A DNA stretch of 64,000 bases from Acidobacteriota bacterium (GCA_031296105.1 JARLGJ010000013.1:1-64000), one strand, 5' to 3'. Positions 1 to 64,000 are shown, counted from the first letter of the stretch. Program-made: numbers and translations. The notes: generated by a model from the letters alone, not told the origin.

Positions 1-188
1 CGAAATGTGTCTGGAGGCCGAAATATCGCCCTCCAGACACAAAATAAAGAGAGGAAACTGCGGCCAATTAGGCCGAAACGGCGAAAAATCCGTTTCGAGG
101 ATCGAACAAGCCAGAAATCAGGGGTTTTTCCGCAGCCTGTTCAGCCCCTGAGGAAAAGCTATTTTATCCTTGACGGACCTTCCCCCAG
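1..188. other. Non-coding segment with three hairpins
   Basis: No convincing gene is visible; a short open frame from about base 7 has unusual composition and no recognisable family. Three inverted repeats are readable: an 11-bp perfect pair at 7-17 and 30-40, an 8-bp pair at about 73-80 and 89-96, and CAGGGG/CCCTG-type arms at about 118-149. They may belong to an RNA or repeat array that continues off the left edge. Function unknown. Confidence 0.4.
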
Positions 189-243
189 CGGCTAAAGCCG
201 CGACCTATGGTTGCCGGCTTAGCGGCACGGCTGAAGCCGTGCC
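189..243. repeat. Acidobacterial-type palindromic intergenic repeat
   Basis: Two adjacent palindromes: CGGCTAAAGCCG at 189-200 and GGCACGGC-TGAA-GCCGTGCC at 224-243, separated by a short spacer. From general knowledge, this pattern of a 'cggctgaagccg' palindrome beside 'cggctaaagccg' is scattered in many acidobacterial intergenic regions. It lies just downstream of the minus-strand permease and could act as a 3' hairpin for that transcript. Family membership is from memory and was not searched. Confidence 0.6.
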
Positions 244-285
244 CTGACTCATTCCGACTTGATCGGAGTCTCCCTGATCGTTACA

Positions 286-1608
286 CTACGCCGCGCGCTT
301 CCGCCGCACATCCACCGCGTACAGCACCCATCCCAGCGCGATCAATCCCGCGGCCACCGCAAGGGCGTTCACCGGGCCAATCTGCTCGTGGCGGCTGCGC
401 ACGGCGCTCACCCCCAGCAGCAGCGCCGGAGGCACGCACACCAGCGCCAGCCCAGCGGCTCCTCCGGGCACGCGGTAGGGCCGCTCCAGCTCCGGCTCGC
501 GCAGGCGCAGCGCAACCAGTGCGGCAAACTCCAAAAGAATACTCAGGCCGGTGAGCACCACGTCCAGGGTCACCGTGCGGTCAAAGCCCAGGCTCATCGC
601 GCATCCCCACAGAATGGAACAGGCCACAATGGCCACCCACGGAGCGCCGCAGCGGTTCTCGCGGGCAAACATCCGTGGCAGCAGCCCATCGCGCGCCATG
701 GCCCACGGCAGCCGCGAGAGCGACAGAACCAGCGCGTTAAAGGTGCTAAAGGCCGCCACCACGCCGGCGGCCGTGATGGCCACACCCAGCGCGCGCCCGC
801 CCAAGGTCTCGGCAATGTTCACCCAGGAGCCCGTCTCCCACGCCCCCTGCGGCACGCCAGCGTGCGCCATGGCGGCCACCGGAATCAGGTAGGTGGCCGT
901 CACCACGGCAACCGAGACGAGCATGGCCCGCTGGTAGCCTTGGCGCGCGTTCTCCACCTCGCCGGCAATCAGGCTGGCGTTGTCCCATCCCATGTAGTTC
1001 CACATAGCAATCAGGATGCCGCCGAACATGTCGCTTTTGCCCAGCGTGGGCGCGGCAACTTGCGCGGCAGAGCCGGCCGTATGGAATCCCAGCCAGGCAA
1101 GCACCGCAAACGGCGCCAGCAACAGCAGCACAAAGCCAATGCTCGATTCGCCCACCGTGCGGGTGCCCAACAGGTTCATCCCCACGCAGGCGGCAATCAT
1201 GGCCGCGCCCAGCACAAGCGGCACCTTCCCGTGCGTCAGGGAGGGCCAAAGATGTCCCAGGCAGGCGGCAAACAGAATGGGATAGACCGCCATGTCGAAG
1301 ATGGAGCCAAGCAGGGTGAGCCAGGCTTCCTGAAAGCCCCAGAAGCCTCCCATGGCGCGCCGCACCCAGATGTAGAAGCCGCCGTTCTCCGGCAGGGCTC
1401 CGGCCATCTCGCCGATCATCATGGCCGTGGGCACGGCCCACAGCAGCGGCGTCAGGCACAGGATAAGGACTGCCCGGGCGTATCCGTTGCCGCCAACAAT
1501 CTCTTCCAGCCCAAAAGGGCCTCCGGCCACCATGGCATAGGTGGAGGCCACCAAGGCCAACAGGCCCAGTTTGCGTGGACGGCTCACCAGGTTGCGGAAA
1601 AAGTCCAT
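286..1608 (-). CDS. APC-family amino acid/polyamine permease
   Basis: A 440-residue integral membrane protein with about 12 hydrophobic segments. The first segment carries the glycine-rich AMVAGGPFGLEEIVGG stretch typical of the unwound TM1 of APC transporters, and MIGEMAGALPENGGFYIWV matches the conserved region that follows TM2. It should import an amino acid or polyamine by proton coupling; the substrate cannot be read from sequence. I chose the ATG at 1608 because the protein becomes family-like there; a GTG at 1659 would add 17 residues with no clear domain value. It lies 130 bases downstream of the secreted-protein gene on the same strand, so co-transcription is possible. The end of the gene is followed by a palindromic repeat. 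Confidence 0.88.
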   Translation of the reverse strand: MDFFRNLVSRPRKLGLLALVASTYAMVAGGPFGLEEIVGGNGYARAVLILCLTPLLWAVPTAMMIGEMAGALPENGGFYIWVRRAMGGFWGFQEAWLTLLGSIFDMAVYPILFAACLGHLWPSLTHGKVPLVLGAAMIAACVGMNLLGTRTVGESSIGFVLLLLAPFAVLAWLGFHTAGSAAQVAAPTLGKSDMFGGILIAMWNYMGWDNASLIAGEVENARQGYQRAMLVSVAVVTATYLIPVAAMAHAGVPQGAWETGSWVNIAETLGGRALGVAITAAGVVAAFSTFNALVLSLSRLPWAMARDGLLPRMFARENRCGAPWVAIVACSILWGCAMSLGFDRTVTLDVVLTGLSILLEFAALVALRLREPELERPYRVPGGAAGLALVCVPPALLLGVSAVRSRHEQIGPVNALAVAAGLIALGWVLYAVDVRRKRAA

Positions 1609-1739
1609 TTGCTGCTTGTTGCACCGCAATCTCTTGGATGCCGTGCCAGTACTGTACACATTTAGGAGCGTCTCGCTCGTTGCTTCGACGCGTTATTCCG
1701 CAACCTGTCAAGCCGCCGTGGCTGCGCGGCGTGTGCAGC

Positions 1740-2732
1740 TTATTTGCACTTGTGTCCCAGGAAAAGGGCGCGGCGCCATAGTGCGCTATCCGTGCACGGG
1801 GTGGCAGCCGGGGTGGCTGCCGGTTCGGCATGGGCCGCCACCGCGGCGCCACCCTCTTCTTCTTCCACGGCGTCGCCCAACTGAATTTCCGCAAAGGAGC
1901 GCAATATGTAGCCGGTAGACGCCGTTTCGCGCACATCGAGCAGCACCACTTCGCCCAGCAGATGTGCGGGGAGCTTCTTCTGGTCGTCGGCCGTAACCTT
2001 CACCGGGTTGGCCGCCTCGATCGCGGCCCCTTTGGGCAGGCGCTCGCTGATGCGGTCAACGGTGTTGAGTTCGGCATCGGTGTATCCGCGGCGAATAAAC
2101 AGATACTCACCCACCTTGGCGCCTTTGTTCGCCCCGTAGTCGAGGTACACAATGCTGCCCGTCCCCAGCAGGCCCAGGGCGTCCTTGGAGCCGAGGATAT
2201 GTCCATTGATGGCGTTGCCCGAAACGTAGGGATTGATTGGATCATCGGTGCCGCGCACGGAGATTTCGGGCTTGGCCTCGAAGGGCACCACAATGTCACC
2301 CGGAACAGCGGCGTCGCAGGAAAAGTCGAAGGAGGCAATGCTGATCTTGCCCGCAATGTTATGCACCGTCACCCAGCCGAGTTCCTGGTAAAGACGCCCC
2401 AGCCGCGCCATTTTCCGGCTGATCTCGGGAGTGAATTCCTCGCGATTGGGATCCTTCGTCTCGCGCAGGATGCTGTAGCGCTCGCCCTCTTTCAGCGTCG
2501 GCCCGGCGATAAACAGCACGGAGCCGCCCGCGAATTCGTCCTCGTGCGGCGCGTCCTTACTGGCCACGATGTGGTTCTGGCGGGAAATCGCGTTGTGCGA
2601 GATGAACCCCGCACAATACTGCTGGCTGGTGCTGGGCGGATTCGACTTGACGGACTTGGCCGGAACACTGAGCGTGCTTTGCGCCCAGAGGCTGCCCGTA
2701 ATCAGCAGGGTAATCGCAATCAATCGTTTCAT
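1740..2732 (-). CDS. Secreted hypothetical protein, FlgT/LysM-type C-terminal fold
   Basis: A 330-residue protein with a Sec signal peptide (MKRLIAITLLITGSLWAQS, cleavage after about residue 17). The ATG at 2732 is preceded by GGGAG at good spacing; an upstream frame to 2837 lacks a signal-like start. The middle region contains repeated small beta motifs such as GSIVYLDYGANKGAKVGEY and GEVVLLDVRETASTGYIL, which resemble the C-terminal domain of FlgT-like and LysM-associated acidobacterial surface proteins. The C-terminus ends in an acidic EEEEGG run and an Ala/Pro-rich tail. It is divergent from aroDE. Role unknown; an envelope location is inferred from the signal peptide. Confidence 0.72.
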   Translation of the reverse strand: MKRLIAITLLITGSLWAQSTLSVPAKSVKSNPPSTSQQYCAGFISHNAISRQNHIVASKDAPHEDEFAGGSVLFIAGPTLKEGERYSILRETKDPNREEFTPEISRKMARLGRLYQELGWVTVHNIAGKISIASFDFSCDAAVPGDIVVPFEAKPEISVRGTDDPINPYVSGNAINGHILGSKDALGLLGTGSIVYLDYGANKGAKVGEYLFIRRGYTDAELNTVDRISERLPKGAAIEAANPVKVTADDQKKLPAHLLGEVVLLDVRETASTGYILRSFAEIQLGDAVEEEEGGAAVAAHAEPAATPAATPCTDSALWRRALFLGHKCK

Positions 2733-2930
2733 TCCGTGCTCCCGGTTCCGCCGCCGCAGCGGACGGTGCAGAGGTGGCATGTGACTTTCCCGGAAGCTAA
2801 CAAAGCGCTGTGTACAGGTCAAGTAACTATGGTCCAACCAGTTAACAGAAAGGGCACGTTCGGACCATTCCCGAAGATTCCATCAGAAAAATGCCTTCCT
2901 CACTTGCAACCTTTCGCTAGCATCATTACC

Positions 2931-4835
2931 ATGTGCGCCATAATGACTGTTGCACCTATGAATTACGCCGCCCGCTCCTTGCGCCTTCGTATACCCCGTA
3001 TCTGTGTCTCGCTGACTGGCAGCGAACCGGCTGAACTGTTCGATCAGGCCGAAGCCGTGCTGCGCGAGAATACGCTGATCGAGTTACGCCTCGACTACCT
3101 GAAGTCCCCTCTGGCGGCGATTCCTAAGATTCGTAGAATCATTGAGATACGCCCGGACGCCATCCTCATCGCCACCTGCCGCCGCACGGTTTCCGGGGGC
3201 AACTTCAAGGGCTCATTGAAGGACGAACTGGACGTGTTGCAGCGTGCCGCCGATGCCGGCGCGCCGGCCTTGGACGTCTCCATTGAGTCGGCCGAGGGCC
3301 TGACCCAGGCAAATTGGGAAGACCTCCGTGCGCGCGCCGCAATCATCCTGAGCAGCCACGACTTCAAGAGCACCAACAACCTGGAAGAAACCTTCGCGCG
3401 CATGCGCGCCTTCCCCGCCGACTTCTACAAAGTGGTCGGCACCGCCACTTCCCTGCACGACAACGTCACCATGACGCGCTTTCTGGAGCAGTATTGCTCG
3501 GAATACCCCATGGTAGGCATGTGCATGGGCGAGCTTGGCATGGTCAGCCGCATTCTGGCCATCAAGGCCGGCGCGGCGTTCACCTTCAGCTCCCCGGAGG
3601 CGGGCAAGGAAACCGCTCCCGGCCAGCCCACCTTTCGCGAGCTGCGCGATTTCTATCGCATTGAGCAGGTGGATGCCATTACGAAGATCTACGGTATCGT
3701 GGGCGACCCGGTCGCGCACTCCATGTCGCCGACGGTGCACAACGTAGCCTTCCGGCGGGAGAACGTCAACGCCGTCTATGTGCCTCTGCGCACCAAAAAG
3801 CTGGACGATTTGCTCTCCACCGTGCGCGACCTGCCGCTGGACGGCATCTCGGTGACCATGCCGCACAAGCAGGCCATTGTGGAGCACCTGGACAACAGCG
3901 ACGTGCTGACCCAGCGCACCGGCGCCTGCAATACCGTGGTGCGCGGCAAGGACGGCCGCCTATTCGGCTTCAACACCGACGTGTACGGCATTGTGGCGGC
4001 CATTGAGCCGCGCGTGAACCTGAAGGAAGCACGCGTGCTTGTGCTGGGCGCGGGCGGCGCGGCCCGCGCGGCGGTCTTTGGACTGCGCGCCAAGGGAGCC
4101 GAGGTCAGCATCCTGAACCGCACTCCGGCCAACGCCCAGGCCCTGGCCAAGCAGGCTGGCGCCAAGGTCATCAAGCGCACCGACCTGCCCAAACTCACGT
4201 TCGACGTCATCTTCAACGCCACGCCCGTGGGCATGGCCGGCGACAAGCACACGCCGCTGGAAGAAAACGAGCTAAACGCCGTCTGGGTCTTCGATTCGGT
4301 GTACAACCCGATTGAAACCAAGCTGATAAAGATGGCCCAGGCCAAGGGCTTGGGAACCATCGTGGGTTCGGAGATGTTTGTGAACCAGGCGGCGCGCCAG
4401 TTCGAGATCTGGACCGGCAAGCCGGCTCCACTGGACAGCATGAGGCAGGTGCTGATGCGCGCCCTGGGCGCCGTCAGCCCCGAGACCGGTTCGCCGATCT
4501 CCACCGTGGTGCAGCCCAAGGCCAAGGTTCTGGCCTCGGCTTCCGCCGCAGCGGAAGCCAGCGAGGCGGCCGCGCCGGAAGCCGCCGAAAAACCAGCAGC
4601 CTCAGCCAAGCCCGAGGCAAAGCACCACGAAGCCAAATCGGCGGCCAAAAAGGCCGTTGCCAAGGCCGTGGTGGCCAAACCGGCGGCAAAGCCCGCCGCC
4701 AAGGCCGCGCCCAAGCCCGAGGCCAAGCCGGTGAAAGCCGCGGCAAAAAAATCTGCACCGAAGCCTGTGGCCAAGAAGGTGGCGGCCAAGCCCAAGCCCG
4801 AGGCCAAGAAGGCTGTGCCCAAAAAGAAGAAATAG
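2931..4835 (+). CDS. aroDE: Bifunctional 3-dehydroquinate dehydratase/shikimate dehydrogenase with H1-like tail
   Basis: 634 residues covering two consecutive shikimate-pathway steps. Residues about 23-245 are a type I dehydroquinase: SSHDF (about 142) carries the catalytic His and FYKVVGTA (about 166) the Schiff-base Lys. Residues about 252-515 are shikimate dehydrogenase: GDPVAHSMSPTVHN binds shikimate, MPHKQ (about 312) holds the catalytic Lys, and VLVLGAGGAARA with NRT form the NADP site. The last ~120 residues are a Lys/Ala/Pro-rich repeat tail (units like AAKPAAK, KPEAK) resembling histone H1 or bacterial nucleoid proteins, not part of either enzyme. In-frame ATGs at 2943 and 2958 are alternative starts. 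Divergent from the secreted protein; a hairpin follows. Confidence 0.95.
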   Translation: MCAIMTVAPMNYAARSLRLRIPRICVSLTGSEPAELFDQAEAVLRENTLIELRLDYLKSPLAAIPKIRRIIEIRPDAILIATCRRTVSGGNFKGSLKDELDVLQRAADAGAPALDVSIESAEGLTQANWEDLRARAAIILSSHDFKSTNNLEETFARMRAFPADFYKVVGTATSLHDNVTMTRFLEQYCSEYPMVGMCMGELGMVSRILAIKAGAAFTFSSPEAGKETAPGQPTFRELRDFYRIEQVDAITKIYGIVGDPVAHSMSPTVHNVAFRRENVNAVYVPLRTKKLDDLLSTVRDLPLDGISVTMPHKQAIVEHLDNSDVLTQRTGACNTVVRGKDGRLFGFNTDVYGIVAAIEPRVNLKEARVLVLGAGGAARAAVFGLRAKGAEVSILNRTPANAQALAKQAGAKVIKRTDLPKLTFDVIFNATPVGMAGDKHTPLEENELNAVWVFDSVYNPIETKLIKMAQAKGLGTIVGSEMFVNQAARQFEIWTGKPAPLDSMRQVLMRALGAVSPETGSPISTVVQPKAKVLASASAAAEASEAAAPEAAEKPAASAKPEAKHHEAKSAAKKAVAKAVVAKPAAKPAAKAAPKPEAKPVKAAAKKSAPKPVAKKVAAKPKPEAKKAVPKKKK

Positions 4836-4856
4836 CCGTAAACGACTGGTTTTACA

Positions 4857-4890
4857 GCAACGCCCCTGTGGGGATCCGCGGGGGCGTTGC
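4857..4890 (+). terminator. Hairpin after aroDE
   Basis: GCAACGCCCC at 4857-4866 pairs with GGGGCGTTGC at 4881-4890, 21 bases after the aroDE stop. There is no T tract, so it may be a Rho-assisted terminator or an mRNA-stabilising hairpin. A near-identical stem occurs at 16423-16449. Confidence 0.55.
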
Positions 4891-5292
4891 TGCCTGCGAA
4901 GCTATCGGGAGCCTCTCGCCCTGGCTGCGGCACCCCAATTCCCGGCAATTGCGGGCAAAAGATGGGTGATTTCAGGTACTTCCAATGGGTTCCAAGTGCC
5001 TGTTTATGCGGCTTTGCGTCGCATTTCCCTTGCCTGCGAAATGCGACGGTTTTGATTGCAAAAATGCCCCATTCAGCCTAAGATTGAGCTGTTCTAAGGA
5101 ACCACGCAGTACCCTTCAGCGGTCGATCGTTCTCACGGAAGAGACCACGTTGTTTCAACAGGCAGCGATTCTTAGGATGGGTATGAAGCACCTCCCGCAA
5201 CCGAACTCCCGCTCTTCTCATTTCCATTAAATCCGGTTCGTTGCTTTTTCAGCGGAGCTCTGCCCAGGAATCCTACGGTTTGGAGAAAGACG
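4891..5292. other. Intergenic region before the GvpL/F gene, one strong hairpin
   Basis: No gene seen in about 400 bases. An 11-bp perfect inverted repeat, CGTCGCATTTC at 5017-5027 and GAAATGCGACG at 5038-5048, is followed by GTTTTGATT and could terminate a plus-strand transcript. The remainder presumably carries the promoter of the downstream gene, but no consensus site stands out. Confidence 0.45.
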
Positions 5293-6027
5293 ATGGCGTG
5301 GTACGCATACTGTCTCAGCGAGCAGGCTAGTTTCCAGCAAGGCCGGGTTCGCCGGCCGTTCCTCATCGAGAGCCTTAAGGGCGTTGGCGGCAATGCCGTC
5401 CGCGGCTTCCCCTGCGGCGAATTCGTGGTCATTGTCAGCGAAATTGGTGATTCGCCTACCTTGACTCAACAATCCGTCATGGAGCACGCGCGTACGGTCA
5501 GCGAATGCTTCAAGCTCGCCACCCTGCTGCCTTTCAAGTTCGGCACCGTCTTTGAAAGCGACGATGCCCTGCGTCAGGCAGTCCGCAACAACAAGAAAAC
5601 ATTCAGCGAATCGATTGCCCGCCTGCGCGGCAAGAGCGAGATGCACATCAAGGTGATGGTGCGCGAAGGCTTCGCCCTGGAGAATGTGCTGGCAATTCCT
5701 CCGCACAAGGCCGGCGGCGAGTACCTGACTCGCTTGAAGGAACAGGCCTCACGCGACCGCGAGCGCCAGTCGCGCGCCCGGGCACTCTCTCTTCAGGTTC
5801 ATAAGTTGTTGAGTCCGTTGCAGGAAGAGGTCAGTTGCAAGAAGGTGGAGTCGGGCATTGTGCTGGATATCGCACACCTGATCGACTCCAACGGCGTAGC
5901 CAAGTATCAGTCGCGCTATTCCAACGCGCTGCACCAGTTCAAGAACGTGGAAATCTCCCTGACCGGGCCTTGGCCGCCTTTCCACTTTATGCCCGGCCCC
6001 AGCAAGGTCCGCACCCTGAACAACTAG
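5293..6027 (+). CDS. GvpL/GvpF-family protein (orphan)
   Basis: 244 residues matching the gas-vesicle GvpL/GvpF family: an N-terminal AWYAYCL strand, the HARTV region, LLPFKFGTVFESDDAL (family pattern 'lPvrFGtvf'), RLRGKSEMHIKV, and a C-terminal LTGPWPPFHF corresponding to the family 'GPWPPYSF' signature. Start ATG at 5293 follows a GGAGA ribosome site. In gas-vesicle clusters these proteins help assemble the vesicle shell, but no gvpA, gvpN or gvpK gene is present here, so this member probably has another role. Downstream lies an NtrC-type regulator after a terminator, so the two are probably separate transcripts. Family call is firm, function open. Confidence 0.85.
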   Translation: MAWYAYCLSEQASFQQGRVRRPFLIESLKGVGGNAVRGFPCGEFVVIVSEIGDSPTLTQQSVMEHARTVSECFKLATLLPFKFGTVFESDDALRQAVRNNKKTFSESIARLRGKSEMHIKVMVREGFALENVLAIPPHKAGGEYLTRLKEQASRDRERQSRARALSLQVHKLLSPLQEEVSCKKVESGIVLDIAHLIDSNGVAKYQSRYSNALHQFKNVEISLTGPWPPFHFMPGPSKVRTLNN

Positions 6028-6044
6028 AAGAGCATTGCGTTTGC

Positions 6045-6070
6045 AAAGGCCAGTCCGCGGGCTGGCCTTT
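6045..6070 (+). terminator. Terminator after the GvpL/F gene
   Basis: AAAGGCCAG (6045-6053) pairs with CTGGCCTTT (6062-6070), an 9-bp GC-rich stem with a short loop, 18 bases after the stop codon; CCGTTTG follows, so the T tract is weak. Confidence 0.75.
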
Positions 6071-6144
6071 CCGTTTGCCCAAATTTCTCGCCACTCCCGG
6101 CGGGCGGGCGTATTCTTGGCTGTTCCATCCGTTGGCAGGAGCCG

Positions 6145-7641
6145 GTGTGGGGCTGGCCCAACATGCATATTCCTTCGCGAACCCGAGTGCTGATCGTGGA
6201 CGGAGATACGTCCCAGGTGCGTGCTATGAACGGACACCTGACGCAGAAGGGTTTTGACGTCAGCTCGGCCGCCGGCGGCGAGGAGGCGGTGCGCATGATC
6301 CGCGTCTTTGACCCCACACTGGTGGTGATTGACGCCGGGCTGCGCGGCAGCGAAGGGCTGACGGCCCTGGAGCACCTGAAACACCTGAAGCCCGAAGCCA
6401 TCTTCATGGTCACCTCGGCCAATCACACGCCGGAATTGATCTTCCGCGCCTCCAAATTGGGGGCCGACGCGTTTTTGCCCCGCCCGCTGGATTTTTCCGC
6501 CCTGGACCGCCAGATATCCGCACTGCTGGAGGGACAACGCTCCGCCGCCCTGCCGGCGCATCTGCGCGATCCCTTCCGCGACCCGGAACGCCATCCGGCG
6601 GAAATCTCCATGCTCTTTGGCACCAGTCCCAGGATGGTGGACGTGAAGAACACCATTGAGCAGGTGGCAGAGACCAACGCCACGGTGCTGGTGCGCGGCG
6701 AAAGCGGCACCGGCAAGGAGGTTGTGGCGCGGCTGATTGTTGCCCACTCGCTGCGCCGCGACAAGCCCTTCGTCAAGGTGAACTGTGCCGCCATTCCGAA
6801 CGAGCTTTTGGAGAGCGAGCTCTTTGGCTACGAACCTGGAGCCTTTACCGGGGCCAATCGACAGAAGCTGGGCAAGTTCGATCTGGCGCACGGCGGCACC
6901 ATCTTTCTGGACGAGATCAGCGAGATGCACCCATCGCTGCAGGCCAAGCTGCTGCACGTGCTACAGGACGGCGAATTCTCCCGCCTTGGCGGCAAGCGCG
7001 ACATTGCGGTGGACGTGCGCGTGCTTGCGGCCACCAACCGTCAACTGGAGCACGCCGTGGAAGAAGGCACCTTCCGACGCGATCTCTTCTACCGCCTGAA
7101 CGTCATTACCGTGAATATTCCTCCGCTGCGCGAGCGCCGCGAGGAGATTCCGGTGTTCCTGAATTACTTTCTGCAAAAGTACAGCGAATACTACGGCAAG
7201 CAACCGGTGGCGTATTCCGACGCCATTCTGGTGCGCATGATGGAGTACAACTGGCCGGGTAACATTCGCGAGCTGGAAAACATGGTGAAGCGCTATGTGA
7301 TCGTGGGCAACCAGGCACAGATCCTGCGCGAACTGACGAATACCATGCCCGCCGAATCCATTCCCTACGTGATCCCCACCGGCAGAGAGACTCCGGCGTC
7401 CGCAACACCGGGAATGGCAGCGTCCGCGCCGGAAGAGCAGCGTTCCCTGCTGGAGATTGGCCGCCATGCCGCTCAGCAGGCCGAGCGCCAGGCCATAACC
7501 AGGGTGCTGAACCAGACGCGATGGAATCGCCGCCAGGCCGCCCAAATCCTGAAGGTGAGCTACAAGGCATTCTTGAATAAGCTGCGCGCCATGGAGGAAG
7601 AAACCCACGCATCGCAACCTTCCGAAAGCGACAAACCTTAA
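6145..7641 (+). CDS. Sigma-54-dependent response regulator (NtrC type)
   Basis: 498 residues with three NtrC-type domains. An N-terminal receiver domain (about 7-125) has the acidic pair in VLIVDGD and the phospho-acceptor Asp in LVVIDAGL (about 62), but the usually invariant Lys is Arg (LPRPLD). The AAA+ domain has Walker A GESGTGKE (about 185), the sigma-54-contacting loop GAFTGA (about 231), Walker B FLDEIS (about 254) and the [11 protein letters not shown] motif. A Fis-type helix-turn-helix lies near 445-485. GTG at 6145 has AGGAG only 3 bases upstream; ATG at 6163 is an alternative start and is perhaps as likely. No histidine kinase is adjacent, so its partner is elsewhere. It should activate sigma-54 promoters; targets unknown. 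Confidence 0.93.
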
Positions 7642-7736
7642 CCCATTTCTTTCACTCGACACCGAGCCCTGCGCTCCAGCCGTCCGCAGATATACCGCAT
7701 GGCAAAACTTTGCCGCATTACATCTCGCGGGAAATA

Positions 7737-7765
7737 TTGAATTTCGATTTCAAAAGAAATTTAAT
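7737..7765 (+). promoter_or_regulatory. Sigma-70-like promoter of the ncRNA candidate
   Basis: TTGAAT at 7737-7742 and TTTAAT at 7760-7765 with an exact 17-base spacer, in a locally AT-rich stretch between two genes. Predicted transcript start near 7772. Confidence 0.55.
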
Positions 7766-7771
7766 GAATAT

Positions 7772-7964
7772 CCTGCGCCGTTGGGTTGGTTCTTGCATCC
7801 AAGTCAGTAACAAAAGAGGCACAACTCTACAATGGAAATTCCTCGCAAGCAGTGTCAACATCTCTCAGCCGCTCCGGAGAATCGGAGCCGGGTCTAACAA
7901 GTTCTTGTCCAATCATCTCCCCTCCCGCCTCTTTCAAGAAGCGACCCCAAACGGGTCGCTTTTT
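7772..7964 (+). ncRNA. Candidate structured small RNA, about 190 nt
   Basis: There is no open gene here, yet the interval has a promoter-like sequence, internal structure and an intrinsic terminator. AAAGAGGC (7813-7820) pairs with GCCTCTTT (7927-7934) to close a domain; inside it, GCTCCG/CGGAGC (7871-7876 and 7883-7888) forms a perfect hairpin. The terminator stem follows directly. The size is close to 6S RNA, but I do not see a convincing 6S-like terminal stem with a large central bubble, so I leave it unclassified. It precedes the DksA-type gene by over 200 bases and could also be a leader RNA that terminates. Confidence 0.5.
7940..7964 (+). terminator. Rho-independent terminator of the ncRNA candidate
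   Basis: Perfect 8-bp stem AGCGACCC (7940-7947) / GGGTCGCT (7953-7960), 5-base loop, followed by TTTT. It is far from any upstream stop codon (about 300 bases after the NtrC-type gene), which argues that it ends a separate transcript. Confidence 0.8.
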
Positions 7965-8186
7965 CGCTGCCGCAAAAGCTGAAGCCGTCTAGGCGGCCGA
8001 GGCTGCTGCCTCGGAGCGTTCCCCGCGGTGCGGCTCATCCGGAGAGGACAATTGACCGATTCTGTCAGTACGTGACAAAGAAAGAGTGTGATGCGTGTTT
8101 CCGTTGACCGCATAGACGTCTGCGGCTATGATTTGGCGTTTCTATTGGCAACCGCCACGGTGAGCCAGGGGAAAGCGGGTTCGTTT

Positions 8187-8594
8187 ATGGATAGACCGAA
8201 GCTCGAACATTTCCGGAAGCTGCTGGAAACCCGCCGGCAAAGCCTGCGCGCCAGCGTTGTGCGCACCGAAGAAGACGGGCGCGCCGCCCAGGACGCCGAT
8301 TCGGCACAGGACATAGCCGACCGCGCCACCGGCTCCTATCAAAAGGAGTTTCTGTTTGCCCGCAGCAATAATGACCGCCAGTTCCTGCAAATGGTGGAGC
8401 GGGCGCTTTCCAACATCGCCGACGGCACCTACGGCGAGTGCGCGGTCTGCGGCGAGGAGATCAACCTGCGACGGCTGGAAGCCGTGCCCTGGGCGCGCCA
8501 CTGCATTGCCTGCCAGGAAAAGCTGGAGCGCGGCGAACTGAACGACAACGAAGAGTTGGAAGAAGAAGAAGAGCTGGAACAGGAGGCAGACTAG
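8187..8594 (+). CDS. DksA/TraR-family C4 zinc-finger protein
   Basis: 135 residues. The N-terminal half is helical and polar (KLEHFRKLLETRRQSLRAS), followed by the ADRATGSYQKEF linker common to DksA-like proteins. The C-terminal zinc finger has CAVCGEEIN and CIACQEK (C-x2-C ... C-x2-C), with the intervening segment typical of the TraR/DksA finger. A run of acidic residues ends the protein. Members bind RNA polymerase in the secondary channel and adjust stringent-response promoters with ppGpp. ATG 8187 is chosen because the family alignment begins there; an upstream start at 8088 would add about 33 atypical residues. A strong terminator follows. Which exact DksA subfamily applies is uncertain. 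Confidence 0.88.
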   Translation: MDRPKLEHFRKLLETRRQSLRASVVRTEEDGRAAQDADSAQDIADRATGSYQKEFLFARSNNDRQFLQMVERALSNIADGTYGECAVCGEEINLRRLEAVPWARHCIACQEKLERGELNDNEELEEEEELEQEAD

Positions 8595-8616
8595 TTTTTC
8601 TGGCCTGCAACATACG

Positions 8617-8642
8617 GCCCTCGCCGCGGCGAGGGCTTTCTT
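8617..8642 (+). terminator. Terminator after the DksA-type gene
   Basis: Self-complementary GCCCTCGCC-GCGGCGAGGGC at 8617-8636, with TTTCTT following. It sits between convergent genes. Confidence 0.8.
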
Positions 8643-8671
8643 GTGGCGTCAGGGCCGTGCGCAGCCCAAGG

Positions 8672-9127
8672 CTACGGCTGTTTATCCCGTTCGTGCCCGG
8701 CGCGGCGCTGGGCGGCCAGTTCCTCGGCGTAGGCTTCCTCGCCCGTCATGTCCTCATAAAAAATGTCATGCAGCTTGCGGCGCATGATGGAGCCGCCAAT
8801 GGCTCCCGCACAGCCCGGTAGCGAGACCAGGAATGAGCCGGCGATGGTGGCCTTGGTAAAGTGCGCCGTGGGCATGGATAGCAACGCGCTATAGACGGCC
8901 AAGGGCACCGGTATTCCCACGGCCAGCACCCAGCGCCAGGGACGCTGCGGACGTATGACGCCCAACAGCATGGTGCAGCAGGTAACGGCCAGAGCGGATA
9001 AAAGAGGATCCGGCTCATCAAGTGTCTCCGCCCAAACCTGCAGGGAACCGCAGCCGAAACCGAGCAGAATGGCAAAGAGCATGAAGAGCAGCGCGTAGGG
9101 CTCGGGTTGAGACGCTTTGGATTGCAT
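8672..9127 (-). CDS. Small integral membrane protein, unknown function
   Basis: 151 residues with about four hydrophobic helices (ALLFMLFAILLGFGCG; LLSALAVTCCTMLLGVI; WVLAVGIPVPLAVYSALL; and a glycine/alanine-rich fourth segment) and a charged, cytoplasmic-looking tail with EEAYAEELAAQRRAG. I recognise no family. The ATG at 9127 starts just before the first membrane segment; the upstream frame to 9220 adds a stretch with no clear character. Its ribosome site is weak. It converges on the DksA-type gene and is divergent from the TonB receptor. Coding status is supported by clean hydrophobic periodicity and high third-position GC. Confidence 0.65.
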   Translation of the reverse strand: MQSKASQPEPYALLFMLFAILLGFGCGSLQVWAETLDEPDPLLSALAVTCCTMLLGVIRPQRPWRWVLAVGIPVPLAVYSALLSMPTAHFTKATIAGSFLVSLPGCAGAIGGSIMRRKLHDIFYEDMTGEEAYAEELAAQRRAGHERDKQP

Positions 9128-9379
9128 GACGGCGATTTTACCCGCGCCCCGGCCAGGCTGCAAAGCGCACGGTCCAGCTATGTTCCACGATGCAAGAGGA
9201 ATTGAAAATTCACCTTTCACCTTTCAAGAGCAACAACTCCAGATAGATTTTTAAACCAAAGGTTCAGGTGACCATAGGTACCTTGATGACGATTGGCATG
9301 AGACGTATGGTTGCATTGTTTTTCATACTTAACTTATTTCAGCACTGGTTATTTCAGTCCCTGAAGCAGGCGGCTTTCC

Positions 9380-11473
9380 ATGTCTTACTTTGTCCGCACT
9401 GGTTCGATGCGGAAGTTCTGGTTCTATTCAGCACTGATTTCGCTCTTTTGCTTTCCGGTTTTCGCGCAGGACTCGGCCCCCGACACGCTTAGTTTGGAGG
9501 AATTGCTTCAATCCAAGGTTTACAGCGCATCGAAGTACGAGCAGCGCGAGGCGGAAGCTCCCTCGTCGATCAGCGTAATCAGTGCGGAAGACATACGGCG
9601 CAATGGGTATCGCACGCTGTTCGAAGCGCTGCGCAGTGTAACCGGCTTCTACACCAAGAACCATGGAACCTACACCACCATGGGCGTGCGCGGCTTCGCG
9701 CCTCCGGGAGACAGCAACGGACGCCTTCTGCTGCTGATCAACGGACACGCCCTCAATAACAACATCGACGGTTCGGCAACACTGGGCGAGGACTTCCCGG
9801 TGGACATGGACCTGATCGACCGCATCGAGATTGTGCGCGGTCCCAGTTCATCTCTCTACGGCACCAACGCATTTTTCGGCGTGGTGAACGTGGTGATCCG
9901 TCCGGGCAACAACCGCGGCTCGGAAGTCTCCGCGGAAACCGGCAGCCTGGGCACTTACAAGGCCAGCGCGACTTACAATCTGGAGCGCGGCGGGACACAA
10001 GCTCTGGTCAACGGAAGTTACTGGGAAACAGCGGCACCCAGCCACCTGGATAAAGTCCAGAATCCGGCGAATTACAACGGCGCCCATAACCAGTCGCGGC
10101 GCATTTATGCCATGGCCGTCAGCCACGGCTTTACGCTGCAGGCAGCGGCGTCCTCGCTGCAAACACATGACCCCACCTCCACCGAATGGTGCGGACGCTG
10201 CCACCAGACCAACACCCAAAGCACGACTTTCACCGGCTACGCCGACCTGCAATACGAACACAAGGTATGGAAGGATACGCAACTGACGGCGCGTGCCTAC
10301 TATGACACGTACGCGGCGCACGACAAGGTCAACGATCTGCGTAACTGCACGGAATCCCGGTGCCACGGACCGCTTTACAACTATGACTCGGCCCACGGCG
10401 ATCGAGCTGGAGTTGAAATGAAGCTGTCGCGCCGTTTCTATGACCGTCACACGGTCACCATCGGAGCGGACTACCGCGACAACTTCCGCCAGAACCAGCA
10501 GAACTACTATGTAGAGCCTGAGATCTCGACGGCGCGGAACTCCAACTTTGCGTACGCCCGCACCTCGGCCCTGTGGGGCGTGTACGGCGAAGGTGAATTC
10601 CGCCTGACGCCGCGCCTGATCCTGAACGTGGGCCTGCGCGCCGATCACTACAACTACTCGGTGGGCAGCACGGTAAATCCGCGCGGAGCCTTGATCTATT
10701 CGCCGCGCAAATCCACCAACCTGAAGCTGCTCTACGGCTCGGGCTTCCGCGCCCCCAGCTTCGACGAGATGTATTCGGCCACCATGGCCAGTAAGGCCTC
10801 GCCGAACCTGAAGGCGGAGACCATTCGCAGCTATGAAGGCGTGTGGGAGGAGCAACTGGGCCACAACACCAGCCTGAGCGTGGCCGGCTTCTACAACCAC
10901 ATCGGCAGCTACATCGAGCAGCAGACCACGGAAAGCAACGGCATCGATGGCACGGTGTTCCTCAACTCCAGGGCCACGGCCGGCGGAGCCGAGATGGAAG
11001 TGCGCAGCAAGCTCTCCAACGGCGTGGAGGGGCGTTTGAGTTACACCTACCAGAACGCGCACAACGATGACGCCGCGTCGCCGCTGCCTGATTCACCCAA
11101 GCACCTGGCTAAAGCGAAGGTTGCTGCACCGCTGTTCCACGGAATCCTAACTCCCGCGGTAGAGGCCCAGTACATGAGCCGCAGCGCCACCATTTGGCCC
11201 GCCACCGCGCCTTCGGCGCCGCCGGTGCTGATGAACGTGACGCTGTCGAGCAAGCCCTTCTGGGGCGGCTTCTCGGTGTCGGCCAGCGGATACAACCTGG
11301 TGGGCCGATCCATGAGCCCGCCGACCATCGGGTACTTCGAGCAGACGACGACCGTGCCGTCCACCTCTCTGCTGCCCGACGACCGCCGCACCTTCCGCTT
11401 TAAGTTGACGTGGTCCTCCAATGATCGCGCGCGCAACGCGCCGGCTGGCTCCTCCGCGAAAGGAGGCGAGTGA
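9380..11473 (+). CDS. TonB-dependent outer-membrane receptor (BtuB/FepA-like)
   Basis: 697 residues: signal peptide (FWFYSALISLFCFPVFAQ), short linker, plug domain with APSSISVISAEDIRRNGY, LLLINGHALNN and IEIVRGPSSSLYGTNAFFGVVNV, then a beta-barrel with the GSGFRAPSFDEMY region. An energised transporter or a ligand sensor; the substrate is unknown. Two cysteine pairs sit in predicted barrel loops: a CGRCH (a C-x2-C-H pattern) and a CTESRCH. It lacks an N-terminal signalling (STN) or carboxypeptidase-regulatory domain. Start at 9380 has AGGCGG upstream; ATG 9407 gives a more classical signal peptide. One base separates its TGA from the next ATG, and a GGAGG for the next gene lies in its last codons, so it is co-transcribed with the YfiR-like gene. 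Confidence 0.93.
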   Translation: MSYFVRTGSMRKFWFYSALISLFCFPVFAQDSAPDTLSLEELLQSKVYSASKYEQREAEAPSSISVISAEDIRRNGYRTLFEALRSVTGFYTKNHGTYTTMGVRGFAPPGDSNGRLLLLINGHALNNNIDGSATLGEDFPVDMDLIDRIEIVRGPSSSLYGTNAFFGVVNVVIRPGNNRGSEVSAETGSLGTYKASATYNLERGGTQALVNGSYWETAAPSHLDKVQNPANYNGAHNQSRRIYAMAVSHGFTLQAAASSLQTHDPTSTEWCGRCHQTNTQSTTFTGYADLQYEHKVWKDTQLTARAYYDTYAAHDKVNDLRNCTESRCHGPLYNYDSAHGDRAGVEMKLSRRFYDRHTVTIGADYRDNFRQNQQNYYVEPEISTARNSNFAYARTSALWGVYGEGEFRLTPRLILNVGLRADHYNYSVGSTVNPRGALIYSPRKSTNLKLLYGSGFRAPSFDEMYSATMASKASPNLKAETIRSYEGVWEEQLGHNTSLSVAGFYNHIGSYIEQQTTESNGIDGTVFLNSRATAGGAEMEVRSKLSNGVEGRLSYTYQNAHNDDAASPLPDSPKHLAKAKVAAPLFHGILTPAVEAQYMSRSATIWPATAPSAPPVLMNVTLSSKPFWGGFSVSASGYNLVGRSMSPPTIGYFEQTTTVPSTSLLPDDRRTFRFKLTWSSNDRARNAPAGSSAKGGE

Positions 11474-11474
11474 C

Positions 11475-12071
11475 ATGACGGCACTTCACATCACACGCAC
11501 TCTTGCGCGGACGGACATCACCTTGCGTCATGGCAACGTGCATCATGCGCTGGCCGCTGGATTGGCCTGCCTGTTGCTGCTGTGTGCCGCCGCCTGCACG
11601 GCGATGGCGCAAAACGTGGAAGAGCATGACGCCAAGGCCGCCTTCATGCTGAAGGTGCTGAACTTCGTGCAATGGCCGGGCGACTCGCATCGCGACCTGG
11701 TGATTGGCGTGGTGGGATCGGATTCCACGATGGACGCCTTGCAGCGTCAGGCCTACGGCAAGCCGGTGAACGGACGCAACGTGGTGGTGCGCCGCATGGC
11801 CGTCGAGAGCGACCTGCGCGCCTGCCAGATTGTGTTCATCGGCGCCGGCGAGCGCAAGAACATATCTCCAATTCTGGAACGCCTGCGCGGCAGCAACGTG
11901 CTGACCGTGAGCGAGGTGGAAGGTTTCGGCCAGCACGGCGGAGCCATCAATCTTCTGCTCAGCGGTGGACGCATCCGCATGGAGGTGAACCCGCACGCCG
12001 CCGAACGGGCGCACTTGCAGATCAGTTCGCGGCTGCTTTCGCTGGCCACGATCGTCAACGATGGAAATTAA
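11475..12071 (+). CDS. YfiR-family periplasmic protein (DUF4154)
   Basis: 198 residues. A long N-terminal region ends in a signal peptide (AGLACLLLLCAAACTAMAQ), then the YfiR pattern: KAAFMLKVLNFVQWP, LVIGVVG, NGRNVVVRR, CQIVFIG, LTVSEVEGFGQHGGAINLL, and ISSRLLSLA at the end. In Pseudomonas, YfiR binds and inhibits the periplasmic domain of the diguanylate cyclase YfiN until redox or envelope stress releases it. Here the mature part has only one cysteine, so the disulfides that stabilise Pseudomonas YfiR are absent. It is translationally close to the TonB receptor (AAAGGAGG, 1-base gap) and is followed 12 bases later by a chemoreceptor rather than a YfiN homologue. Confidence 0.88.
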   Translation: MTALHITRTLARTDITLRHGNVHHALAAGLACLLLLCAAACTAMAQNVEEHDAKAAFMLKVLNFVQWPGDSHRDLVIGVVGSDSTMDALQRQAYGKPVNGRNVVVRRMAVESDLRACQIVFIGAGERKNISPILERLRGSNVLTVSEVEGFGQHGGAINLLLSGGRIRMEVNPHAAERAHLQISSRLLSLATIVNDGN

Positions 12072-12083
12072 CGAGGCATTGCC

Positions 12084-13964
12084 GTGAACTTCCAGAACCT
12101 ATCGATCACTCACAAACTCCGCATACTGATGTTGGGCGGAAGCGGCGCGGCGCTGGCCCTGGTCTGCATCGTGCTGCTTTGCTTTGAGGTGATCACCGCC
12201 AAGCGCACCACCGCCGAACACCTCTCGACCCTGACGCAGATCGTAAGCGAGAACAGCCAGGCGGCGGTGAGCTTTGGCGACCAGAACGCCGCGCGCGAAG
12301 TGCTGAACTCGCTGCACGCCGAGCCGCACATCACCGCAGCCTGCATTTTCGATAAGCAGGGCCGCGCCTTCGTCACCTACGCGCGCAACGGCGAGCAGGC
12401 ACAGACGCCAGCCCTGCGCGGCACCGGAACCTACTTCGAGTCCGGACACCTGATGCAGTACCTGCCCATGGTGCTGAACGGCGAGCAGATCGGCACGGTG
12501 TACGTCGAATCCGACAGCGAGGAGATTACGGAGCGGTACCGCCGCTACGCGATGATCGCGGCGCTGGTGCTGGTTGCCTCTTCGCTTGTTTCCTTCTTTG
12601 TAGTGGAGCGCTTCCGCAAGACGATTACCGGGCCGCTGAAGGAGTTGATTGCCATCTCGCGCGCCATCGGCGAATCCGGCGACGTGGAGCACGAGATCGA
12701 CGAGAGCCGGCAGGATGAGCTGGGCGACCTGGCGCGCTCGTTCGCCAACATGATCGCCTACCTGAAGGAAATGGCGTCGGTCTCCGAGGACATTGCCCAA
12801 GGCAACCTGGCAGTGAAGGTCGAGCCGCGCTCCGAGCGGGACGTGCTGGGCAAGGCCTTTGCGGCGATGACCGGCGGGTTGGACGCGATGGTCAGCAACG
12901 TGCGCGACGCTGCCTCGCAGGTGGCCGCCGGCTCCAGCCAGGTGGCGGATGCCTCCGAGAACAGCGCCAAGGTGGGCACACAATCGGCCGCCGCCATCGA
13001 CGAAGTAACCAGCACCATGCACGAGATGAGCATCAACGTGCAGAACGTGGTGAAGAACACGCAGATGCAGGCGGCCAGCGTGAGCCAGACGTCGGCCTCC
13101 ATCGATGAGATGGTGGCCAGCATCCAGCGCGTGGCCGACACCGCAAAACTGCTGGTGGAGATCTCCAGCCGCTCGCGCAGTGAAGTGCAAAGCGGCATCA
13201 CCACCATGGAGAAGACCACCAACGGCCTGACGCGCATCAACAACTCCATTGGTTCGTCGGCCGGCATCATCGCCGAACTCGGTGAGCGCGCCCACAACAT
13301 CGGCAAGATCATCGAGGTGATCGACGACATTGCCGACCAGACCAACCTGCTGGCCTTGAACGCCGCGATTGAAGCCGCCAGGGCCGGCGAGCACGGACTG
13401 GGCTTTGCCGTGGTGGCCGACGAAGTACGCAAACTGGCCGAGAAGTCCGCGAATTCCACCAAGGAGATCAGCGAACTGGTCAGCGGCATCCAGAACGAAG
13501 TGCGGCGCGCGGTGGAGAACATGGAGCAGAGTACGCAGATCGTCAACGAGGGGCTGACCCTGGGCGACGAACTAAGCACGGCGCTGCGCAAAATTTCCGA
13601 TGTCTCCACCGAGGTCTTCAAGTTCTCGCAGGAGATTGGCGCGGCAACCAACGAACAGTCGCACGGCTCGTCGCAGATTGCCAAGGCCACCACGCAACTG
13701 AATGAGATCACGCACGAGATCTCATCGTCGGTGGAGGAGCAGGCCAGCGGCGCACAGGCCGTGGTGAGGGCCATGGAGCGCATGCGCGAGCTGGTGCAGC
13801 AGTCCACCACCAGTGCCATGGAGCTGGCCGCCAACGCCGAGCAGATGTCCAAGATGGCGCGGTCGATGCTGGAGTCGATGGACCGCTTCACCCTGGCGGA
13901 GCGCCGCAAGGAGATGATGCGGGAGCGCACCCCCTTCGCGCTGGAGGGCGTCAGTAAGAATTAA
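12084..13964 (+). CDS. Methyl-accepting chemotaxis protein with CHASE8-like periplasmic domain
   Basis: 626 residues, GTG start with GAGG 7 bases upstream. TM1 about 12-34, periplasmic domain 35-150, TM2 about 152-172, HAMP about 173-225, a second HAMP-like segment ([12 protein letters not shown] onward), then a long coiled-coil signalling domain with the kinase-contact hairpin ([34 protein letters not shown]). The periplasmic part has the features of the CHASE8-type domain of YfiN ([30 protein letters not shown]), which fits control by the upstream YfiR-like protein. Output is expected through CheA/CheW, none of which are in this window. Last gene of the TonB-YfiR operon. CHASE8 assignment is by eye. 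Confidence 0.9.
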
Positions 13965-14400
13965 ACGATTCCAGCCAAGGTTCCGGCCGCGGGCAACAGA
14001 GGGTTGCACCGCGGTCCCCTCTAACAAGAGGGGATCGGACCGCATGGCACCTTAGCGCCCCACACGTTTGACTCTGCACACAAGTAACTTGATGGGAACA
14101 ATCGCGCGAAGTAACGTCGTGATGCATTTTTCGTACAAGTCCTACTGACGATCACCGGTCGCTGACCTGGTTTCGCAACTGGGCAGTAACCGTTGCGTGT
14201 TTCCTGTGTTTCGCGGATTGCAGCGAAAGGCCTCGGCGTCTGCTTTTGCCTGAGGGCCGTCTTCCCGCCAGGGGAGAGCACTCGCGTACGGGCCGTCGGC
14301 CAGGCGTAGCCGTTAGATACAAGTTGATCAATCCCCAAGAAAGATAAGCTTGGCAAAAGGGGCATGATATTTGCCGCTTTGCGAGCTGCTTACTTACCCT
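13965..14400. other. 436-bp gap between the two chemoreceptor genes
   Basis: No gene seen. A stem at 14011-14043 (CCCCTCT/AGAGGGG core with outer GCGGT/ACCGC arms) follows the first chemoreceptor and may end its transcript. The rest, from about 14150, is rich in short complementary segments and could hold the promoter and a structured leader for the second chemoreceptor. I looked for a c-di-GMP (GEMM) aptamer signature and did not find one. Confidence 0.4.
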
Positions 14401-16290
14401 GTGAAATTGCGCGATATTCCGATTCTAAAGAAGCTCCAGTTCCTGGCGATGGGCGGCATCACGCTATCGCTGATTCTGTCCAGCGCGGCAATTTTCACCA
14501 TCGACATCATCAACACCCGGCGCGCTGACAGCAAACACATTCTCTCCCTGGCGCAGATCACAAGCCAAGCCGGGGAAGCCGCCGTGAGCAGCGGCAATCC
14601 GGACGCGGCGCGCCAGGCATTGACGATGCTGCGGCCGGAGCCGAACCTGGTGCTTGCCTGCCTCTACGACCAGCATGGCCGGCCGCTGGCTACCTATGCC
14701 GGCGACCACAATTTCCTGACGGCTCCGCCCCTTCGCGGCATGGGCACCTATAACGAATCCGGCATGTTGATGGATTACGCGCCGGTGATGCACGCCGGCG
14801 AGCAGATCGGCGTGGTGTGCGTTGTGCTCAACAGTTCCGACATGACGGGCCGCTTTGCCGTGTATGGCGTGGTGATTCTTCTGGTTTATATCGTCTCCTG
14901 GCTCCTTGCCAAACTGGCGGTGAACCGGGCCCGTCATTCGATCACCGATCCGCTGATGCAGTTAATTGAAGCTTCCCGGGCCATTGGCGGCACCGGCGAC
15001 CTGGAGCATGACATCGATGTAGAGCGTAAGGATGAGCTAGGAGAATTGGCACGCTCCGTGGCTGGCTTGATTGCCTATGTACGGGAGATGGCTGCGTTGT
15101 CGGCGGCCATTGACAATGGCAACCTGGCGGTAAAGGTCACACCGCGCTCCGAGCACGACATTCTGGGCATCGCCTTTGCCAACATGAGCCGCGGGCTCAG
15201 CATTGTTGTAAGCCGGGTGCGCGACGCCGCCTGTGAAATTGCGTCCGGCTCCAGCCAACTGGCCGACACCAGCGTTGCCGCCTCCAAAGTGGCAACGCAA
15301 TCCGCTTCCGGCATCGACGAAGTGGCCAATACCATGCACGAGATGAGCATCAACGTGCGTAACGTGGCCAAGAACACGCAGGCCCAGGCCGCCAACGTTG
15401 GCCAAACGTCCGCCTCCATCGACCAGATCGTAACGAGCATTCAGCGAGTGGCCACGACGGCGCAAACGCTGGTGGAGATTTCCAACCGCTCGCGCCAGGA
15501 GGTACAGAGCGGCGTTGCCGCCATGGAAAAGACGTCCAGCAGCCTGACCGGCATTAACAACTCGATGAGTTCCTCGGCACACGTCATCGCCGATCTCGGC
15601 GACCGGGCGCACAATATCGGCAAGATCGTCGAAGTCATCGATGACATTGCCGACCAGACCAATCTGCTGGCGCTCAATGCGGCCATTGAAGCCGCCCGCG
15701 CCGGCGAGCATGGCATGGGATTTGCCGTGGTTGCCGACGAGGTGCGCAAGCTGGCGGAAAAGTCTGCCGCCTCGACCAAGGAAATTCGCGAGCTGGTCAC
15801 CGCCATTCAGAACGAAGCCGGCAAGGCGGTTGAAAACATGGAGAGGAACACCTTGAGCGTCGAGCAGAGCATGAACCTGGGCAATGAGCTGAGCCTGGCA
15901 CTGCAGAAGATTTCGGCGGCCACAACCGAGGTCTTCCGTTTCGCCCAGGAGATCGGCGCAGCCACCACCGAGCAGGCCCACGGCTCGCACCAGATTGCGT
16001 TGGCGACGACCCGTCTGAACCAGATCACGCAGGAAATTGCATCGTCCATTGAGGAGCAGGCGCAAGGAGCGCAGGCAGTGGCCACGACGATGGAACGCAT
16101 GCGCGACATCGTGCAGCAGTCCAGTTCCGGCTCTACCGAACTGGCGGCCAGCGCCGAACAGATGTCGCGAATGTCCGGCTTGCTGCTGGGCCAAATGAAG
16201 CGCTTCACGGTGGCCGAGCACGCTGCCGAGAGGCCGCTGCTGCAACTGCCTGGGGGCGCGGACCTCGCCCTGTCCAGCGTGCGCCATTAG
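14401..16290 (+). CDS. Methyl-accepting chemotaxis protein, paralogue of the 12084 gene
   Basis: 629 residues with the same layout as the previous receptor: TM1, a CHASE8-like periplasmic domain ([31 protein letters not shown]), TM2, two HAMP-like segments and a signalling coiled coil with [18 protein letters not shown] and [18 protein letters not shown] 14401 is chosen because the N-terminus then aligns without gaps to the paralogue ([12 protein letters not shown] against [12 protein letters not shown]); a TTG at 14371 would add ten residues. The pair looks like an old tandem duplication: similar throughout, most alike in the cytoplasmic part and more diverged in the periplasm, so the two may sense different ligands or partners. 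Its TAG stop is formed by the end of a palindromic repeat. Confidence 0.9.
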
Positions 16291-16404
16291 AGCGATTCCA
16301 GAGTTGATGTGTCCCGAAGCCACCGGCCATTGGCCGTTGCGACCATCAGGGAGCAACAGCAGTGCACGATTTACATCGGACATGGTTACTCTGGAACCGC
16401 TCTA
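16288..16404 (+). repeat. Palindromic repeat, copy A (117 bp)
   Basis: Terminal arms TAGAGCGATTCCAGAGT (16288-16304) and ACTCTGGAACCGCTCTA (16388-16404) are complementary with one mismatch. The centre holds GTTGCGACC at 16336 through GAGCAAC ending 16357, the conserved core shared with 49410-49517 and 62813-62928. The first three bases are the stop codon of the preceding chemoreceptor gene. No coding sequence within. Confidence 0.85.
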
Positions 16405-16422
16405 GCAGTCCATTGCTCCAAC

Positions 16423-16449
16423 CAACGCCCCGGCCCCGCAGGGGCGTTG
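16423..16449 (+). terminator. Hairpin before the DinB-like gene
   Basis: CAACGCCCC (16423-16431) pairs with GGGGCGTTG (16441-16449). It has no T tract and closely resembles the stem after aroDE at 4857-4890, so it may be a repeated genomic hairpin serving as a weak terminator. Confidence 0.5.
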
Positions 16450-16488
16450 CCGCTTGCGAGCCGCCGCGCCGCGGGGTATCGTTGCCTC

Positions 16489-16968
16489 ATGCATAACTCT
16501 GCCGATTTTCTCAACGTATGGAAGATGGAAAGCGCCTCGACATTGAAGGTGTTTCGCGCGCTCACCGATGCAGCTTTGCCGCAGGCCGTTGTGCCCGGCG
16601 GATACACTTTGCAATCGCTTGCCTGGCACATCACCGGCAGCATCAACGCCATTCCCGCCTACGCGGGATTCTTTCCGCCCCCGGAGAAAAAGCCCGCTCC
16701 GGCCACTGTGGCTGAGATTGTGGCGGCCTACGAAGCCAACTCCGCGCACTTGGCAGCCGCGGTGAACGAGAAAGGCAGCGACGCGTTCCTGGCTGAGTCC
16801 GCCGACTTCTTCGGGCACAAGATGCGGCGCGGCGCTTTGTTAAGCCTCGCCATCATGCACCAGGCGCACCACCGCGCGCAGATGACGGTTCTACTCAAGC
16901 AGGCCGGATTGAAGGTTCCCGGCGTGTATGGGCCGTCGGAAGACGACGTGAAGGACGCAAAGAAGTAA
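16489..16968 (+). CDS. DinB-like (YfiT/DUF664 superfamily) metal-dependent protein
   Basis: 159 residues, a predicted four-helix bundle. The three metal-ligand histidines of the family are visible: WHITG after helix 2, and H-x3-H in HQAHHRAQM near the C-terminus. Members include thiol-transferases for bacillithiol or mycothiol and many uncharacterised hydrolase-like proteins; no specific substrate can be assigned. ATG 16489 matches the family start and the preceding stretch contains the palindromic repeat and a hairpin, not coding sequence. It converges on the TMTC-like gene with an 18-base gap. Confidence 0.85.
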   Translation: MHNSADFLNVWKMESASTLKVFRALTDAALPQAVVPGGYTLQSLAWHITGSINAIPAYAGFFPPPEKKPAPATVAEIVAAYEANSAHLAAAVNEKGSDAFLAESADFFGHKMRRGALLSLAIMHQAHHRAQMTVLLKQAGLKVPGVYGPSEDDVKDAKK

Positions 16969-16986
16969 CGCTCAAGCCGGGCCGCG

Positions 16987-18882
16987 TTATTTGCCTGCCC
17001 ACAGGCGATCCGCTTCGCGCTGTGCCGCCGGCAAATCGGTGCCGCGCTTGGCGATGCCCTCGCGAATGGCGCGAGCCTCCGCGATGTTTCCCTGCTCCTC
17101 CAGGGCGCGAGCCAACAACAGGAAGCCCGCGTAACCCGGCTGGATGAACAGGGCGCGCCCGTATTGACGCACCGCGACATCCAGCTTGCCCTGCTTGTGC
17201 GCGATCACGGCAAGGCCGAAGAAGGCATTCGCCAGTTTGGGATCTAGCTCCAGTGCCGCTTCGTAACATTGGCGTGCCTGCTCCAGGTCGCCAAGCTGGC
17301 GATAGGCCGATCCCAGATCGCTGAAAGCCTCCGCGCGCAAGGCGGAGTTTGCTGTAAGTTGAATGACGTAGCTGTAGGCGAGCATCGCTCCGTGCTGGTC
17401 GCCTTGGCGGCTCTCCACTACTCCCATTCCCAAACGCGCGTTCAAATCGTAGGGATAACTGGAAAGCGAAGTGCGATATAGGGTGACAGCCTCGTTGAGG
17501 CGGCCCGCCTCGACCAGGTAGTTTCCGAGCGCGTCGTTGGCGACGTAGTTGCTTCCCTCCAGCGCCAGGTCATGGGTCCAGAAGGTCTCCGTGTCGTGCC
17601 AGTATCCAACCTGCCGATAAGTGAAGGCGCAGCACAAGCACAACACCACAAGCACTGGAATGGCAACGGCGGCTACGCGCGCTCGACCGTTCCCGATGCG
17701 GCACAGAAGCGGCTGCACGGCCTCCGCGACCAGCCAGACAACCGCCACCAACACACCGATGCCAGACAGGTACATATAACGATCGGCAATGGACTGGCGG
17801 CCCACCTGCACCAGTCCGATCATGGGCACCAGCGTGCCCAGAAACCACAGCCATCCCACCGCCAGGTAACGGCGGCTCTTCGCCATCAGCACGGCCACGG
17901 TGATGAGCGCCAGCAACGCACACGCGCCAAGCACCTGCCACAACGGATAAAGCCCCTCAGGGTGCGGATAGTATCCTGCCAGGTGCACGGGCCAGAATGT
18001 TTTGCCCAGGTAACGGACGTAGGAATCCGCGGCGGTCTCCACGCGCAACAGAGGGCTGTACAAGGCCAGTGATTGCACGGCGCGGCCCGCCTGCTGCGCC
18101 TTCATTGTGATGACCGCGCTGGCCGCCGAGAGCACGAGCAGCGGAACCTTCTCCAGAACAATTTTTCCCGGAGTAAATCGCGGGCACTCGGACGTACCGC
18201 GGTCCTGCAGCCCCAGTCCGTCCACCCGGCGCAGCGGCCACACATCCAGCAGAAGCAGCAGGAACGGCAACGTGATGATCTGCGGCTTGCAGAGCAGTCC
18301 GACGGCAAACAGAAGCGCGACCAGTCCGTAGAGGCTCAGCCGCGGGCGCCGCGCGTAACGCACATAGACCCACGTTGCCAGCAGCAGAAACATCATGCTC
18401 AGAACGTTTTTGCGCTCGGAGGCCCAGGCAACAGATTCCACGTTGAGCGGATGCACCGCAAAAAGGGCGGCCACAAACAGGCTGCGCCAGCGGCTGCCCG
18501 TGGCGCTCTGCAGCAACAGAAACAGCAGCACGGCGTTGATGGCGTGCAACAGCACGCTCGTCGCGTGGTGGCCAACGGGGTTGAGGCCGAAGAGCTGGCA
18601 ATCCAGCGCGTGTGAAAGCCAGGTGAGCGGATGGTAGTTCGCCGCGTCGAAGGTGGTGAAGGCCCAGCGCACGTTTTGCGCATTCAAACCTTCGTGGACG
18701 TGCGCGTTGGAAATAATGTAATCATGGTCGTCGAGGCCAATGAAGTCGTTATGCACCACGGGCAGGTACGCCACTGCCACCAGGGCCACCAGCAGCAGAG
18801 ACAGAAGGATGTTGCGCCGCAACACCGCGCTGGCCGCTTCGCCATCCTTCTGTGTAACCAGGTTCAACAGGAAATCCGCCAT
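16987..18882 (-). CDS. TMTC-like membrane glycosyltransferase with C-terminal TPR repeats
   Basis: 631 residues. The N-terminal two thirds has about ten membrane segments; the first periplasmic loop carries FIGLDDHDYI, the acidic pair typical of GT-C glycosyltransferases, followed by YHPLTWLSHALDC, a segment shared with the TMTC/DUF1736 proteins. The C-terminal third is four to five tetratricopeptide repeats (for example DLGSAYRQLGDLEQARQCYEAAL). Such proteins probably transfer a sugar from a lipid carrier to exported proteins; in bacteria this is inferred, not shown. Start ATG 18882; an upstream in-frame start at 18918 adds 12 residues. The adjacent 3-hydroxybutyryl-CoA dehydrogenase gene is upstream on the same strand, with no obvious functional tie. 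Confidence 0.8.
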   Translation of the reverse strand: MADFLLNLVTQKDGEAASAVLRRNILLSLLLVALVAVAYLPVVHNDFIGLDDHDYIISNAHVHEGLNAQNVRWAFTTFDAANYHPLTWLSHALDCQLFGLNPVGHHATSVLLHAINAVLLFLLLQSATGSRWRSLFVAALFAVHPLNVESVAWASERKNVLSMMFLLLATWVYVRYARRPRLSLYGLVALLFAVGLLCKPQIITLPFLLLLLDVWPLRRVDGLGLQDRGTSECPRFTPGKIVLEKVPLLVLSAASAVITMKAQQAGRAVQSLALYSPLLRVETAADSYVRYLGKTFWPVHLAGYYPHPEGLYPLWQVLGACALLALITVAVLMAKSRRYLAVGWLWFLGTLVPMIGLVQVGRQSIADRYMYLSGIGVLVAVVWLVAEAVQPLLCRIGNGRARVAAVAIPVLVVLCLCCAFTYRQVGYWHDTETFWTHDLALEGSNYVANDALGNYLVEAGRLNEAVTLYRTSLSSYPYDLNARLGMGVVESRQGDQHGAMLAYSYVIQLTANSALRAEAFSDLGSAYRQLGDLEQARQCYEAALELDPKLANAFFGLAVIAHKQGKLDVAVRQYGRALFIQPGYAGFLLLARALEEQGNIAEARAIREGIAKRGTDLPAAQREADRLWAGK

Positions 18883-18996
18883 GGCTGCCAATCTACGAAA
18901 GTGCGCGGAAAATGGCAAGGAGCGTAGCGCGGCGGAAAGAGAGAACGGCTCCCGGCAGCCTTGTGCGTGGCGCCAATCCGCCGGGAGCCCGTTGCA

Positions 18997-19848
18997 TTAC
19001 TCGTACTTGTAGAAACCGCGGCCGGACTTGCGCCCCAGCCAGCCGGCATCCACCATGCGCACCAGCAGCGGGCAGGGGCGATACTTGCCGTCGCCGAGCT
19101 GGCCGTGCAGCACGCGCATGATGTCCAGGCAAACGTCCAGACCAATGAAGTCGGCCAGCGTCAGCGGCCCCATGGGATGCGCCATGCCGAGTTTGAAGAC
19201 CTCGTCGATGGCTTCCGGTGTAGCCACGCCTTCCATCACCGCGTAAATGGCTTCGTTGATCATGGGCAGCAGCACGCGGTTGGCGGCAAAGCCCGGCGCG
19301 TCGTTGACCAACACTGGCGTTTTGCCCAGCTTCTCGCTGGTCTCCTTCACCACGGCGAACGTCTCATCGCTGGTGGCCATGCCGCGGATCACCTCGACGA
19401 GCTTCATCATCGGGACGGGATTGAAAAAGTGCATGCCGATCACCTTCTCCGGGCGCTTGGTTTGGCCCGCCAGCTTGGTGATGGAGATGGAGGAGGTGTT
19501 AGTGGCAAGAATGGTCTCCGGCGGACAGAGCGCGTCCAGTTCGCGGAAGACCTGCTGCTTGATTTCATACTTTTCGCTGGCGGCTTCCACCACCAGTTGG
19601 CAGGTGGCCAGCGGTTCTTTGCTCAGCACGGGTTCAATACGCGCCAGCGCCGCGTCGCGGTCGGCGGCGGTGATCTTTCCTTTTTCCGCTTCGCGCGCCA
19701 GGTTCTTTTGAATGGTGGCCAGGCCGCGATCCAGGAAGCGCTGCTCCACTTCCACCAGCACAACCGGATAGCCGCTGCGGGCGCAGACGTGCGCGATGCC
19801 GTTGCCCATGGTGCCGGCGCCGATGACGCCGATGCGTTCGATCTTCAT
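18997..19848 (-). CDS. 3-hydroxybutyryl-CoA dehydrogenase
   Basis: 283 residues, the standard length for the free-standing enzyme. The Rossmann NAD site is IGVIGAGTMGNGIAHV; the catalytic region has SSISITKLA and GMHFFNPVPMMKLVE with the active-site His; the C-terminal domain begins near NDAPGFAANRV and ends with GRKSGRGFYKY. It oxidises 3-hydroxybutyryl-CoA to acetoacetyl-CoA or runs in reverse for butyrate or PHB-linked metabolism. ATG 19848 has GAGGATA upstream. No thiolase or crotonase gene adjoins it; the ETF genes 14 kb away may serve the same pathway. Confidence 0.94.
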   Translation of the reverse strand: MKIERIGVIGAGTMGNGIAHVCARSGYPVVLVEVEQRFLDRGLATIQKNLAREAEKGKITAADRDAALARIEPVLSKEPLATCQLVVEAASEKYEIKQQVFRELDALCPPETILATNTSSISITKLAGQTKRPEKVIGMHFFNPVPMMKLVEVIRGMATSDETFAVVKETSEKLGKTPVLVNDAPGFAANRVLLPMINEAIYAVMEGVATPEAIDEVFKLGMAHPMGPLTLADFIGLDVCLDIMRVLHGQLGDGKYRPCPLLVRMVDAGWLGRKSGRGFYKYE

Positions 19849-19985
19849 GGCTGTATCCTCAAGCGAATTTGGAACCGATGATGCGAAGAACGGGAGAGTG
19901 TATCAACAAAGCGGCGGGCAGGCGAGGGCAAACAGAAGGCAGGTACGGCACATAAACGAACGTATGCGTTGTACTACGGCACAAA

Positions 19986-20010
19986 GCAAAACGCCCCGCT
20001 CGGCGGGGCG
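19986..20010 (-). terminator. Terminator of the ATP synthase operon
   Basis: On the minus strand, CGCCCCGC-CGA-GCGGGGCG (20010-19992) is followed by TTTTGC (19991-19986). It lies 24 bases beyond the atpC stop. Confidence 0.85.
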
Positions 20011-20033
20011 CTCGCAATAAACGAAAAAACGGA

Positions 20034-20438
20034 TTACTTCTGCTTGGCCACCGCCAGGCGGGATTCGGCGCGCGACAGGGCCTGCGAAGCTTCCTCGTAG
20101 GCGCCTGGGTTATCGGCCTTGTGGATGTTTTCCAGGGCGCGTTCGCGGGCCGCGTTGGCGCGCTCCACGTCAATGTCCTCGGCCAGTTCGGCGGTCTCTG
20201 CCAGGATGGTGACTTTTTCCGGCAGCACCTCGGCAAAGCCCCAGGCCACGCTCAAACGGGTCACGGTGCCCGCGTTCTTGTACTCGATCTCGCCAACGGC
20301 GAGTTCGGTGATCAGCGGGGCGTGCCCGGGCAGAATGCCCAGATAACCGCCGCGTCCCGGGATCTGAATCTCTTCGGCGCGGCCTTTTACGACCATCCGT
20401 TCCGGGGTGACAATTTCGAGTTCGATTGTTTCTGCCAT
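20034..20438 (-). CDS. atpC: ATP synthase F1 subunit epsilon
   Basis: 134 residues with the N-terminal beta-sandwich (IELEIVTPERMV, GRGGYLGILPGHAPLITEL) and the C-terminal helical hairpin rich in Ala, Arg and Glu that can inhibit hydrolysis. Part of the central stalk with gamma. Last gene of the operon, 70 bases after atpD, followed by a strong terminator. Confidence 0.96.
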   Translation of the reverse strand: MAETIELEIVTPERMVVKGRAEEIQIPGRGGYLGILPGHAPLITELAVGEIEYKNAGTVTRLSVAWGFAEVLPEKVTILAETAELAEDIDVERANAARERALENIHKADNPGAYEEASQALSRAESRLAVAKQK

Positions 20439-20508
20439 GGTGAATGTCCTGCGTGCGATCCCAGGTTAGCGCCGCATCAACGGCGCGAACCCGGGGCACA
20501 TGCGAGTC

Positions 20509-21960
<1,452 letters not shown>

Positions 21961-22056
21961 CTATAACCTCCCGGACCTTTCGGCCGTCCGGCGAGCGGTA
22001 ATTTTTGTAAAACTCATCGGGCAGGCGGCGCGGACGCCGCCTGCCATGAAACTTGT

Positions 22057-23094
<1,038 letters not shown>

Positions 23095-23113
23095 ATTCGT
23101 TCACTCGCCGCAA

Positions 23114-24667
<1,554 letters not shown>

Positions 24668-24745
24668 TCAACACCGGCAGGGGTCCTTTTTAAAATCGGT
24701 TACGAATACAAAAGGCGCCGCGCCGGAGCGCAACGCCGGAAATTG

Positions 24746-25288
24746 TTAACTCTCGACCAACTGCTGGCGGATGCGCTGCAACTGCCCCCGCACCGAGCCG
24801 TCATAAATTGTGCTGCCTACGCGCACCTTCACTCCGCCCAACAGCGCGGCGTCGGTGGCATAGCTCGCCAGCACCTGTTTTCCGGTGAGGCGGGTAATCT
24901 CTTCCAACAGGGCGGCGCGCTGTGCCGCAGGCAACTCGCGCGCGCTCACGATCTCGGCGTCCACCAGGCCGGCGCGCTTATTCAGCTCGTCCTCCAGGCG
25001 CTCGGCGATCTCCGGCAACTGGGCGATGCGGCCCTTTTCGATGAGCACGGCCACAAAGTTGCGCACCGCACGATCAGTGACTCCGGTGCGCGCCGCCAAG
25101 GCGTCCAGCACATTGAGCTTCTGTTCGCCGGTCACCGCCGGAGTTTCCCAAATCTCGCGCAGATCCTTGCTGCAGGCAAATGCCTCCGCAAGCGAGCGCA
25201 GTTGCAACAAGGCCTTTGCCGGATCAATCTTGGTCTCGGCGATGACGTCGGCCAGGGCGCGGGCGTAACGGCTGCTAACGGCTGCCAT
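24746..25288 (-). CDS. atpH: ATP synthase F1 subunit delta
   Basis: 180 residues with the delta/OSCP pattern: N-terminal helical bundle (SRYARALADVIAETK), NFVAVLIEKGRIAQLPEI, and the C-terminal VKVRVGSTIYDGSVRGQL. It joins the peripheral stalk to the top of F1. Its ATG overlaps the stop of the preceding gene by one base (TAATG), a translationally coupled arrangement. Confidence 0.95.
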   Translation of the reverse strand: MAAVSSRYARALADVIAETKIDPAKALLQLRSLAEAFACSKDLREIWETPAVTGEQKLNVLDALAARTGVTDRAVRNFVAVLIEKGRIAQLPEIAERLEDELNKRAGLVDAEIVSARELPAAQRAALLEEITRLTGKQVLASYATDAALLGGVKVRVGSTIYDGSVRGQLQRIRQQLVES

Positions 25289-26055
25289 TATTGGTCATCC
25301 TTTCCGAGCTGCACGGCAAAGCTACGCACCAGTGCGGCATCGGCCGCCTCATCCACCTTGATTTTCTTTTCCGCCAGATCGACAGCCAGGCCCGCGGCGT
25401 AAGCCTTCAGGTCGCGCTGTGCGTTGCGGGCGGCGGCGGCAATCTCCAGTTCGGCCGAGGCGATGACGTTCTTAGCGTCTTCCTCGGCGGCCAGTTTGAT
25501 GCGCTGCTCTTCCACGCTGAAGTCGGCGTCGGCGGCAGCCTTGATCTCGGCGATCTCGGCGTCCAGCTTCGCCAGACGGCCTTCAATCTCGCCCAGGCGG
25601 GCCGAAGCCTCGGCGCTGGCCTTGCGCGCTTCCTCAAGCCCTTTCTTGATCTCGGCCGTGCGCGGGGCAAAGCCCTGCGGCATGGACTTCTTCACCACCC
25701 AGCCCAAACCGCTGGCCAGGATGAGGAAGTTGATGATCAGGAAGATCCAGTACACCGCCTCCTTGGAGAGGCCAGTGGCAGCAGCCACCTTGCGCACAAT
25801 GCCGGCATACTTGAACTCGGCGTGCTCCTCTTCCTCTTCTTCCTTCTGGGCGGCCATGCCACTCTTACCCGGTTCGGCCTTGGCCGCATCCGGCGTCGCC
25901 GCCGTGGCAGGGGTCGCCACCGGGGAGGAGGAAATGGATTGTGTGCTGGGTTCCGTGCTGGAGGGAGAATTCTGCGGGGTACCTTGGCCAAACATCATTC
26001 CGGCCAACATGACCACACCGACAGACAGCATGAATACTCGAATGATCTTCGACAT
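25288..26055 (-). CDS. atpF: ATP synthase Fo b-type subunit with signal-peptide extension
   Basis: 255 residues, about 95 more than a standard b subunit. It opens with a signal-peptide-like stretch (FMLSVGVVMLAGMMFGQ), then a Ser/Thr/Pro/Ala-rich linker and a Lys/Glu run (QKEEEEEEHAEFKYAG). The membrane helix follows at about 101-121 (AVYWIFLIINFLILASGLGWVV region), then the long charged coiled coil of the peripheral stalk. The linker and signal would place the extra N-terminus outside the membrane. TAATG overlaps link it to both neighbouring genes. With the shorter b subunit upstream it probably forms a b/b' heterodimer. Confidence 0.9.
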   Translation of the reverse strand: MSKIIRVFMLSVGVVMLAGMMFGQGTPQNSPSSTEPSTQSISSSPVATPATAATPDAAKAEPGKSGMAAQKEEEEEEHAEFKYAGIVRKVAAATGLSKEAVYWIFLIINFLILASGLGWVVKKSMPQGFAPRTAEIKKGLEEARKASAEASARLGEIEGRLAKLDAEIAEIKAAADADFSVEEQRIKLAAEEDAKNVIASAELEIAAAARNAQRDLKAYAAGLAVDLAEKKIKVDEAADAALVRSFAVQLGKDDQ

Positions 26056-26525
26056 TATCGTCCGCCCACGGATGCCGGAGCGGAGCCGGCGGAGAGTACA
26101 GCCTGAATAATCTGGCTGGCAATGGCGTCACTGGAGGCGCCAAGTGTAGCGCGGGCCGAAGCGGCGTCCTGCTCGATCTGTGCCTTGGCCGCCGCCACTT
26201 GCTGCTGCGCCTTCTCGCGGGCTACGGCTACGGCCGCGGTGCGCGCGTCCAGAGCCTGCTTGCGGCGATTGTCCAGGGCCTTGAAGATCGCTAGACGCGC
26301 GTCGCGCAGCTTCGCCTCGTATTCGTCGGCGCGTGCCGCCGCCAGGCCGATGTCGGCCCGGGCCTGCTCTACCGCGCCCTGGGTTCGCTTGCGCCGTTCG
26401 GCAAGTACCTCTACCAGCGCCTTATGGACCACAAAGTGGTAGATGCCATACAGGACAAGCAGCAGGATAATTGTCGGGACGGACCCAAGCAGCAGTTCAC
26501 CTAGTTGCCTAAGGGTTTGTTCCAT
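26055..26525 (-). CDS. atpF: ATP synthase Fo subunit b
   Basis: 156 residues, first gene of the operon. An N-terminal membrane helix (TIILLLVLYGIYHFVV) is followed by a long Ala/Arg/Glu/Gln coiled coil (AVAREKAQQQVAAAKAQIEQ). Standard b length. It anchors the peripheral stalk, presumably paired with the extended b-like protein encoded immediately downstream. No atpB (a) or atpE (c) gene precedes it; the next gene upstream is hflX, across an intergenic region that includes a hairpin RNA candidate reading the other way. Confidence 0.9.
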   Translation of the reverse strand: MEQTLRQLGELLLGSVPTIILLLVLYGIYHFVVHKALVEVLAERRKRTQGAVEQARADIGLAAARADEYEAKLRDARLAIFKALDNRRKQALDARTAAVAVAREKAQQQVAAAKAQIEQDAASARATLGASSDAIASQIIQAVLSAGSAPASVGGR

Positions 26526-26688
26526 TTCAATACCGTGAGTGCAACCAATGAGGGGGGTTGGGTTTCAGGAAACTCCTGAAGTTACCACTCCCCAAGTGGC
26601 ACTGTCAATCCTTTGTCTTCATAGACTTATGGCAGGCCCAAAATGGGGTCACAGCAAGGCAAAAAATGAAGTCCTGTTGCGTTCTTGC

Positions 26689-26716
26689 TTGACTCGGCGA
26701 CCGATCGCGCTACCAT
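26689..26716 (+). promoter_or_regulatory. Possible sigma-70 promoter for a hairpin RNA
   Basis: TTGACT (26689-26694) and TACCAT (26711-26716) with a 16-base spacer. It would start a plus-strand transcript near 26723 that runs into two hairpins. Confidence 0.4.
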
Positions 26717-26722
26717 ATCGAC

Positions 26723-26803
26723 CATCGCCTCCGATCCAATCCGGATCGAAATAGGCCTGTAGCTGAGGAATGTAATTACTGCTCCTCACCCACAGGCCTA
26801 TTT
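26723..26803 (+). ncRNA. Candidate small hairpin RNA, about 80 nt
   Basis: Two stems with no open gene: CGATCC/GGATCG (26732-26737 and 26743-26748) and a long stem in which AAATAGGCCTGT (26749-26760) pairs perfectly with ACAGGCCTATTT (26792-26803). Inside the long stem, TGAGGA (26764-26769) pairs with TCCTCA (26783-26788) across a symmetric three-base internal loop. The transcript ends near TTTAAATTT. The hairpin could equally be a bidirectional terminator between the atp and hflX transcription units. Confidence 0.45.
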
Positions 26804-26884
26804 AAATTTCATATTCCGGCAATGGCAAGAAAAATCTGCATCAGAACGGGACGATCTTACATCGAAGCCCGCAAAAAGTACTGC

Positions 26885-28306
26885 TCAGCGGCGCAATGCA
26901 CCTTTAGCGGTGCGTTTTGCCGCCTTTCGTGCACCGCGCGGCGTGACGCGGAACTCCGCCAGCCGGCGCAGCAAAGACTCCGGCGCGTCCACTTCCAACT
27001 CCACGCGCTCCACGCCATCCTCAGCTTCCGGATACGTCCGCGAGCAAACTACGGCGCGCGCCTCCACCATGGCCAGCGCTTTGCCATCGCTCTGCGGAAT
27101 GCGTAGCCGCGCGTGCTCGATGGGATCGACCTCCAGACGCTCGTCGATAGTCTTCAACAAACGGTCCAGACGCAATCCGCGCGAGGCGGAAATGTGTACG
27201 CTGTCCGGCGAATCCTGTAGTGCGGCGCGCGTTGACGCATCGAACAAATCGATTTTGTTGAGCACGTGAAGCTGCGGCTTGTCGAGCACTTCCAACTCGC
27301 GCAGCACGTTCTCCACCTGCTCCATCTGCTCGGCCGCCACGGGACTGGTCGCATCGGTAACCTGCAACAGCAGCGAGGCGCGCTGCACCTCTTCCAGCGT
27401 GGCGCGGAAGGCCGAGACCAGCGTGGTGGGCAGGTTGCGAATGAAACCCACCGTGTCTGACAGCACGATCTCGCGGCGCGACGGCAAAGTGACCGAGCGT
27501 AGCGTGGGATCGAGCGTGGCAAACATGCGCGAGCTTTCCAGCACGCCGGCCTTGGTCAGCGCGTTGAACAACGTGGATTTGCCGGCGTTGGTGTAGCCCA
27601 CCAGGGCGACGACGGGAACGGGCACGCTCTCCCGCCGCTGGCGCTGCTGCATGCGGTTGCGGCGCACTTCCTCAATCTGGCCTTTGACGTGGCGCACCCG
27701 GCGCATGATTTTGCGGCGGTCGGTTTCAAGCTGCGTTTCACCCGGTCCGCGGGTGCCGATGCCGCCGCCGAGCTGGCTCATCTCGATGCCGCGGCCGGCC
27801 AGGCGCGGCAGCATGTACTCCAACTGCGCCAGTTCCACCTGCAACTGACCTTCACGGGTGCGCGCGTGGCGGGCAAAAATATCGAGAATCAACTGCGTGC
27901 GGTCGAGCACCCGGCAACCCACTTCGCGCTCCAGGTTGCGCGCCTGAGAGGCCGTCAGCTCGTGGTCGAAGATCATCAGGTCGGCTTCGACCATCTTGGA
28001 CGCCGCCGCCACTTCCTCAACCTTGCCGCGTCCGATCAGCGTGGACGCCTCCGGGCGGTCGCGGCGTTGCAAGACCTCGCCGACAACCTCTGCGCCAGCG
28101 CTGGTGGCCAGCTCGCGCAGTTCGGCCAGGGATTCTTCGGCATGAAATGGAACGACGTGCTCGCCGCTTTCCACGGCGACAGTGCGTGAGGCCGAGCGCG
28201 CCTGTGCGGCTTGAGAGGTAAGGCGGGGCACGCGACGCGAGGCGTCGTCATCCGCGGGGCCTTCGGCGGCGGATGCGTTGCGCTGGCGGAACTCGATGCC
28301 GACCAA
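26885..28306 (-). CDS. hflX: GTPase HflX
   Basis: 473 residues as drawn. The N-terminal HflX domain has [21 protein letters not shown] and the signature [19 protein letters not shown]; the GTPase domain has Walker [10 protein letters not shown], switch regions, [10 protein letters not shown] and the NKID specificity motif. HflX splits stalled 70S ribosomes and acts in heat and antibiotic stress. The start is unclear: coding-like sequence (ending [11 protein letters not shown]) continues 31 codons upstream, in frame, to the hfq TGA at 28400-28402, with no ATG or GTG; TTG 28306 is the first usable standard start. It follows hfq in the usual hfq-hflX order. Confidence 0.93.
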
Positions 28307-28399
28307 AAAGGCGCGCTCCGCCCGCGGACGGCCTGCGGCGGCCTCCGCGGCGGCTACTGCCTGTTGCAGACTGCCGGACGGACGACGTTCAGCGATGGC

Positions 28400-28693
28400 T
28401 CACCCCTGTGCGGGAGACGGGACCGGTGCGGCAGGAGCCGGAGCCGAAGGCGCGACCGGCGAGTGCGGGCGATCGCTATGAACGCCGCGCGCCATCACCA
28501 CGGTCGAGATCGCGTGCTTGAAGATCAACTGCTCCTGATTGTTCGTCTCCAGAACCACGGAATACTTATCGAAGGAGCGTATGCGCCCGGAAAGCTTGAC
28601 GCCACTCAGCAGGTAAATGGTGATGACGGACTTGTCCTTGCGGGCCGTGTTGAGAAACGAATCTTGTATGTTCTGTGCCGGTTTGCCTTCCAT
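28400..28693 (-). CDS. hfq: RNA chaperone Hfq
   Basis: 97 residues. The Sm1 part ([22 protein letters not shown], split here as QDSFLN and VITIYL) and Sm2 part ([13 protein letters not shown], where most Hfq have YKHAIST) are clear, with a central KYSVVLE strand. A Pro/Ala-rich tail of about 20 residues follows the ring core. Hfq pairs small RNAs with mRNAs. Directly upstream of hflX; the TGA separating them is in the same reading frame as hflX. Confidence 0.95.
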
Positions 28694-28918
28694 CGGTCAC
28701 TCTCTCCTTCAAATGAAACAGCCAGAAAACCAGAAGCACCGCACCAACGAAATAGAGTGCGGCACAGCGCCGCCGGGCGTGGGGTCACTCGCGTCCCCCG
28801 GCAGAACTTAACAATACGGCCTGCGTCGTAGATTTTCAACCGGGAAGCATTTTCCTGCTTGCACATTCCGCAACGAGGAACGTCCCGTCCCAGCGCGGAC
28901 TCTTTTCGGCATGAAGAA

Positions 28919-28940
28919 GGGGGCTGGTTTCCCAGCCCCC
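28919..28940 (-). terminator. Terminator of the Oar-like receptor gene
   Basis: On the minus strand a 9-bp stem GGGGGCTGG/CCAGCCCCC (pairing 28932-28940 with 28919-28927) with a four-base loop is followed by CTTCTTC. It lies 33 bases past the receptor stop. Confidence 0.75.
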
Positions 28941-28972
28941 TCGAAGATACGACAGGTTAAGTGTTTAAGTGT

Positions 28973-31900
28973 TTAGAAGATGTAACGGAGAGCCAAGCGG
29001 ACCGTACGAGGAGACTGCCAGCTGACCGGCTTACCGTACTGGTTGCTGAGAATCACGCCATCTGCGGTGATCGTGGACTGAGCATTGTATCCGGTTTCAA
29101 ACGCCTGGTAGGCTGCCGCGCCACCATAGATGGTCTGGCCACCAGGATAGACGCCAGTGCCGGCGTTCCAGGCATTCAAGCTCGCCCGGTAGGCCGTAAC
29201 CGCCTGCTGGTTAAACAGGTTGTTCACGGTCGCCTCAAAGACCACCGACCGGCCGCCCTCATTGGTGTCGATCTTGATCTCGTGGCGGAAGTTCAGATCG
29301 CTCTGGCTGAGCCAAGGCGTCCGCTTGTTGCTGATGCTGTTGATGGTGATGTTGCCATCCGCATCCTGGCTGACATTCGCCCACTTGCCGCGACCGAACA
29401 GATAGGTTGCTTCCAGCGGGCTGCCAATCTGGGTCGAACCGATATCGGCATAGGTCGAAACCGGGGTGCCCTGATAAGCGATCTGGAACAGGCCGATGGT
29501 CGAGCTCTGACGCTTGTTCCACGGCTGCGTGTAGTACACAAAACCCTTGAACGTGTTTGGACGGTCAGTCGGCAGCGGGCCGTTGGCGCTCTTGCCGGTG
29601 TCCGTGAAGTAGTAGAAGGGCTCGTCAAACGAGCGCGTGGTGTTAGCAGAAGCCCGGCCGGCCGCGCCGCCGTCGCTCTGGTCGGTGGTGGTCAGGCCGG
29701 TGTAGTTGCCGCGCAGCGAGCTCCAAGTGTAGCTGGCCATGCCGGTCCAGCGATGGCTCATCTTCTTGGTCAAGCGGAACTCGAGGCCGTCGTAGCTGCG
29801 GACAGCTTTCGGGTTGGCAGGGCAGCTCGGGCAGGTGCCGAAGTCAGCAAGGTCAAAGGACATACCCGGCGTACCAAAGGACTGACCCAGCGAATGCAGA
29901 TAGGTGGCATAGCTGTCGATGGTCTTGTTCACGCCTTCACCAGGGTTGCCAATGGCATAGAGTTCGCCCCAGTTCACATCGGACAGGGACATGTCTTCAA
30001 TTACGTGGTCGAGGCGGTGACGATCCCAGCGAACTTCAAACGCCAGGTCCTTGCTGATTTCGGTATCCAGACCGAACACGCTCTCGTGCTGGCGGTAAGG
30101 CTTGGTACCGTTAGCAACCGGCTCCCAGGGACGCCAGTTGAAGTTCTCAATCAAGGTCATGCCGGCCGGGGTGGATCCGGAGGCCCAGTTCACGCCGGCG
30201 GTTGTAGAACCCTCGGGGCAAGCCGCGCCGTTTACAAAGACCGGATCCATGCTGGAAACGGTGAACGGCGAGGAGATGCCATAGGTGCAAGTGTCATAGT
30301 GCTGCGAACCCCAGGAGGTCTGGGCCACCAGCAGCTTCATGATGTCGTTGGTGACGCCGTAGCTGCCGAACAGCTTGTACTTGCCGTTCTGCAGAATGTC
30401 CCATGCGCCGCCGAGACGGGGCTCGATCTTGTCGCTCCAGCTGAAGTTGATGTCGTGACCAGCCAACGAACTGGAACCCGCCGGCGTCGGAAGGATTTCC
30501 TTCTCAACGCGGATACCAAGGTTGAGGGTCACGCCTTTGCCCAACTGCCAGGCATCCTGGGCAAAGATCGAGTGGTTGTTATCCGTAGCCTTGCCGATGG
30601 TGCCGAAGTCAACAAATTCGACGTAGCCGTAGTTGCCTTCGCACTTGGTCAGCGAGTTGGTCGATTCCAGCGAGGCGCAAACTGCCGCGCCACCGGCCGT
30701 CATAGCGGAATAGCCGTGCTTGCCGGGAACCACTTCGGCGTAAGGCACGCTGTAGTGCTGGTTGATGTCGTTGTTAAGGCGGTTGAATTGGTAGCCGAAC
30801 TTGAAGTTGTGGGTACCGGCCCAACCGCTCTTGAAGTACGCCACGTCTTCATCGAACTGGAAGTGCTTGTTGGCGTTCTTCTGTGTGTAGGATTCGTTGT
30901 AGCTCGCGGTCGAGTAGTAGGCGGATTCGGTCAAGCCAGAGGCGTTGTTAGCCGGCAGAGCATTTCCGTATGCATCCACCGTGCCTGCGACGGCCCAATA
31001 GAAGGACGGCGTACTCGTCTGCCAACCGAAGTCGTGGTAGTTCTCGAAGAAGTATCCGAAACGGGTGGTGGAGATCAACTGCGGAGTGATGGTGACATCG
31101 CCACCGAAGTTGAAGGTCTGGTTCGGAGCATAGTAGCCAATGCCATGGGCATAGCCGCTGAATGGCGTGCCCAAGCCGACCGCGTTGTACAGGCCGTTCT
31201 TGTCGTCAGCATAGGGCAGAACACCCTGCTGGCGCGAAGACTGCGTCAACCATGAAGCAAAGGCGCGGATCTTCGAGGTGATCGCCGCGTCAAAACGCAA
31301 CATGCCGTAGTAGAACTGCGTGTCCTGCGTGAAGGTCTGCACGCCGAGGCTTGCGTCCTGCGACGAGAAATCGACCGCGCGCGAATCCGAAACGTACTGC
31401 GGAGCAAGGCCAGCCGCAACCCAGAGGCGATCCTTGACGATCGGGCCGCCGATAACACCGCCGGTCTGGATGTTGCGGAAGTGATCCTGCTTCGGCTGGT
31501 AGTACTGAATATCTTCATCAAAGCCAGCGTTACCACCGGTCCCGTAGTTCACGACACCATTGGGATCATAGCGCAGGTAGTTGTGCGGGCTGGCGTCGGT
31601 GGCAGCGCTCTCATAGTTGCCAAAGAGCTGTCCGTGCCAGTTGTTGCTGCCCTTCTTCATGATGACGTTGACCACGCCACCAAGCGCACCGCCGTGCTCG
31701 GCTTCGATGCCCGAGGTCTTTACCTGGACTTCCTGGACGAACTCGAAGGGCACGTTGGCCTTGGAGTAGCCGGCCGAGATGTTTTCGGTGTCCTGGCCTT
31801 CCACAAGGTAGGCGTTTTCCGAGTCAGACGCGCCGCCCACGCTGTAGCCATAACCCAAACCGTTGCCGCTTGAACCGGGGAGCGATCCACCTGTGCCGCC

Positions 31901-32422
31901 GGTCTGGCCGGCTAGAGGCTCGTTACGCGCTGCGGGAGCAAACTGAATCACCGACTGGAACGAACGGCCGTGCGGGACATCCTGCACGACATCATTGGTA
32001 ATGTTGGTTGCCGTCGTCGAGGTGGTGACGTCGATGAGCGGAGCTTCGGCGGTCACTTCCACTACAGTGGACTGGCTGCCGACCTTCAGGGTCAAGTCGA
32101 GCGTCGGCAGGTGGCCGACTTCGATCGTAATTCCATCGCGCTTCATGGTGGCAAAGCCTTCGCTCTTCACGGTCAGCGTATAGCTGCCCGGGGGAAGGTT
32201 TGCGAAGCGGTAGTAACCGGACGCATCGGTCTGCAAGTTCTTGTTGCCGACCAGCGACGTGCCGCTCAGTACAACAACAGCCTTGGAAACCACGGAACCT
32301 TTTTCGTCCTTTACGGTACCCTGCAGACCGCCGGTTGTTTCCTGCGCAACTGCCATGGTGACAAGAAAGACCAGCGCCAATGCAAACGCCAGACTCTTTC
32401 CGATCCATCGTAATGCGTTCAT
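28973..32422 (-). CDS. Oar-like TonB-dependent receptor with carboxypeptidase-regulatory domain
   Basis: 1,149 residues. Signal peptide (LAFALALVFLVTMAVAQ), then a carboxypeptidase-regulatory-like Ig-type domain (GGLQGTVKDEKGSVVSKAVVVL to GYYRFANLPPGSYTLTV), a plug region (VQDVPHGRSFQSVIQF, EFVQEVQVKTSGIEAEHGGALGGVVNV) and a large barrel rich in Asn, Gly and aromatic residues ending RTVRLALRYIF with the terminal Phe of barrel proteins. This type is heavily expanded in Acidobacteria and resembles Myxococcus Oar; ligands are usually unknown. ATG 32422 has a GGAGGAG ribosome site. It stands alone between a terminator and a 550-bp upstream region. Confidence 0.94.
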   Translation of the reverse strand: MNALRWIGKSLAFALALVFLVTMAVAQETTGGLQGTVKDEKGSVVSKAVVVLSGTSLVGNKNLQTDASGYYRFANLPPGSYTLTVKSEGFATMKRDGITIEVGHLPTLDLTLKVGSQSTVVEVTAEAPLIDVTTSTTATNITNDVVQDVPHGRSFQSVIQFAPAARNEPLAGQTGGTGGSLPGSSGNGLGYGYSVGGASDSENAYLVEGQDTENISAGYSKANVPFEFVQEVQVKTSGIEAEHGGALGGVVNVIMKKGSNNWHGQLFGNYESAATDASPHNYLRYDPNGVVNYGTGGNAGFDEDIQYYQPKQDHFRNIQTGGVIGGPIVKDRLWVAAGLAPQYVSDSRAVDFSSQDASLGVQTFTQDTQFYYGMLRFDAAITSKIRAFASWLTQSSRQQGVLPYADDKNGLYNAVGLGTPFSGYAHGIGYYAPNQTFNFGGDVTITPQLISTTRFGYFFENYHDFGWQTSTPSFYWAVAGTVDAYGNALPANNASGLTESAYYSTASYNESYTQKNANKHFQFDEDVAYFKSGWAGTHNFKFGYQFNRLNNDINQHYSVPYAEVVPGKHGYSAMTAGGAAVCASLESTNSLTKCEGNYGYVEFVDFGTIGKATDNNHSIFAQDAWQLGKGVTLNLGIRVEKEILPTPAGSSSLAGHDINFSWSDKIEPRLGGAWDILQNGKYKLFGSYGVTNDIMKLLVAQTSWGSQHYDTCTYGISSPFTVSSMDPVFVNGAACPEGSTTAGVNWASGSTPAGMTLIENFNWRPWEPVANGTKPYRQHESVFGLDTEISKDLAFEVRWDRHRLDHVIEDMSLSDVNWGELYAIGNPGEGVNKTIDSYATYLHSLGQSFGTPGMSFDLADFGTCPSCPANPKAVRSYDGLEFRLTKKMSHRWTGMASYTWSSLRGNYTGLTTTDQSDGGAAGRASANTTRSFDEPFYYFTDTGKSANGPLPTDRPNTFKGFVYYTQPWNKRQSSTIGLFQIAYQGTPVSTYADIGSTQIGSPLEATYLFGRGKWANVSQDADGNITINSISNKRTPWLSQSDLNFRHEIKIDTNEGGRSVVFEATVNNLFNQQAVTAYRASLNAWNAGTGVYPGGQTIYGGAAAYQAFETGYNAQSTITADGVILSNQYGKPVSWQSPRTVRLALRYIF

Positions 32423-32966
32423 TCAAGCTCCTCCAGCAAAAATAAGAAACAGCGCCACACCGTTCGTTTCCGGTGCATTCGCTATCCCTGTTGTCGTTTT
32501 AGGGGCACATACCCCCCTCAGAGAAGAACCTTTTTTATCCGCGACTGCCAGTTCACTCGTTAAGCAACCGCGAAGCGGAGAAACGGGCATTTAATACTCA
32601 ATCTGGAAATAGACATGCATGTTGTGTTCCAAATGAGTACCTTGGTCATATCGCCATGATTTCTATGGCTTCGGCTTTCGTAACCTAGGTAAAAATATGA
32701 ATTTTTGAATATCTCTTAAAGTCAGATATGAAATTCAGAACAATATAGATTTATTCAAAGTGGGCGATCCCGTGGCATTGTAATCCTTCGCAACTCATTG
32801 ATAAAAATACAGCAAGTGAAGATATACACCATTAATGGTTCAAGTTTTCGACTGCATCCGAGATTTCACGAACCAAACAGGATCATCGCTCTCCGCAGCT
32901 CGCTCTCTCCCGACAGTTCTCAAATCTTGTACGCAGTCTCCGCACACAGGGCCGTGCCAACGCGCC
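32423..32966. other. AT-rich intergenic region upstream of the Oar-like receptor
   Basis: About 540 bases without a recognisable gene. Positions about 32620-32860 are markedly AT-richer than the rest of the window, with runs like AAAAATATGAATTTTTGAATAT, in keeping with a regulatory region or a nucleoid-protein site for the receptor gene. No clear operator or promoter could be fixed. Confidence 0.4.
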
Positions 32967-32972
32967 TATAAT
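32967..32972 (+). promoter_or_regulatory. Consensus -10 box 8 bases before an ATG
   Basis: TATAAT at 32967-32972, with the ATG of the next gene at 32981. A start 6-8 bases after the box would fall at or next to the ATG, giving a leaderless message. No good -35 is seen. Confidence 0.5.
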
Positions 32973-32980
32973 GAACGGTC

Positions 32981-33253
32981 ATGGACGAGCGCGATTTTTA
33001 CGACGAGCGGCAGGAGACGAAGAAGCACATGTTGTCCTGTCCGCACTGCCACCAGGAAGCCGAGTACGATGTCGGCTGGTTTGTACGCACCAAGAAGAAA
33101 TCTCTTCCGGCGCGAGCCGACGAGCGCGACCGCGCCAAGTTCACCAAGGCGCAAAGCTACATGGTGCGCAAGGACGACATGCTGGCCTGCAAGAACATGC
33201 GCTGCCGCAAGCGCTTTGAAATTGCCGGGCTGCAGAGCGTCGCGTTTATTTAG
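32981..33253 (+). CDS. Small zinc-ribbon-like protein, unknown function
   Basis: 90 residues with two cysteine pairs, CPHC (residues about 20-23) and CKNMRC (about 70-75), separated by a basic segment (WFVRTKKKSLPARADERDRAKF). The spacing suits a zinc ribbon that could bind nucleic acid or protein. No family recognised. It is preceded by a consensus -10 box so close that the message is likely leaderless, and there is no ribosome site. High GC third positions and the cysteine pattern support coding. It lies 290 bases ahead of etfB. Confidence 0.65.
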   Translation: MDERDFYDERQETKKHMLSCPHCHQEAEYDVGWFVRTKKKSLPARADERDRAKFTKAQSYMVRKDDMLACKNMRCRKRFEIAGLQSVAFI

Positions 33254-33369
33254 CGGCGTTCAAGAGTTCCAGGATGTGAATCGACAGGGGGCGCCGCGGC
33301 GTCCCCCGCTTCGTCTTCGCCGCCCGGGTGAAGCCTCGCAAATTCGCAAAAATTCCCTCTGAATCCCCG

Positions 33370-33398
33370 TTCAGTTTTGCCCTCCCTCGGGATATACT
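33370..33398 (+). promoter_or_regulatory. Possible promoter of the ETF operon
   Basis: TTCAGT (33370-33375), 17-base spacer, TATACT (33393-33398). This would give a leader of about 140 bases before etfB. The region 33254-33543 otherwise holds one GC-rich hairpin near 33287-33307 after the zinc-protein gene. Confidence 0.4.
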
Positions 33399-33543
33399 CT
33401 TCGGTCTTGTGGCGAGCCCCCGTGGGCGGCACGCTACGGACAGGCGCTTGGGGTGCGCTTTGTTGTGTTTTCAAATGCAAGCAGATCTCCGGTTGTGCCG
33501 CGTGTGCGCACGCGCAATTTCACATCTAAACGAGGTGCAAAGG

Positions 33544-34314
33544 GTGAAGATCCTGGTATGCATGAAGCAAGTGCCGCAGAAGGACGCGCCGCTGAAGCTG
33601 AATGAAAGCGCGACCTGGGTGCGGGAAGACGTTGGCTACGAGATCAACGAGCCGGATGCTTACGCGCTGGAGGCCGCTCTCCAGTTGAAGGAAAAGAATG
33701 GCGGCGAGGTGGTGGCCATCTCGGCCGGCCCGGCGCGGGCGCAGACCGTTTTGCGCGAGGCGCTGGCCAAGGGCGCCGACCGCGCCATTCATCTGGAAGA
33801 CGACAAATTCGTCACGCTCGACGCCTTCAACATCGCCCGCGCCATGGCCGCGGCCATCAAGGACGAGGCCTTTGACCTGGTGCTTACCGGCTTGCAGTCG
33901 GACGATTACGGCTACGCGCAGACCGGTGTGCTGCTGGCCGAGCTGCTGGGCTGGGCGCACGCGACGATCATCATGCAGGTGGAAGCCAAAGACGGCGGCA
34001 TCCGCGTAAAGCGCGAGCTGGAGTCGGGCTATTTCCAGCATGTGGAGATGCCTTTGCCCGCGGTGCTGACGATTCAGTCCGGCATTGGCAAGCTGCGCTA
34101 CGCCACGCTGATCGGCATCAAGCAAGCCAAGAACAAGCCACTGCGCAAGGTGAGCTATGACGAAGTAGCCGCCTCGCTGAGGCCGAACCAGCTCACCATT
34201 GAAAAGTTGTACGTGCCCAAGAAGACCAAGCAGACGGAAGTGATCCAGGGCACGCCGTCCGAGGTGGCCAAAAAGCTGGTGGCCAAGCTGCGCGACGAAC
34301 TGCGCGTGATTTAA
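33544..34314 (+). CDS. etfB: Electron transfer flavoprotein subunit beta
   Basis: 256 residues starting at GTG 33544 (KILVCMKQVPQ, the usual ETF-beta start) with GAGG upstream. Conserved parts: YEINEPDAYALEAALQLKE, LTGLQSDDYGYAQTGVLLAELLGW, and SGIGKLRYATLIGIKQAK near the AMP site. With EtfA it forms the FAD-carrying heterodimer that takes electrons from acyl-CoA dehydrogenases and delivers them to ETF-quinone oxidoreductase, whose gene lies downstream. The frame extends upstream to 33328 without family similarity. Confidence 0.96.
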   Translation: MKILVCMKQVPQKDAPLKLNESATWVREDVGYEINEPDAYALEAALQLKEKNGGEVVAISAGPARAQTVLREALAKGADRAIHLEDDKFVTLDAFNIARAMAAAIKDEAFDLVLTGLQSDDYGYAQTGVLLAELLGWAHATIIMQVEAKDGGIRVKRELESGYFQHVEMPLPAVLTIQSGIGKLRYATLIGIKQAKNKPLRKVSYDEVAASLRPNQLTIEKLYVPKKTKQTEVIQGTPSEVAKKLVAKLRDELRVI

Positions 34315-34326
34315 AGAGGAGAGTCC

Positions 34327-34557
34327 ATGACCGCAACGACGAACAAGCCTGCCGATCCCGAGCTACAGCGCGAGAACCTGAACACGCTGCGCATTCTGGG
34401 CGGGTTGCTGATGCTGGTGGCGCTGTTGATCTTCTTTTTCCATCTGGCGGAGTCGCCGATGGGCCACCACGCGCTGGGCAGCCTGGCAGCTCTGTTTGCC
34501 GTCGTAGGAGCGACCGTTTACCTGACGGGACACTTCCGGCTGCGCGCCATGCGATAG
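34327..34557 (+). CDS. Two-helix membrane protein in the ETF operon
   Basis: 76 residues: a polar N-terminus, a membrane helix (ILGGLLMLVALLIFFFHL), a short loop with HH, a second helix (LAALFAVVGATVYLTGHF) and a basic end. It sits 12 bases after etfB with AGAGGAGAG upstream of its ATG, and about 80 bases before etfA, so it is co-transcribed with the ETF genes. No family recognised. A role at the membrane near ETF or its quinone oxidoreductase is a guess from position only. Confidence 0.7.
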   Translation: MTATTNKPADPELQRENLNTLRILGGLLMLVALLIFFFHLAESPMGHHALGSLAALFAVVGATVYLTGHFRLRAMR

Positions 34558-34636
34558 CGCGCCAACCCAGGGCGGTGCGAATGCCGCACCCAGAGCCAGA
34601 GCGCGCCAGGCGCGCCTGGAAATAAGGATCGAACAC

Positions 34637-35620
34637 ATGGCAGAGACGATTCTGGTGGTGGTGGAACAACGCGAAGGCAAGCTGAATCGCGTTTCGCTGG
34701 AGACTCTGGTCGGCGCACAGGCGCTGGCCAAACAAAATGGCTGGCAGGTGGAAGCCGTGCTGCTGGGCAGCGCGGCGCAACTCGACGAGCCAGCCAAAGA
34801 GATTGCCGCGGCCGCCGTGGCCAAGGTGACAAAACTGGAAAGCGACGCTCTGGCTGCTTACACGCCGGATGGATTTGTAGCGGCGCTGAAGGCGTTTCTC
34901 GCCGTGAGCGAGCCCAAACTGGTTTTGCTGCCGCACACCTATCAAATCCGCGACTTTGCGCCGAAGCTGGCAGCCTCTCTGGGATCGGTGCTGGTAAGCG
35001 ACTCGACGGGTGCACGCTTTGAAAACGGCAAGCTGCTGTTCACGCGGCAGATGTTCCAGGGCAAGTTCTCGGCCGACGTGTCTCTGGCCGGCGACGGTCC
35101 GCACTTTGCCAGCTTCCAGGCAGGCAGCTATCGCGCCGATTCGCTTGAGGCGGGTTCCGCGCCGGTAGAGACAGTTGCCGCCGCGGTGGGTGAGATTCGC
35201 ACCAAGCCCGAGGCGCCGTTCCAGGAAGCCAAGGCCGCCGTCGATCTGACGCAGGCGGAAATTATCATCTCAGTGGGACGCGGCATCAAGGAGCAGAAGA
35301 ATATTCCGCTGGCGCAGGCGCTGGCCGACGCGCTGGGCGGCGAGATTGCCGCCTCGCGCCCCATTTGCGACGCGGGCTGGCTGCCGATGGAGCGGCAGGT
35401 GGGATCGAGCGGACAGACGGTAAGCCCGAAGCTGTACCTGGCGCTGGGCATCAGCGGAGCGATCCAGCACATTGTGGGCATGAAAGGCTCCAAGCACATC
35501 ATCGCCATCAACAAGGACGCCGAAGCCCCGATCTTCGAAGTGGCCGACGTGGCCGTGGTCGGCAATCTCTTCGACATCGTTCCGGCGCTGACGGAGGAAG
35601 TTAAGAAGGCGAGGGGGTAG
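34637..35620 (+). CDS. etfA: Electron transfer flavoprotein subunit alpha
   Basis: 327 residues. The C-terminal FAD domain is clear: ISVGRGIKEQKN, ASRPICDAGW, SSGQTVSPKLYLALGISGAIQH, and DAEAPIFEVADVAVVGNLF. This is the usual alpha pattern. It pairs with EtfB encoded upstream; a small membrane-protein gene lies between them. A four-helix-bundle cassette separates it from the ETF-quinone oxidoreductase gene. Confidence 0.96.
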   Translation: MAETILVVVEQREGKLNRVSLETLVGAQALAKQNGWQVEAVLLGSAAQLDEPAKEIAAAAVAKVTKLESDALAAYTPDGFVAALKAFLAVSEPKLVLLPHTYQIRDFAPKLAASLGSVLVSDSTGARFENGKLLFTRQMFQGKFSADVSLAGDGPHFASFQAGSYRADSLEAGSAPVETVAAAVGEIRTKPEAPFQEAKAAVDLTQAEIIISVGRGIKEQKNIPLAQALADALGGEIAASRPICDAGWLPMERQVGSSGQTVSPKLYLALGISGAIQHIVGMKGSKHIIAINKDAEAPIFEVADVAVVGNLFDIVPALTEEVKKARG

Positions 35621-35659
35621 AGATTACAGGTTACGCAGGTTACACGGTTGCTGAGGTCT

Positions 35660-35695
35660 GGAGGTTTCGGAAGTTTCGGAGGTTTCGGAGGTTTA
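35660..35695 (+). repeat. Four tandem 9-bp repeats (left flank of the cassette)
   Basis: GGAGGTTTC, GGAAGTTTC, GGAGGTTTC and GGAGGTTTA in direct succession. They are the inverse complement of the array at 36098-36133. Outside them, AGGTTACGCAGGTTACACGG-like sequence at about 35628-35648 is also mirrored on the right side (about 36150-36168). Confidence 0.85.
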
Positions 35696-35720
35696 AAATC
35701 TCGCGCCCCGGAGGCTCGCT

Positions 35721-36044
35721 GTGGGAAATAGCTATCGCGACCTGATCGTGTGGCAAAAGGCGAAAGCACTTGCCATCTTCGTTTATCGGATTACGGAGGA
35801 GTTTCCCAAGCAGGAGATTTTCGGACTCACTGCGCAGATGAGACGATCTGCCGTTTCAATACCGTCCAATATTGCGGAGGGACAGGGCCGGAACAGCAAA
35901 ACTGATTTTATGCGGTTCCTCTGTATCGCGCGTGGGTCGCTACTTGAGCTAGCAACGCAGATTGAGATTGCTCTCGAATTGCAACTGGGTAATCAAGAGG
36001 GACTGACAGGATTAATGAAGCAGTGTGATGAGGTTCGATATTAG
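35721..36044 (+). CDS. Four-helix-bundle protein (S23/IVS family), shortened by an amber codon
   Basis: 107 residues of the TIGR02436 family related to proteins found in 23S rRNA intervening sequences: RDLIVWQKAK, the SIPSNIAEGQGR signature, FLCIARGSLLELATQIEIA. The family commonly runs about 10-15 residues longer. After the TAG at 36042-36044 the same frame continues for 14 codons (LNRLLRTLGGKFQG) to a TGA at 36087-36089, so the stop may be premature. The gene sits in a 0.5-kb insert flanked by inverted arrays of 9-bp repeats between etfA and the ETF-quinone oxidoreductase gene. Function of the free-standing family is unknown. Confidence 0.85.
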   Translation: MGNSYRDLIVWQKAKALAIFVYRITEEFPKQEIFGLTAQMRRSAVSIPSNIAEGQGRNSKTDFMRFLCIARGSLLELATQIEIALELQLGNQEGLTGLMKQCDEVRY

Positions 36045-36097
36045 CTGAATCGTCTATTGCGTACATTGGGCGGAAAGTTTCAGGGTTGAGGCTTGTG

Positions 36098-36133
36098 CCT
36101 CCGAAACCTCCGAAACTTTCGAAACCTTCGAAA
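36098..36133 (-). repeat. Four tandem 9-bp repeats (right flank of the cassette)
   Basis: CCTCCGAAA twice, then CTTTCGAAA and CCTTCGAAA: the inverse complement of the left array at 35660-35695. It ends about 50 bases before the ETF-quinone oxidoreductase start. Confidence 0.85.
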
Positions 36134-36184
36134 CTTGATGACCTTGAACTTGCGTAACCTGTGCAACCCTTTTGGAGAACCCAA

Positions 36185-37897
36185 ATGATCTTCCGCACAC
36201 CGCTTGCAGGCGTGGAACATCCGGAGATGGAAGCCGATGTCGTCATTGTCGGCGGAGGGCCGGCTGGAATGGCCTGCGCGCTGCGCCTGTCGCAGCTCAT
36301 CGATCAACACAACGCGGCACATCCCGAGGCGCCGCTCTCCAAGGAAAACATCTACGTGCTGGAGAAGGCGCGCGAGATCGGTCAGCACTCGCTGAGCGGC
36401 GCGCTGCTCGATCCGCGCTCGATGAACGAACTGCTGCCGGGCTGGCAGAACGAAGCTCCCATTGAGGCCGAAGTGACAAAAGACAGCGTGTACTACATGA
36501 CGCGCCGCGGGGCTTACAAGTTCCCTGTCACGCCGCCGCCCATGCAGGACCACGGCAACTACGTCATCAGCCTGAACCGCTTCACCAAGTGGCTGGGTTC
36601 GAAGGTCGAAGAGACGGGCATCACCATCTTCAACGGCTTTGCCGGCAGCGAGCTGCTCTGCGACGGCCAGCGCGTAACGGGCGTGCGCACCGACGACAAG
36701 GGCGTGGACAAAGGCAACCAGCCCAAAGGAAATTTCGAGCCGGGCTACGACCTGAAGTCGAAGATCACCATCCTCGCCGAAGGCACGCGCGGCTCGCTGA
36801 CCAAGCAATTGATGGAGAAGCTGAACCTTGGCGACCAGCGTAACCCCATGACTTACAGCGTGGGCGTGAAGGAATTATGGGAGCTGCCCGCCGGGCGCGT
36901 CGCTCCGGGCGAGGTGATCTACACCATGGGCTGGCCGCTGACCACCGCGGAATACGGCGGCGCGTGGATCTATGGCGGCAAGGACAACACCATCTCCATG
37001 GGCTTTGTGCTGGGGCTGGAGTATCCCGACCCGCGCACCGATCCGCAGCATGTACTGCAATCGTTCAAGCAGCATCCGTTTGTGGCCAAGTTGCTGGAGG
37101 GCGGCAAGCTGGTGCGCTACGGAGCCAAGACACTGCCCAACGGCGGCTGGTGGAGTATGCCGCAACTGGCAGGAGACGGATGGATGATCGCCGGCGACTC
37201 GGCAAGCTTCTTGAATTCGCAGCGGCTGAAGGGTGTGCACCTGGCCATCAAGAGCGGAATGCTGGCGGCGGAGACGGCCTTTGCCGCGCTGGTGTCGGGT
37301 GACACCTCGGCCAAACAGCTAGCCAGCTACAAGCAATCGGTGGACGCAAGCTGGATCAAGCAGGAGCTATATCCGGTGCGCAACTTCCATCAGGGCTTTA
37401 ACCACGGCTTTGTGGCCGGCATGGCAAACACGGCTCTGCTGATGGCCACCGGCGGCTATGGTCTGCGTGACCGCTATCCGGCGCACGCCGGGCACACGCG
37501 CCTGTTGCCCCTGTATGAAACGCTCGGCCAGTCGGGCGACCGCACGCCGCTGACCGGCCGCGCCAAGGGAGACGGCACGCTGACGTTCGACAAACTTACC
37601 GACCTGTATCACTCCGGAACGCGCCACGAAGAGGACCAGCCGGCGCACCTGGTAGTGCTGGACACGGATCTATGTACAGCGCGCTGCACCAGGGAATACG
37701 GCAATCCCTGCCAGTATTTCTGCCCGGCCAACGTGTATGAAATCGAGGACGCGCCCGAGGAAGCCTCGGGCAAACGGCTGCACCTGAATCCTTCCAACTG
37801 CGTGCACTGCAAGACCTGCGACATCATGGACCCCTACCAGATCATCAACTGGGTTCCGCCCGAAGGCGGCGGTGGTCCCAGTTATGACGGCATGTAG
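36185..37897 (+). CDS. Electron transfer flavoprotein-ubiquinone oxidoreductase
   Basis: 570 residues from ATG 36185 (GGAG, 8-base spacing). FAD-binding VVIVGGGPAGMACAL near the N-terminus, GWPLTTAEYGGAW and GDSASFLNSQRLKGVHLA in the middle, and a C-terminal 4Fe-4S domain with CTARCTREYG, CQYFCP and NCVHCKTCDI. A monotopic inner-membrane enzyme that passes electrons from reduced ETF to the quinone pool. It completes the ETF route begun by etfB and etfA. A strong terminator follows. Confidence 0.97.
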   Translation: MIFRTPLAGVEHPEMEADVVIVGGGPAGMACALRLSQLIDQHNAAHPEAPLSKENIYVLEKAREIGQHSLSGALLDPRSMNELLPGWQNEAPIEAEVTKDSVYYMTRRGAYKFPVTPPPMQDHGNYVISLNRFTKWLGSKVEETGITIFNGFAGSELLCDGQRVTGVRTDDKGVDKGNQPKGNFEPGYDLKSKITILAEGTRGSLTKQLMEKLNLGDQRNPMTYSVGVKELWELPAGRVAPGEVIYTMGWPLTTAEYGGAWIYGGKDNTISMGFVLGLEYPDPRTDPQHVLQSFKQHPFVAKLLEGGKLVRYGAKTLPNGGWWSMPQLAGDGWMIAGDSASFLNSQRLKGVHLAIKSGMLAAETAFAALVSGDTSAKQLASYKQSVDASWIKQELYPVRNFHQGFNHGFVAGMANTALLMATGGYGLRDRYPAHAGHTRLLPLYETLGQSGDRTPLTGRAKGDGTLTFDKLTDLYHSGTRHEEDQPAHLVVLDTDLCTARCTREYGNPCQYFCPANVYEIEDAPEEASGKRLHLNPSNCVHCKTCDIMDPYQIINWVPPEGGGGPSYDGM

Positions 37898-37901
37898 TTT
37901 T

Positions 37902-37922
37902 GCCCGGGAAACCGGGCTTTTT
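37902..37922 (+). terminator. Terminator after the ETF-quinone oxidoreductase gene
   Basis: GCCCGG-GAAA-CCGGGC (37902-37917) followed by TTTTT. Confidence 0.88.
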
Positions 37923-37984
37923 CACGCCTTTAGAAGCGAAGTGCGCGCGGCGGCATCTATACTGATGAGTGCTTGTGGGAAGTC

Positions 37985-38974
37985 ATGCCGCTTACTGATT
38001 CGTATGGCCGCGTCATACGCGACCTCCGCATTTCGATCACCGATCGCTGCAACTATCGCTGCGTGTACTGCCGCACCGGGTCCAATGGGGTGCAATACAT
38101 TGAGCTGCCGTTTGCCGATTACCTGCGCCTGGCGCGGGTGGCGGTTTCGCTTGGCATCAGCAAAATCCGTCTGACGGGCGGCGAGCCCCTGTTGCGCGCG
38201 GGACTGTTGGACTTTGTCCGCGAGCTGGCCTCTCTGCGCACTCTGGAAGGGACGGCGCCGGAGCTGGCGCTGACCACCAACGGGCACCTGCTGGCGCAGA
38301 TGGCCGAGCCCCTGCGCACCGCCGGATTGAGCCGCGTCACCGTCAGCATGGACGCCGTCGATCCCGAGCGCTTTGCCCGCATTACGCGCGTGCCGCGCAG
38401 CTACCCGGCGGTCCTGGAAGGCGTGCGCGCCGCGCGCCAGGCGGGCCTTGGCCCGGTCAAGATCAACTGCGTGCTGCTCCGGGGCTTCAACGAGGATCAG
38501 ATCGAAGCCTTCGGGCGCTTTGCCCGCGAGGAGCAGGTGGCGGTGCGCTTCATCGAATTCATGCCACTGGAAGAGGGCCGCGTGTGGACGCCGGAAGTGG
38601 TGGTGCCTCTCCGCGAGGTACTGGAGCGCATGCAGCGCTTCCTGCCCTTCCACGAACTGCCGCACGAACCCAGTTCCACCAGCCGCCGCTACAAGTTTGA
38701 AGATGGAAACGGCGAATTTGGCGTCATCGCTCCGGTGTCGCTGCCCTTCTGCGGCGCCTGCTCGCGCATCCGCCTCACCAGCGACGGCAAGCTGCGCACC
38801 TGCCTCTTCAGCCTGAAGGAGCACGACCTGGCCACGCCCCTGCAGGCAGGATGCAGCGATGCCGAACTGGCGCGCCTGATTGAACTTGCGGTGGCGCAAA
38901 AGGAAGACCGCCATCACATTGGCGAACCCGGCTTTGTGCAGCCCGGGCGAACCATGGTTCACATTGGGGGATAG
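37985..38974 (+). CDS. moaA: GTP 3',8-cyclase (molybdenum cofactor synthesis)
   Basis: 329 residues. The radical-SAM cluster motif is CNYRCVYC, SAM contacts include LTGGEPLLR, the second 4Fe-4S cluster is bound by CGACSRIRLTSDGKLRTC, and the protein ends in GG, the MoaA C-terminal tail needed for activity. It converts GTP to the 3',8-cyclo compound, first step of molybdopterin synthesis. ATG 37985 follows a TATACT box at 37958-37963, so the leader would be short. No moaC is adjacent. Molybdopterin use is consistent with the molybdopterin-domain protein at 54242. Confidence 0.95.
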   Translation: MPLTDSYGRVIRDLRISITDRCNYRCVYCRTGSNGVQYIELPFADYLRLARVAVSLGISKIRLTGGEPLLRAGLLDFVRELASLRTLEGTAPELALTTNGHLLAQMAEPLRTAGLSRVTVSMDAVDPERFARITRVPRSYPAVLEGVRAARQAGLGPVKINCVLLRGFNEDQIEAFGRFAREEQVAVRFIEFMPLEEGRVWTPEVVVPLREVLERMQRFLPFHELPHEPSSTSRRYKFEDGNGEFGVIAPVSLPFCGACSRIRLTSDGKLRTCLFSLKEHDLATPLQAGCSDAELARLIELAVAQKEDRHHIGEPGFVQPGRTMVHIGG

Positions 38975-39102
38975 ACGGCGGCGGCGACAGGCTTCATTGG
39001 CAAGTATCGATACAGAACATAGCAAATGGATGGCGAAAATGACGTCATTTGATTTGCGTCCTCTTGCACGATTCATGCATCATTAACATCAGTACGAACG
39101 AA

Positions 39103-39219
39103 GGCTTCAACATCCCCGCGGATGGGGCCGCAAGGCATGTGCATCCGCTGGAGCCCGAGTAAGCGCTTTCAACATCCCCGTTTTCGGCCGGCGCACGCGC
39201 GCGGCGGAAACTGAAGGCA
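39103..39219 (+). promoter_or_regulatory. NAD+-I riboswitch (nadA motif), two tandem domains
   Basis: Domain 1 (39103-39155) begins GGCTTCAACATCCCCG and ends CTGGAGCC, so GGCT pairs AGCC, with GGCCGCAAGGC inside, matching the nadA-motif aptamer as I recall it from Koribacter. Domain 2 (about 39164-39219) repeats TTTCAACATCCCCG and ends CTGAAGGC, directly before the nadA start at 39229, so folding could hide the ribosome site. In the published motif domain 1 binds the adenosine diphosphate part of NAD+; binding is expected to lower nadA expression. Confidence 0.88.
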
Positions 39220-39228
39220 GAAAATAAC

Positions 39229-40347
39229 GTGGCTACAGCAGTCAGTACGAACGCTACCTGCTCGCTGGACAATTACCTTGTCCTGCCGGATCACACGTGT
39301 GACGAGCGTATCCGCTCGGCGCGCGCCATTCTGGGCGAGCAATGTGTCGTGCTTGGGCATCATTACCAGCGCGACGAAGTGATTCAATTTTCCGACCACC
39401 AGGGTGACAGCTTCCGTTTGAGCGAGCTGGCCAGTCAGGCCCGGGGACAGTACATCGTCTTCTGCGGCGTCCACTTCATGGCCGAATCGGCCGACGTGCT
39501 GGCGCGCCCCGAGCAGACGGTGATTCTGCCCGACCTGAACGCCGGATGTTCCATGGCCGACATGGCCGAGATCTCGCAGGTGGAAGACGCCTGGGCCACG
39601 TTTGTGCGCCTGGAACTGACCACCGAGCACGGCCGCGGCATTACTCCGCTGACCTATATGAACTCGGCGGCCAACATCAAGGCCTTTGTTGGCGAGCGCG
39701 GCGGGGCGGTATGCACCAGCAGCAACTGCCACACGGCCATGAACTGGGCCTTCGGGCGCAACGAGAAAATCTTCTTCCTGCCCGATCAGCACCTGGGACG
39801 CAACACCGGCTACGCCATGGGCATCCCGTTGAACGAGATGGTGGTGTGGGATCCGTACCAGTTGCAGGGAGGCCTGACGGCCCAGCAGCTCAAGGCCGCC
39901 CGGGTGATTCTGTGGAAGGGACACTGCTCGGTGCACCAGCGCTTTTTGCCGGAGCACGTGGACCGCGTGCGCGAGCGCTACCAGGGCATTCAGGTCATTG
40001 TGCATCCCGAATGCCGCTGGGAGGTTTGCCAGAAGGCGGACGACACCGGTTCTACCGACAAGCTGCGCCGCCTGGTGGCCCAGGCCGAGCCGGGCGCGAA
40101 GTTCGCCATCGGCACCGAAATTCACCTGGTTAACCGCCTGGCCAAGGAACATCCGGATAAGACGGTCATCACGCTGGATGACTCCGGCTGCCTGTGCACC
40201 ACCATGTACCGCATCTCGCCGCAGCATTTGGCATGGACGCTGGAGAACCTGGTGGACGGCAACGTGGTGAACCCGATCAAGGTGCGTCCGGCGGTGAAGC
40301 ACTGGGCCAAGGTGGCGCTGGACCGGATGTTGGAGCTGAAGGGATAA
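39229..40347 (+). CDS. nadA: Quinolinate synthase
   Basis: 372 residues, GTG start 10 bases after the riboswitch. Substrate and cluster motifs: VLGHHYQRDEVIQFSDHQGDS, FCGVHFMAES, PDLNAGCSMADM, HPECRWEV and the C-terminal GCLC; the three cluster cysteines are in FCGVHF, HPEC and the final pair region. It condenses iminoaspartate with dihydroxyacetone phosphate to quinolinate in de novo NAD synthesis. nadB and nadC are not adjacent. Controlled by the NAD+ riboswitch just upstream. Confidence 0.97.
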   Translation: MATAVSTNATCSLDNYLVLPDHTCDERIRSARAILGEQCVVLGHHYQRDEVIQFSDHQGDSFRLSELASQARGQYIVFCGVHFMAESADVLARPEQTVILPDLNAGCSMADMAEISQVEDAWATFVRLELTTEHGRGITPLTYMNSAANIKAFVGERGGAVCTSSNCHTAMNWAFGRNEKIFFLPDQHLGRNTGYAMGIPLNEMVVWDPYQLQGGLTAQQLKAARVILWKGHCSVHQRFLPEHVDRVRERYQGIQVIVHPECRWEVCQKADDTGSTDKLRRLVAQAEPGAKFAIGTEIHLVNRLAKEHPDKTVITLDDSGCLCTTMYRISPQHLAWTLENLVDGNVVNPIKVRPAVKHWAKVALDRMLELKG

Positions 40348-40437
40348 AGTACGTTGGCGCCTGCTGCATTTGCCAGCGGCGGTGAGGAAATCCAACTCCG
40401 CACCGCCGTGGCCGCCAAGGTGCAGTACACTGGAGCC

Positions 40438-40872
40438 ATGCGAACCTTTACCTTGCGGGAAGCGCAGTCGATGTTGCCGGTGCTGGAAAGCCTACTTCGC
40501 AAATCGATGGAGTGCAAAGAGCGCCTGGAGGAGATTGACCAGGAGTTCAGCGCCCTGGGCGAGCGCATCTTCCTGAACGGCGGCACCCTGGTGGACCTGC
40601 GCGGGCTGCGGGAACGCAAGGCCGAGCGCGACCGGGCCGCCGACCTGGCCAAGGACACGCTGGCGGAAATTGACGCTATCGGCGTTCAGGTCAAGGATCT
40701 GGAGTCGGGGCTGCTCGACTTTCCCTGTATGCACAACGAAGAGGTGATTCTGCTGTGCTGGAAGATGGGTGAGCCCACCATCACGCACTACCACGGCACG
40801 GAAGAGGGCTTCGCCGGGCGGCGTCCGATTGAAGAAATCTTCCCGCGCCAGGGCTCGGACAGCATTCAGTAA
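40438..40872 (+). CDS. DUF2203 family protein
   Basis: 144 residues: FTLREAQSMLPVLESLL at the start, a long charged helix, and the C-terminal block LLDFPCMHNEEVILLCWKMGEPTI and HYHGTEEGFAGRRPI that defines the DUF2203 family. Function unknown. ATG 40438 (GGAG upstream) gives the family start; a terminator follows. Confidence 0.85.
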   Translation: MRTFTLREAQSMLPVLESLLRKSMECKERLEEIDQEFSALGERIFLNGGTLVDLRGLRERKAERDRAADLAKDTLAEIDAIGVQVKDLESGLLDFPCMHNEEVILLCWKMGEPTITHYHGTEEGFAGRRPIEEIFPRQGSDSIQ

Positions 40873-40892
40873 TATCTTTCTTGCCAAATTTA

Positions 40893-40921
40893 AAAGGGCA
40901 CCGGAAACTCCGGCGCCCTTT
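40893..40921 (+). terminator. Terminator between convergent DUF2203 and aminotransferase genes
   Basis: AAAGGGC (40893-40899) and CCGG pair with CCGG and GCCCTTT (40915-40921) with one bulge; TGTGTTT follows. Works on either strand given the convergent layout. Confidence 0.8.
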
Positions 40922-40947
40922 GTGTTTCTGCGCAAAATCCACGCGAT

Positions 40948-42096
40948 TTATGCGGTTTCCTTGATGGCCTCGTCGAACTTGGCCAGGAAGCGGTCCACGC
41001 CCTCGGCGGTGGCCAGCGGCCCCATCAGGCCGATGCGGAAGATCTTTCCCGCTAGTGGGCCAAAGCCTCCGGCAATCTCAATGCCGTGCTTTTCCAGCAA
41101 ATACGCGCGCACCTTGGCCTCGTTTACGCCCTCGGGAACACAGGGCGTATTGAGGTTCCAGATGCGGTGCCCTTCGGCGACGTGCATCTTCATGCCCATG
41201 CGCTCGATGCCGGCCACAAAGCGCTCATGCGCTTTCTTGTGGCGCTGCTGGCGCAGTTCCAGCCCCTCTTCCTCGATGATGGCCAGCGACTCATGCAGCG
41301 CATAGAAGAGCGTTGCCGAAGCCGTGTGATGGTAGCGGTGCGATTCGGTGAGGTAATCGCTGATCAGCGAGAGATCGAAGTACCAGCTCCGGTTGGGCGT
41401 CTTGCGCTGCTTCAGGCGGTCCTGGGCGCGCGGAGAAACCGTCACCGGGCTCAGTCCCGGAGGCGCGCTCAGGCCTTTCTGTGTGCAACTATAGGCCACG
41501 TCAATGCCGTTTTCGTCAATGTTCACTGGCATGGCGCCGAGCGAGGTGACGCAATCGGCAAGCACCACGGCGTCCACTTCATGGGCGGCGGCGCACAAAG
41601 CCTTGCTCTGCTGGAAGACGCCGGTGGACGTTTCGGCCTGCACAAAGGCCACCACCTGCGGACGCTCGCGGCGGATGAACTCCGCGGCTTCGTCGTCGCT
41701 GAACGGCTCGCCCCAGGCGTGGTCCAGACGGACGATCTCGGCGCCGTGACGGCGGGCCATTTCCGCAATGCGCTCGGCGAAGAAGCCGCCGACAAACAGG
41801 CCCAGCCTGGTGCCCGGCTCAATAAAGTTGGAAACCACCGTCTCCATGCCGCCCGAACCGGTGGCGGAGATGGGAATGGTCAGGGGATTCGCCGTGCCAA
41901 ACACCGTGCGCAATCCCTGCTGCACCTGCTGAGAAACCTGGAAGAAATACGGATCGAGGTGGCCCACGATGGGCTGCGCCATGGCCTGGTAAATCCGCGG
42001 ATACACCTGGCTCGGCCCCGGTCCGTAGAGCAGGCGCCGCGGCGCACGAATACTGATCTTGTCGCCGTTGACCGCTGCTTCACTGATGCTGTTCAT
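40948..42096 (-). CDS. Class V pyridoxal-phosphate aminotransferase (serine/alanine-glyoxylate type)
   Basis: 382 residues. LYGPGPSQVYPRIYQAM and GHLDPYF match the glyoxylate aminotransferase start; the PLP lysine is in CTQKGLSAPPG; SWYFDLSLISDY and FRIGLMGP near the C-terminus fit the same family. It should transfer an amino group from serine or alanine to glyoxylate in glycine or photorespiration-like metabolism. ATG 42096 has AGGAGGGG upstream; the frame extends to 42219 without family content. Downstream gene of the YceH-like protein on the same strand, about 150 bases apart. Confidence 0.92.
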   Translation of the reverse strand: MNSISEAAVNGDKISIRAPRRLLYGPGPSQVYPRIYQAMAQPIVGHLDPYFFQVSQQVQQGLRTVFGTANPLTIPISATGSGGMETVVSNFIEPGTRLGLFVGGFFAERIAEMARRHGAEIVRLDHAWGEPFSDDEAAEFIRRERPQVVAFVQAETSTGVFQQSKALCAAAHEVDAVVLADCVTSLGAMPVNIDENGIDVAYSCTQKGLSAPPGLSPVTVSPRAQDRLKQRKTPNRSWYFDLSLISDYLTESHRYHHTASATLFYALHESLAIIEEEGLELRQQRHKKAHERFVAGIERMGMKMHVAEGHRIWNLNTPCVPEGVNEAKVRAYLLEKHGIEIAGGFGPLAGKIFRIGLMGPLATAEGVDRFLAKFDEAIKETA

Positions 42097-42243
42097 TGCC
42101 TTACCCCTCCTGCACAGGCCTTCGATGCTACGCCCGTTCCCAGCCGAGCGGAAGCCTTGTTTTTCCGCCGCGATCCCCGTGGCGTGTTCTGCTTTGACAC
42201 AAGTGCAGGCCGCTCGCAAAAGCTGCGAACGCAGGCGCAGGCG

Positions 42244-42924
42244 TCACTCTCCCAGGCGGCCGCGCAGGGCGTTGAATTCTCCGCGCAGTTCCTCAAGTTC
42301 GCGGCGCAGGGTAGCCACTTCCTGCTCCAGGGCGGCCAGGCGTGTGGGGCTGCTTTCGCCGTCCGCCGCGGCCAAGGGCGGCTCGGGGGCCGCGGAAATC
42401 TCCGGCAAAGGCCCCAGGGCATCGGCATAGCGAGCCTCCTTGGTGCCAGGCTGGCGGGGTAGCAGGCGGGCCAGCGGGGGAGTATGCTCAATGAGTTTTT
42501 GCAGCACAAGCTGAACCTCGTCCAGATCTTCGATGTGGTGCATGCGCTCGCTGCGGCCGCGCAGTTCTCCTGGGGTTTGCGCGCCACGCAGCAGGAGGGT
42601 GCAGAGCAGGGCGGTCTCGCGGCGGCCCAGATTGAGCACCTCCCCGAGGTGATGCTCGAACCTGGCGACGCGGCCTTCGCCACGCGCGGCCGAGGCCAGC
42701 CCCTTGGCTTCCAGGCTGGAAAGCGCGCCACGGACCGATTCCTCGTCAAGATCCATGACCGGATCGCGGTTGGAGCGCTGATTACAGGCTGCCAGCAACG
42801 CATTCAGGCTTAGGGGATAGTAATCCGGGGTTGTGATTTCTTTCTCGACAAGCGCTCCCAGGACGCGCTTTTCGGCCAAATCGAGTTTCAATTCCACGGT
42901 GTTCTCCTCGGGGGAAGCTGCCAT
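42244..42924 (-). CDS. YceH family protein (DUF480)
   Basis: 226 residues. The YceH pattern is clear: EKRVLGALVEKEITTPDYYPLSLNAL, ACNQRSNRDPV, LLRGAQTPGELRGRSERMH. Two winged-helix-like domains are expected, followed here by a Pro/Ala linker and a coiled-coil tail (LEQEVATLRRELEELRGEF). DNA or protein binding is plausible; the role is unknown. Start ATG 42924; a TTG at 42945 is the upstream alternative. Confidence 0.9.
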   Translation of the reverse strand: MAASPEENTVELKLDLAEKRVLGALVEKEITTPDYYPLSLNALLAACNQRSNRDPVMDLDEESVRGALSSLEAKGLASAARGEGRVARFEHHLGEVLNLGRRETALLCTLLLRGAQTPGELRGRSERMHHIEDLDEVQLVLQKLIEHTPPLARLLPRQPGTKEARYADALGPLPEISAAPEPPLAAADGESSPTRLAALEQEVATLRRELEELRGEFNALRGRLGE

Positions 42925-43113
42925 TCCCCGGAAATACGGGCTCAATCAGTGACTTGCTGCGTCCCCGTAGGATAAAATCTCATAATTCAGGATAGGAAAT
43001 ATTCCCGCGTTTGGACCGCATGAACCATGCGATTTCCAGCCTGTGCGAATTATGATTGTTTCGGAAGATTTTTCACAACTTGCGGGCGGAAGCGATTCCG
43101 CCAGGGAGCTTGC

Positions 43114-44286
43114 ATGAAGCGCTTGATCGCCTGTATAGCCGGGCTGTGCCTGTTGGCAACGATGGTCGGCTGCGGTGGTGCCTCCAGCACCGGTACCTTT
43201 GCCTACATCGCCAACAAAACCGGCTCTGGATTCACGGTGTACACCGTGAACTCGGATGGCACGCTTACACTGAATAACATTTCGCCGCAGACAACGCCGT
43301 CGGCGCCGCTCGATCTGGTCTTTTCGGCCAACAGCAAGTGGGCGTTTTTCCTGGATGCTTCCGGCTCGCACGTTTACGCCTACACTCGCGCCGGCAACGG
43401 CGAGTTGGCGACGGCCATCGGCAGCTACTCGGTTGGTCCGGATGCGAGTTCGCTGGTGGTTTCCACTAACAGCTACTACGTGTACGTAGCCCTGCCCGAC
43501 ACCGATCAGTTGGCCATCTACTCCATCGACCAATCGACCGGACAGCTTACGCAGGTGGGCAGCAACGTGAACATCGGCTATGCCATCGACCAGTTGGTGA
43601 TGACTCCCGGCGGCAGTCTGCTGCTGGGTCTCTCCAGTTCGCAGCAGGCCATCGTGAGCTGGACAATTACCAGTTCCACTGGCGTGCTGACGCAGGTGGC
43701 CACCCAGGCGGTAGGCGTCAAACCCAGCTACCTGGCCCTGTCGGAGAACGGCAGCTACGCCTACGTGACCGACAAATCGGCCACCACGACCGTGACCACC
43801 AGCAGTAGCAGCTACACCACGCCAAACATCTACGGCTTTACCGTTGCCTCCTCCGGCGTGCTGACGGCCATGGCCGACTCGCCGTTCAACGAGAACGCCG
43901 ACATTAATGGCACCTATCCCACCGAGCCGGTGTTTGCCGTGACCTCGAACGACAACCGCTACCTGTTCGTGGCCAACCAGGGCACACACAACATCAGCTC
44001 GTTCAAGATGAGCTCGACGACCGGCGAGTTAACCGAAGTACTCGGTACGGCAACCACGGTGAATGGCGTGACCACCACCACGGCCTCGCCCTACGATTGC
44101 GGTTCGGGATGCACCAGCCCCCACTACATGTCGATCCCTTCAGGAAACAACGCACTGTACGTTCTGGATCCCGCGGCGGGCGCTCTCTTCCAGTTCAAGA
44201 TCGATCAGAACACGGGAAGACTGCGCGCTATGAGTCCGGCGTCTTTGAGCGGATTGAGCACCCCCAACTGGATCACCCTGAAGTAG
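43114..44286 (+). CDS. Lipoprotein with beta-propeller (lactonase-like)
   Basis: 390 residues. A lipoprotein signal ends at Cys (LLATMVGC, residues about 14-20). The mature part has repeated propeller blades, e.g. SANSKWAFFLDASGSHVYAYT, TNSYYVYVALPDTDQLAIYSI, SNDNRYLFVANQGTHNISSFK, each ending in a 'G.L' turn as in six- or seven-bladed 3-carboxymuconate-cyclase/YVTN folds. No catalytic residues are identifiable. ATG 43114 has CAGGGAG upstream. First of three genes, all encoding exported proteins and spaced by 9-15 bases; likely surface or periplasmic partners. Confidence 0.85.
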   Translation: MKRLIACIAGLCLLATMVGCGGASSTGTFAYIANKTGSGFTVYTVNSDGTLTLNNISPQTTPSAPLDLVFSANSKWAFFLDASGSHVYAYTRAGNGELATAIGSYSVGPDASSLVVSTNSYYVYVALPDTDQLAIYSIDQSTGQLTQVGSNVNIGYAIDQLVMTPGGSLLLGLSSSQQAIVSWTITSSTGVLTQVATQAVGVKPSYLALSENGSYAYVTDKSATTTVTTSSSSYTTPNIYGFTVASSGVLTAMADSPFNENADINGTYPTEPVFAVTSNDNRYLFVANQGTHNISSFKMSSTTGELTEVLGTATTVNGVTTTTASPYDCGSGCTSPHYMSIPSGNNALYVLDPAAGALFQFKIDQNTGRLRAMSPASLSGLSTPNWITLK

Positions 44287-44295
44287 GTGCCGCAC

Positions 44296-46674
44296 ATGAA
44301 CCGGTTTTACCTAATCACCGCAGCCGCGCTCGCCATGGTTTTGGCGGGCTGCGGTTCGTCGGTTAAGAGCAGCACTCAAGCCGCGAGCAACTACACGTAC
44401 ACCATGTACGTGACACCCGATCGCGTTTCCATAAACGAGGGCGACTATTCCACGATCTCGGCCACGGCCGAAGAGCAGTACCTGAACGGCACGCCGAAGG
44501 CGATCTCGCCGCAGCCGACGATCAAGTTCTACTCGTCGGACTCGCGGGTTTCGATCTCGGCTGCCGGCAAGGTCTGCGCCGGCCAGTGGGATAGCACCTA
44601 CCTGAACTGCGTGGCCACCAGCACCCTGCCCGACGGCGCGGTGACGATTACGGCCTACGATGCGGCGCACTCCACCACCGGCACCACTCAGGTATGGGTC
44701 CACCGTCGCGCGGCCAACATCACGCTGTGCGCGCCCACCAGCGGAACGGTCGCCACGGAGTGCTCCGCGGCTTCGCCCAGCGGCAGTTCCTACACCAACG
44801 TGGTCCGCACCGCGCAGGGCTACTATCCCTCCGGCACGAACTGTGTCTCGCAGGATAATTCGGTCAAGTACTTTGCGCAGGCGTGGGATTCGTCGGGCAA
44901 CCCGCTCTACAGCTGCTCGGTCTCGAATACCGCCGGCTGCGTCAACGACCTGGACTACACCTGGAGCACGACGAATTCCACGGTGGCCTCGGCGGGCGAA
45001 TACGGCGGCGTGGTGGCTCTCAATCCCGGCGTAACCACGGTGTATGCCACGCTGAATGGCACGGTGAGCACGCCGGTGGCATTTGCTACCTGCCCTCCGG
45101 CCAGCATCACCCTGGCCTCCTCGGGCTACACCAAGGGAGCGGCAACCGCGCCTTACTCCACGGCGGACCTGACGGGCCTGTACAAGGGCAGCCTGACCTA
45201 CCTGACGGCCATGACCGTGGTGGATACCAACGGCAACTCCATGCCGCTGGTGGACACCAGCGGCAACGCACTGGACTCCCTGGACCTGACCTTTAACACC
45301 TCGAACCGGCTGGCCGGCGCCTTCACTACGGTGCAGCCGTTGACCTCGCTGTTCACGACCACGACTTCGGGACATTCCACATTGTCGGTATCCTGCACGC
45401 CGACCTCGTGTAACCCCGCGGTCTCCGACTTTGTGTCGCCCACGGGGACGACCGTAACCGCCAAAAGCGCCGGCTATGGCTACCCGATCTACAGCAACCT
45501 GATCGGCGCCACCGTCACCGGCAGCACGTCGAGCGTGATCCTGGTAACGGGCACGACCTTCGCTGACGGCACTACGTCCGCGCACGAGTTGCTGACGTAT
45601 GATTCCGAGTCGCTGGCTTTGTCTCACACCATCTCCGTGCCCAACACGCCGAACTCCCTGGTGGTGGCGCCCAATGGCGCCAAGGCCTACATTGGCAGCG
45701 CGGCCGGGCTGGTGGTGGTCAATCTGTCCACTTACCAGAGTTCGGTGCAGACCTACCCCATCTCGGGCGCTCTGGACACGGACTACGTGACGGGCAAGGT
45801 GCTGGGCGTTTCGCCCGACAGCCGTTACGTAATCGTCTCCGACACCGACAACAGCGAAGTCTTCCTGGTGGATACCACCGGCGCGGAAGCCTACCGCTAT
45901 GCCATCGCGGGCGTCCGCGCCGCAACCTTTGCCTCCGACATGTCCAACTTCTGGATTGCCGGCGACAGTGGCGTGTATGTGTACCAGGGCAGTTCGTTCG
46001 TCAAAACGCAGTACAACACCAGCGCCAATGTGACCGCCATGGCCTGGACGATGGACGGCTTGTCCTACTTCGCCAACGGCAACGCCCTGGTCAACTACTC
46101 AACCTGCGACGACTCCAACCCGCAATCGGTGGGCACCGGTCCGATGAACCTGGACGCGACGGCCATCGGCGGCGTGCCGCGCATCTTCGGCTACTCGACG
46201 GCCAGCAACGCCTGGCTGGACTACTCGGTGACGAGCAGCGCGCAGGTTGGCGCCAGCAGTCCCAAGGGCAACGTTTGCCAGGCTACGGTCACGGTGAACT
46301 CGCCGGTTTCGACCACTTCCACCCTGGCTTGCACGCCGACGCAGTTCAGCTTCTCGGAGCGTTTGGGACGCGAGTTCGTAACCGGCGTCAGTTCTTCCTG
46401 CACCACCAGTGAATCGGTGATTCACGCCTACGACCTCAGCACCAAGGCGGAAATCAACCTGACCGACACTACCGCGTTTGTGCCCTTGAGCGGCGGCGTT
46501 CTTACCGACGGCCGCGAGCTGTATGTCGGCTCCTGGGACAGCACTTCACTAACGGCAGAGCTGCACCGCTTCAACCTGCTGGATAGCAGCGGGGATACCG
46601 GTACGCTCGCCGAAGACATCACCGCTATCTCGGTACCCGTGGTGCCCAGCTTTGTCGCCGTGGTGCCCAAGTAA
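44296..46674 (+). CDS. Large lipoprotein with Ig-like and propeller regions
   Basis: 792 residues. Lipobox LAGC near residue 20 (ATAALAM-type signal ending VLAGC). The N-terminal half resembles bacterial Ig-like (BIG2) domains (VTPDRVSINEGDYSTISATA, NTSNRLAGAF, WSTTNSTVASAGEYGGVVALN), with many Cys pairs likely forming disulfides outside the membrane. The C-terminal half has propeller-like repeats (SLVVAPNGAKAYIGSAAGLVVVNL, SPDSRYVIVSDTDNSEVFLVD). Nine bases follow the previous stop. No enzyme motif seen. It is the central, largest member of the three-gene surface operon. Confidence 0.8.
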   Translation: MNRFYLITAAALAMVLAGCGSSVKSSTQAASNYTYTMYVTPDRVSINEGDYSTISATAEEQYLNGTPKAISPQPTIKFYSSDSRVSISAAGKVCAGQWDSTYLNCVATSTLPDGAVTITAYDAAHSTTGTTQVWVHRRAANITLCAPTSGTVATECSAASPSGSSYTNVVRTAQGYYPSGTNCVSQDNSVKYFAQAWDSSGNPLYSCSVSNTAGCVNDLDYTWSTTNSTVASAGEYGGVVALNPGVTTVYATLNGTVSTPVAFATCPPASITLASSGYTKGAATAPYSTADLTGLYKGSLTYLTAMTVVDTNGNSMPLVDTSGNALDSLDLTFNTSNRLAGAFTTVQPLTSLFTTTTSGHSTLSVSCTPTSCNPAVSDFVSPTGTTVTAKSAGYGYPIYSNLIGATVTGSTSSVILVTGTTFADGTTSAHELLTYDSESLALSHTISVPNTPNSLVVAPNGAKAYIGSAAGLVVVNLSTYQSSVQTYPISGALDTDYVTGKVLGVSPDSRYVIVSDTDNSEVFLVDTTGAEAYRYAIAGVRAATFASDMSNFWIAGDSGVYVYQGSSFVKTQYNTSANVTAMAWTMDGLSYFANGNALVNYSTCDDSNPQSVGTGPMNLDATAIGGVPRIFGYSTASNAWLDYSVTSSAQVGASSPKGNVCQATVTVNSPVSTTSTLACTPTQFSFSERLGREFVTGVSSSCTTSESVIHAYDLSTKAEINLTDTTAFVPLSGGVLTDGRELYVGSWDSTSLTAELHRFNLLDSSGDTGTLAEDITAISVPVVPSFVAVVPK

Positions 46675-46689
46675 TTAAAGGAGAGACTT

Positions 46690-47337
46690 TTGAAACTCAA
46701 GCTCACACTCGTCGTATTCCTCCTCGGATTGGCCACCATGGCCCAGGCGCAGGGGCCGCTTTCCAATCTGTCGATCGGCATCGGCCTCGAGGGCATATTC
46801 CCGGCGGCCACGTTTAACAAGACGCCCTATAACGAAGGCACCTATCCGACCACGCAGTCCGCCACCAAGTCGGTGGGCGGCGTGGCCGACGCGCGCTACA
46901 ACTTCGGACGTCACAGCGCGTTGGACTTCTCCTTCACCCTGAATCGCAACACCGAGTACTTTGCCAACACCTACGGCACCGTCACGCACGTGCAGACCAA
47001 CAACGGCGAATACATCGGCTCCTATGTCGCCCGCATGCCGGGCACCGAACGCATGAAGCCCTACTTTCTGGTCGGCGGCGGCATGGTGCATTTCTCCCCG
47101 AACAGCGCCTACAACACGTCGGGGTCGCCTTCGGGCAGCAGCAAGGCGGCGTTCGCTTACGGCTTCGGAACCGATATCCGCCTGTCGGATAGCTGGGGCC
47201 TCCGCATCCAGTACCGCGGCCTGGTGCGCGGTGCGCCGGACTTCAAGCTCTCCAACACCGATGCCACCGAAACGTTCGGCAGCGAGATGAAGACGCACGT
47301 GCCCGAGCCTTCGATCCAGGTGGTGTACCACTTCTAG
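46690..47337 (+). CDS. Outer-membrane beta-barrel protein
   Basis: 215 residues from a TTG start with AAAGGAGAG upstream. Signal peptide (LTLVVFLLGLATMAQA), then alternating strands with Gly/aromatic pattern (SIGIGLEGIFPAATF, DFSFTLNRNTEYF, YFLVGGGMVHF, GLRIQYRGLVRG) and a C-terminal YHF, the terminal Phe expected for barrel assembly. Eight strands would fit the size. Third gene of the lipoprotein operon, followed by a strong terminator. Probably the outer-membrane partner of the two lipoproteins; that is inference. Confidence 0.82.
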   Translation: MKLKLTLVVFLLGLATMAQAQGPLSNLSIGIGLEGIFPAATFNKTPYNEGTYPTTQSATKSVGGVADARYNFGRHSALDFSFTLNRNTEYFANTYGTVTHVQTNNGEYIGSYVARMPGTERMKPYFLVGGGMVHFSPNSAYNTSGSPSGSSKAAFAYGFGTDIRLSDSWGLRIQYRGLVRGAPDFKLSNTDATETFGSEMKTHVPEPSIQVVYHF

Positions 47338-47355
47338 GCAGTTTGAGTTTCTTAC

Positions 47356-47384
47356 AAAGGCCGGAGCCAACGCTCCGGCCTTTT
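47356..47384 (+). terminator. Terminator of the lipoprotein/barrel operon
   Basis: A perfect 12-bp stem, AAAGGCCGGAGC / GCTCCGGCCTTT (47356-47367, 47372-47383), then TTGTTTTG. Confidence 0.92.
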
Positions 47385-47441
47385 GTTTTGCCCGCCGCGC
47401 CGCGCTTCCCTTCTCCCCCGCGCAGCTTCTAGAATCCCGCC

Positions 47442-47663
47442 ATGGAAGGCCTCGGCAAAACCATCCTCTTTCTCGGCCTCGGACTGGCGGCCCTGGGCGC
47501 GCTGCTCCTGCTGGCTCCGCGCATCGGACTGCCCCTGGGACGCCTGCCCGGCGACTTGCACTGGCGCAGCCGCTCCGGCAACACGCAGGTTTATTTCCCC
47601 CTGGCCACCTGCATCGTGCTCAGCCTGCTCTTCTCGCTGCTCTCCTGGCTGCTACGGCGTTAA
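47442..47663 (+). CDS. DUF2905 family small membrane protein
   Basis: 73 residues: helix 1 (LFLGLGLAALGALLLLAP), the PLGRLPGDLHW signature, VYFPLATCIVLSLLFSLLSWLL helix 2, and a basic end. Family function unknown. Its last 12 bases overlap the end of the convergent GMC oxidoreductase gene. Confidence 0.88.
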   Translation: MEGLGKTILFLGLGLAALGALLLLAPRIGLPLGRLPGDLHWRSRSGNTQVYFPLATCIVLSLLFSLLSWLLRR

Positions 47664-49301
47664 GCGTTCCTTCGCTGGAATCGCGGCCATCGCCCGCTCG
47701 GCCAGCGCCGTAATCGTCAGGCTGGGATTGACGCCGAGATTCGCCGAGACCACCGAGCCATCGCAGATGTACAGATTGCGATAGCCAAAGACGCGCTGCT
47801 GTCCATCCACCACCCCTTCTTCCGCGGAGCGGCCCATCACGCAGCCGCCCAGGCAGTGCGCCGTTCCCGGCACGTCGAACAGAATCTCCGGCAACATGCT
47901 CATGGCCGCGCCGCCCGCGCGCGCGGCAAACTGCTGGGCAAAGCGGTTGGCCGCGGGAATGAACGTGGGCACGCGCTCGCCATAGGAGCCCATCGTCTTG
48001 CCGAAGGGCCACCACCAGGCACGCCGGTAACGCATCTCCAGTTGCGACTCCACGGCCTGCATGCACAGCAGGATGACGCATTCGCGCGCCCAGCGCGTGG
48101 GCCAGAACAGCCGCGCGGTCTTCCAGGGATGCCAAAGCAATTGACCCGCCAGCGTGCGCAACCACAGCCCAATGCGCGAATGTCCGGGACGCCCGCCGGT
48201 AAGGATCGTGCTCAGCAGCCCCATGCTGTCCGAGCCGCTGGGATAGCGCACGGCCTCGATGTGCGTGTGCGCGTCGATATACACGCCCGAGCCGATCGCC
48301 ACGCCCTTCGACATATCCTGCACGCAACCCGGAATGCGCACGCCAATGAGCGACTCGGAGTTGGTGCGGATGTGCCGCCCAAGTTGCGCACCGATCTTCG
48401 GCAACGATCCTTTGTCGCGCAGGCGGAAGAGCAGTTCGGTGGTACCCAGCGACGATGCGGCAAAGACTACGGCTCCGGCGGTAAAACGGCGGCGGCGCGC
48501 GGGCAGCAAGCTCGTCGAGCGCACCGTCTCCACCGCGTAGCCCGTGCGGCCCTCAAGTCCGTCGAGCGGGCGCACGTCCACCACTTTGGTTTCGGCAAAT
48601 ACCTGTGCGCCGAGTTGCTCCGCCAGGTAGAGGTAATTCTGGTCCAGAGTGTTTTTGGCGCCGTTGCGGCAGCCCATCATGCAGCCGCCGCAGCCATTGC
48701 AGGTAGTTCGCGCCGGGCCGCGTCCGCCAAAGAAAGGATCGCCCACGTCGCGCGGCGAAGTGTCACCCCCGGGCGCTTGCAGAATCCCCACCCGCGTGCG
48801 GTAGAACGTTTCTCCCGCGCCCACGGACTCGGCGGCGTCTTGCAACATCAGGTCGGCCGCGCCCAGAATGCGGTTCTCCACCACGCCCAGCATGCGCTCG
48901 GCTTCCGCGTAGTGGCCGGGCATCTCTTCCTCCCACGCGGCCAGCCCGCACCAGGAGCCCATTTGCCACACCTTTTCCGGCGGGCGCAGCAAGGTGGAGC
49001 CGTAGGTGATGGAGCCTCCGCCGACGGCGCAGCCGTGCAGCACGGTCACGTGGCGGAAAAAGCGCATGTTGAAGAAACCGCGCAGCCCCAGCCGCGGACG
49101 CCAGAACCAGCGGTGCAGTTGCCAGCTTGTGCGCGGCAGGCTCTCCGGCGTCCAGCGGCGGCCCATCTCCAGCACCGCCACGCGATAGCCCTTCTCAGCC
49201 AGGCGCAGCGCGCTTACGCTGCCGCCAAAACCCGAGCCGATCACAATGTAGTCGTAGTCCAAGGAAGAATCTTCTGCGGCCGCGTCGCGCACGGTTGCCA
49301 T
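47652..49301 (-). CDS. GMC-family FAD oxidoreductase (cholesterol-oxidase-like)
   Basis: 549 residues. N-terminal FAD site YIVIGSGFGGSVSALRL, the GGGSITYGS region, and a C-terminal ICDGSVVSANLGVNPSLTITALAERAM block; GTAHCLGGCVMG near the active-site His. A middle cysteine cluster, TCNGCGGCMMGCRNGAKNT, is the C-x2-C-x2-C-x3-C pattern seen in related cholesterol-oxidase-like proteins. Substrate probably a sterol or other alcohol; not determinable. ATG 49301 with AAAGGGG upstream. No membrane or export signal. Its 3' end overlaps the DUF2905 gene. Confidence 0.9.
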   Translation of the reverse strand: MATVRDAAAEDSSLDYDYIVIGSGFGGSVSALRLAEKGYRVAVLEMGRRWTPESLPRTSWQLHRWFWRPRLGLRGFFNMRFFRHVTVLHGCAVGGGSITYGSTLLRPPEKVWQMGSWCGLAAWEEEMPGHYAEAERMLGVVENRILGAADLMLQDAAESVGAGETFYRTRVGILQAPGGDTSPRDVGDPFFGGRGPARTTCNGCGGCMMGCRNGAKNTLDQNYLYLAEQLGAQVFAETKVVDVRPLDGLEGRTGYAVETVRSTSLLPARRRRFTAGAVVFAASSLGTTELLFRLRDKGSLPKIGAQLGRHIRTNSESLIGVRIPGCVQDMSKGVAIGSGVYIDAHTHIEAVRYPSGSDSMGLLSTILTGGRPGHSRIGLWLRTLAGQLLWHPWKTARLFWPTRWARECVILLCMQAVESQLEMRYRRAWWWPFGKTMGSYGERVPTFIPAANRFAQQFAARAGGAAMSMLPEILFDVPGTAHCLGGCVMGRSAEEGVVDGQQRVFGYRNLYICDGSVVSANLGVNPSLTITALAERAMAAIPAKERLTP

Positions 49302-49409
49302 CCCCTTTATTGGCCATTGCCGGAATGCCCCCACACCGGGCATTGGAACAATACCATTGCTGTCAACGGCGGCGGCGCGGACTCGAATCGCAGCAAGGCC
49401 CCTGCCAGA

Positions 49410-49517
49410 GCAAAATCAGGGAATGTCTGGGCCGAAGCCGAAAGCCACCGGCGTTGCGACCAGCAGCGAGCAACCGCCTGCACAAACCCGGGGAGACTAT
49501 AGCGTCCCTGATTTTGC
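49410..49517 (+). repeat. Palindromic repeat, copy B (108 bp)
   Basis: Arms GCAAAATCAGGGA (49410-49422) and TCCCTGATTTTGC (49505-49517) are perfectly complementary but differ in sequence from the arms of the other two copies. The central core GTTGCGACCAGC...GAGCAAC (49453-49474) is shared. It fills most of the gap before xseA; its right end lies 14 bases before the xseA start. Confidence 0.8.
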
Positions 49518-49531
49518 CGTAAACTTAAGGC

Positions 49532-51022
49532 GTGAGCGACAGCCAGTTCTCCTTCGAATTCAACGCCGCGGTGCCCGAGCGCAAGATTTACGGCGTGCGC
49601 GAGCTGGTGGGCGCCGTGCGCGGGCAACTGGAGAAGTCGTTCCCGGATTTGTGGGTGGAAGGCGAAATCTCCAACTGCCGCCCGGCAGAGAGCGGCCACG
49701 TCTATCTCACGCTGAAAGACGGAGACGCGCAGTTACGGGTGGTCATGTACCGCTCGCAGTCGCGCCTGCTGCGCTTCAAGCCGCAGAACGGCCTGGCCGT
49801 GTTGGTGCGCGGCCGCATCACGCTCTACGAGGCGCGCGGCGAAATGCAGCTTGTGGCCGAGCACATGGAACCACTCGGAGCCGGCGCGTTGCAACTGGCC
49901 TTTGAGCAGCTCAAGCAGAAGCTGGCCGCCGAGGGCCTGTTCGACAGCGCCCGGAAAAAGCCCCTGCCCGCGCTGCCGCGCCGCATCGGCGTGGTCACCT
50001 CGCCGCGCGGGGCCGTCATCCGCGACATTTTGAACGTACTGCGCCGCCGCCATAACACGTTGAGCGTGCTCATCTATCCCGCCCAGGTGCAGGGAGATAG
50101 CGCCGCCGCCGAGGTCGCCGAGGGCGTGCGCTTCTTCAATGAACAAGCCGCGGGCGAAGAGTTCTCCGTGGACGTCATTGTGCTTGCGCGTGGCGGCGGC
50201 AGCCTGGAAGATCTGGCTGCCTTCAACGACGAATCGCTGGCCCGCACCGTGGCCGCCAGCCGCCTGCCCACCATCTCCGCCATTGGCCACGAAACCGATT
50301 TCACTATCTGCGACTTTGTGGCCGACCTGCGCGCTCCCACCCCTTCGGCTGCCGCCGAGCTGGTCATCGGCTCGCGTCAGGAGATCGAAGAGTCTCTGGA
50401 AGCTCTGCGCGACCGCCTGCGCCGCGCCATGCAGTACAAGCTGCTCTATCAGCGGCAGCAACTGGGCGCCCTCGCAAAGAATCGCGCCTTTGCCCGCATG
50501 GAAGACGCCATCGCCCTCCGCCAGCAGCGCATCGACGACCTCAGCTTCCGCCTGGAGAGCCAGTTGCGCGCCCGCCTGTCCGCCGCACAACGCAAACTGG
50601 AGCTGGCTGCATCTCATTTGTACCGTCAGGACGTACGCCGCCGCCTGGTGATGCGCCAAAAGGATCTGGAGGCGCGCGTGGAAGCCCTGACGTCCACCCT
50701 GCAAAAGGCGATGATGCGCCGCCGGGCGCGGCTGGAGCAGGCCGCCGCACAGCTTGCCGTGCTCTCTCCGGTGTCCATCCTGGCGCGCGGTTATTCGCTG
50801 ATCTTTGACGCCTCGGGCCATCTGGTAAAGGACGCCGCGCAACTGCATCCGGGAGATGAAATCCGCGCCCGGCTGGCCCGCGGAGAGGTTGAAGCCCAGG
50901 TGCGCGCCACGCACTCCGAGGCCGCTCCTCCCGGCGTGGCGCATTCTGCCGGGGACACAAACAGCTCCGGCGGCGTAGCGGAAACAACGCGGAAGGCGGG
51001 AAAGCGCAAGCCTGGAAACTGA
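49532..51022 (+). CDS. xseA: Exodeoxyribonuclease VII large subunit
   Basis: 496 residues, GTG start with AAGG close upstream. N-terminal OB-fold (DLWVEGEISNCRPAESGHVYLTLKD), the catalytic region with RRIGVVTSPRGAVIRDI and IGHETDFTICDFVADLRAPTPSAAAE, then the long coiled coil. It degrades single-stranded DNA from both ends with the small subunit XseB, whose gene is not next door. A Gly/Arg/Ser-rich tail ends the protein. The region after it leads to cdaA. Confidence 0.95.
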   Translation: MSDSQFSFEFNAAVPERKIYGVRELVGAVRGQLEKSFPDLWVEGEISNCRPAESGHVYLTLKDGDAQLRVVMYRSQSRLLRFKPQNGLAVLVRGRITLYEARGEMQLVAEHMEPLGAGALQLAFEQLKQKLAAEGLFDSARKKPLPALPRRIGVVTSPRGAVIRDILNVLRRRHNTLSVLIYPAQVQGDSAAAEVAEGVRFFNEQAAGEEFSVDVIVLARGGGSLEDLAAFNDESLARTVAASRLPTISAIGHETDFTICDFVADLRAPTPSAAAELVIGSRQEIEESLEALRDRLRRAMQYKLLYQRQQLGALAKNRAFARMEDAIALRQQRIDDLSFRLESQLRARLSAAQRKLELAASHLYRQDVRRRLVMRQKDLEARVEALTSTLQKAMMRRRARLEQAAAQLAVLSPVSILARGYSLIFDASGHLVKDAAQLHPGDEIRARLARGEVEAQVRATHSEAAPPGVAHSAGDTNSSGGVAETTRKAGKRKPGN

Positions 51023-51137
51023 ACCAGCAACCGGTTCCCCCTTGGCCTCTGCCAATCCTGCTTTACAATTAAGATGTTCCAGCGACATTCAGTGGTATGC
51101 CGTCTTCAGTTCAGTTCATAGTTGAGGAAAGGAGTCC

Positions 51138-51989
51138 ATGCCGAGCTTCCCAAGTGTCTCCGGATATGCGCCGCACCTGACACCAGGCTCCGTACTGGAC
51201 ATTCTTCTTGTCACCTTCCTGATCTACCAGTTCCTTTTGCTGGTGCGCGGCACGCGCGCCGTCACCATGATGACAGGCGTAGGCGCGCTGGTGGTGGTCT
51301 TCTACATTGCGCACCTCAGCAACCTGCGCACCCTGGACTGGCTGGTGGGCACCATCCTGCCCTACAGCATCTTCGCCCTCATCGTCATCTTCCAGGCGGA
51401 GATCCGCCAGGCCTTGGCCCGTTTGGGGCGCAAGCTGACGTTGAGCCGCGGTTCGCAGAACGGCAGCACCGATCTGTATGACGACATCGTGATGGCCGCC
51501 ACGGCCTTTTCGCAGGATCAGACCGGCGCGCTCATCGTGATCGAGCGCGAAATTGGCCTGCGCACTTACATTGAAAGCGGCGTGGCCCTGGACGCGCGCA
51601 TGAGCTACGACCTGCTGGCCACGCTCTTCCGTCCCAGCGCGCCCTTGCACGACGGCGCGGTGATCCTGCAGAAGGATCGCATCGCGGCCGCCGCCTGTTT
51701 CCTGCCGCTCTCCATGAATCCGCTGCTCTCCAACCAGATGGGCACGCGCCATCGTGCCGGCATCGGCATTACCGAGGAAACCGACGCGGTCAGCGTGATC
51801 GTCAGCGAGGAAACCGGCGGCATCAGCATTGCCGTGGGCGGACAGGTGGAACGCGACCTGACACCTGAGCGCCTGCGCCGCCGCCTGAGCGAGTTGCTGG
51901 GCCGTTACGCGCCGCCCACCGCCGCCACCACCGCGGCCCATTCCTGGCAAAGCACGGAAGCCGCGCCCCGGCAGGAGAACGAACCGTGA
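51138..51989 (+). CDS. cdaA: Diadenylate cyclase
   Basis: 283 residues. Three membrane helices (about 17-37, 42-60, 66-86), then the DAC domain with both signature motifs, LHDGAVIL (DGA) and GTRHRAGIGI (RHR), which bind ATP and join two molecules into c-di-AMP. The C-terminal 25 residues are polar and Thr/Ala-rich. ATG 51138 with AAAGGAG. First of the conserved cdaA-cdaR-glmM trio. Confidence 0.96.
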   Translation: MPSFPSVSGYAPHLTPGSVLDILLVTFLIYQFLLLVRGTRAVTMMTGVGALVVVFYIAHLSNLRTLDWLVGTILPYSIFALIVIFQAEIRQALARLGRKLTLSRGSQNGSTDLYDDIVMAATAFSQDQTGALIVIEREIGLRTYIESGVALDARMSYDLLATLFRPSAPLHDGAVILQKDRIAAAACFLPLSMNPLLSNQMGTRHRAGIGITEETDAVSVIVSEETGGISIAVGGQVERDLTPERLRRRLSELLGRYAPPTAATTAAHSWQSTEAAPRQENEP

Positions 51990-52666
51990 TCTCGCGCATC
52001 CGTCATTTGCTGTTCGACAACCTGGTGCTCAAGATCTCTTCGTTCATCATCGCCTTTTTGATGTGGTACGGCGTGGCGCACGATCCGGTCAGCGAAGTCT
52101 CATTGCAGGTGCCGGTGGAGTTTGCCCGCGCGCCCAAGGATCTGGATTACACCTCCGACGTGATTCCCCAGGCGCAGGTGCGCCTGCGCGGCCCGGCCCG
52201 CGACCTGCGCGACCTGCAGCAGGAGAACGTGCACGCCATCATCGACCTGCAGGGCGCCGTGACCGGCGAGCATACCTACGACCTGGACACCGCGCACATC
52301 CACGTGCCGCACGGCATTGAGGTGATGCAGGTAACGCCCAACCGCCTGCACCTGGTCTTTGACAGTCACATCTCGCGCCAGGTTCCGGTGATTCCGCGCG
52401 TGGTGGGCATTCTACCGCCGGGTATGCACATTGACTCCGTAACCGCCAGTCCGGCGGAACTCACCATCTCCGGCCCCGCGCGCCACGTGAACGCCGTGGA
52501 GAGGGCCGTGACCGACGCCGTGGACGTAACCGGCGTCTCCGGCAAGGCCAGCTTCCAGACCGCGGCCTACCTGCCCGATCCGCTGGTGCACATCGCCAGC
52601 AAGGGTCCGGTGCGCGTGCTGGTGGTCACCTCGCAAAAATCTCCCACCAAGGATGGATTGCAATAA
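51986..52666 (+). CDS. cdaR: CdaR (YbbR-domain) regulator of CdaA
   Basis: 226 residues, one N-terminal membrane helix (LVLKISSFIIAFLMWYGVA) and about two YbbR repeats outside the membrane (VSLQVPVEF, VRLRGPARDL, VTASPAELTISGPARHV), fewer than in Firmicutes. It is expected to bind CdaA and adjust its activity. The GTG overlaps the cdaA TGA (GTGA), so translation is coupled. Confidence 0.93.
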   Translation: MISRIRHLLFDNLVLKISSFIIAFLMWYGVAHDPVSEVSLQVPVEFARAPKDLDYTSDVIPQAQVRLRGPARDLRDLQQENVHAIIDLQGAVTGEHTYDLDTAHIHVPHGIEVMQVTPNRLHLVFDSHISRQVPVIPRVVGILPPGMHIDSVTASPAELTISGPARHVNAVERAVTDAVDVTGVSGKASFQTAAYLPDPLVHIASKGPVRVLVVTSQKSPTKDGLQ

Positions 52667-54056
52667 ATTGGCTTCCGTACAAGGCAAGACCCGCCAGCTC
52701 TTCGGCACCGACGGCATCCGTGGCGTTGCCGGCGAATATCCTCTAAACCGCGCCACGGTGTACGCCATCGGACGCGCCCTGGGCACGCGCCTCAAGCGGC
52801 GCATGGAAAACCCTTCGGTCGTGCTTGGGCAGGACACGCGCGAATCTTCCGTGTGGATTGCCGAAGCCCTGGCCCTCGGACTGCGCGATACGGGCTGCGG
52901 CTACGCTTCGGCCGGCCTGGTGACTACGCCCGGCGTGGCCTACCTGACGCGCACTCACGGCTTTGCCGCCGGCGTCGTCATCTCCGCTTCGCACAATCCC
53001 TGGCAGGACAACGGCATCAAGCTCTTCGGCAGCAACGGCATGAAGCTGGCCGACGAGATCGAGCACGAAATCGAGCAGGAAATCTTCTCGCACCTCGACC
53101 AGATTGCCGCCGCCGAACCGCCCACGGGCAACATCGCCGGCATCCTTCCCGGCGCGGCCAACTTGCGCGCGGACTACGAGCAGTGGCTGGCCGCCAGCAT
53201 TGACGCCGCCGCGGTGCGTCCCTTGCGCGTGCTGATGGATTGCGCCAACGGCGCGGCCTCCGTGCTGGCCCCCGAGCTGTTTGCCCGCCTCGGCGTAAAG
53301 GCCGTGGCGCTGCACACCTCGCCCAATGGACGCAACATCAACGATGGCTGCGGCGCGCTGCATCCCGAGCATGTAGCGCAGGAGATTGCCGCGCGTCCCG
53401 GCGAGTTCGACCTGGGCGTGACCTTTGACGGCGATGCCGACCGCGCTCTGTTCAGCGACGCCGAGGGCCACGTCGTCAACGGAGACTCCGTGCTGCTGGT
53501 TGCCGCCCGCCAGATGAAAGCGCGCGGCGTACTGCGCAACGACACCGTGGTGGCCACCACCATGAGCAACATGGGGCTGGAAAAGGCTCTCGGCTCCAGC
53601 GGCATTGCCATGCTGCGCAGTGACGTAGGCGATAAGTACGTGCTGGAGCAGATGCTGAAGACCGGCGCCACCCTGGGCGGCGAGCAGAGCGGACACATCC
53701 TCTTTATGGACGGCGACTCCACCACCGGCGACGGCCTATTGACCGCGCTGCGCGTGATGGAAGTTGTGGCCAGCAGCGGCAAATCGCTGCACGAGCTGAC
53801 CGCGGACTTCAAGGTCTTTCCGCAGCGCATGAAGAACGTCAAGGTGCGCGAGAAGATTCCGATGCAGGAGCTGCCCGCGGTGATGGAAGCCATCCGTACG
53901 GCCGAGCGCGAACTGGACGGCAATGGCCGCGTCATCGTCCGCTACAGCGGCACGGAAAAGCTGGCGCGCGTCATGATCGAAGCCGACGACGAAGCCCTGA
54001 TGCACAAGCACGTGGACGCCGTGGCCGCGGCCTTGGAAAAAGCCATCGGAGCGTAA
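52653..54056 (+). CDS. glmM: Phosphoglucosamine mutase
   Basis: 467 residues. LFGTDGIRGVAGEYPLN start, active-site serine in VVISASHNPWQDNGIKLFG, metal-binding TFDGDADRA, sugar-binding GEQSGH and a C-terminal VRYSGTEKLARVMIE. Converts glucosamine-6-phosphate to the 1-phosphate for UDP-GlcNAc synthesis. ATG 52653 overlaps the end of cdaR by 14 bases; TTG at 52668 is a less likely start. In Firmicutes, GlmM restrains CdaA; the gene order here fits. Confidence 0.95.
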   Translation: MDCNKLASVQGKTRQLFGTDGIRGVAGEYPLNRATVYAIGRALGTRLKRRMENPSVVLGQDTRESSVWIAEALALGLRDTGCGYASAGLVTTPGVAYLTRTHGFAAGVVISASHNPWQDNGIKLFGSNGMKLADEIEHEIEQEIFSHLDQIAAAEPPTGNIAGILPGAANLRADYEQWLAASIDAAAVRPLRVLMDCANGAASVLAPELFARLGVKAVALHTSPNGRNINDGCGALHPEHVAQEIAARPGEFDLGVTFDGDADRALFSDAEGHVVNGDSVLLVAARQMKARGVLRNDTVVATTMSNMGLEKALGSSGIAMLRSDVGDKYVLEQMLKTGATLGGEQSGHILFMDGDSTTGDGLLTALRVMEVVASSGKSLHELTADFKVFPQRMKNVKVREKIPMQELPAVMEAIRTAERELDGNGRVIVRYSGTEKLARVMIEADDEALMHKHVDAVAAALEKAIGA

Positions 54057-54070
54057 GAAGTCATGGTTGA

Positions 54071-54098
54071 AGAGGGCCGGAGCGATCCGGCCCTCTTT
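54071..54098 (+). terminator. Terminator after glmM
   Basis: AGAGGGCCGGA (54071-54081) pairs perfectly with TCCGGCCCTCT (54086-54096), 4-base loop, then TTTCCTTT. Confidence 0.9.
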
Positions 54099-54241
54099 CC
54101 TTTGCACTACGCGAAAGCCGCTTTCCCAGGTTATCCGCGCCAGGGACGCGCGTCGAACCTGGGGCACATTGGTCTCCGTTCGTCACGTACAGGCGCACTT
54201 GTCTTTTTCGAGTTACCATGTTCAGCGAAAGGATTCCGTCC

Positions 54242-54739
54242 ATGAAACGCCTTACTGTTCTCCTCTCTGTCATTCTTTTCGCCGCATCCGCCTTGGCACA
54301 AGGCCCCAAGCCGATGCTTACCGTGCAGGGCAAGAACCTCACCACCGTCACCTTCTCCGCCGATGACCTGGCAAAACTGCCGCACGCGAAAGTCATGGCT
54401 CCGCGCGGCCACAAGCCGGAGAAAATTGAGTACGAAGGCATCCCGCTGAAAGTGATTCTGGAGAAGGCCGCCGTGCTGAACGCCGAGAAGCCTCTGCACG
54501 GCAAGCAGCTTTTGCAGTACGTCGTGTTCACCGCCAGCGACGGCTATCGCGTGGTCTTTTCGCTGGCCGAGCTGGAGGAAGCCACCGGCGCAACCTCGGG
54601 CGTGATTCTGGCCGATAAGATTGCCGGCCAGCCGCTGAACGAAAAAGAAGCGCCGCTGCAACTGGTGGTGCCCTCCGACAAGCGTCCCGAGCGCTTTGCC
54701 CGCATGATTACCACGATCACCGTGGCCAGCGTCGAATAG
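54242..54739 (+). CDS. Exported molybdopterin-domain protein (sulfite oxidase-like fold)
   Basis: 165 residues: signal peptide (LTVLLSVILFAASALAQ), then a single oxidoreductase-molybdopterin-type domain (LTVQGKNLTTVTFSADDLAKLP, YEGIPLKVILEKAAVL, YVVFTASDGYRVVFSLAEL, GQPLNEKEAPLQLVVPSDKRP). It lacks the cysteine that ligates molybdenum in sulfite oxidase, so a binding or carrier role is more likely than catalysis; this is inference. ATG 54242 has AAAGGA upstream. Stands alone between two terminators. Confidence 0.75.
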   Translation: MKRLTVLLSVILFAASALAQGPKPMLTVQGKNLTTVTFSADDLAKLPHAKVMAPRGHKPEKIEYEGIPLKVILEKAAVLNAEKPLHGKQLLQYVVFTASDGYRVVFSLAELEEATGATSGVILADKIAGQPLNEKEAPLQLVVPSDKRPERFARMITTITVASVE

Positions 54740-54773
54740 CTCTCTGCTCGATCCCGTCCGCAGGAGAAAAAGG

Positions 54774-54802
54774 AAAGGCCAGCCGCAACCGGACTGGCCT
54801 TT
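54774..54802. terminator. Bidirectional terminator
   Basis: AAAGGCCAG (54774-54782) and CTGGCCTTT (54794-54802) pair; T-rich on the plus side (CTTATT) and the minus side (CCTTTTTC). It separates convergent genes. Confidence 0.82.
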
Positions 54803-54826
54803 CTTATTGCACATCATTCAACATCG

Positions 54827-57619
54827 TTAATCGTCGTCATCCCTGGCCCCGGCGGGGATGACCGTGTGGCGAGGCCGTGGCATGTGGCGGCGTCCCATGG
54901 TGGCGTGCCACAGAATGGCGTTGAGCTTGTTGGCATCGGCGCGATCCTCCTTGCTGAAGTCGAGCAGGAGGCTTTGCCGGGCACCCTTGTTGTCTGCGGC
55001 GTTGGCCTCGTAGAGGCTGCCGTCGTTCTCGTGGCGGCGGTCGGCCTGGTAAGGCGGTTGGTCGCCTTGGCCGGAGAACAAGGCGGAGATCGGCGGCGCC
55101 TGGGCGTCATTATGATTCATCGCCGGCAGGCCAAGCAGATCCTCGATGGTGCGCACCATGTTCACCGTGGTGTAAAAGCCGTGCTCGACGAAGGGCTGCG
55201 GCTGACGGGGCGAATATTTGCTAATCACCAGGGCGATGGAGCGATGCGCGTCCACGTGGTCGGGACCGTTCTGCGCGTCGTCCTCCAGCACCACAATGGC
55301 CGTGTCATCCCAATAGGGCGAGTGCGAAACGGCTTCCACCACGCGTCCCAGCGCAAGGTCATTATCTCTAAGTGAGGCCTGCGGCGTAGGCATGCCCGGG
55401 CGCGCGCCGTAGGTGTGATCGTTGGGCAGGCGCATCACCACCAGGTTGGGCAGTTCGTCCTGCTTGCTTCCCTTCTCCCGTGCGGCCACAAATCCAGCGA
55501 ACTCGCGCAGAAATTCGTCGGCGCGGTACTGGTCGGGAAATTCCAGGCGGAAGTCAGCGAAGTGCGGATCGAAGTGGCCGATCAGCTCCGGCTTGGTGGC
55601 AATGTTTTCGGCGATCAACGGCACGGCCCACGGCCAGGGGCTGGGCTTGCCCGGCGTGGCGCTCACCCCTTCTGGCAAGGGCTCGCCCAGCTTGACGCTG
55701 GCCCGAGGGCAGGCTCCGGTAGCGGTTCCGGTGGACGCCGGAGAGTTGGGCGCAACGGCGTCGGTGCACCAGTGCGTGTCAATGAACTCGCCGTAATGAC
55801 GGTAGCGAATGCCGTGGCGTGCGGCGTTGGCCCACAGGTAGCCGGTGGAAGGCTCATCCACGTCGGCAATGTGCTGTAGCAAGGGATACTCGCCATTGAC
55901 CGCACCCTCGAAGTCATAGACGCGCTCGCCGTTGCGATAGTTGATGGGCCAGATCTTCTCGGTGTAGTCGCTGGTGATGGCCGCCGTGGACCAGACGTGT
56001 CCGTTGCCGCTGATCTCTCCCGAGTCGTAGAAGTTGTCGAGCACGCCGAACTGCCGCGCCAGTTTGTGATGGTTGGGCGTCGTCTCCTCGCCAAACATGG
56101 CCAGCGTTGGGTCGCCATCGCCTGCGCCGAGATCGCCCAGGATCTGGTCGTAGGTGCGGTTCTCCTTGATGATGTAGATCACGTGGTGGATGGGGTTGGC
56201 AGAGTGCCCGCTGTTGCGGAAGTCCACGCGCGCCTGCGGCTCGTCCATGCGGTTGTTGTGGCGCACGGCGGCGGTATAAGGCGCCAGGTTGGCCGCCACC
56301 GCGCTCTCTTGCAGGCGCGCCAGTGAGCCGTAGGTCAGCTCGGCAATGTAGGTGTAGCCAGCATTGCGACGTCCGTTGCGCGACTCGGGATCGGGAGCCT
56401 TGGCATTCGGTCCGGTGCCGCGCCCTTTGCCGCTGAGCACCACCAGATTGCCTCCGGAGGCGGCCAGCGCCGTGGGATAGTACTCGGTGGGCACCCAGCC
56501 CGCCGGCGCCAGCGGCGTCCCCTGCGCGTTCAAAGGCATCACGGCCACCGAGTTGGTGCCCGCCTCGGCCACGTACAGCGTACCAATCTGCCCCATGGCA
56601 AGCGCGTTGGGATAGGCGCCGCCCACGCGCTGTCCCGGCAGGCGCACGTTGATGCGCCCGGCCACCTGCCCCTGCTCCGTGTCGTAGGTCACAACCTCGT
56701 CGGCGTTGGCCAGGGTGATATAAAGACGGTGCGCGGCCGCGTTATAAAGCAAGGCCGTGGCGTGAGCCGAAGAGGTGGGCGAGCCCGTCGCATGCGCCAG
56801 TTCAATGCGCTTTACCGCGCCGCTCGCCAGGTCCAGTTCGGCAATGGCCGCCGTGTTCCACAGACTGACCCAGGCTTTGCCGTGGCCATCCGTGGCCACG
56901 GCGTAGGGCATGGTGGCGGGAATCCATTCACCGTGCGGATCGCTGACGTCGAAGCCTTTGAGGATGCCGCCCGTCTGCGCATCCAGCAGCCACACCTGGT
57001 CGCTGAAATTGCCACACACCAGCAGGCGCTCGGGCACCTGCTCCGCGGCGGGCACAACGGCCAGGCCTGCGGGATAGGCAATCATGCTTCCCCGCGCGAT
57101 GGGCGCCTTGGCAGGATACTTTTTTTCCGCGGGAAGCGTCTGCGGCGGAATCTTCAGGAAGCGCGCGGGCGTGAGTTGCCCGTCGGCAAACGAGTACACG
57201 GCCACGCCGCTGCCCGTACTGCCCTTGGCGTGCCCCTCGCTATCGGTAAGCGAGGCAATGGAGACGTAGAGTTCCTTGCCCGAGGGGCTCCATGCCAGGC
57301 CGAAGAAATACGTTTGCCGGAACTTGCGATCCAGGCGCGGATCGGCGTAATCGGTCAGCCGGTTGCTCTGCAAGTCCAGCAGGGAGATCGATTGGCCGAA
57401 ATGCGACTCAAGGGTGCCGAATCCCTGGTTGAGTACCGCCACCCAGCGCCCGTCGGGAGAGACGGCGGCCGACACCGGCAGGCTGTTCGTGCGGCGCGGC
57501 TCACCGGGCGCGGGCGTGTACAGAACCTTGCTGCTGGGTAACGGCACGGGGGCGGGAGACGACTGCCCCGCGCAAATTGCCGAGGCGGAAAGCAGCAAAG
57601 CTGCCAGCGCAAGTTTCAT
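54827..57619 (-). CDS. Exported propeller-phosphoesterase fusion protein
   Basis: 930 residues. Signal peptide, then a YncE-like propeller (residues about 30-430: AAVSPDGRWVAVLNQGFG, LAWSPSGKELYVSI, ALAASGGNLVVLSGKG) and a C-terminal phosphoesterase domain of the alkaline-phosphatase superfamily: HHVIYIIKENRTYDQILGD (the nucleophile region), GHVWST, MRLPNDHT, VLEDDAQNGPDHVDAHR with the metal-binding Asp/His set. A phosphate or phospholipid ester is the likely substrate, outside the cytoplasm. ATG 57619 with GGAGGAA. Stands alone downstream of udk on the same strand. Confidence 0.88.
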   Translation of the reverse strand: MKLALAALLLSASAICAGQSSPAPVPLPSSKVLYTPAPGEPRRTNSLPVSAAVSPDGRWVAVLNQGFGTLESHFGQSISLLDLQSNRLTDYADPRLDRKFRQTYFFGLAWSPSGKELYVSIASLTDSEGHAKGSTGSGVAVYSFADGQLTPARFLKIPPQTLPAEKKYPAKAPIARGSMIAYPAGLAVVPAAEQVPERLLVCGNFSDQVWLLDAQTGGILKGFDVSDPHGEWIPATMPYAVATDGHGKAWVSLWNTAAIAELDLASGAVKRIELAHATGSPTSSAHATALLYNAAAHRLYITLANADEVVTYDTEQGQVAGRINVRLPGQRVGGAYPNALAMGQIGTLYVAEAGTNSVAVMPLNAQGTPLAPAGWVPTEYYPTALAASGGNLVVLSGKGRGTGPNAKAPDPESRNGRRNAGYTYIAELTYGSLARLQESAVAANLAPYTAAVRHNNRMDEPQARVDFRNSGHSANPIHHVIYIIKENRTYDQILGDLGAGDGDPTLAMFGEETTPNHHKLARQFGVLDNFYDSGEISGNGHVWSTAAITSDYTEKIWPINYRNGERVYDFEGAVNGEYPLLQHIADVDEPSTGYLWANAARHGIRYRHYGEFIDTHWCTDAVAPNSPASTGTATGACPRASVKLGEPLPEGVSATPGKPSPWPWAVPLIAENIATKPELIGHFDPHFADFRLEFPDQYRADEFLREFAGFVAAREKGSKQDELPNLVVMRLPNDHTYGARPGMPTPQASLRDNDLALGRVVEAVSHSPYWDDTAIVVLEDDAQNGPDHVDAHRSIALVISKYSPRQPQPFVEHGFYTTVNMVRTIEDLLGLPAMNHNDAQAPPISALFSGQGDQPPYQADRRHENDGSLYEANAADNKGARQSLLLDFSKEDRADANKLNAILWHATMGRRHMPRPRHTVIPAGARDDDD

Positions 57620-57710
57620 CGAATTCCTCCAGCGCCGGCAATGGGCTGCGGCGGCGAAGAACAGCTTACAACTTGTAGTTTGCGCGCCGGTGAATTTTCC
57701 TTTTCCGGCC

Positions 57711-58325
57711 CTACGCCTGCCGCGATGCGCCGCGGCGGATGTGCTCCATCACGGACTCTACCTCGTGCGTAATATCGTCGTCGCCGGTCACCACAATGTC
57801 GGCGTGGTTGCGCGTGGGATACACGTACTGCCGCGCCATGGGCACCACCGTGGTGTTGTACTGCTCCAGCACGCTTTCCCGGGTGCGGCCGCGCTCGCGT
57901 ATGTCGCGCTCAATGCGGCGCTCCAGGCAAAGCTCCTCGCCGAGATCGACAAAAACCTTGGTCCCTTGCAGCTTGCGCAGAACTTCCCAATGCAACGCAA
58001 AAAGTCCTTCCACAATGACGAAGGTGTGCGGCTCCAGCGGGCGTGTCTCGCCCGTGCGGGTGTGGGTCGTAAAGTCATACACCGGGCGATGGATGGTTTC
58101 GCCGCGCGACAAATGGTGCGCGTGTTCCAGCAGCAGGGCGCTGTCCAGGGCCTCGGGGGAATCGAAGTTGTAATGCGCGCGCTGCACCAGGCTGAGGTGA
58201 TCCAGTTCGCGGTAGTACGAGTCGAGGTGGAAGAGCGCGGCATCGAGCTTGCCCGCCAGGTGCTCGGCGAGAAAGCTTTTGCCCGCGCACGAGGGTCCGG
58301 CAACTCCGATGAAATATGGCTTCAT
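57711..58325 (-). CDS. udk: Uridine kinase
   Basis: 204 residues, usual length. Walker A GPSCAGKS, the DSYYRE substrate loop, YDFTTHTRTGET, VIVEGLFALHW and RDIRERGRT lid. Phosphorylates uridine and cytidine with ATP or GTP. It lies downstream of punA but behind a terminator-like hairpin, so it may be expressed at a lower level or from its own promoter. Confidence 0.92.
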   Translation of the reverse strand: MKPYFIGVAGPSCAGKSFLAEHLAGKLDAALFHLDSYYRELDHLSLVQRAHYNFDSPEALDSALLLEHAHHLSRGETIHRPVYDFTTHTRTGETRPLEPHTFVIVEGLFALHWEVLRKLQGTKVFVDLGEELCLERRIERDIRERGRTRESVLEQYNTTVVPMARQYVYPTRNHADIVVTGDDDITHEVESVMEHIRRGASRQA

Positions 58326-58354
58326 AGTCGATCCTGAATATTAATTAGTGCTGC

Positions 58355-58380
58355 AAAAAAGCGGCCCCCACGGGGCGCTG
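58355..58380 (-). terminator. Terminator after punA
   Basis: On the minus strand AGCGCCCC-GTG-GGGGCCGCT (58379-58361) leads into TTTTTT (58360-58355), directly after the punA stop at 58382. Confidence 0.75.
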
Positions 58381-58381
58381 T

Positions 58382-59263
58382 CTAATCCTGCTCGGCTGCG
58401 ATTCGCGGCAATACTGCCGTCAGCAACGCCAAAAACGTGCTGCGCACGCGCTCCGTGGTGGCCAGCACCTCTTCATGGCACAACTCGCCTTCGCCCAGTC
58501 CGGCGGCCATGTTGGTAACGCACGACAAGGCCAGCACGCGCAGTCCCATGTGCCGCGCCACAATCACCTCGGGCACGGTGGACATACCCACCAGGTCGGC
58601 GCCGATGGTGCGCAGGAAGCGAATCTCCGCCGGCGTCTCGTAGCTCGGTCCGGCCAGCGCGGCGTACACGCCTTCCTTTAAATCGTATCCCATCGCGGCG
58701 GCGGCCTGCTGTGCAATACGGCGGAAGCGCGCGTCGTAAGCCTCGCTCATGCCGGGAAAGCGCGGCCCCAGGCGCTCGTCATTGGCCCCGGACAGGGGAT
58801 TGGCGCACTGCAAATTGATGTGGTCGCTCAGCAGCACCAGCGCGCCCTGCCCGTAGGCGGGATTGATGCCGCCGGCGGCGTTGGTCAGCACCAGACGGCG
58901 CACGCCCAAACGGGCCAGCACCCGCACCGGAAAGGCCGACTCGCGGGCCGTGTAGCCTTCGTACTGATGCACCCGTCCCTGCATGGCGGCCACGGTTAGC
59001 CCACCCAGCTTGCCAATCACCAGGCGTCCCGCGTGGCCCACGGCCGTGGAGCGCGGGAAGTGCGGAATCTCTCCGTAAGGAATCACCACCGCGTCGTGCA
59101 GCGAATCGGCGAACGCGCCCAGCCCGGAGCCGAGGATCACCGCAACTTCCGGATGGCTGAGACCCTCTTTGTTCGATAGCGCCATGCGTATGTTCATCGC
59201 GGCTGATTCCGCGAGGGTGTACTCGTCGTGCATAAGGTGCCGTGCGTCTTCCGGCAGGCTCAT
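58382..59263 (-). CDS. punA: Purine nucleoside phosphorylase
   Basis: 293 residues of the trimeric PNP type. VILGSGLGAFAD (phosphate), MQGRVHQYEGY, LTNAAGGINP, GPSYETPAEI, GADLVGMSTVPE and CVTNMA are all in place. Splits inosine, guanosine and their deoxy forms to base and (deoxy)ribose-1-phosphate. ATG 59263 overlaps the nupC TGA (ATGA), so it is coupled to the transporter. The freed base can go to Hpt. Confidence 0.95.
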   Translation of the reverse strand: MSLPEDARHLMHDEYTLAESAAMNIRMALSNKEGLSHPEVAVILGSGLGAFADSLHDAVVIPYGEIPHFPRSTAVGHAGRLVIGKLGGLTVAAMQGRVHQYEGYTARESAFPVRVLARLGVRRLVLTNAAGGINPAYGQGALVLLSDHINLQCANPLSGANDERLGPRFPGMSEAYDARFRRIAQQAAAAMGYDLKEGVYAALAGPSYETPAEIRFLRTIGADLVGMSTVPEVIVARHMGLRVLALSCVTNMAAGLGEGELCHEEVLATTERVRSTFLALLTAVLPRIAAEQD

Positions 59264-60498
59264 AGCAACACTCCCACAATGCAGGCGGACATCAGGTTGG
59301 CGGCCGTTCCGGCCAGCATGGCCTTAAAGCCGATGCGCGCCATGTCGGCCCGGCGCGAAGGAGCCAGCGCTCCCAGGCCGCCAATCTGGATGCCGATGGA
59401 GCTGAAGTTGGCAAAGCCGCAAAGCGCGAAGGTGGCAATGGTAAACGAGCGCGGGTCGAGCATGGCCTTCTGCGGTCCCAACATGCCAAAGGCCACCAGC
59501 TCGTTCAGCACCATGCGCGTTCCCAACAGGTTGCCGATAGCCCGGCAGTCGTGCCACGGCACGCCGATGATCCACGCGATGGGCGCGAAGAGCACGCCCA
59601 GTATCTGCTCCAGGCCGGTAGGGAAATACATAAATCCGTGGCGCGCCAGCACATTGTGCGCGCCGCCCAGCATGGCGTTGATCAGGAAAATAATGGAGAT
59701 AAAGCTGATGAGCATGGCGGCCACGTTCAGGGCCAGCCCCAGACCGTCGGAGGTGCCCTTGGAGGCTGCTTCCAACACGTTCGAGGCGCGGTCGCCCTTG
59801 GGCAGTTCGGCGCCCGCGGCGGTCTCCGGCGTGCCCGTCTCGGGCACCAGCATTTTGGCCACGGTAATGGTTCCCGGTGCGGTCATGATAACCGCCGCCA
59901 GCAGGTGTGCCGGAGAGACTCCGGTGGCAATATAGGCGCTCATGATGGAGCCGGAGACGTGCGCCATGCCGGCCGTCATCACCACCATCAGCTCGCTCTC
60001 GGTGAGCCGCGGCAGAAACGGGCGAATGGTCAAAGGAGCTTCCGTCTGGCCCATCACAATCGAAGCCGCCACGTTCAATGACTCGGCGCCGCTGGCGCCC
60101 ATCGTGCGCTCCATCACCCAGGCCGCGCCGCGGATGACCACCTGCATGACGCCGAAGTAATAGAGGATGGTGAACAGGGCGGAGATGAAGATGATGGCGG
60201 GCAGCACCTGCAGGCCGAAGATGAAGCCAACCTTGCTGAGCGCCGCCGGCCTGCCCAGCTCGCCGAAGACGAAGGCCGATCCGGCAAAGGAGCAGTCCAG
60301 CAGCCACTTGGCTCCGGCGCCCGCGCGCTCAATGGCGTACTGCCCCCAGCGGGAGCGGGTCACGATCACCGCAAACAGAATCTGCAGCGTGACGCCGATG
60401 CCAACCGTCTTCCAACGTATGGATTTACGGTTGGTCGAAAACAGCCAACAGGCGCCAAGGATCAGCACCAGGCCCAGAATTCCGGTAAAACGTCCCAT
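59260..60498 (-). CDS. nupC: Concentrative nucleoside transporter (NupC/CNT family)
   Basis: 412 residues, about ten membrane spans. Key CNT signatures: GQTEAPLTIRPFL in the binding site and NFSSIGIQIGGLGAL in the repeat region, plus MTAPGTITVAKML. Imports nucleosides with H+ or Na+. ATG 60498 chosen; the upstream frame to 60597 does not look membrane-like and overlaps deoA. Gene order deoA-nupC-punA with a 10-base gap and an overlap shows one operon. Confidence 0.95.
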   Translation of the reverse strand: MGRFTGILGLVLILGACWLFSTNRKSIRWKTVGIGVTLQILFAVIVTRSRWGQYAIERAGAGAKWLLDCSFAGSAFVFGELGRPAALSKVGFIFGLQVLPAIIFISALFTILYYFGVMQVVIRGAAWVMERTMGASGAESLNVAASIVMGQTEAPLTIRPFLPRLTESELMVVMTAGMAHVSGSIMSAYIATGVSPAHLLAAVIMTAPGTITVAKMLVPETGTPETAAGAELPKGDRASNVLEAASKGTSDGLGLALNVAAMLISFISIIFLINAMLGGAHNVLARHGFMYFPTGLEQILGVLFAPIAWIIGVPWHDCRAIGNLLGTRMVLNELVAFGMLGPQKAMLDPRSFTIATFALCGFANFSSIGIQIGGLGALAPSRRADMARIGFKAMLAGTAANLMSACIVGVLL

Positions 60499-60508
60499 TC
60501 CAGCCTCG

Positions 60509-61843
60509 CTATTGGGCAGAGTGTTGCTGCGTTCCGTCAATGCGCTGGCGCACCAGGGGCAGCGCTGGCTCGGGAGTATCCCTGATGGTCCAGGCATTGC
60601 CCAGGACCGCCAAAGCCTCCTCCAGCTTCGCAGGATCGCTGTAATGCAGTGTACACAGAGGCTCGCCCGCCGTGACGGCTTCGCCTCTCTTTTTGTGGAT
60701 GATCAGGCCGACGGCCGGGTCGATGGCTTCGTCCCAGCGGCGGCGCCCGCCGCCCAGCATGACGCCCGCCATGCCCACGGCTTCGCAGGCAATCGCCGTC
60801 ACGTAGCCCGAGGATGCGGCCTTCAGCACCGTCTGGAACCTGGCCTGCGGCAGCCGTGAAAGGTCATCCACCGCGGACACGTCGCCGCGCTGCTCGCGCA
60901 CCAGTTGACGGAAGCGCTCCAGGGCCTGTCCGTTGCGCAGCAAATCCAGGGTCAGGGCGCGGCCCTCTTCCACCGTGGCCGTGCGACCGCCCACCACAAA
61001 CATGCTGGCGCAAAGTTCGACGGTCAGTTCCACCAGGTCGTCCAGCCCCGCAAAGTCGCCGCGCATCACGCGGATGCACTCGGCGGCCTCCAGGGCGTTG
61101 CCCACGGCGCGGCCCAGCGGCTGATCCATGTCCGTGATGAGCGCCACCACTTTTTTGCCCATGCGCGTGCCGGTTTCCACCAGCAGGCGGGCCAGCGATT
61201 CGCTGTCCTCGGGGCGCTTCATAAAGGCTCCCGAGCCGGTCTTTACGTCCAGCACCAGGCCGTCAATGCCCTCGGCCAGTTTCTTGCTCATGATGGAGGC
61301 GCAGATCAGCGACTGGCTCTCCACCGTGCCGGTCACGTCGCGCAGCGCGTACAGCTTTTTATCGGCCGGAGCCAGCTCGGCGGTCTGCCCAATCATGGCG
61401 CAGCCGATCTTGCCCAGGATGCGGCGGAACTCCTCCAGAGACAGGTTGACGTTGAAGCCGGGGATGGACTCCAGCTTGTCCAGCGTGCCGCCGGTGTGGC
61501 CTAGGCCGCGACCGCTGACCATGGGGACGTTGACGCCTCCGGCGGCCACCACCGGCGCCAGGATCAGCGACGTCTTGTCGCCCACGCCGCCAGTGGAATG
61601 CTTATCCACCTTGGCTCCTGGAATCTCCGGAAAGCCCAGCACGGTTCCAGAGTGCAGCATGGCCGAGGTCAGCGCCGCCGTCTCCTGGCGGTTCAGTCCG
61701 CGCAGCAAAGAGGCCATCAGGAACGAAGAGAGCTGGTAATCCGGGAGTTCACCGCTGGTGCAGCCGGAGACGATCCACTCAATCTCCTGCGGCGACAGCT
61801 CGTGGCCGTCGCGCTTTTTGCGAATCAGTTCGACGAAAAGCAT
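60509..61843 (-). CDS. deoA: Thymidine/pyrimidine-nucleoside phosphorylase
   Basis: 444 residues. IRKKRDGHELSPQEIEW start, KVDKHSTGGVGDKTSL phosphate loop, SGRGLGHTGGTLDKLESIPG signature, and the C-terminal GGGRRRWDEAIDPAVGLIIHKKRG barrel-like domain. Splits thymidine and other pyrimidine nucleosides to base and sugar-1-phosphate. ATG 61843 preferred; GTG 61867 adds eight basic residues. Part of the salvage operon with nupC and punA downstream and deoC about 170 bases upstream. Confidence 0.95.
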   Translation of the reverse strand: MLFVELIRKKRDGHELSPQEIEWIVSGCTSGELPDYQLSSFLMASLLRGLNRQETAALTSAMLHSGTVLGFPEIPGAKVDKHSTGGVGDKTSLILAPVVAAGGVNVPMVSGRGLGHTGGTLDKLESIPGFNVNLSLEEFRRILGKIGCAMIGQTAELAPADKKLYALRDVTGTVESQSLICASIMSKKLAEGIDGLVLDVKTGSGAFMKRPEDSESLARLLVETGTRMGKKVVALITDMDQPLGRAVGNALEAAECIRVMRGDFAGLDDLVELTVELCASMFVVGGRTATVEEGRALTLDLLRNGQALERFRQLVREQRGDVSAVDDLSRLPQARFQTVLKAASSGYVTAIACEAVGMAGVMLGGGRRRWDEAIDPAVGLIIHKKRGEAVTAGEPLCTLHYSDPAKLEEALAVLGNAWTIRDTPEPALPLVRQRIDGTQQHSAQ

Positions 61844-62015
61844 CGGTTGCCGTTTCCGTGCAGGCACAAGAAAACCCGCATCGTATAGAGAATCAATCGG
61901 TTATCAAAACACATGGAGAGTAGCGCAACCTCGCGGCGGCGGGAAGCACAATTCCGGACGTGGCCCAAGGCAAGCAACGCGCGGCCCCGCCCCAACGGTG
62001 AGGCCGTGCGCAAAC

Positions 62016-62729
62016 TTACTTGGCGCCCAGTTCGCGGACGATGGCCACGCTCGAGCTGGCTCCCGCGCGATTGGCGCCGGCTTCCACCATGGCCAGCAGG
62101 TCGGCGGCCTTGCGGATGCCTCCGGCGGCCTTGACGCCAATGCTGGGGCCGACCACGCCGCGCATCAAAGCAACGTCGGCGGCGGTGGCTCCGGCCGAGG
62201 CAAAGCCCGTCGAGGTCTTCACAAAATCCACCCCGGCGGCAACCGCCAGTTGGCACACCAGCAGCTTTTCCTCGGTGGTCAGCAGCGCGGTCTCAATAAT
62301 GACCTTCAGCAGCGCGCCTTTTCCGTGCGCAAGCTGGGCCAGCGAGCGCATCTCGGTCTGCACCAGGTCGCGGGCTCCGCTTTTGAGGGCGCCAATGTTG
62401 ATGACCATGTCCAGTTCGGTGGCGCCCAGTCGAAGCGCGTCCGTGGCTTCGGCCAGCTTGGCCGTGCCGGTGGTGGCGCCCAGGGGAAAGCCGATGACCG
62501 TGCCCACTACAACCGGCGTGCCGCGCAGCTCGGACTTGCACTGGGCAATGTTCGAGGCGTTCACCATGACGGAGAAAAATCCGTATTCGGCGGCTTCGCG
62601 GCAAAGGGTGGAAACTTGCTGGCTGGTGGCCTCCGGCTTCAGGAGGGTGTGATCGATGAGCCCGGCCGCTAGGCGCCAGTCCTGCCGGATGGACTCGGCG
62701 GCGGGGAGAAGCGTAATAGTCTGTGACAT
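62016..62729 (-). CDS. deoC: Deoxyribose-phosphate aldolase
   Basis: 237 residues. LIDHTLLKPEA start, KVIIETALL, Schiff-base lysine in FVKTSTGF and the second lysine in VKAAGGIRKA. Cleaves 2-deoxyribose-5-phosphate to glyceraldehyde-3-phosphate and acetaldehyde, using sugar released by DeoA and PunA. ATG 62729; the frame to 62780 adds nothing family-like. Confidence 0.95.
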   Translation of the reverse strand: MSQTITLLPAAESIRQDWRLAAGLIDHTLLKPEATSQQVSTLCREAAEYGFFSVMVNASNIAQCKSELRGTPVVVGTVIGFPLGATTGTAKLAEATDALRLGATELDMVINIGALKSGARDLVQTEMRSLAQLAHGKGALLKVIIETALLTTEEKLLVCQLAVAAGVDFVKTSTGFASAGATAADVALMRGVVGPSIGVKAAGGIRKAADLLAMVEAGANRAGASSSVAIVRELGAK

Positions 62730-62812
62730 CCTGTAACCTGCGTGTCCGGCGCGGACTACCCGCGCCGCAAAGATACCCATCCAGTGTACGGCCCGGAGGC
62801 CCGGCTCGTCGC

Positions 62813-62928
62813 TAGAGCGATTCCAGAAAAACTATATCCATCCAAATCTTGTTCAGCCGTTGCCCGCTGCTGGTCGCAACGGCCCTTGTCTTTCCGCTTC
62901 GGGATCAAGCATTTCTGGCGCCGCTCTA
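62813..62928 (-). repeat. Palindromic repeat, copy C (116 bp)
   Basis: Read on the minus strand it starts TAGAGCGGCGCCAGAAA and ends TTTCTGGAATCGCTCTA; the ends pair with three mismatches in 17. The core (62880-62859) reads GTTGCGACCAGC...GGGCAAC. In copy A's orientation its first three bases are the TAG stop of hpt. It occupies the gap between hpt and deoC. Confidence 0.85.
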
Positions 62929-63441
62929 GGGGACGATGCAAATATCCGGCAGGTTGCGGTAGCGCTCGGCGTAATCCATGCCGTAGCCCACTACGAACTC
63001 GTCGGGAATTTCAAAGCCGGCGTAATCGGCCTGAATCGGCTGCTGGCGGCGGCACTTCTTGTCCAAAAGCGCGGCAATGCGGAAGCTCCGCGGATGGTGC
63101 GCCAAGATCATTTTTTTCAGATAGCTGAGGGTTAACCCGGTGTCCAGGATGTCTTCCACCAGGATGACGTTCTTACCTTCCATCGACTGGTCCACATCCT
63201 TCAGTAGCTTCACTTCGCCACTGTTTTGCTTCTGATTCCCATAACTGGACACGGCGATGAAATCAAAGGTGGAATCCAGCGTGATTTGGCGGGAAAGGTC
63301 GCCGAGAAAGATGGCAGCGCCCTTAAGGACGCCAATGAGAACCACCGGCTGGCCCGCGAAATCCTCCGAAATCTGCTTCCCCAGTTCAGCAACCCGGGCG
63401 GCAATCTGTTCGCGGGAGAAAAGCACTTTCAACTCTGGCAC
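62926..63441 (-). CDS. hpt: Hypoxanthine phosphoribosyltransferase
   Basis: 171 residues from GTG 63441, preceded by TAGGAG at 8-base spacing. PRPP motif VILVEDILDTG, VLKGAAIFLGDL, SYGNQ and the C-terminal FVVGYGMDYAERYRNLP. Joins hypoxanthine or guanine to PRPP. The open frame continues upstream to a TTG at 63522 with a hydrophobic stretch, but the GTG with a ribosome site is far more likely. The stop codon TAG is the end of a palindromic repeat. Confidence 0.93.
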   Translation of the reverse strand: MPELKVLFSREQIAARVAELGKQISEDFAGQPVVLIGVLKGAAIFLGDLSRQITLDSTFDFIAVSSYGNQKQNSGEVKLLKDVDQSMEGKNVILVEDILDTGLTLSYLKKMILAHHPRSFRIAALLDKKCRRQQPIQADYAGFEIPDEFVVGYGMDYAERYRNLPDICIVP

Positions 63442-63635
63442 GGAACGGCTCCTAAAAACCTGCCCAACGGCAGGGAATAAGAAAAGAGATAGTAGAAGGA
63501 TTATACGAAAGCTGCAAGCCAACTGGCACCTTGCGGGGCCTTACCGCATCGGCCGCGCGGGACTCCGAGGCGTGTTTCGCGATATGATTTGGTGTTCTCA
63601 CCGTTGAGAATCAGGAAAAAGCATTGGAGGATGGA

Positions 63636-64000
63636 ATGCGCCAGCGCAGCGCACTAAATGTATTGGCATTGCTCCTGGTAGGAGCACTTGCCACTGGTGC
63701 CCAGGCCGGCCAGATCCAGGCCTTCAAGAACACCCCGGCGCGTCCGGCGACGGCTGCCCACGAGGTGGCCAAGGATTCCCGTGAGGCCCGCGAAGCGCGC
63801 GAGGCCCGGGAGTCGGCTGAGTCCCATCCCGACACCCCCGAGGGACGCACTGAAAAGACCCTCCTTGAGGCTCGCAGCAACCAGGGCGCGCTTTACGCCC
63901 TTTTGAAGGAAATGCCCAAGGGCGGCGACCTGCACAACCACCTGACCGGCGCGGTCTATGCCGAGAGCCTGGTGGAGTTTGCCGCCGAATCCGGCCTGTG
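63636..64000 (+). CDS. Secreted adenosine deaminase-like protein (3' truncated by the window)
   Basis: Runs off the right edge; 121 codons seen, from ATG 63636 with GGAGG 5 bases upstream. Signal peptide (LNVLALLLVGALATGAQA), an Arg/Glu/Ala-rich linker with repeated EAREARE units, then MPKGGDLHNHLTGAVYAESL, the metal-binding HxH start of the adenosine deaminase family in its secreted (ADGF-like) form. It would turn adenosine to inosine outside the cytoplasm. Divergent from hpt and next to the salvage operon, which fits. Confidence 0.85.
   Translation, partial: MRQRSALNVLALLLVGALATGAQAGQIQAFKNTPARPATAAHEVAKDSREAREAREARESAESHPDTPEGRTEKTLLEARSNQGALYALLKEMPKGGDLHNHLTGAVYAESLVEFAAESGL

Follow-up and report, generated by a model that had tools for sequence, protein, structure and literature searches.

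The analysed stretch (the window; 64,000 nucleotides of an Acidobacteriota bacterium, GCA_031296105.1, JARLGJ010000013.1:1-64000) carried three closely packed genes, for a TonB-dependent receptor (TBDR), a YfiR-like periplasmic protein and a chemoreceptor (MCP1), followed by a paralogous chemoreceptor gene (MCP2); coordinates are given in Table 1. The TBDR stop codon (11471-11473) was separated by 1 base from the ATG of the YfiR gene (11475), and the stop codon of the latter (ending at 12071) by 12 bases from the GTG of MCP1 (12084), as had been given, for the same three genes, in an earlier sequence-only reading; the trio is presumably transcribed as an operon. MCP2, absent from that reading, started 406 bases past MCP1 and had no YfiR of its own. 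All four genes were intact long open reading frames, tightly spaced within the trio. In the genome (3.45 Mb, 74 contigs) a single YfiR and two CHASE8 domains (those of MCP1 and MCP2) were found, all at this locus.

Table 1: Features of the locus, counted from the first nucleotide of the window.
Feature	Coordinates	Strand	Basis
TonB-dependent receptor (TBDR; plug and barrel), first gene of the putative operon	9380..11473	+	ORF call, Pfam
YfiR/HmsC-like periplasmic protein (DUF4154), 198 aa, N-terminal signal stretch	11475..12071	+	Pfam, PDB sequence match, fold
YfiR C117, aligned with P. aeruginosa C110; G78 stands at the position of the partner, C71	11823..11825	+	alignment
YfiR M169, at the P. 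aeruginosa F162 position (centre of the proposed YfiN-binding patch)	11979..11981	+	alignment; PMC3375315
MCP1, CHASE8-HAMP-MCP chemoreceptor, 626 aa	12084..13964	+	ORF call, Pfam
CHASE8 periplasmic sensor domain of MCP1	12201..12506	+	Pfam; predicted PAS/Cache-like fold
MCP1 counterpart (10 residues) of the YfiN AAVVF motif, intact	12252..12281	+	alignment; PMC3375315
HAMP domain of MCP1; likeness to the che-cluster receptor begins about here	12612..12767	+	Pfam, alignment, tree
MCP2, paralogous CHASE8-HAMP-MCP	14371..16290	+	Pfam, sequence comparison
MCP2 degenerated YfiR-binding-type motif (10 residues; Ser for Phe, neither N nor D kept)	14569..14598	+	alignment

The TBDR was matched by Plug (75 bits) and by the TonB_dep_Rec barrel (135 bits), so that the upstream gene is indeed a TonB receptor; these were its only Pfam matches, and no STN signalling domain was found among them. 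Its relatives, 34-39% identical, stand first in operons with YfiR. Two segments of the barrel domain contained cysteines, CGRCH (residues 271-275; CxxCH is the c-type haem motif) and CTESRCH (residues 323-329); motifs of this type were present in none of the 102 closest TBDRs and may form a metal, haem or disulfide site of the ligand loops.

The YfiR assignment was confirmed by profile (DUF4154, PF13689; 141 bits, cut-off 24.9) and by predicted fold (AlphaFold2, pLDDT 93; Foldseek to the solved YfiR 4zhu/4yn7, TM 0.82); solved YfiR in the PDB was also matched by sequence, and the next-nearest solved folds were those of substrate-binding proteins. The mature protein contained one cysteine, C117, the remaining cysteines of the reading frame lying within the N-terminal hydrophobic (signal) stretch. 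Both pairs of P. aeruginosa YfiR, C71-C110 and C145-C152, were thus absent; with C117 left without a partner and no C145-C152 pair, disulfide control of the P. aeruginosa type is impossible here, as the sequence-only reading had supposed. The absence is real, but by the alignments it is ordinary in the group: 16 of 61 aligned YfiRs likewise had a single cysteine, and the C145-C152 pair matched none of the commonly held cysteine columns of the 61. The C117 column was an invariant Cys across 49 sampled YfiRs, the C71 column was G in 14 of the 49, and since only the C71 and C110 columns are commonly Cys, the former being often G, the pairs do not define the family. The single cysteine as the mark of a special control mode was dropped for the same reason, many relatives sharing it.

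P. aeruginosa YfiR targets YfiN at its periplasmic PAS-type (CHASE8) domain, through the AAVVF motif of the latter; the proposed binding partner of this motif is a patch on YfiR with F162 at its centre (PMC3375315). The periplasmic part of MCP1, formerly described as CHASE8-like, was scored as CHASE8 (PF17152) at 87.1 bits over residues 40-141, against a cut-off of 27; no dCache or 4HB match, the outcome that was to count against this assignment, was obtained with Pfam, and the assignment stands. In the model the domain had a PAS/Cache-like fold and two long helices, of which the second continued into HAMP. MCP2 scored 46.7 bits at the same cut-off. The motif reads AAVSF in MCP1 and AAVSS in MCP2; across 47 CHASE8 domains its Phe was found in 46, its Asp in 46 and its Asn in 45, while MCP2 alone had Ser in place of Phe and lacked the Asn and the Asp as well. 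MCP2 therefore probably no longer answers to YfiR. On the YfiR side, the F162 column held F in 43 of 49 aligned YfiRs and M only in the protein of this locus; M169 might weaken or change the contact.

The module was then traced in other genomes. At the YfiR loci of relatives a CHASE8 protein was next in almost all cases. CHASE8 was present in 172 of 399 genomes of a class-wide sample; YfiR lay directly upstream of 88 of 105 same-class CHASE8 genes, and both TBDR and YfiR were seen at 59 of the 105 in the short stretches around the loci. From a sample seeded with the TBDR, in which each GTDB species was represented by one genome, the 79 nearest TBDRs were taken. Their hosts were Acidobacteriota, Nitrospirota, delta-, beta- and gammaproteobacteria and Verrucomicrobia, and in 50 cases YfiR lay no more than 260 bases downstream (median gap 6). 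The same order was found on alphaproteobacterial and gammaproteobacterial plasmids (Sphingobium, Pseudoalteromonas), with kinase-type or EAL-annotated output. Two further phylum samples, labelled after their seed loci as those of Geomonas and of Gallionellaceae, had YfiR upstream of 78 of 96 CHASE8 genes; TBDR was rarely seen there, in stretches mostly too short to show it. This adjacency, conserved across phyla, marks the trio as a unit rather than a chance packing.

When the samples were pooled (partly overlapping and biased by their seeds), YfiR was directly upstream of 214 of 257 other CHASE8 genes, whatever the output. A kinase motif was found in 188 and GGDEF in 34 of the 257, of which 224 showed 300 or more residues of output; an MCP domain was found in none, with a profile that recovers MCP1 and MCP2 at E below 1e-110, and MCP output is therefore rare. 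Of the expected conservation of the trio, the TBDR-YfiR-CHASE8 module has stood and its MCP output has not. Apparent CHASE8-MCPs elsewhere were discarded: the one at L343/L380, picked by a loose motif match, proved not to be an MCP when the profile for that domain was applied and the response regulator next to it was considered, and G432 (L216) and G640 (L217), picked by alignment length, had no CHASE8 by Pfam.

Several loci deserve separate record. One TBDR-YfiR-CHASE8 operon (L032, G007:C35, 4733-5887, - strand) ends in REC and Hpt without a kinase core. A verrucomicrobial one (L244, 5005-6276, + strand) has, about 530 bases upstream and on the same strand, an MCP gene of 423 aa with the MCPsignal domain only. 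Close TBDR relatives at L239, L242, L249, L251, L270, L287 and others, many of them from Nitrospirota, had no YfiR match downstream; at L251, L246, L278 and L288 a CHASE8 gene was present despite the missing match, so that a divergent YfiR may lie between. L049 and L055, of the same family, are TBDR-YfiR pairs, no CHASE8 gene being found in the stretch. In another family of the phylum (L216, G432:C16:2500-10500; 529-5555, - strand) a separate operon encodes a small periplasmic protein, an MCP and a hybrid CheA; the small protein (ABC_sub_bind, weak DUF4154 match) comes directly before the MCP, which has no CHASE8 match.

Maltose-, ribose- and autoinducer-binding proteins present their ligands to receptors of the Tar, Trg or LuxPQ type. 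Instead of being a repressor, YfiR could likewise bind the TBDR substrate in the periplasm and present the imported ligand to CHASE8; this is the strongest rival to a relay through YfiR, and we consider it unlikely. The folds nearest to its model after YfiR itself (R. marinus substrate-binding protein, 6k1x and 5z6v; Vibrio and Streptococcus proteins, 3lkv and 3lft) agree with a binding function, as does the position of the ABC_sub_bind-like protein of L216 before an MCP and a hybrid CheA. However, YfiR, at about 150 aa, has a single lobe and lacks the cleft between two lobes that marks the large substrate-binding proteins, the hydrophobic CHASE8 motif is conserved as expected of a protein contact, and the known YfiR is a repressor (PMC3375315). 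It is less probable still that MCP1 is an ordinary chemoreceptor whose own CHASE8 senses a small molecule, the TBDR and YfiR importing or buffering the same substrate: the predicted fold does resemble ligand-binding PAS/Cache domains, e.g., that of CitA, but the frequent company of YfiR in the pooled sample, irrespective of output, speaks against it, and so does a nearly invariant equivalent of AAVVF, a constraint not called for by a free ligand pocket.

The cytoplasmic part of MCP1 consisted of HAMP (PF00672) and MCPsignal (PF00015; 171 bits) with an intact hairpin tip (21 residues). Eleven MCPs were found in the genome, together with seven CheW-domain matches, of which three were CheA-type proteins; flagellin and MotAB are encoded as well, with another CheA. 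MCP1, MCP2 and the receptor of a che cluster on another contig (C27:12569-13903; CHASE3-like sensor) form one signalling class, with 69-84% mutual identity and a longer C-terminal part, to which the other eight MCPs are at most 35% identical. The signalling domain of MCP1 is 84% identical to that of the C27 receptor; the likeness sets in near the end of TM2, takes in HAMP and extends to residue 611. At the DNA level the shared part, which begins near nucleotide 577 of the gene, is 81% identical. The order of the C27 cluster is MCP-cheW-cheR-cheA-cheB-cheY-cheX, and it is conserved in other genera of the family. By this membership of the signalling class, the CheA of C27 is the most likely partner of MCP1; since the che cluster sits on another contig, the pairing rests on similarity.

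MCP2 is 43% identical to MCP1 in CHASE8 and 54-74% in the cytoplasmic part. In the tree of the HAMP-signalling part MCP1 and MCP2 were sisters (94/98) within the che-cluster receptors of the family and outside the genus's own clade; in the CHASE8 tree they were again sisters (100/100), on a long branch and with no close kin in the class. This sisterhood in both parts is explained if a YfiR-type CHASE8 was joined once to a che-cluster receptor and the resulting gene was then duplicated in tandem; MCP2 would have lost its motif thereafter. A recent fusion giving MCP1 inside this species was rejected, because its backbone branches outside the genus clade (clade support 95/97). Comparison of the MCP1 N-terminus with plasmids gave distant matches only. 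Three other species of the genus had the che-cluster receptor and showed no YfiR and no CHASE8-MCP match; in a synteny comparison for an empty site, the flanking gene had no match in the genus at E 1e-60. With no MCP output elsewhere in the sample and genus relatives without YfiR, selection for exactly this trio rests on one genome.

The last point, taken with the loss of the MCP2 motif, M169 of YfiR and the absence of the locus from the other species of the genus, would also suit a decaying or functionless chimera, in which an MCP replaced the kinase and the operon was not kept for signalling. Such a state is highly improbable in view of the four intact reading frames, the tight spacing of the trio, the motif and full HAMP and signalling domain kept by MCP1, and an MCP1-MCP2 branch that, judging from the trees, is not young.

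The locus is best read, with a probability of about 0.6, as a surface-signalling operon of the TBDR-YfiR-CHASE8 type with chemoreceptor output, YfiR carrying the state of the TBDR to MCP1 and hence to CheA. The TBDR, whether empty, ligand-loaded or TonB-energised, would capture or release YfiR at the outer membrane, a part played in YfiBNR by YfiB; free YfiR would dock on the MCP1 CHASE8 dimer at its AAVSF patch, holding one signalling state. Release of YfiR would shift CHASE8, TM2, HAMP and the signalling hairpin, and the shifted hairpin would change the CheA encoded with CheW, CheR, CheB, CheY and CheX on C27. The outcome would be taxis, attractive or repellent, in response to the TBDR substrate, which would not be imported into the cytoplasm for this. 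Against this mechanism stands a TBDR without a known signalling domain. With the module fused to a receptor of the che-cluster type, an outer-membrane receptor may steer movement.

In wider terms, TBDR-YfiR-CHASE8 could be a widespread, undescribed envelope-spanning class in which a TBDR replaces YfiB and the output is exchangeable, here steering a CheA pathway as the first direct protein relay from an outer-membrane TonB receptor to chemotaxis; we hold this possible, at somewhat less than even odds. Should YfiR, in several phyla, usually have a TBDR as its outer-membrane partner, an input from the outer membrane would have gone unrecognised for many histidine kinases and GGDEF proteins of soil and groundwater bacteria. 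A chemoreceptor as output offers a fast, quantitative readout (CheA activity, taxis) for the idea of a TBDR-YfiR partnership, with MCP2, which lacks the contact residue, as a natural negative control.

YfiB is an OmpA/Pal-like outer-membrane lipoprotein and, to our knowledge, work on YfiR systems has dealt almost exclusively with YfiB and c-di-GMP. The system of P. aeruginosa (TpbB/YfiN, YfiR, YfiB) shares with the present one the YfiR family and fold, followed by a CHASE8-HAMP transducer with an AAVVF-type motif. It differs in its YfiB gene, none being present among the reading frames of this operon, where the TBDR takes that place; in its two YfiR disulfide pairs; and in its output, which is GGDEF (diguanylate cyclase) as against MCPsignal. 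The designation YfiBNR-like thus holds for YfiR and its CHASE8 partner, not for YfiB or a diguanylate cyclase. Divergent YfiR-YfiN[PAS] systems with HK, HPT, GGDEF-EAL and MCP outputs were described in silico by Malone et al. 2012 (PMC3375315), who also aligned an acidobacterial YfiR-YfiN pair; the MCP outputs take one passing clause, and the main text names no organism for them. The YfiR-CHASE8 core with exchanged output is common to both descriptions, and the MCP-output part is therefore not new; TonB receptors are not mentioned in the text of that paper (PMC3375315). A search of the open-access literature gave no TBDR-YfiR-kinase or TBDR-YfiR-MCP operon and no earlier description of a TBDR as the conserved first gene, which is weak evidence of absence. 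The TBDR-YfiR-CHASE8-HK/GGDEF operons of Acidobacteriota, Nitrospirota, delta- and betaproteobacteria and Verrucomicrobia have the same gene order and short gaps, with kinase, GGDEF or REC-Hpt and, in the sample, never MCP as output. In cell-surface signalling of the FecA type, a TonB-dependent transducer with an STN domain acts with a FecR-type anti-sigma factor; an outer-membrane TonB sensor and a periplasmic step are the common ground, whereas here the TBDR has no STN and the operon no sigma/anti-sigma pair, a soluble YfiR and a chemoreceptor being found instead. The che-cluster receptor of C27 is kin to MCP1 in HAMP and signalling domain and differs from it in the sensor, which is CHASE3-like there and CHASE8 in MCP1.
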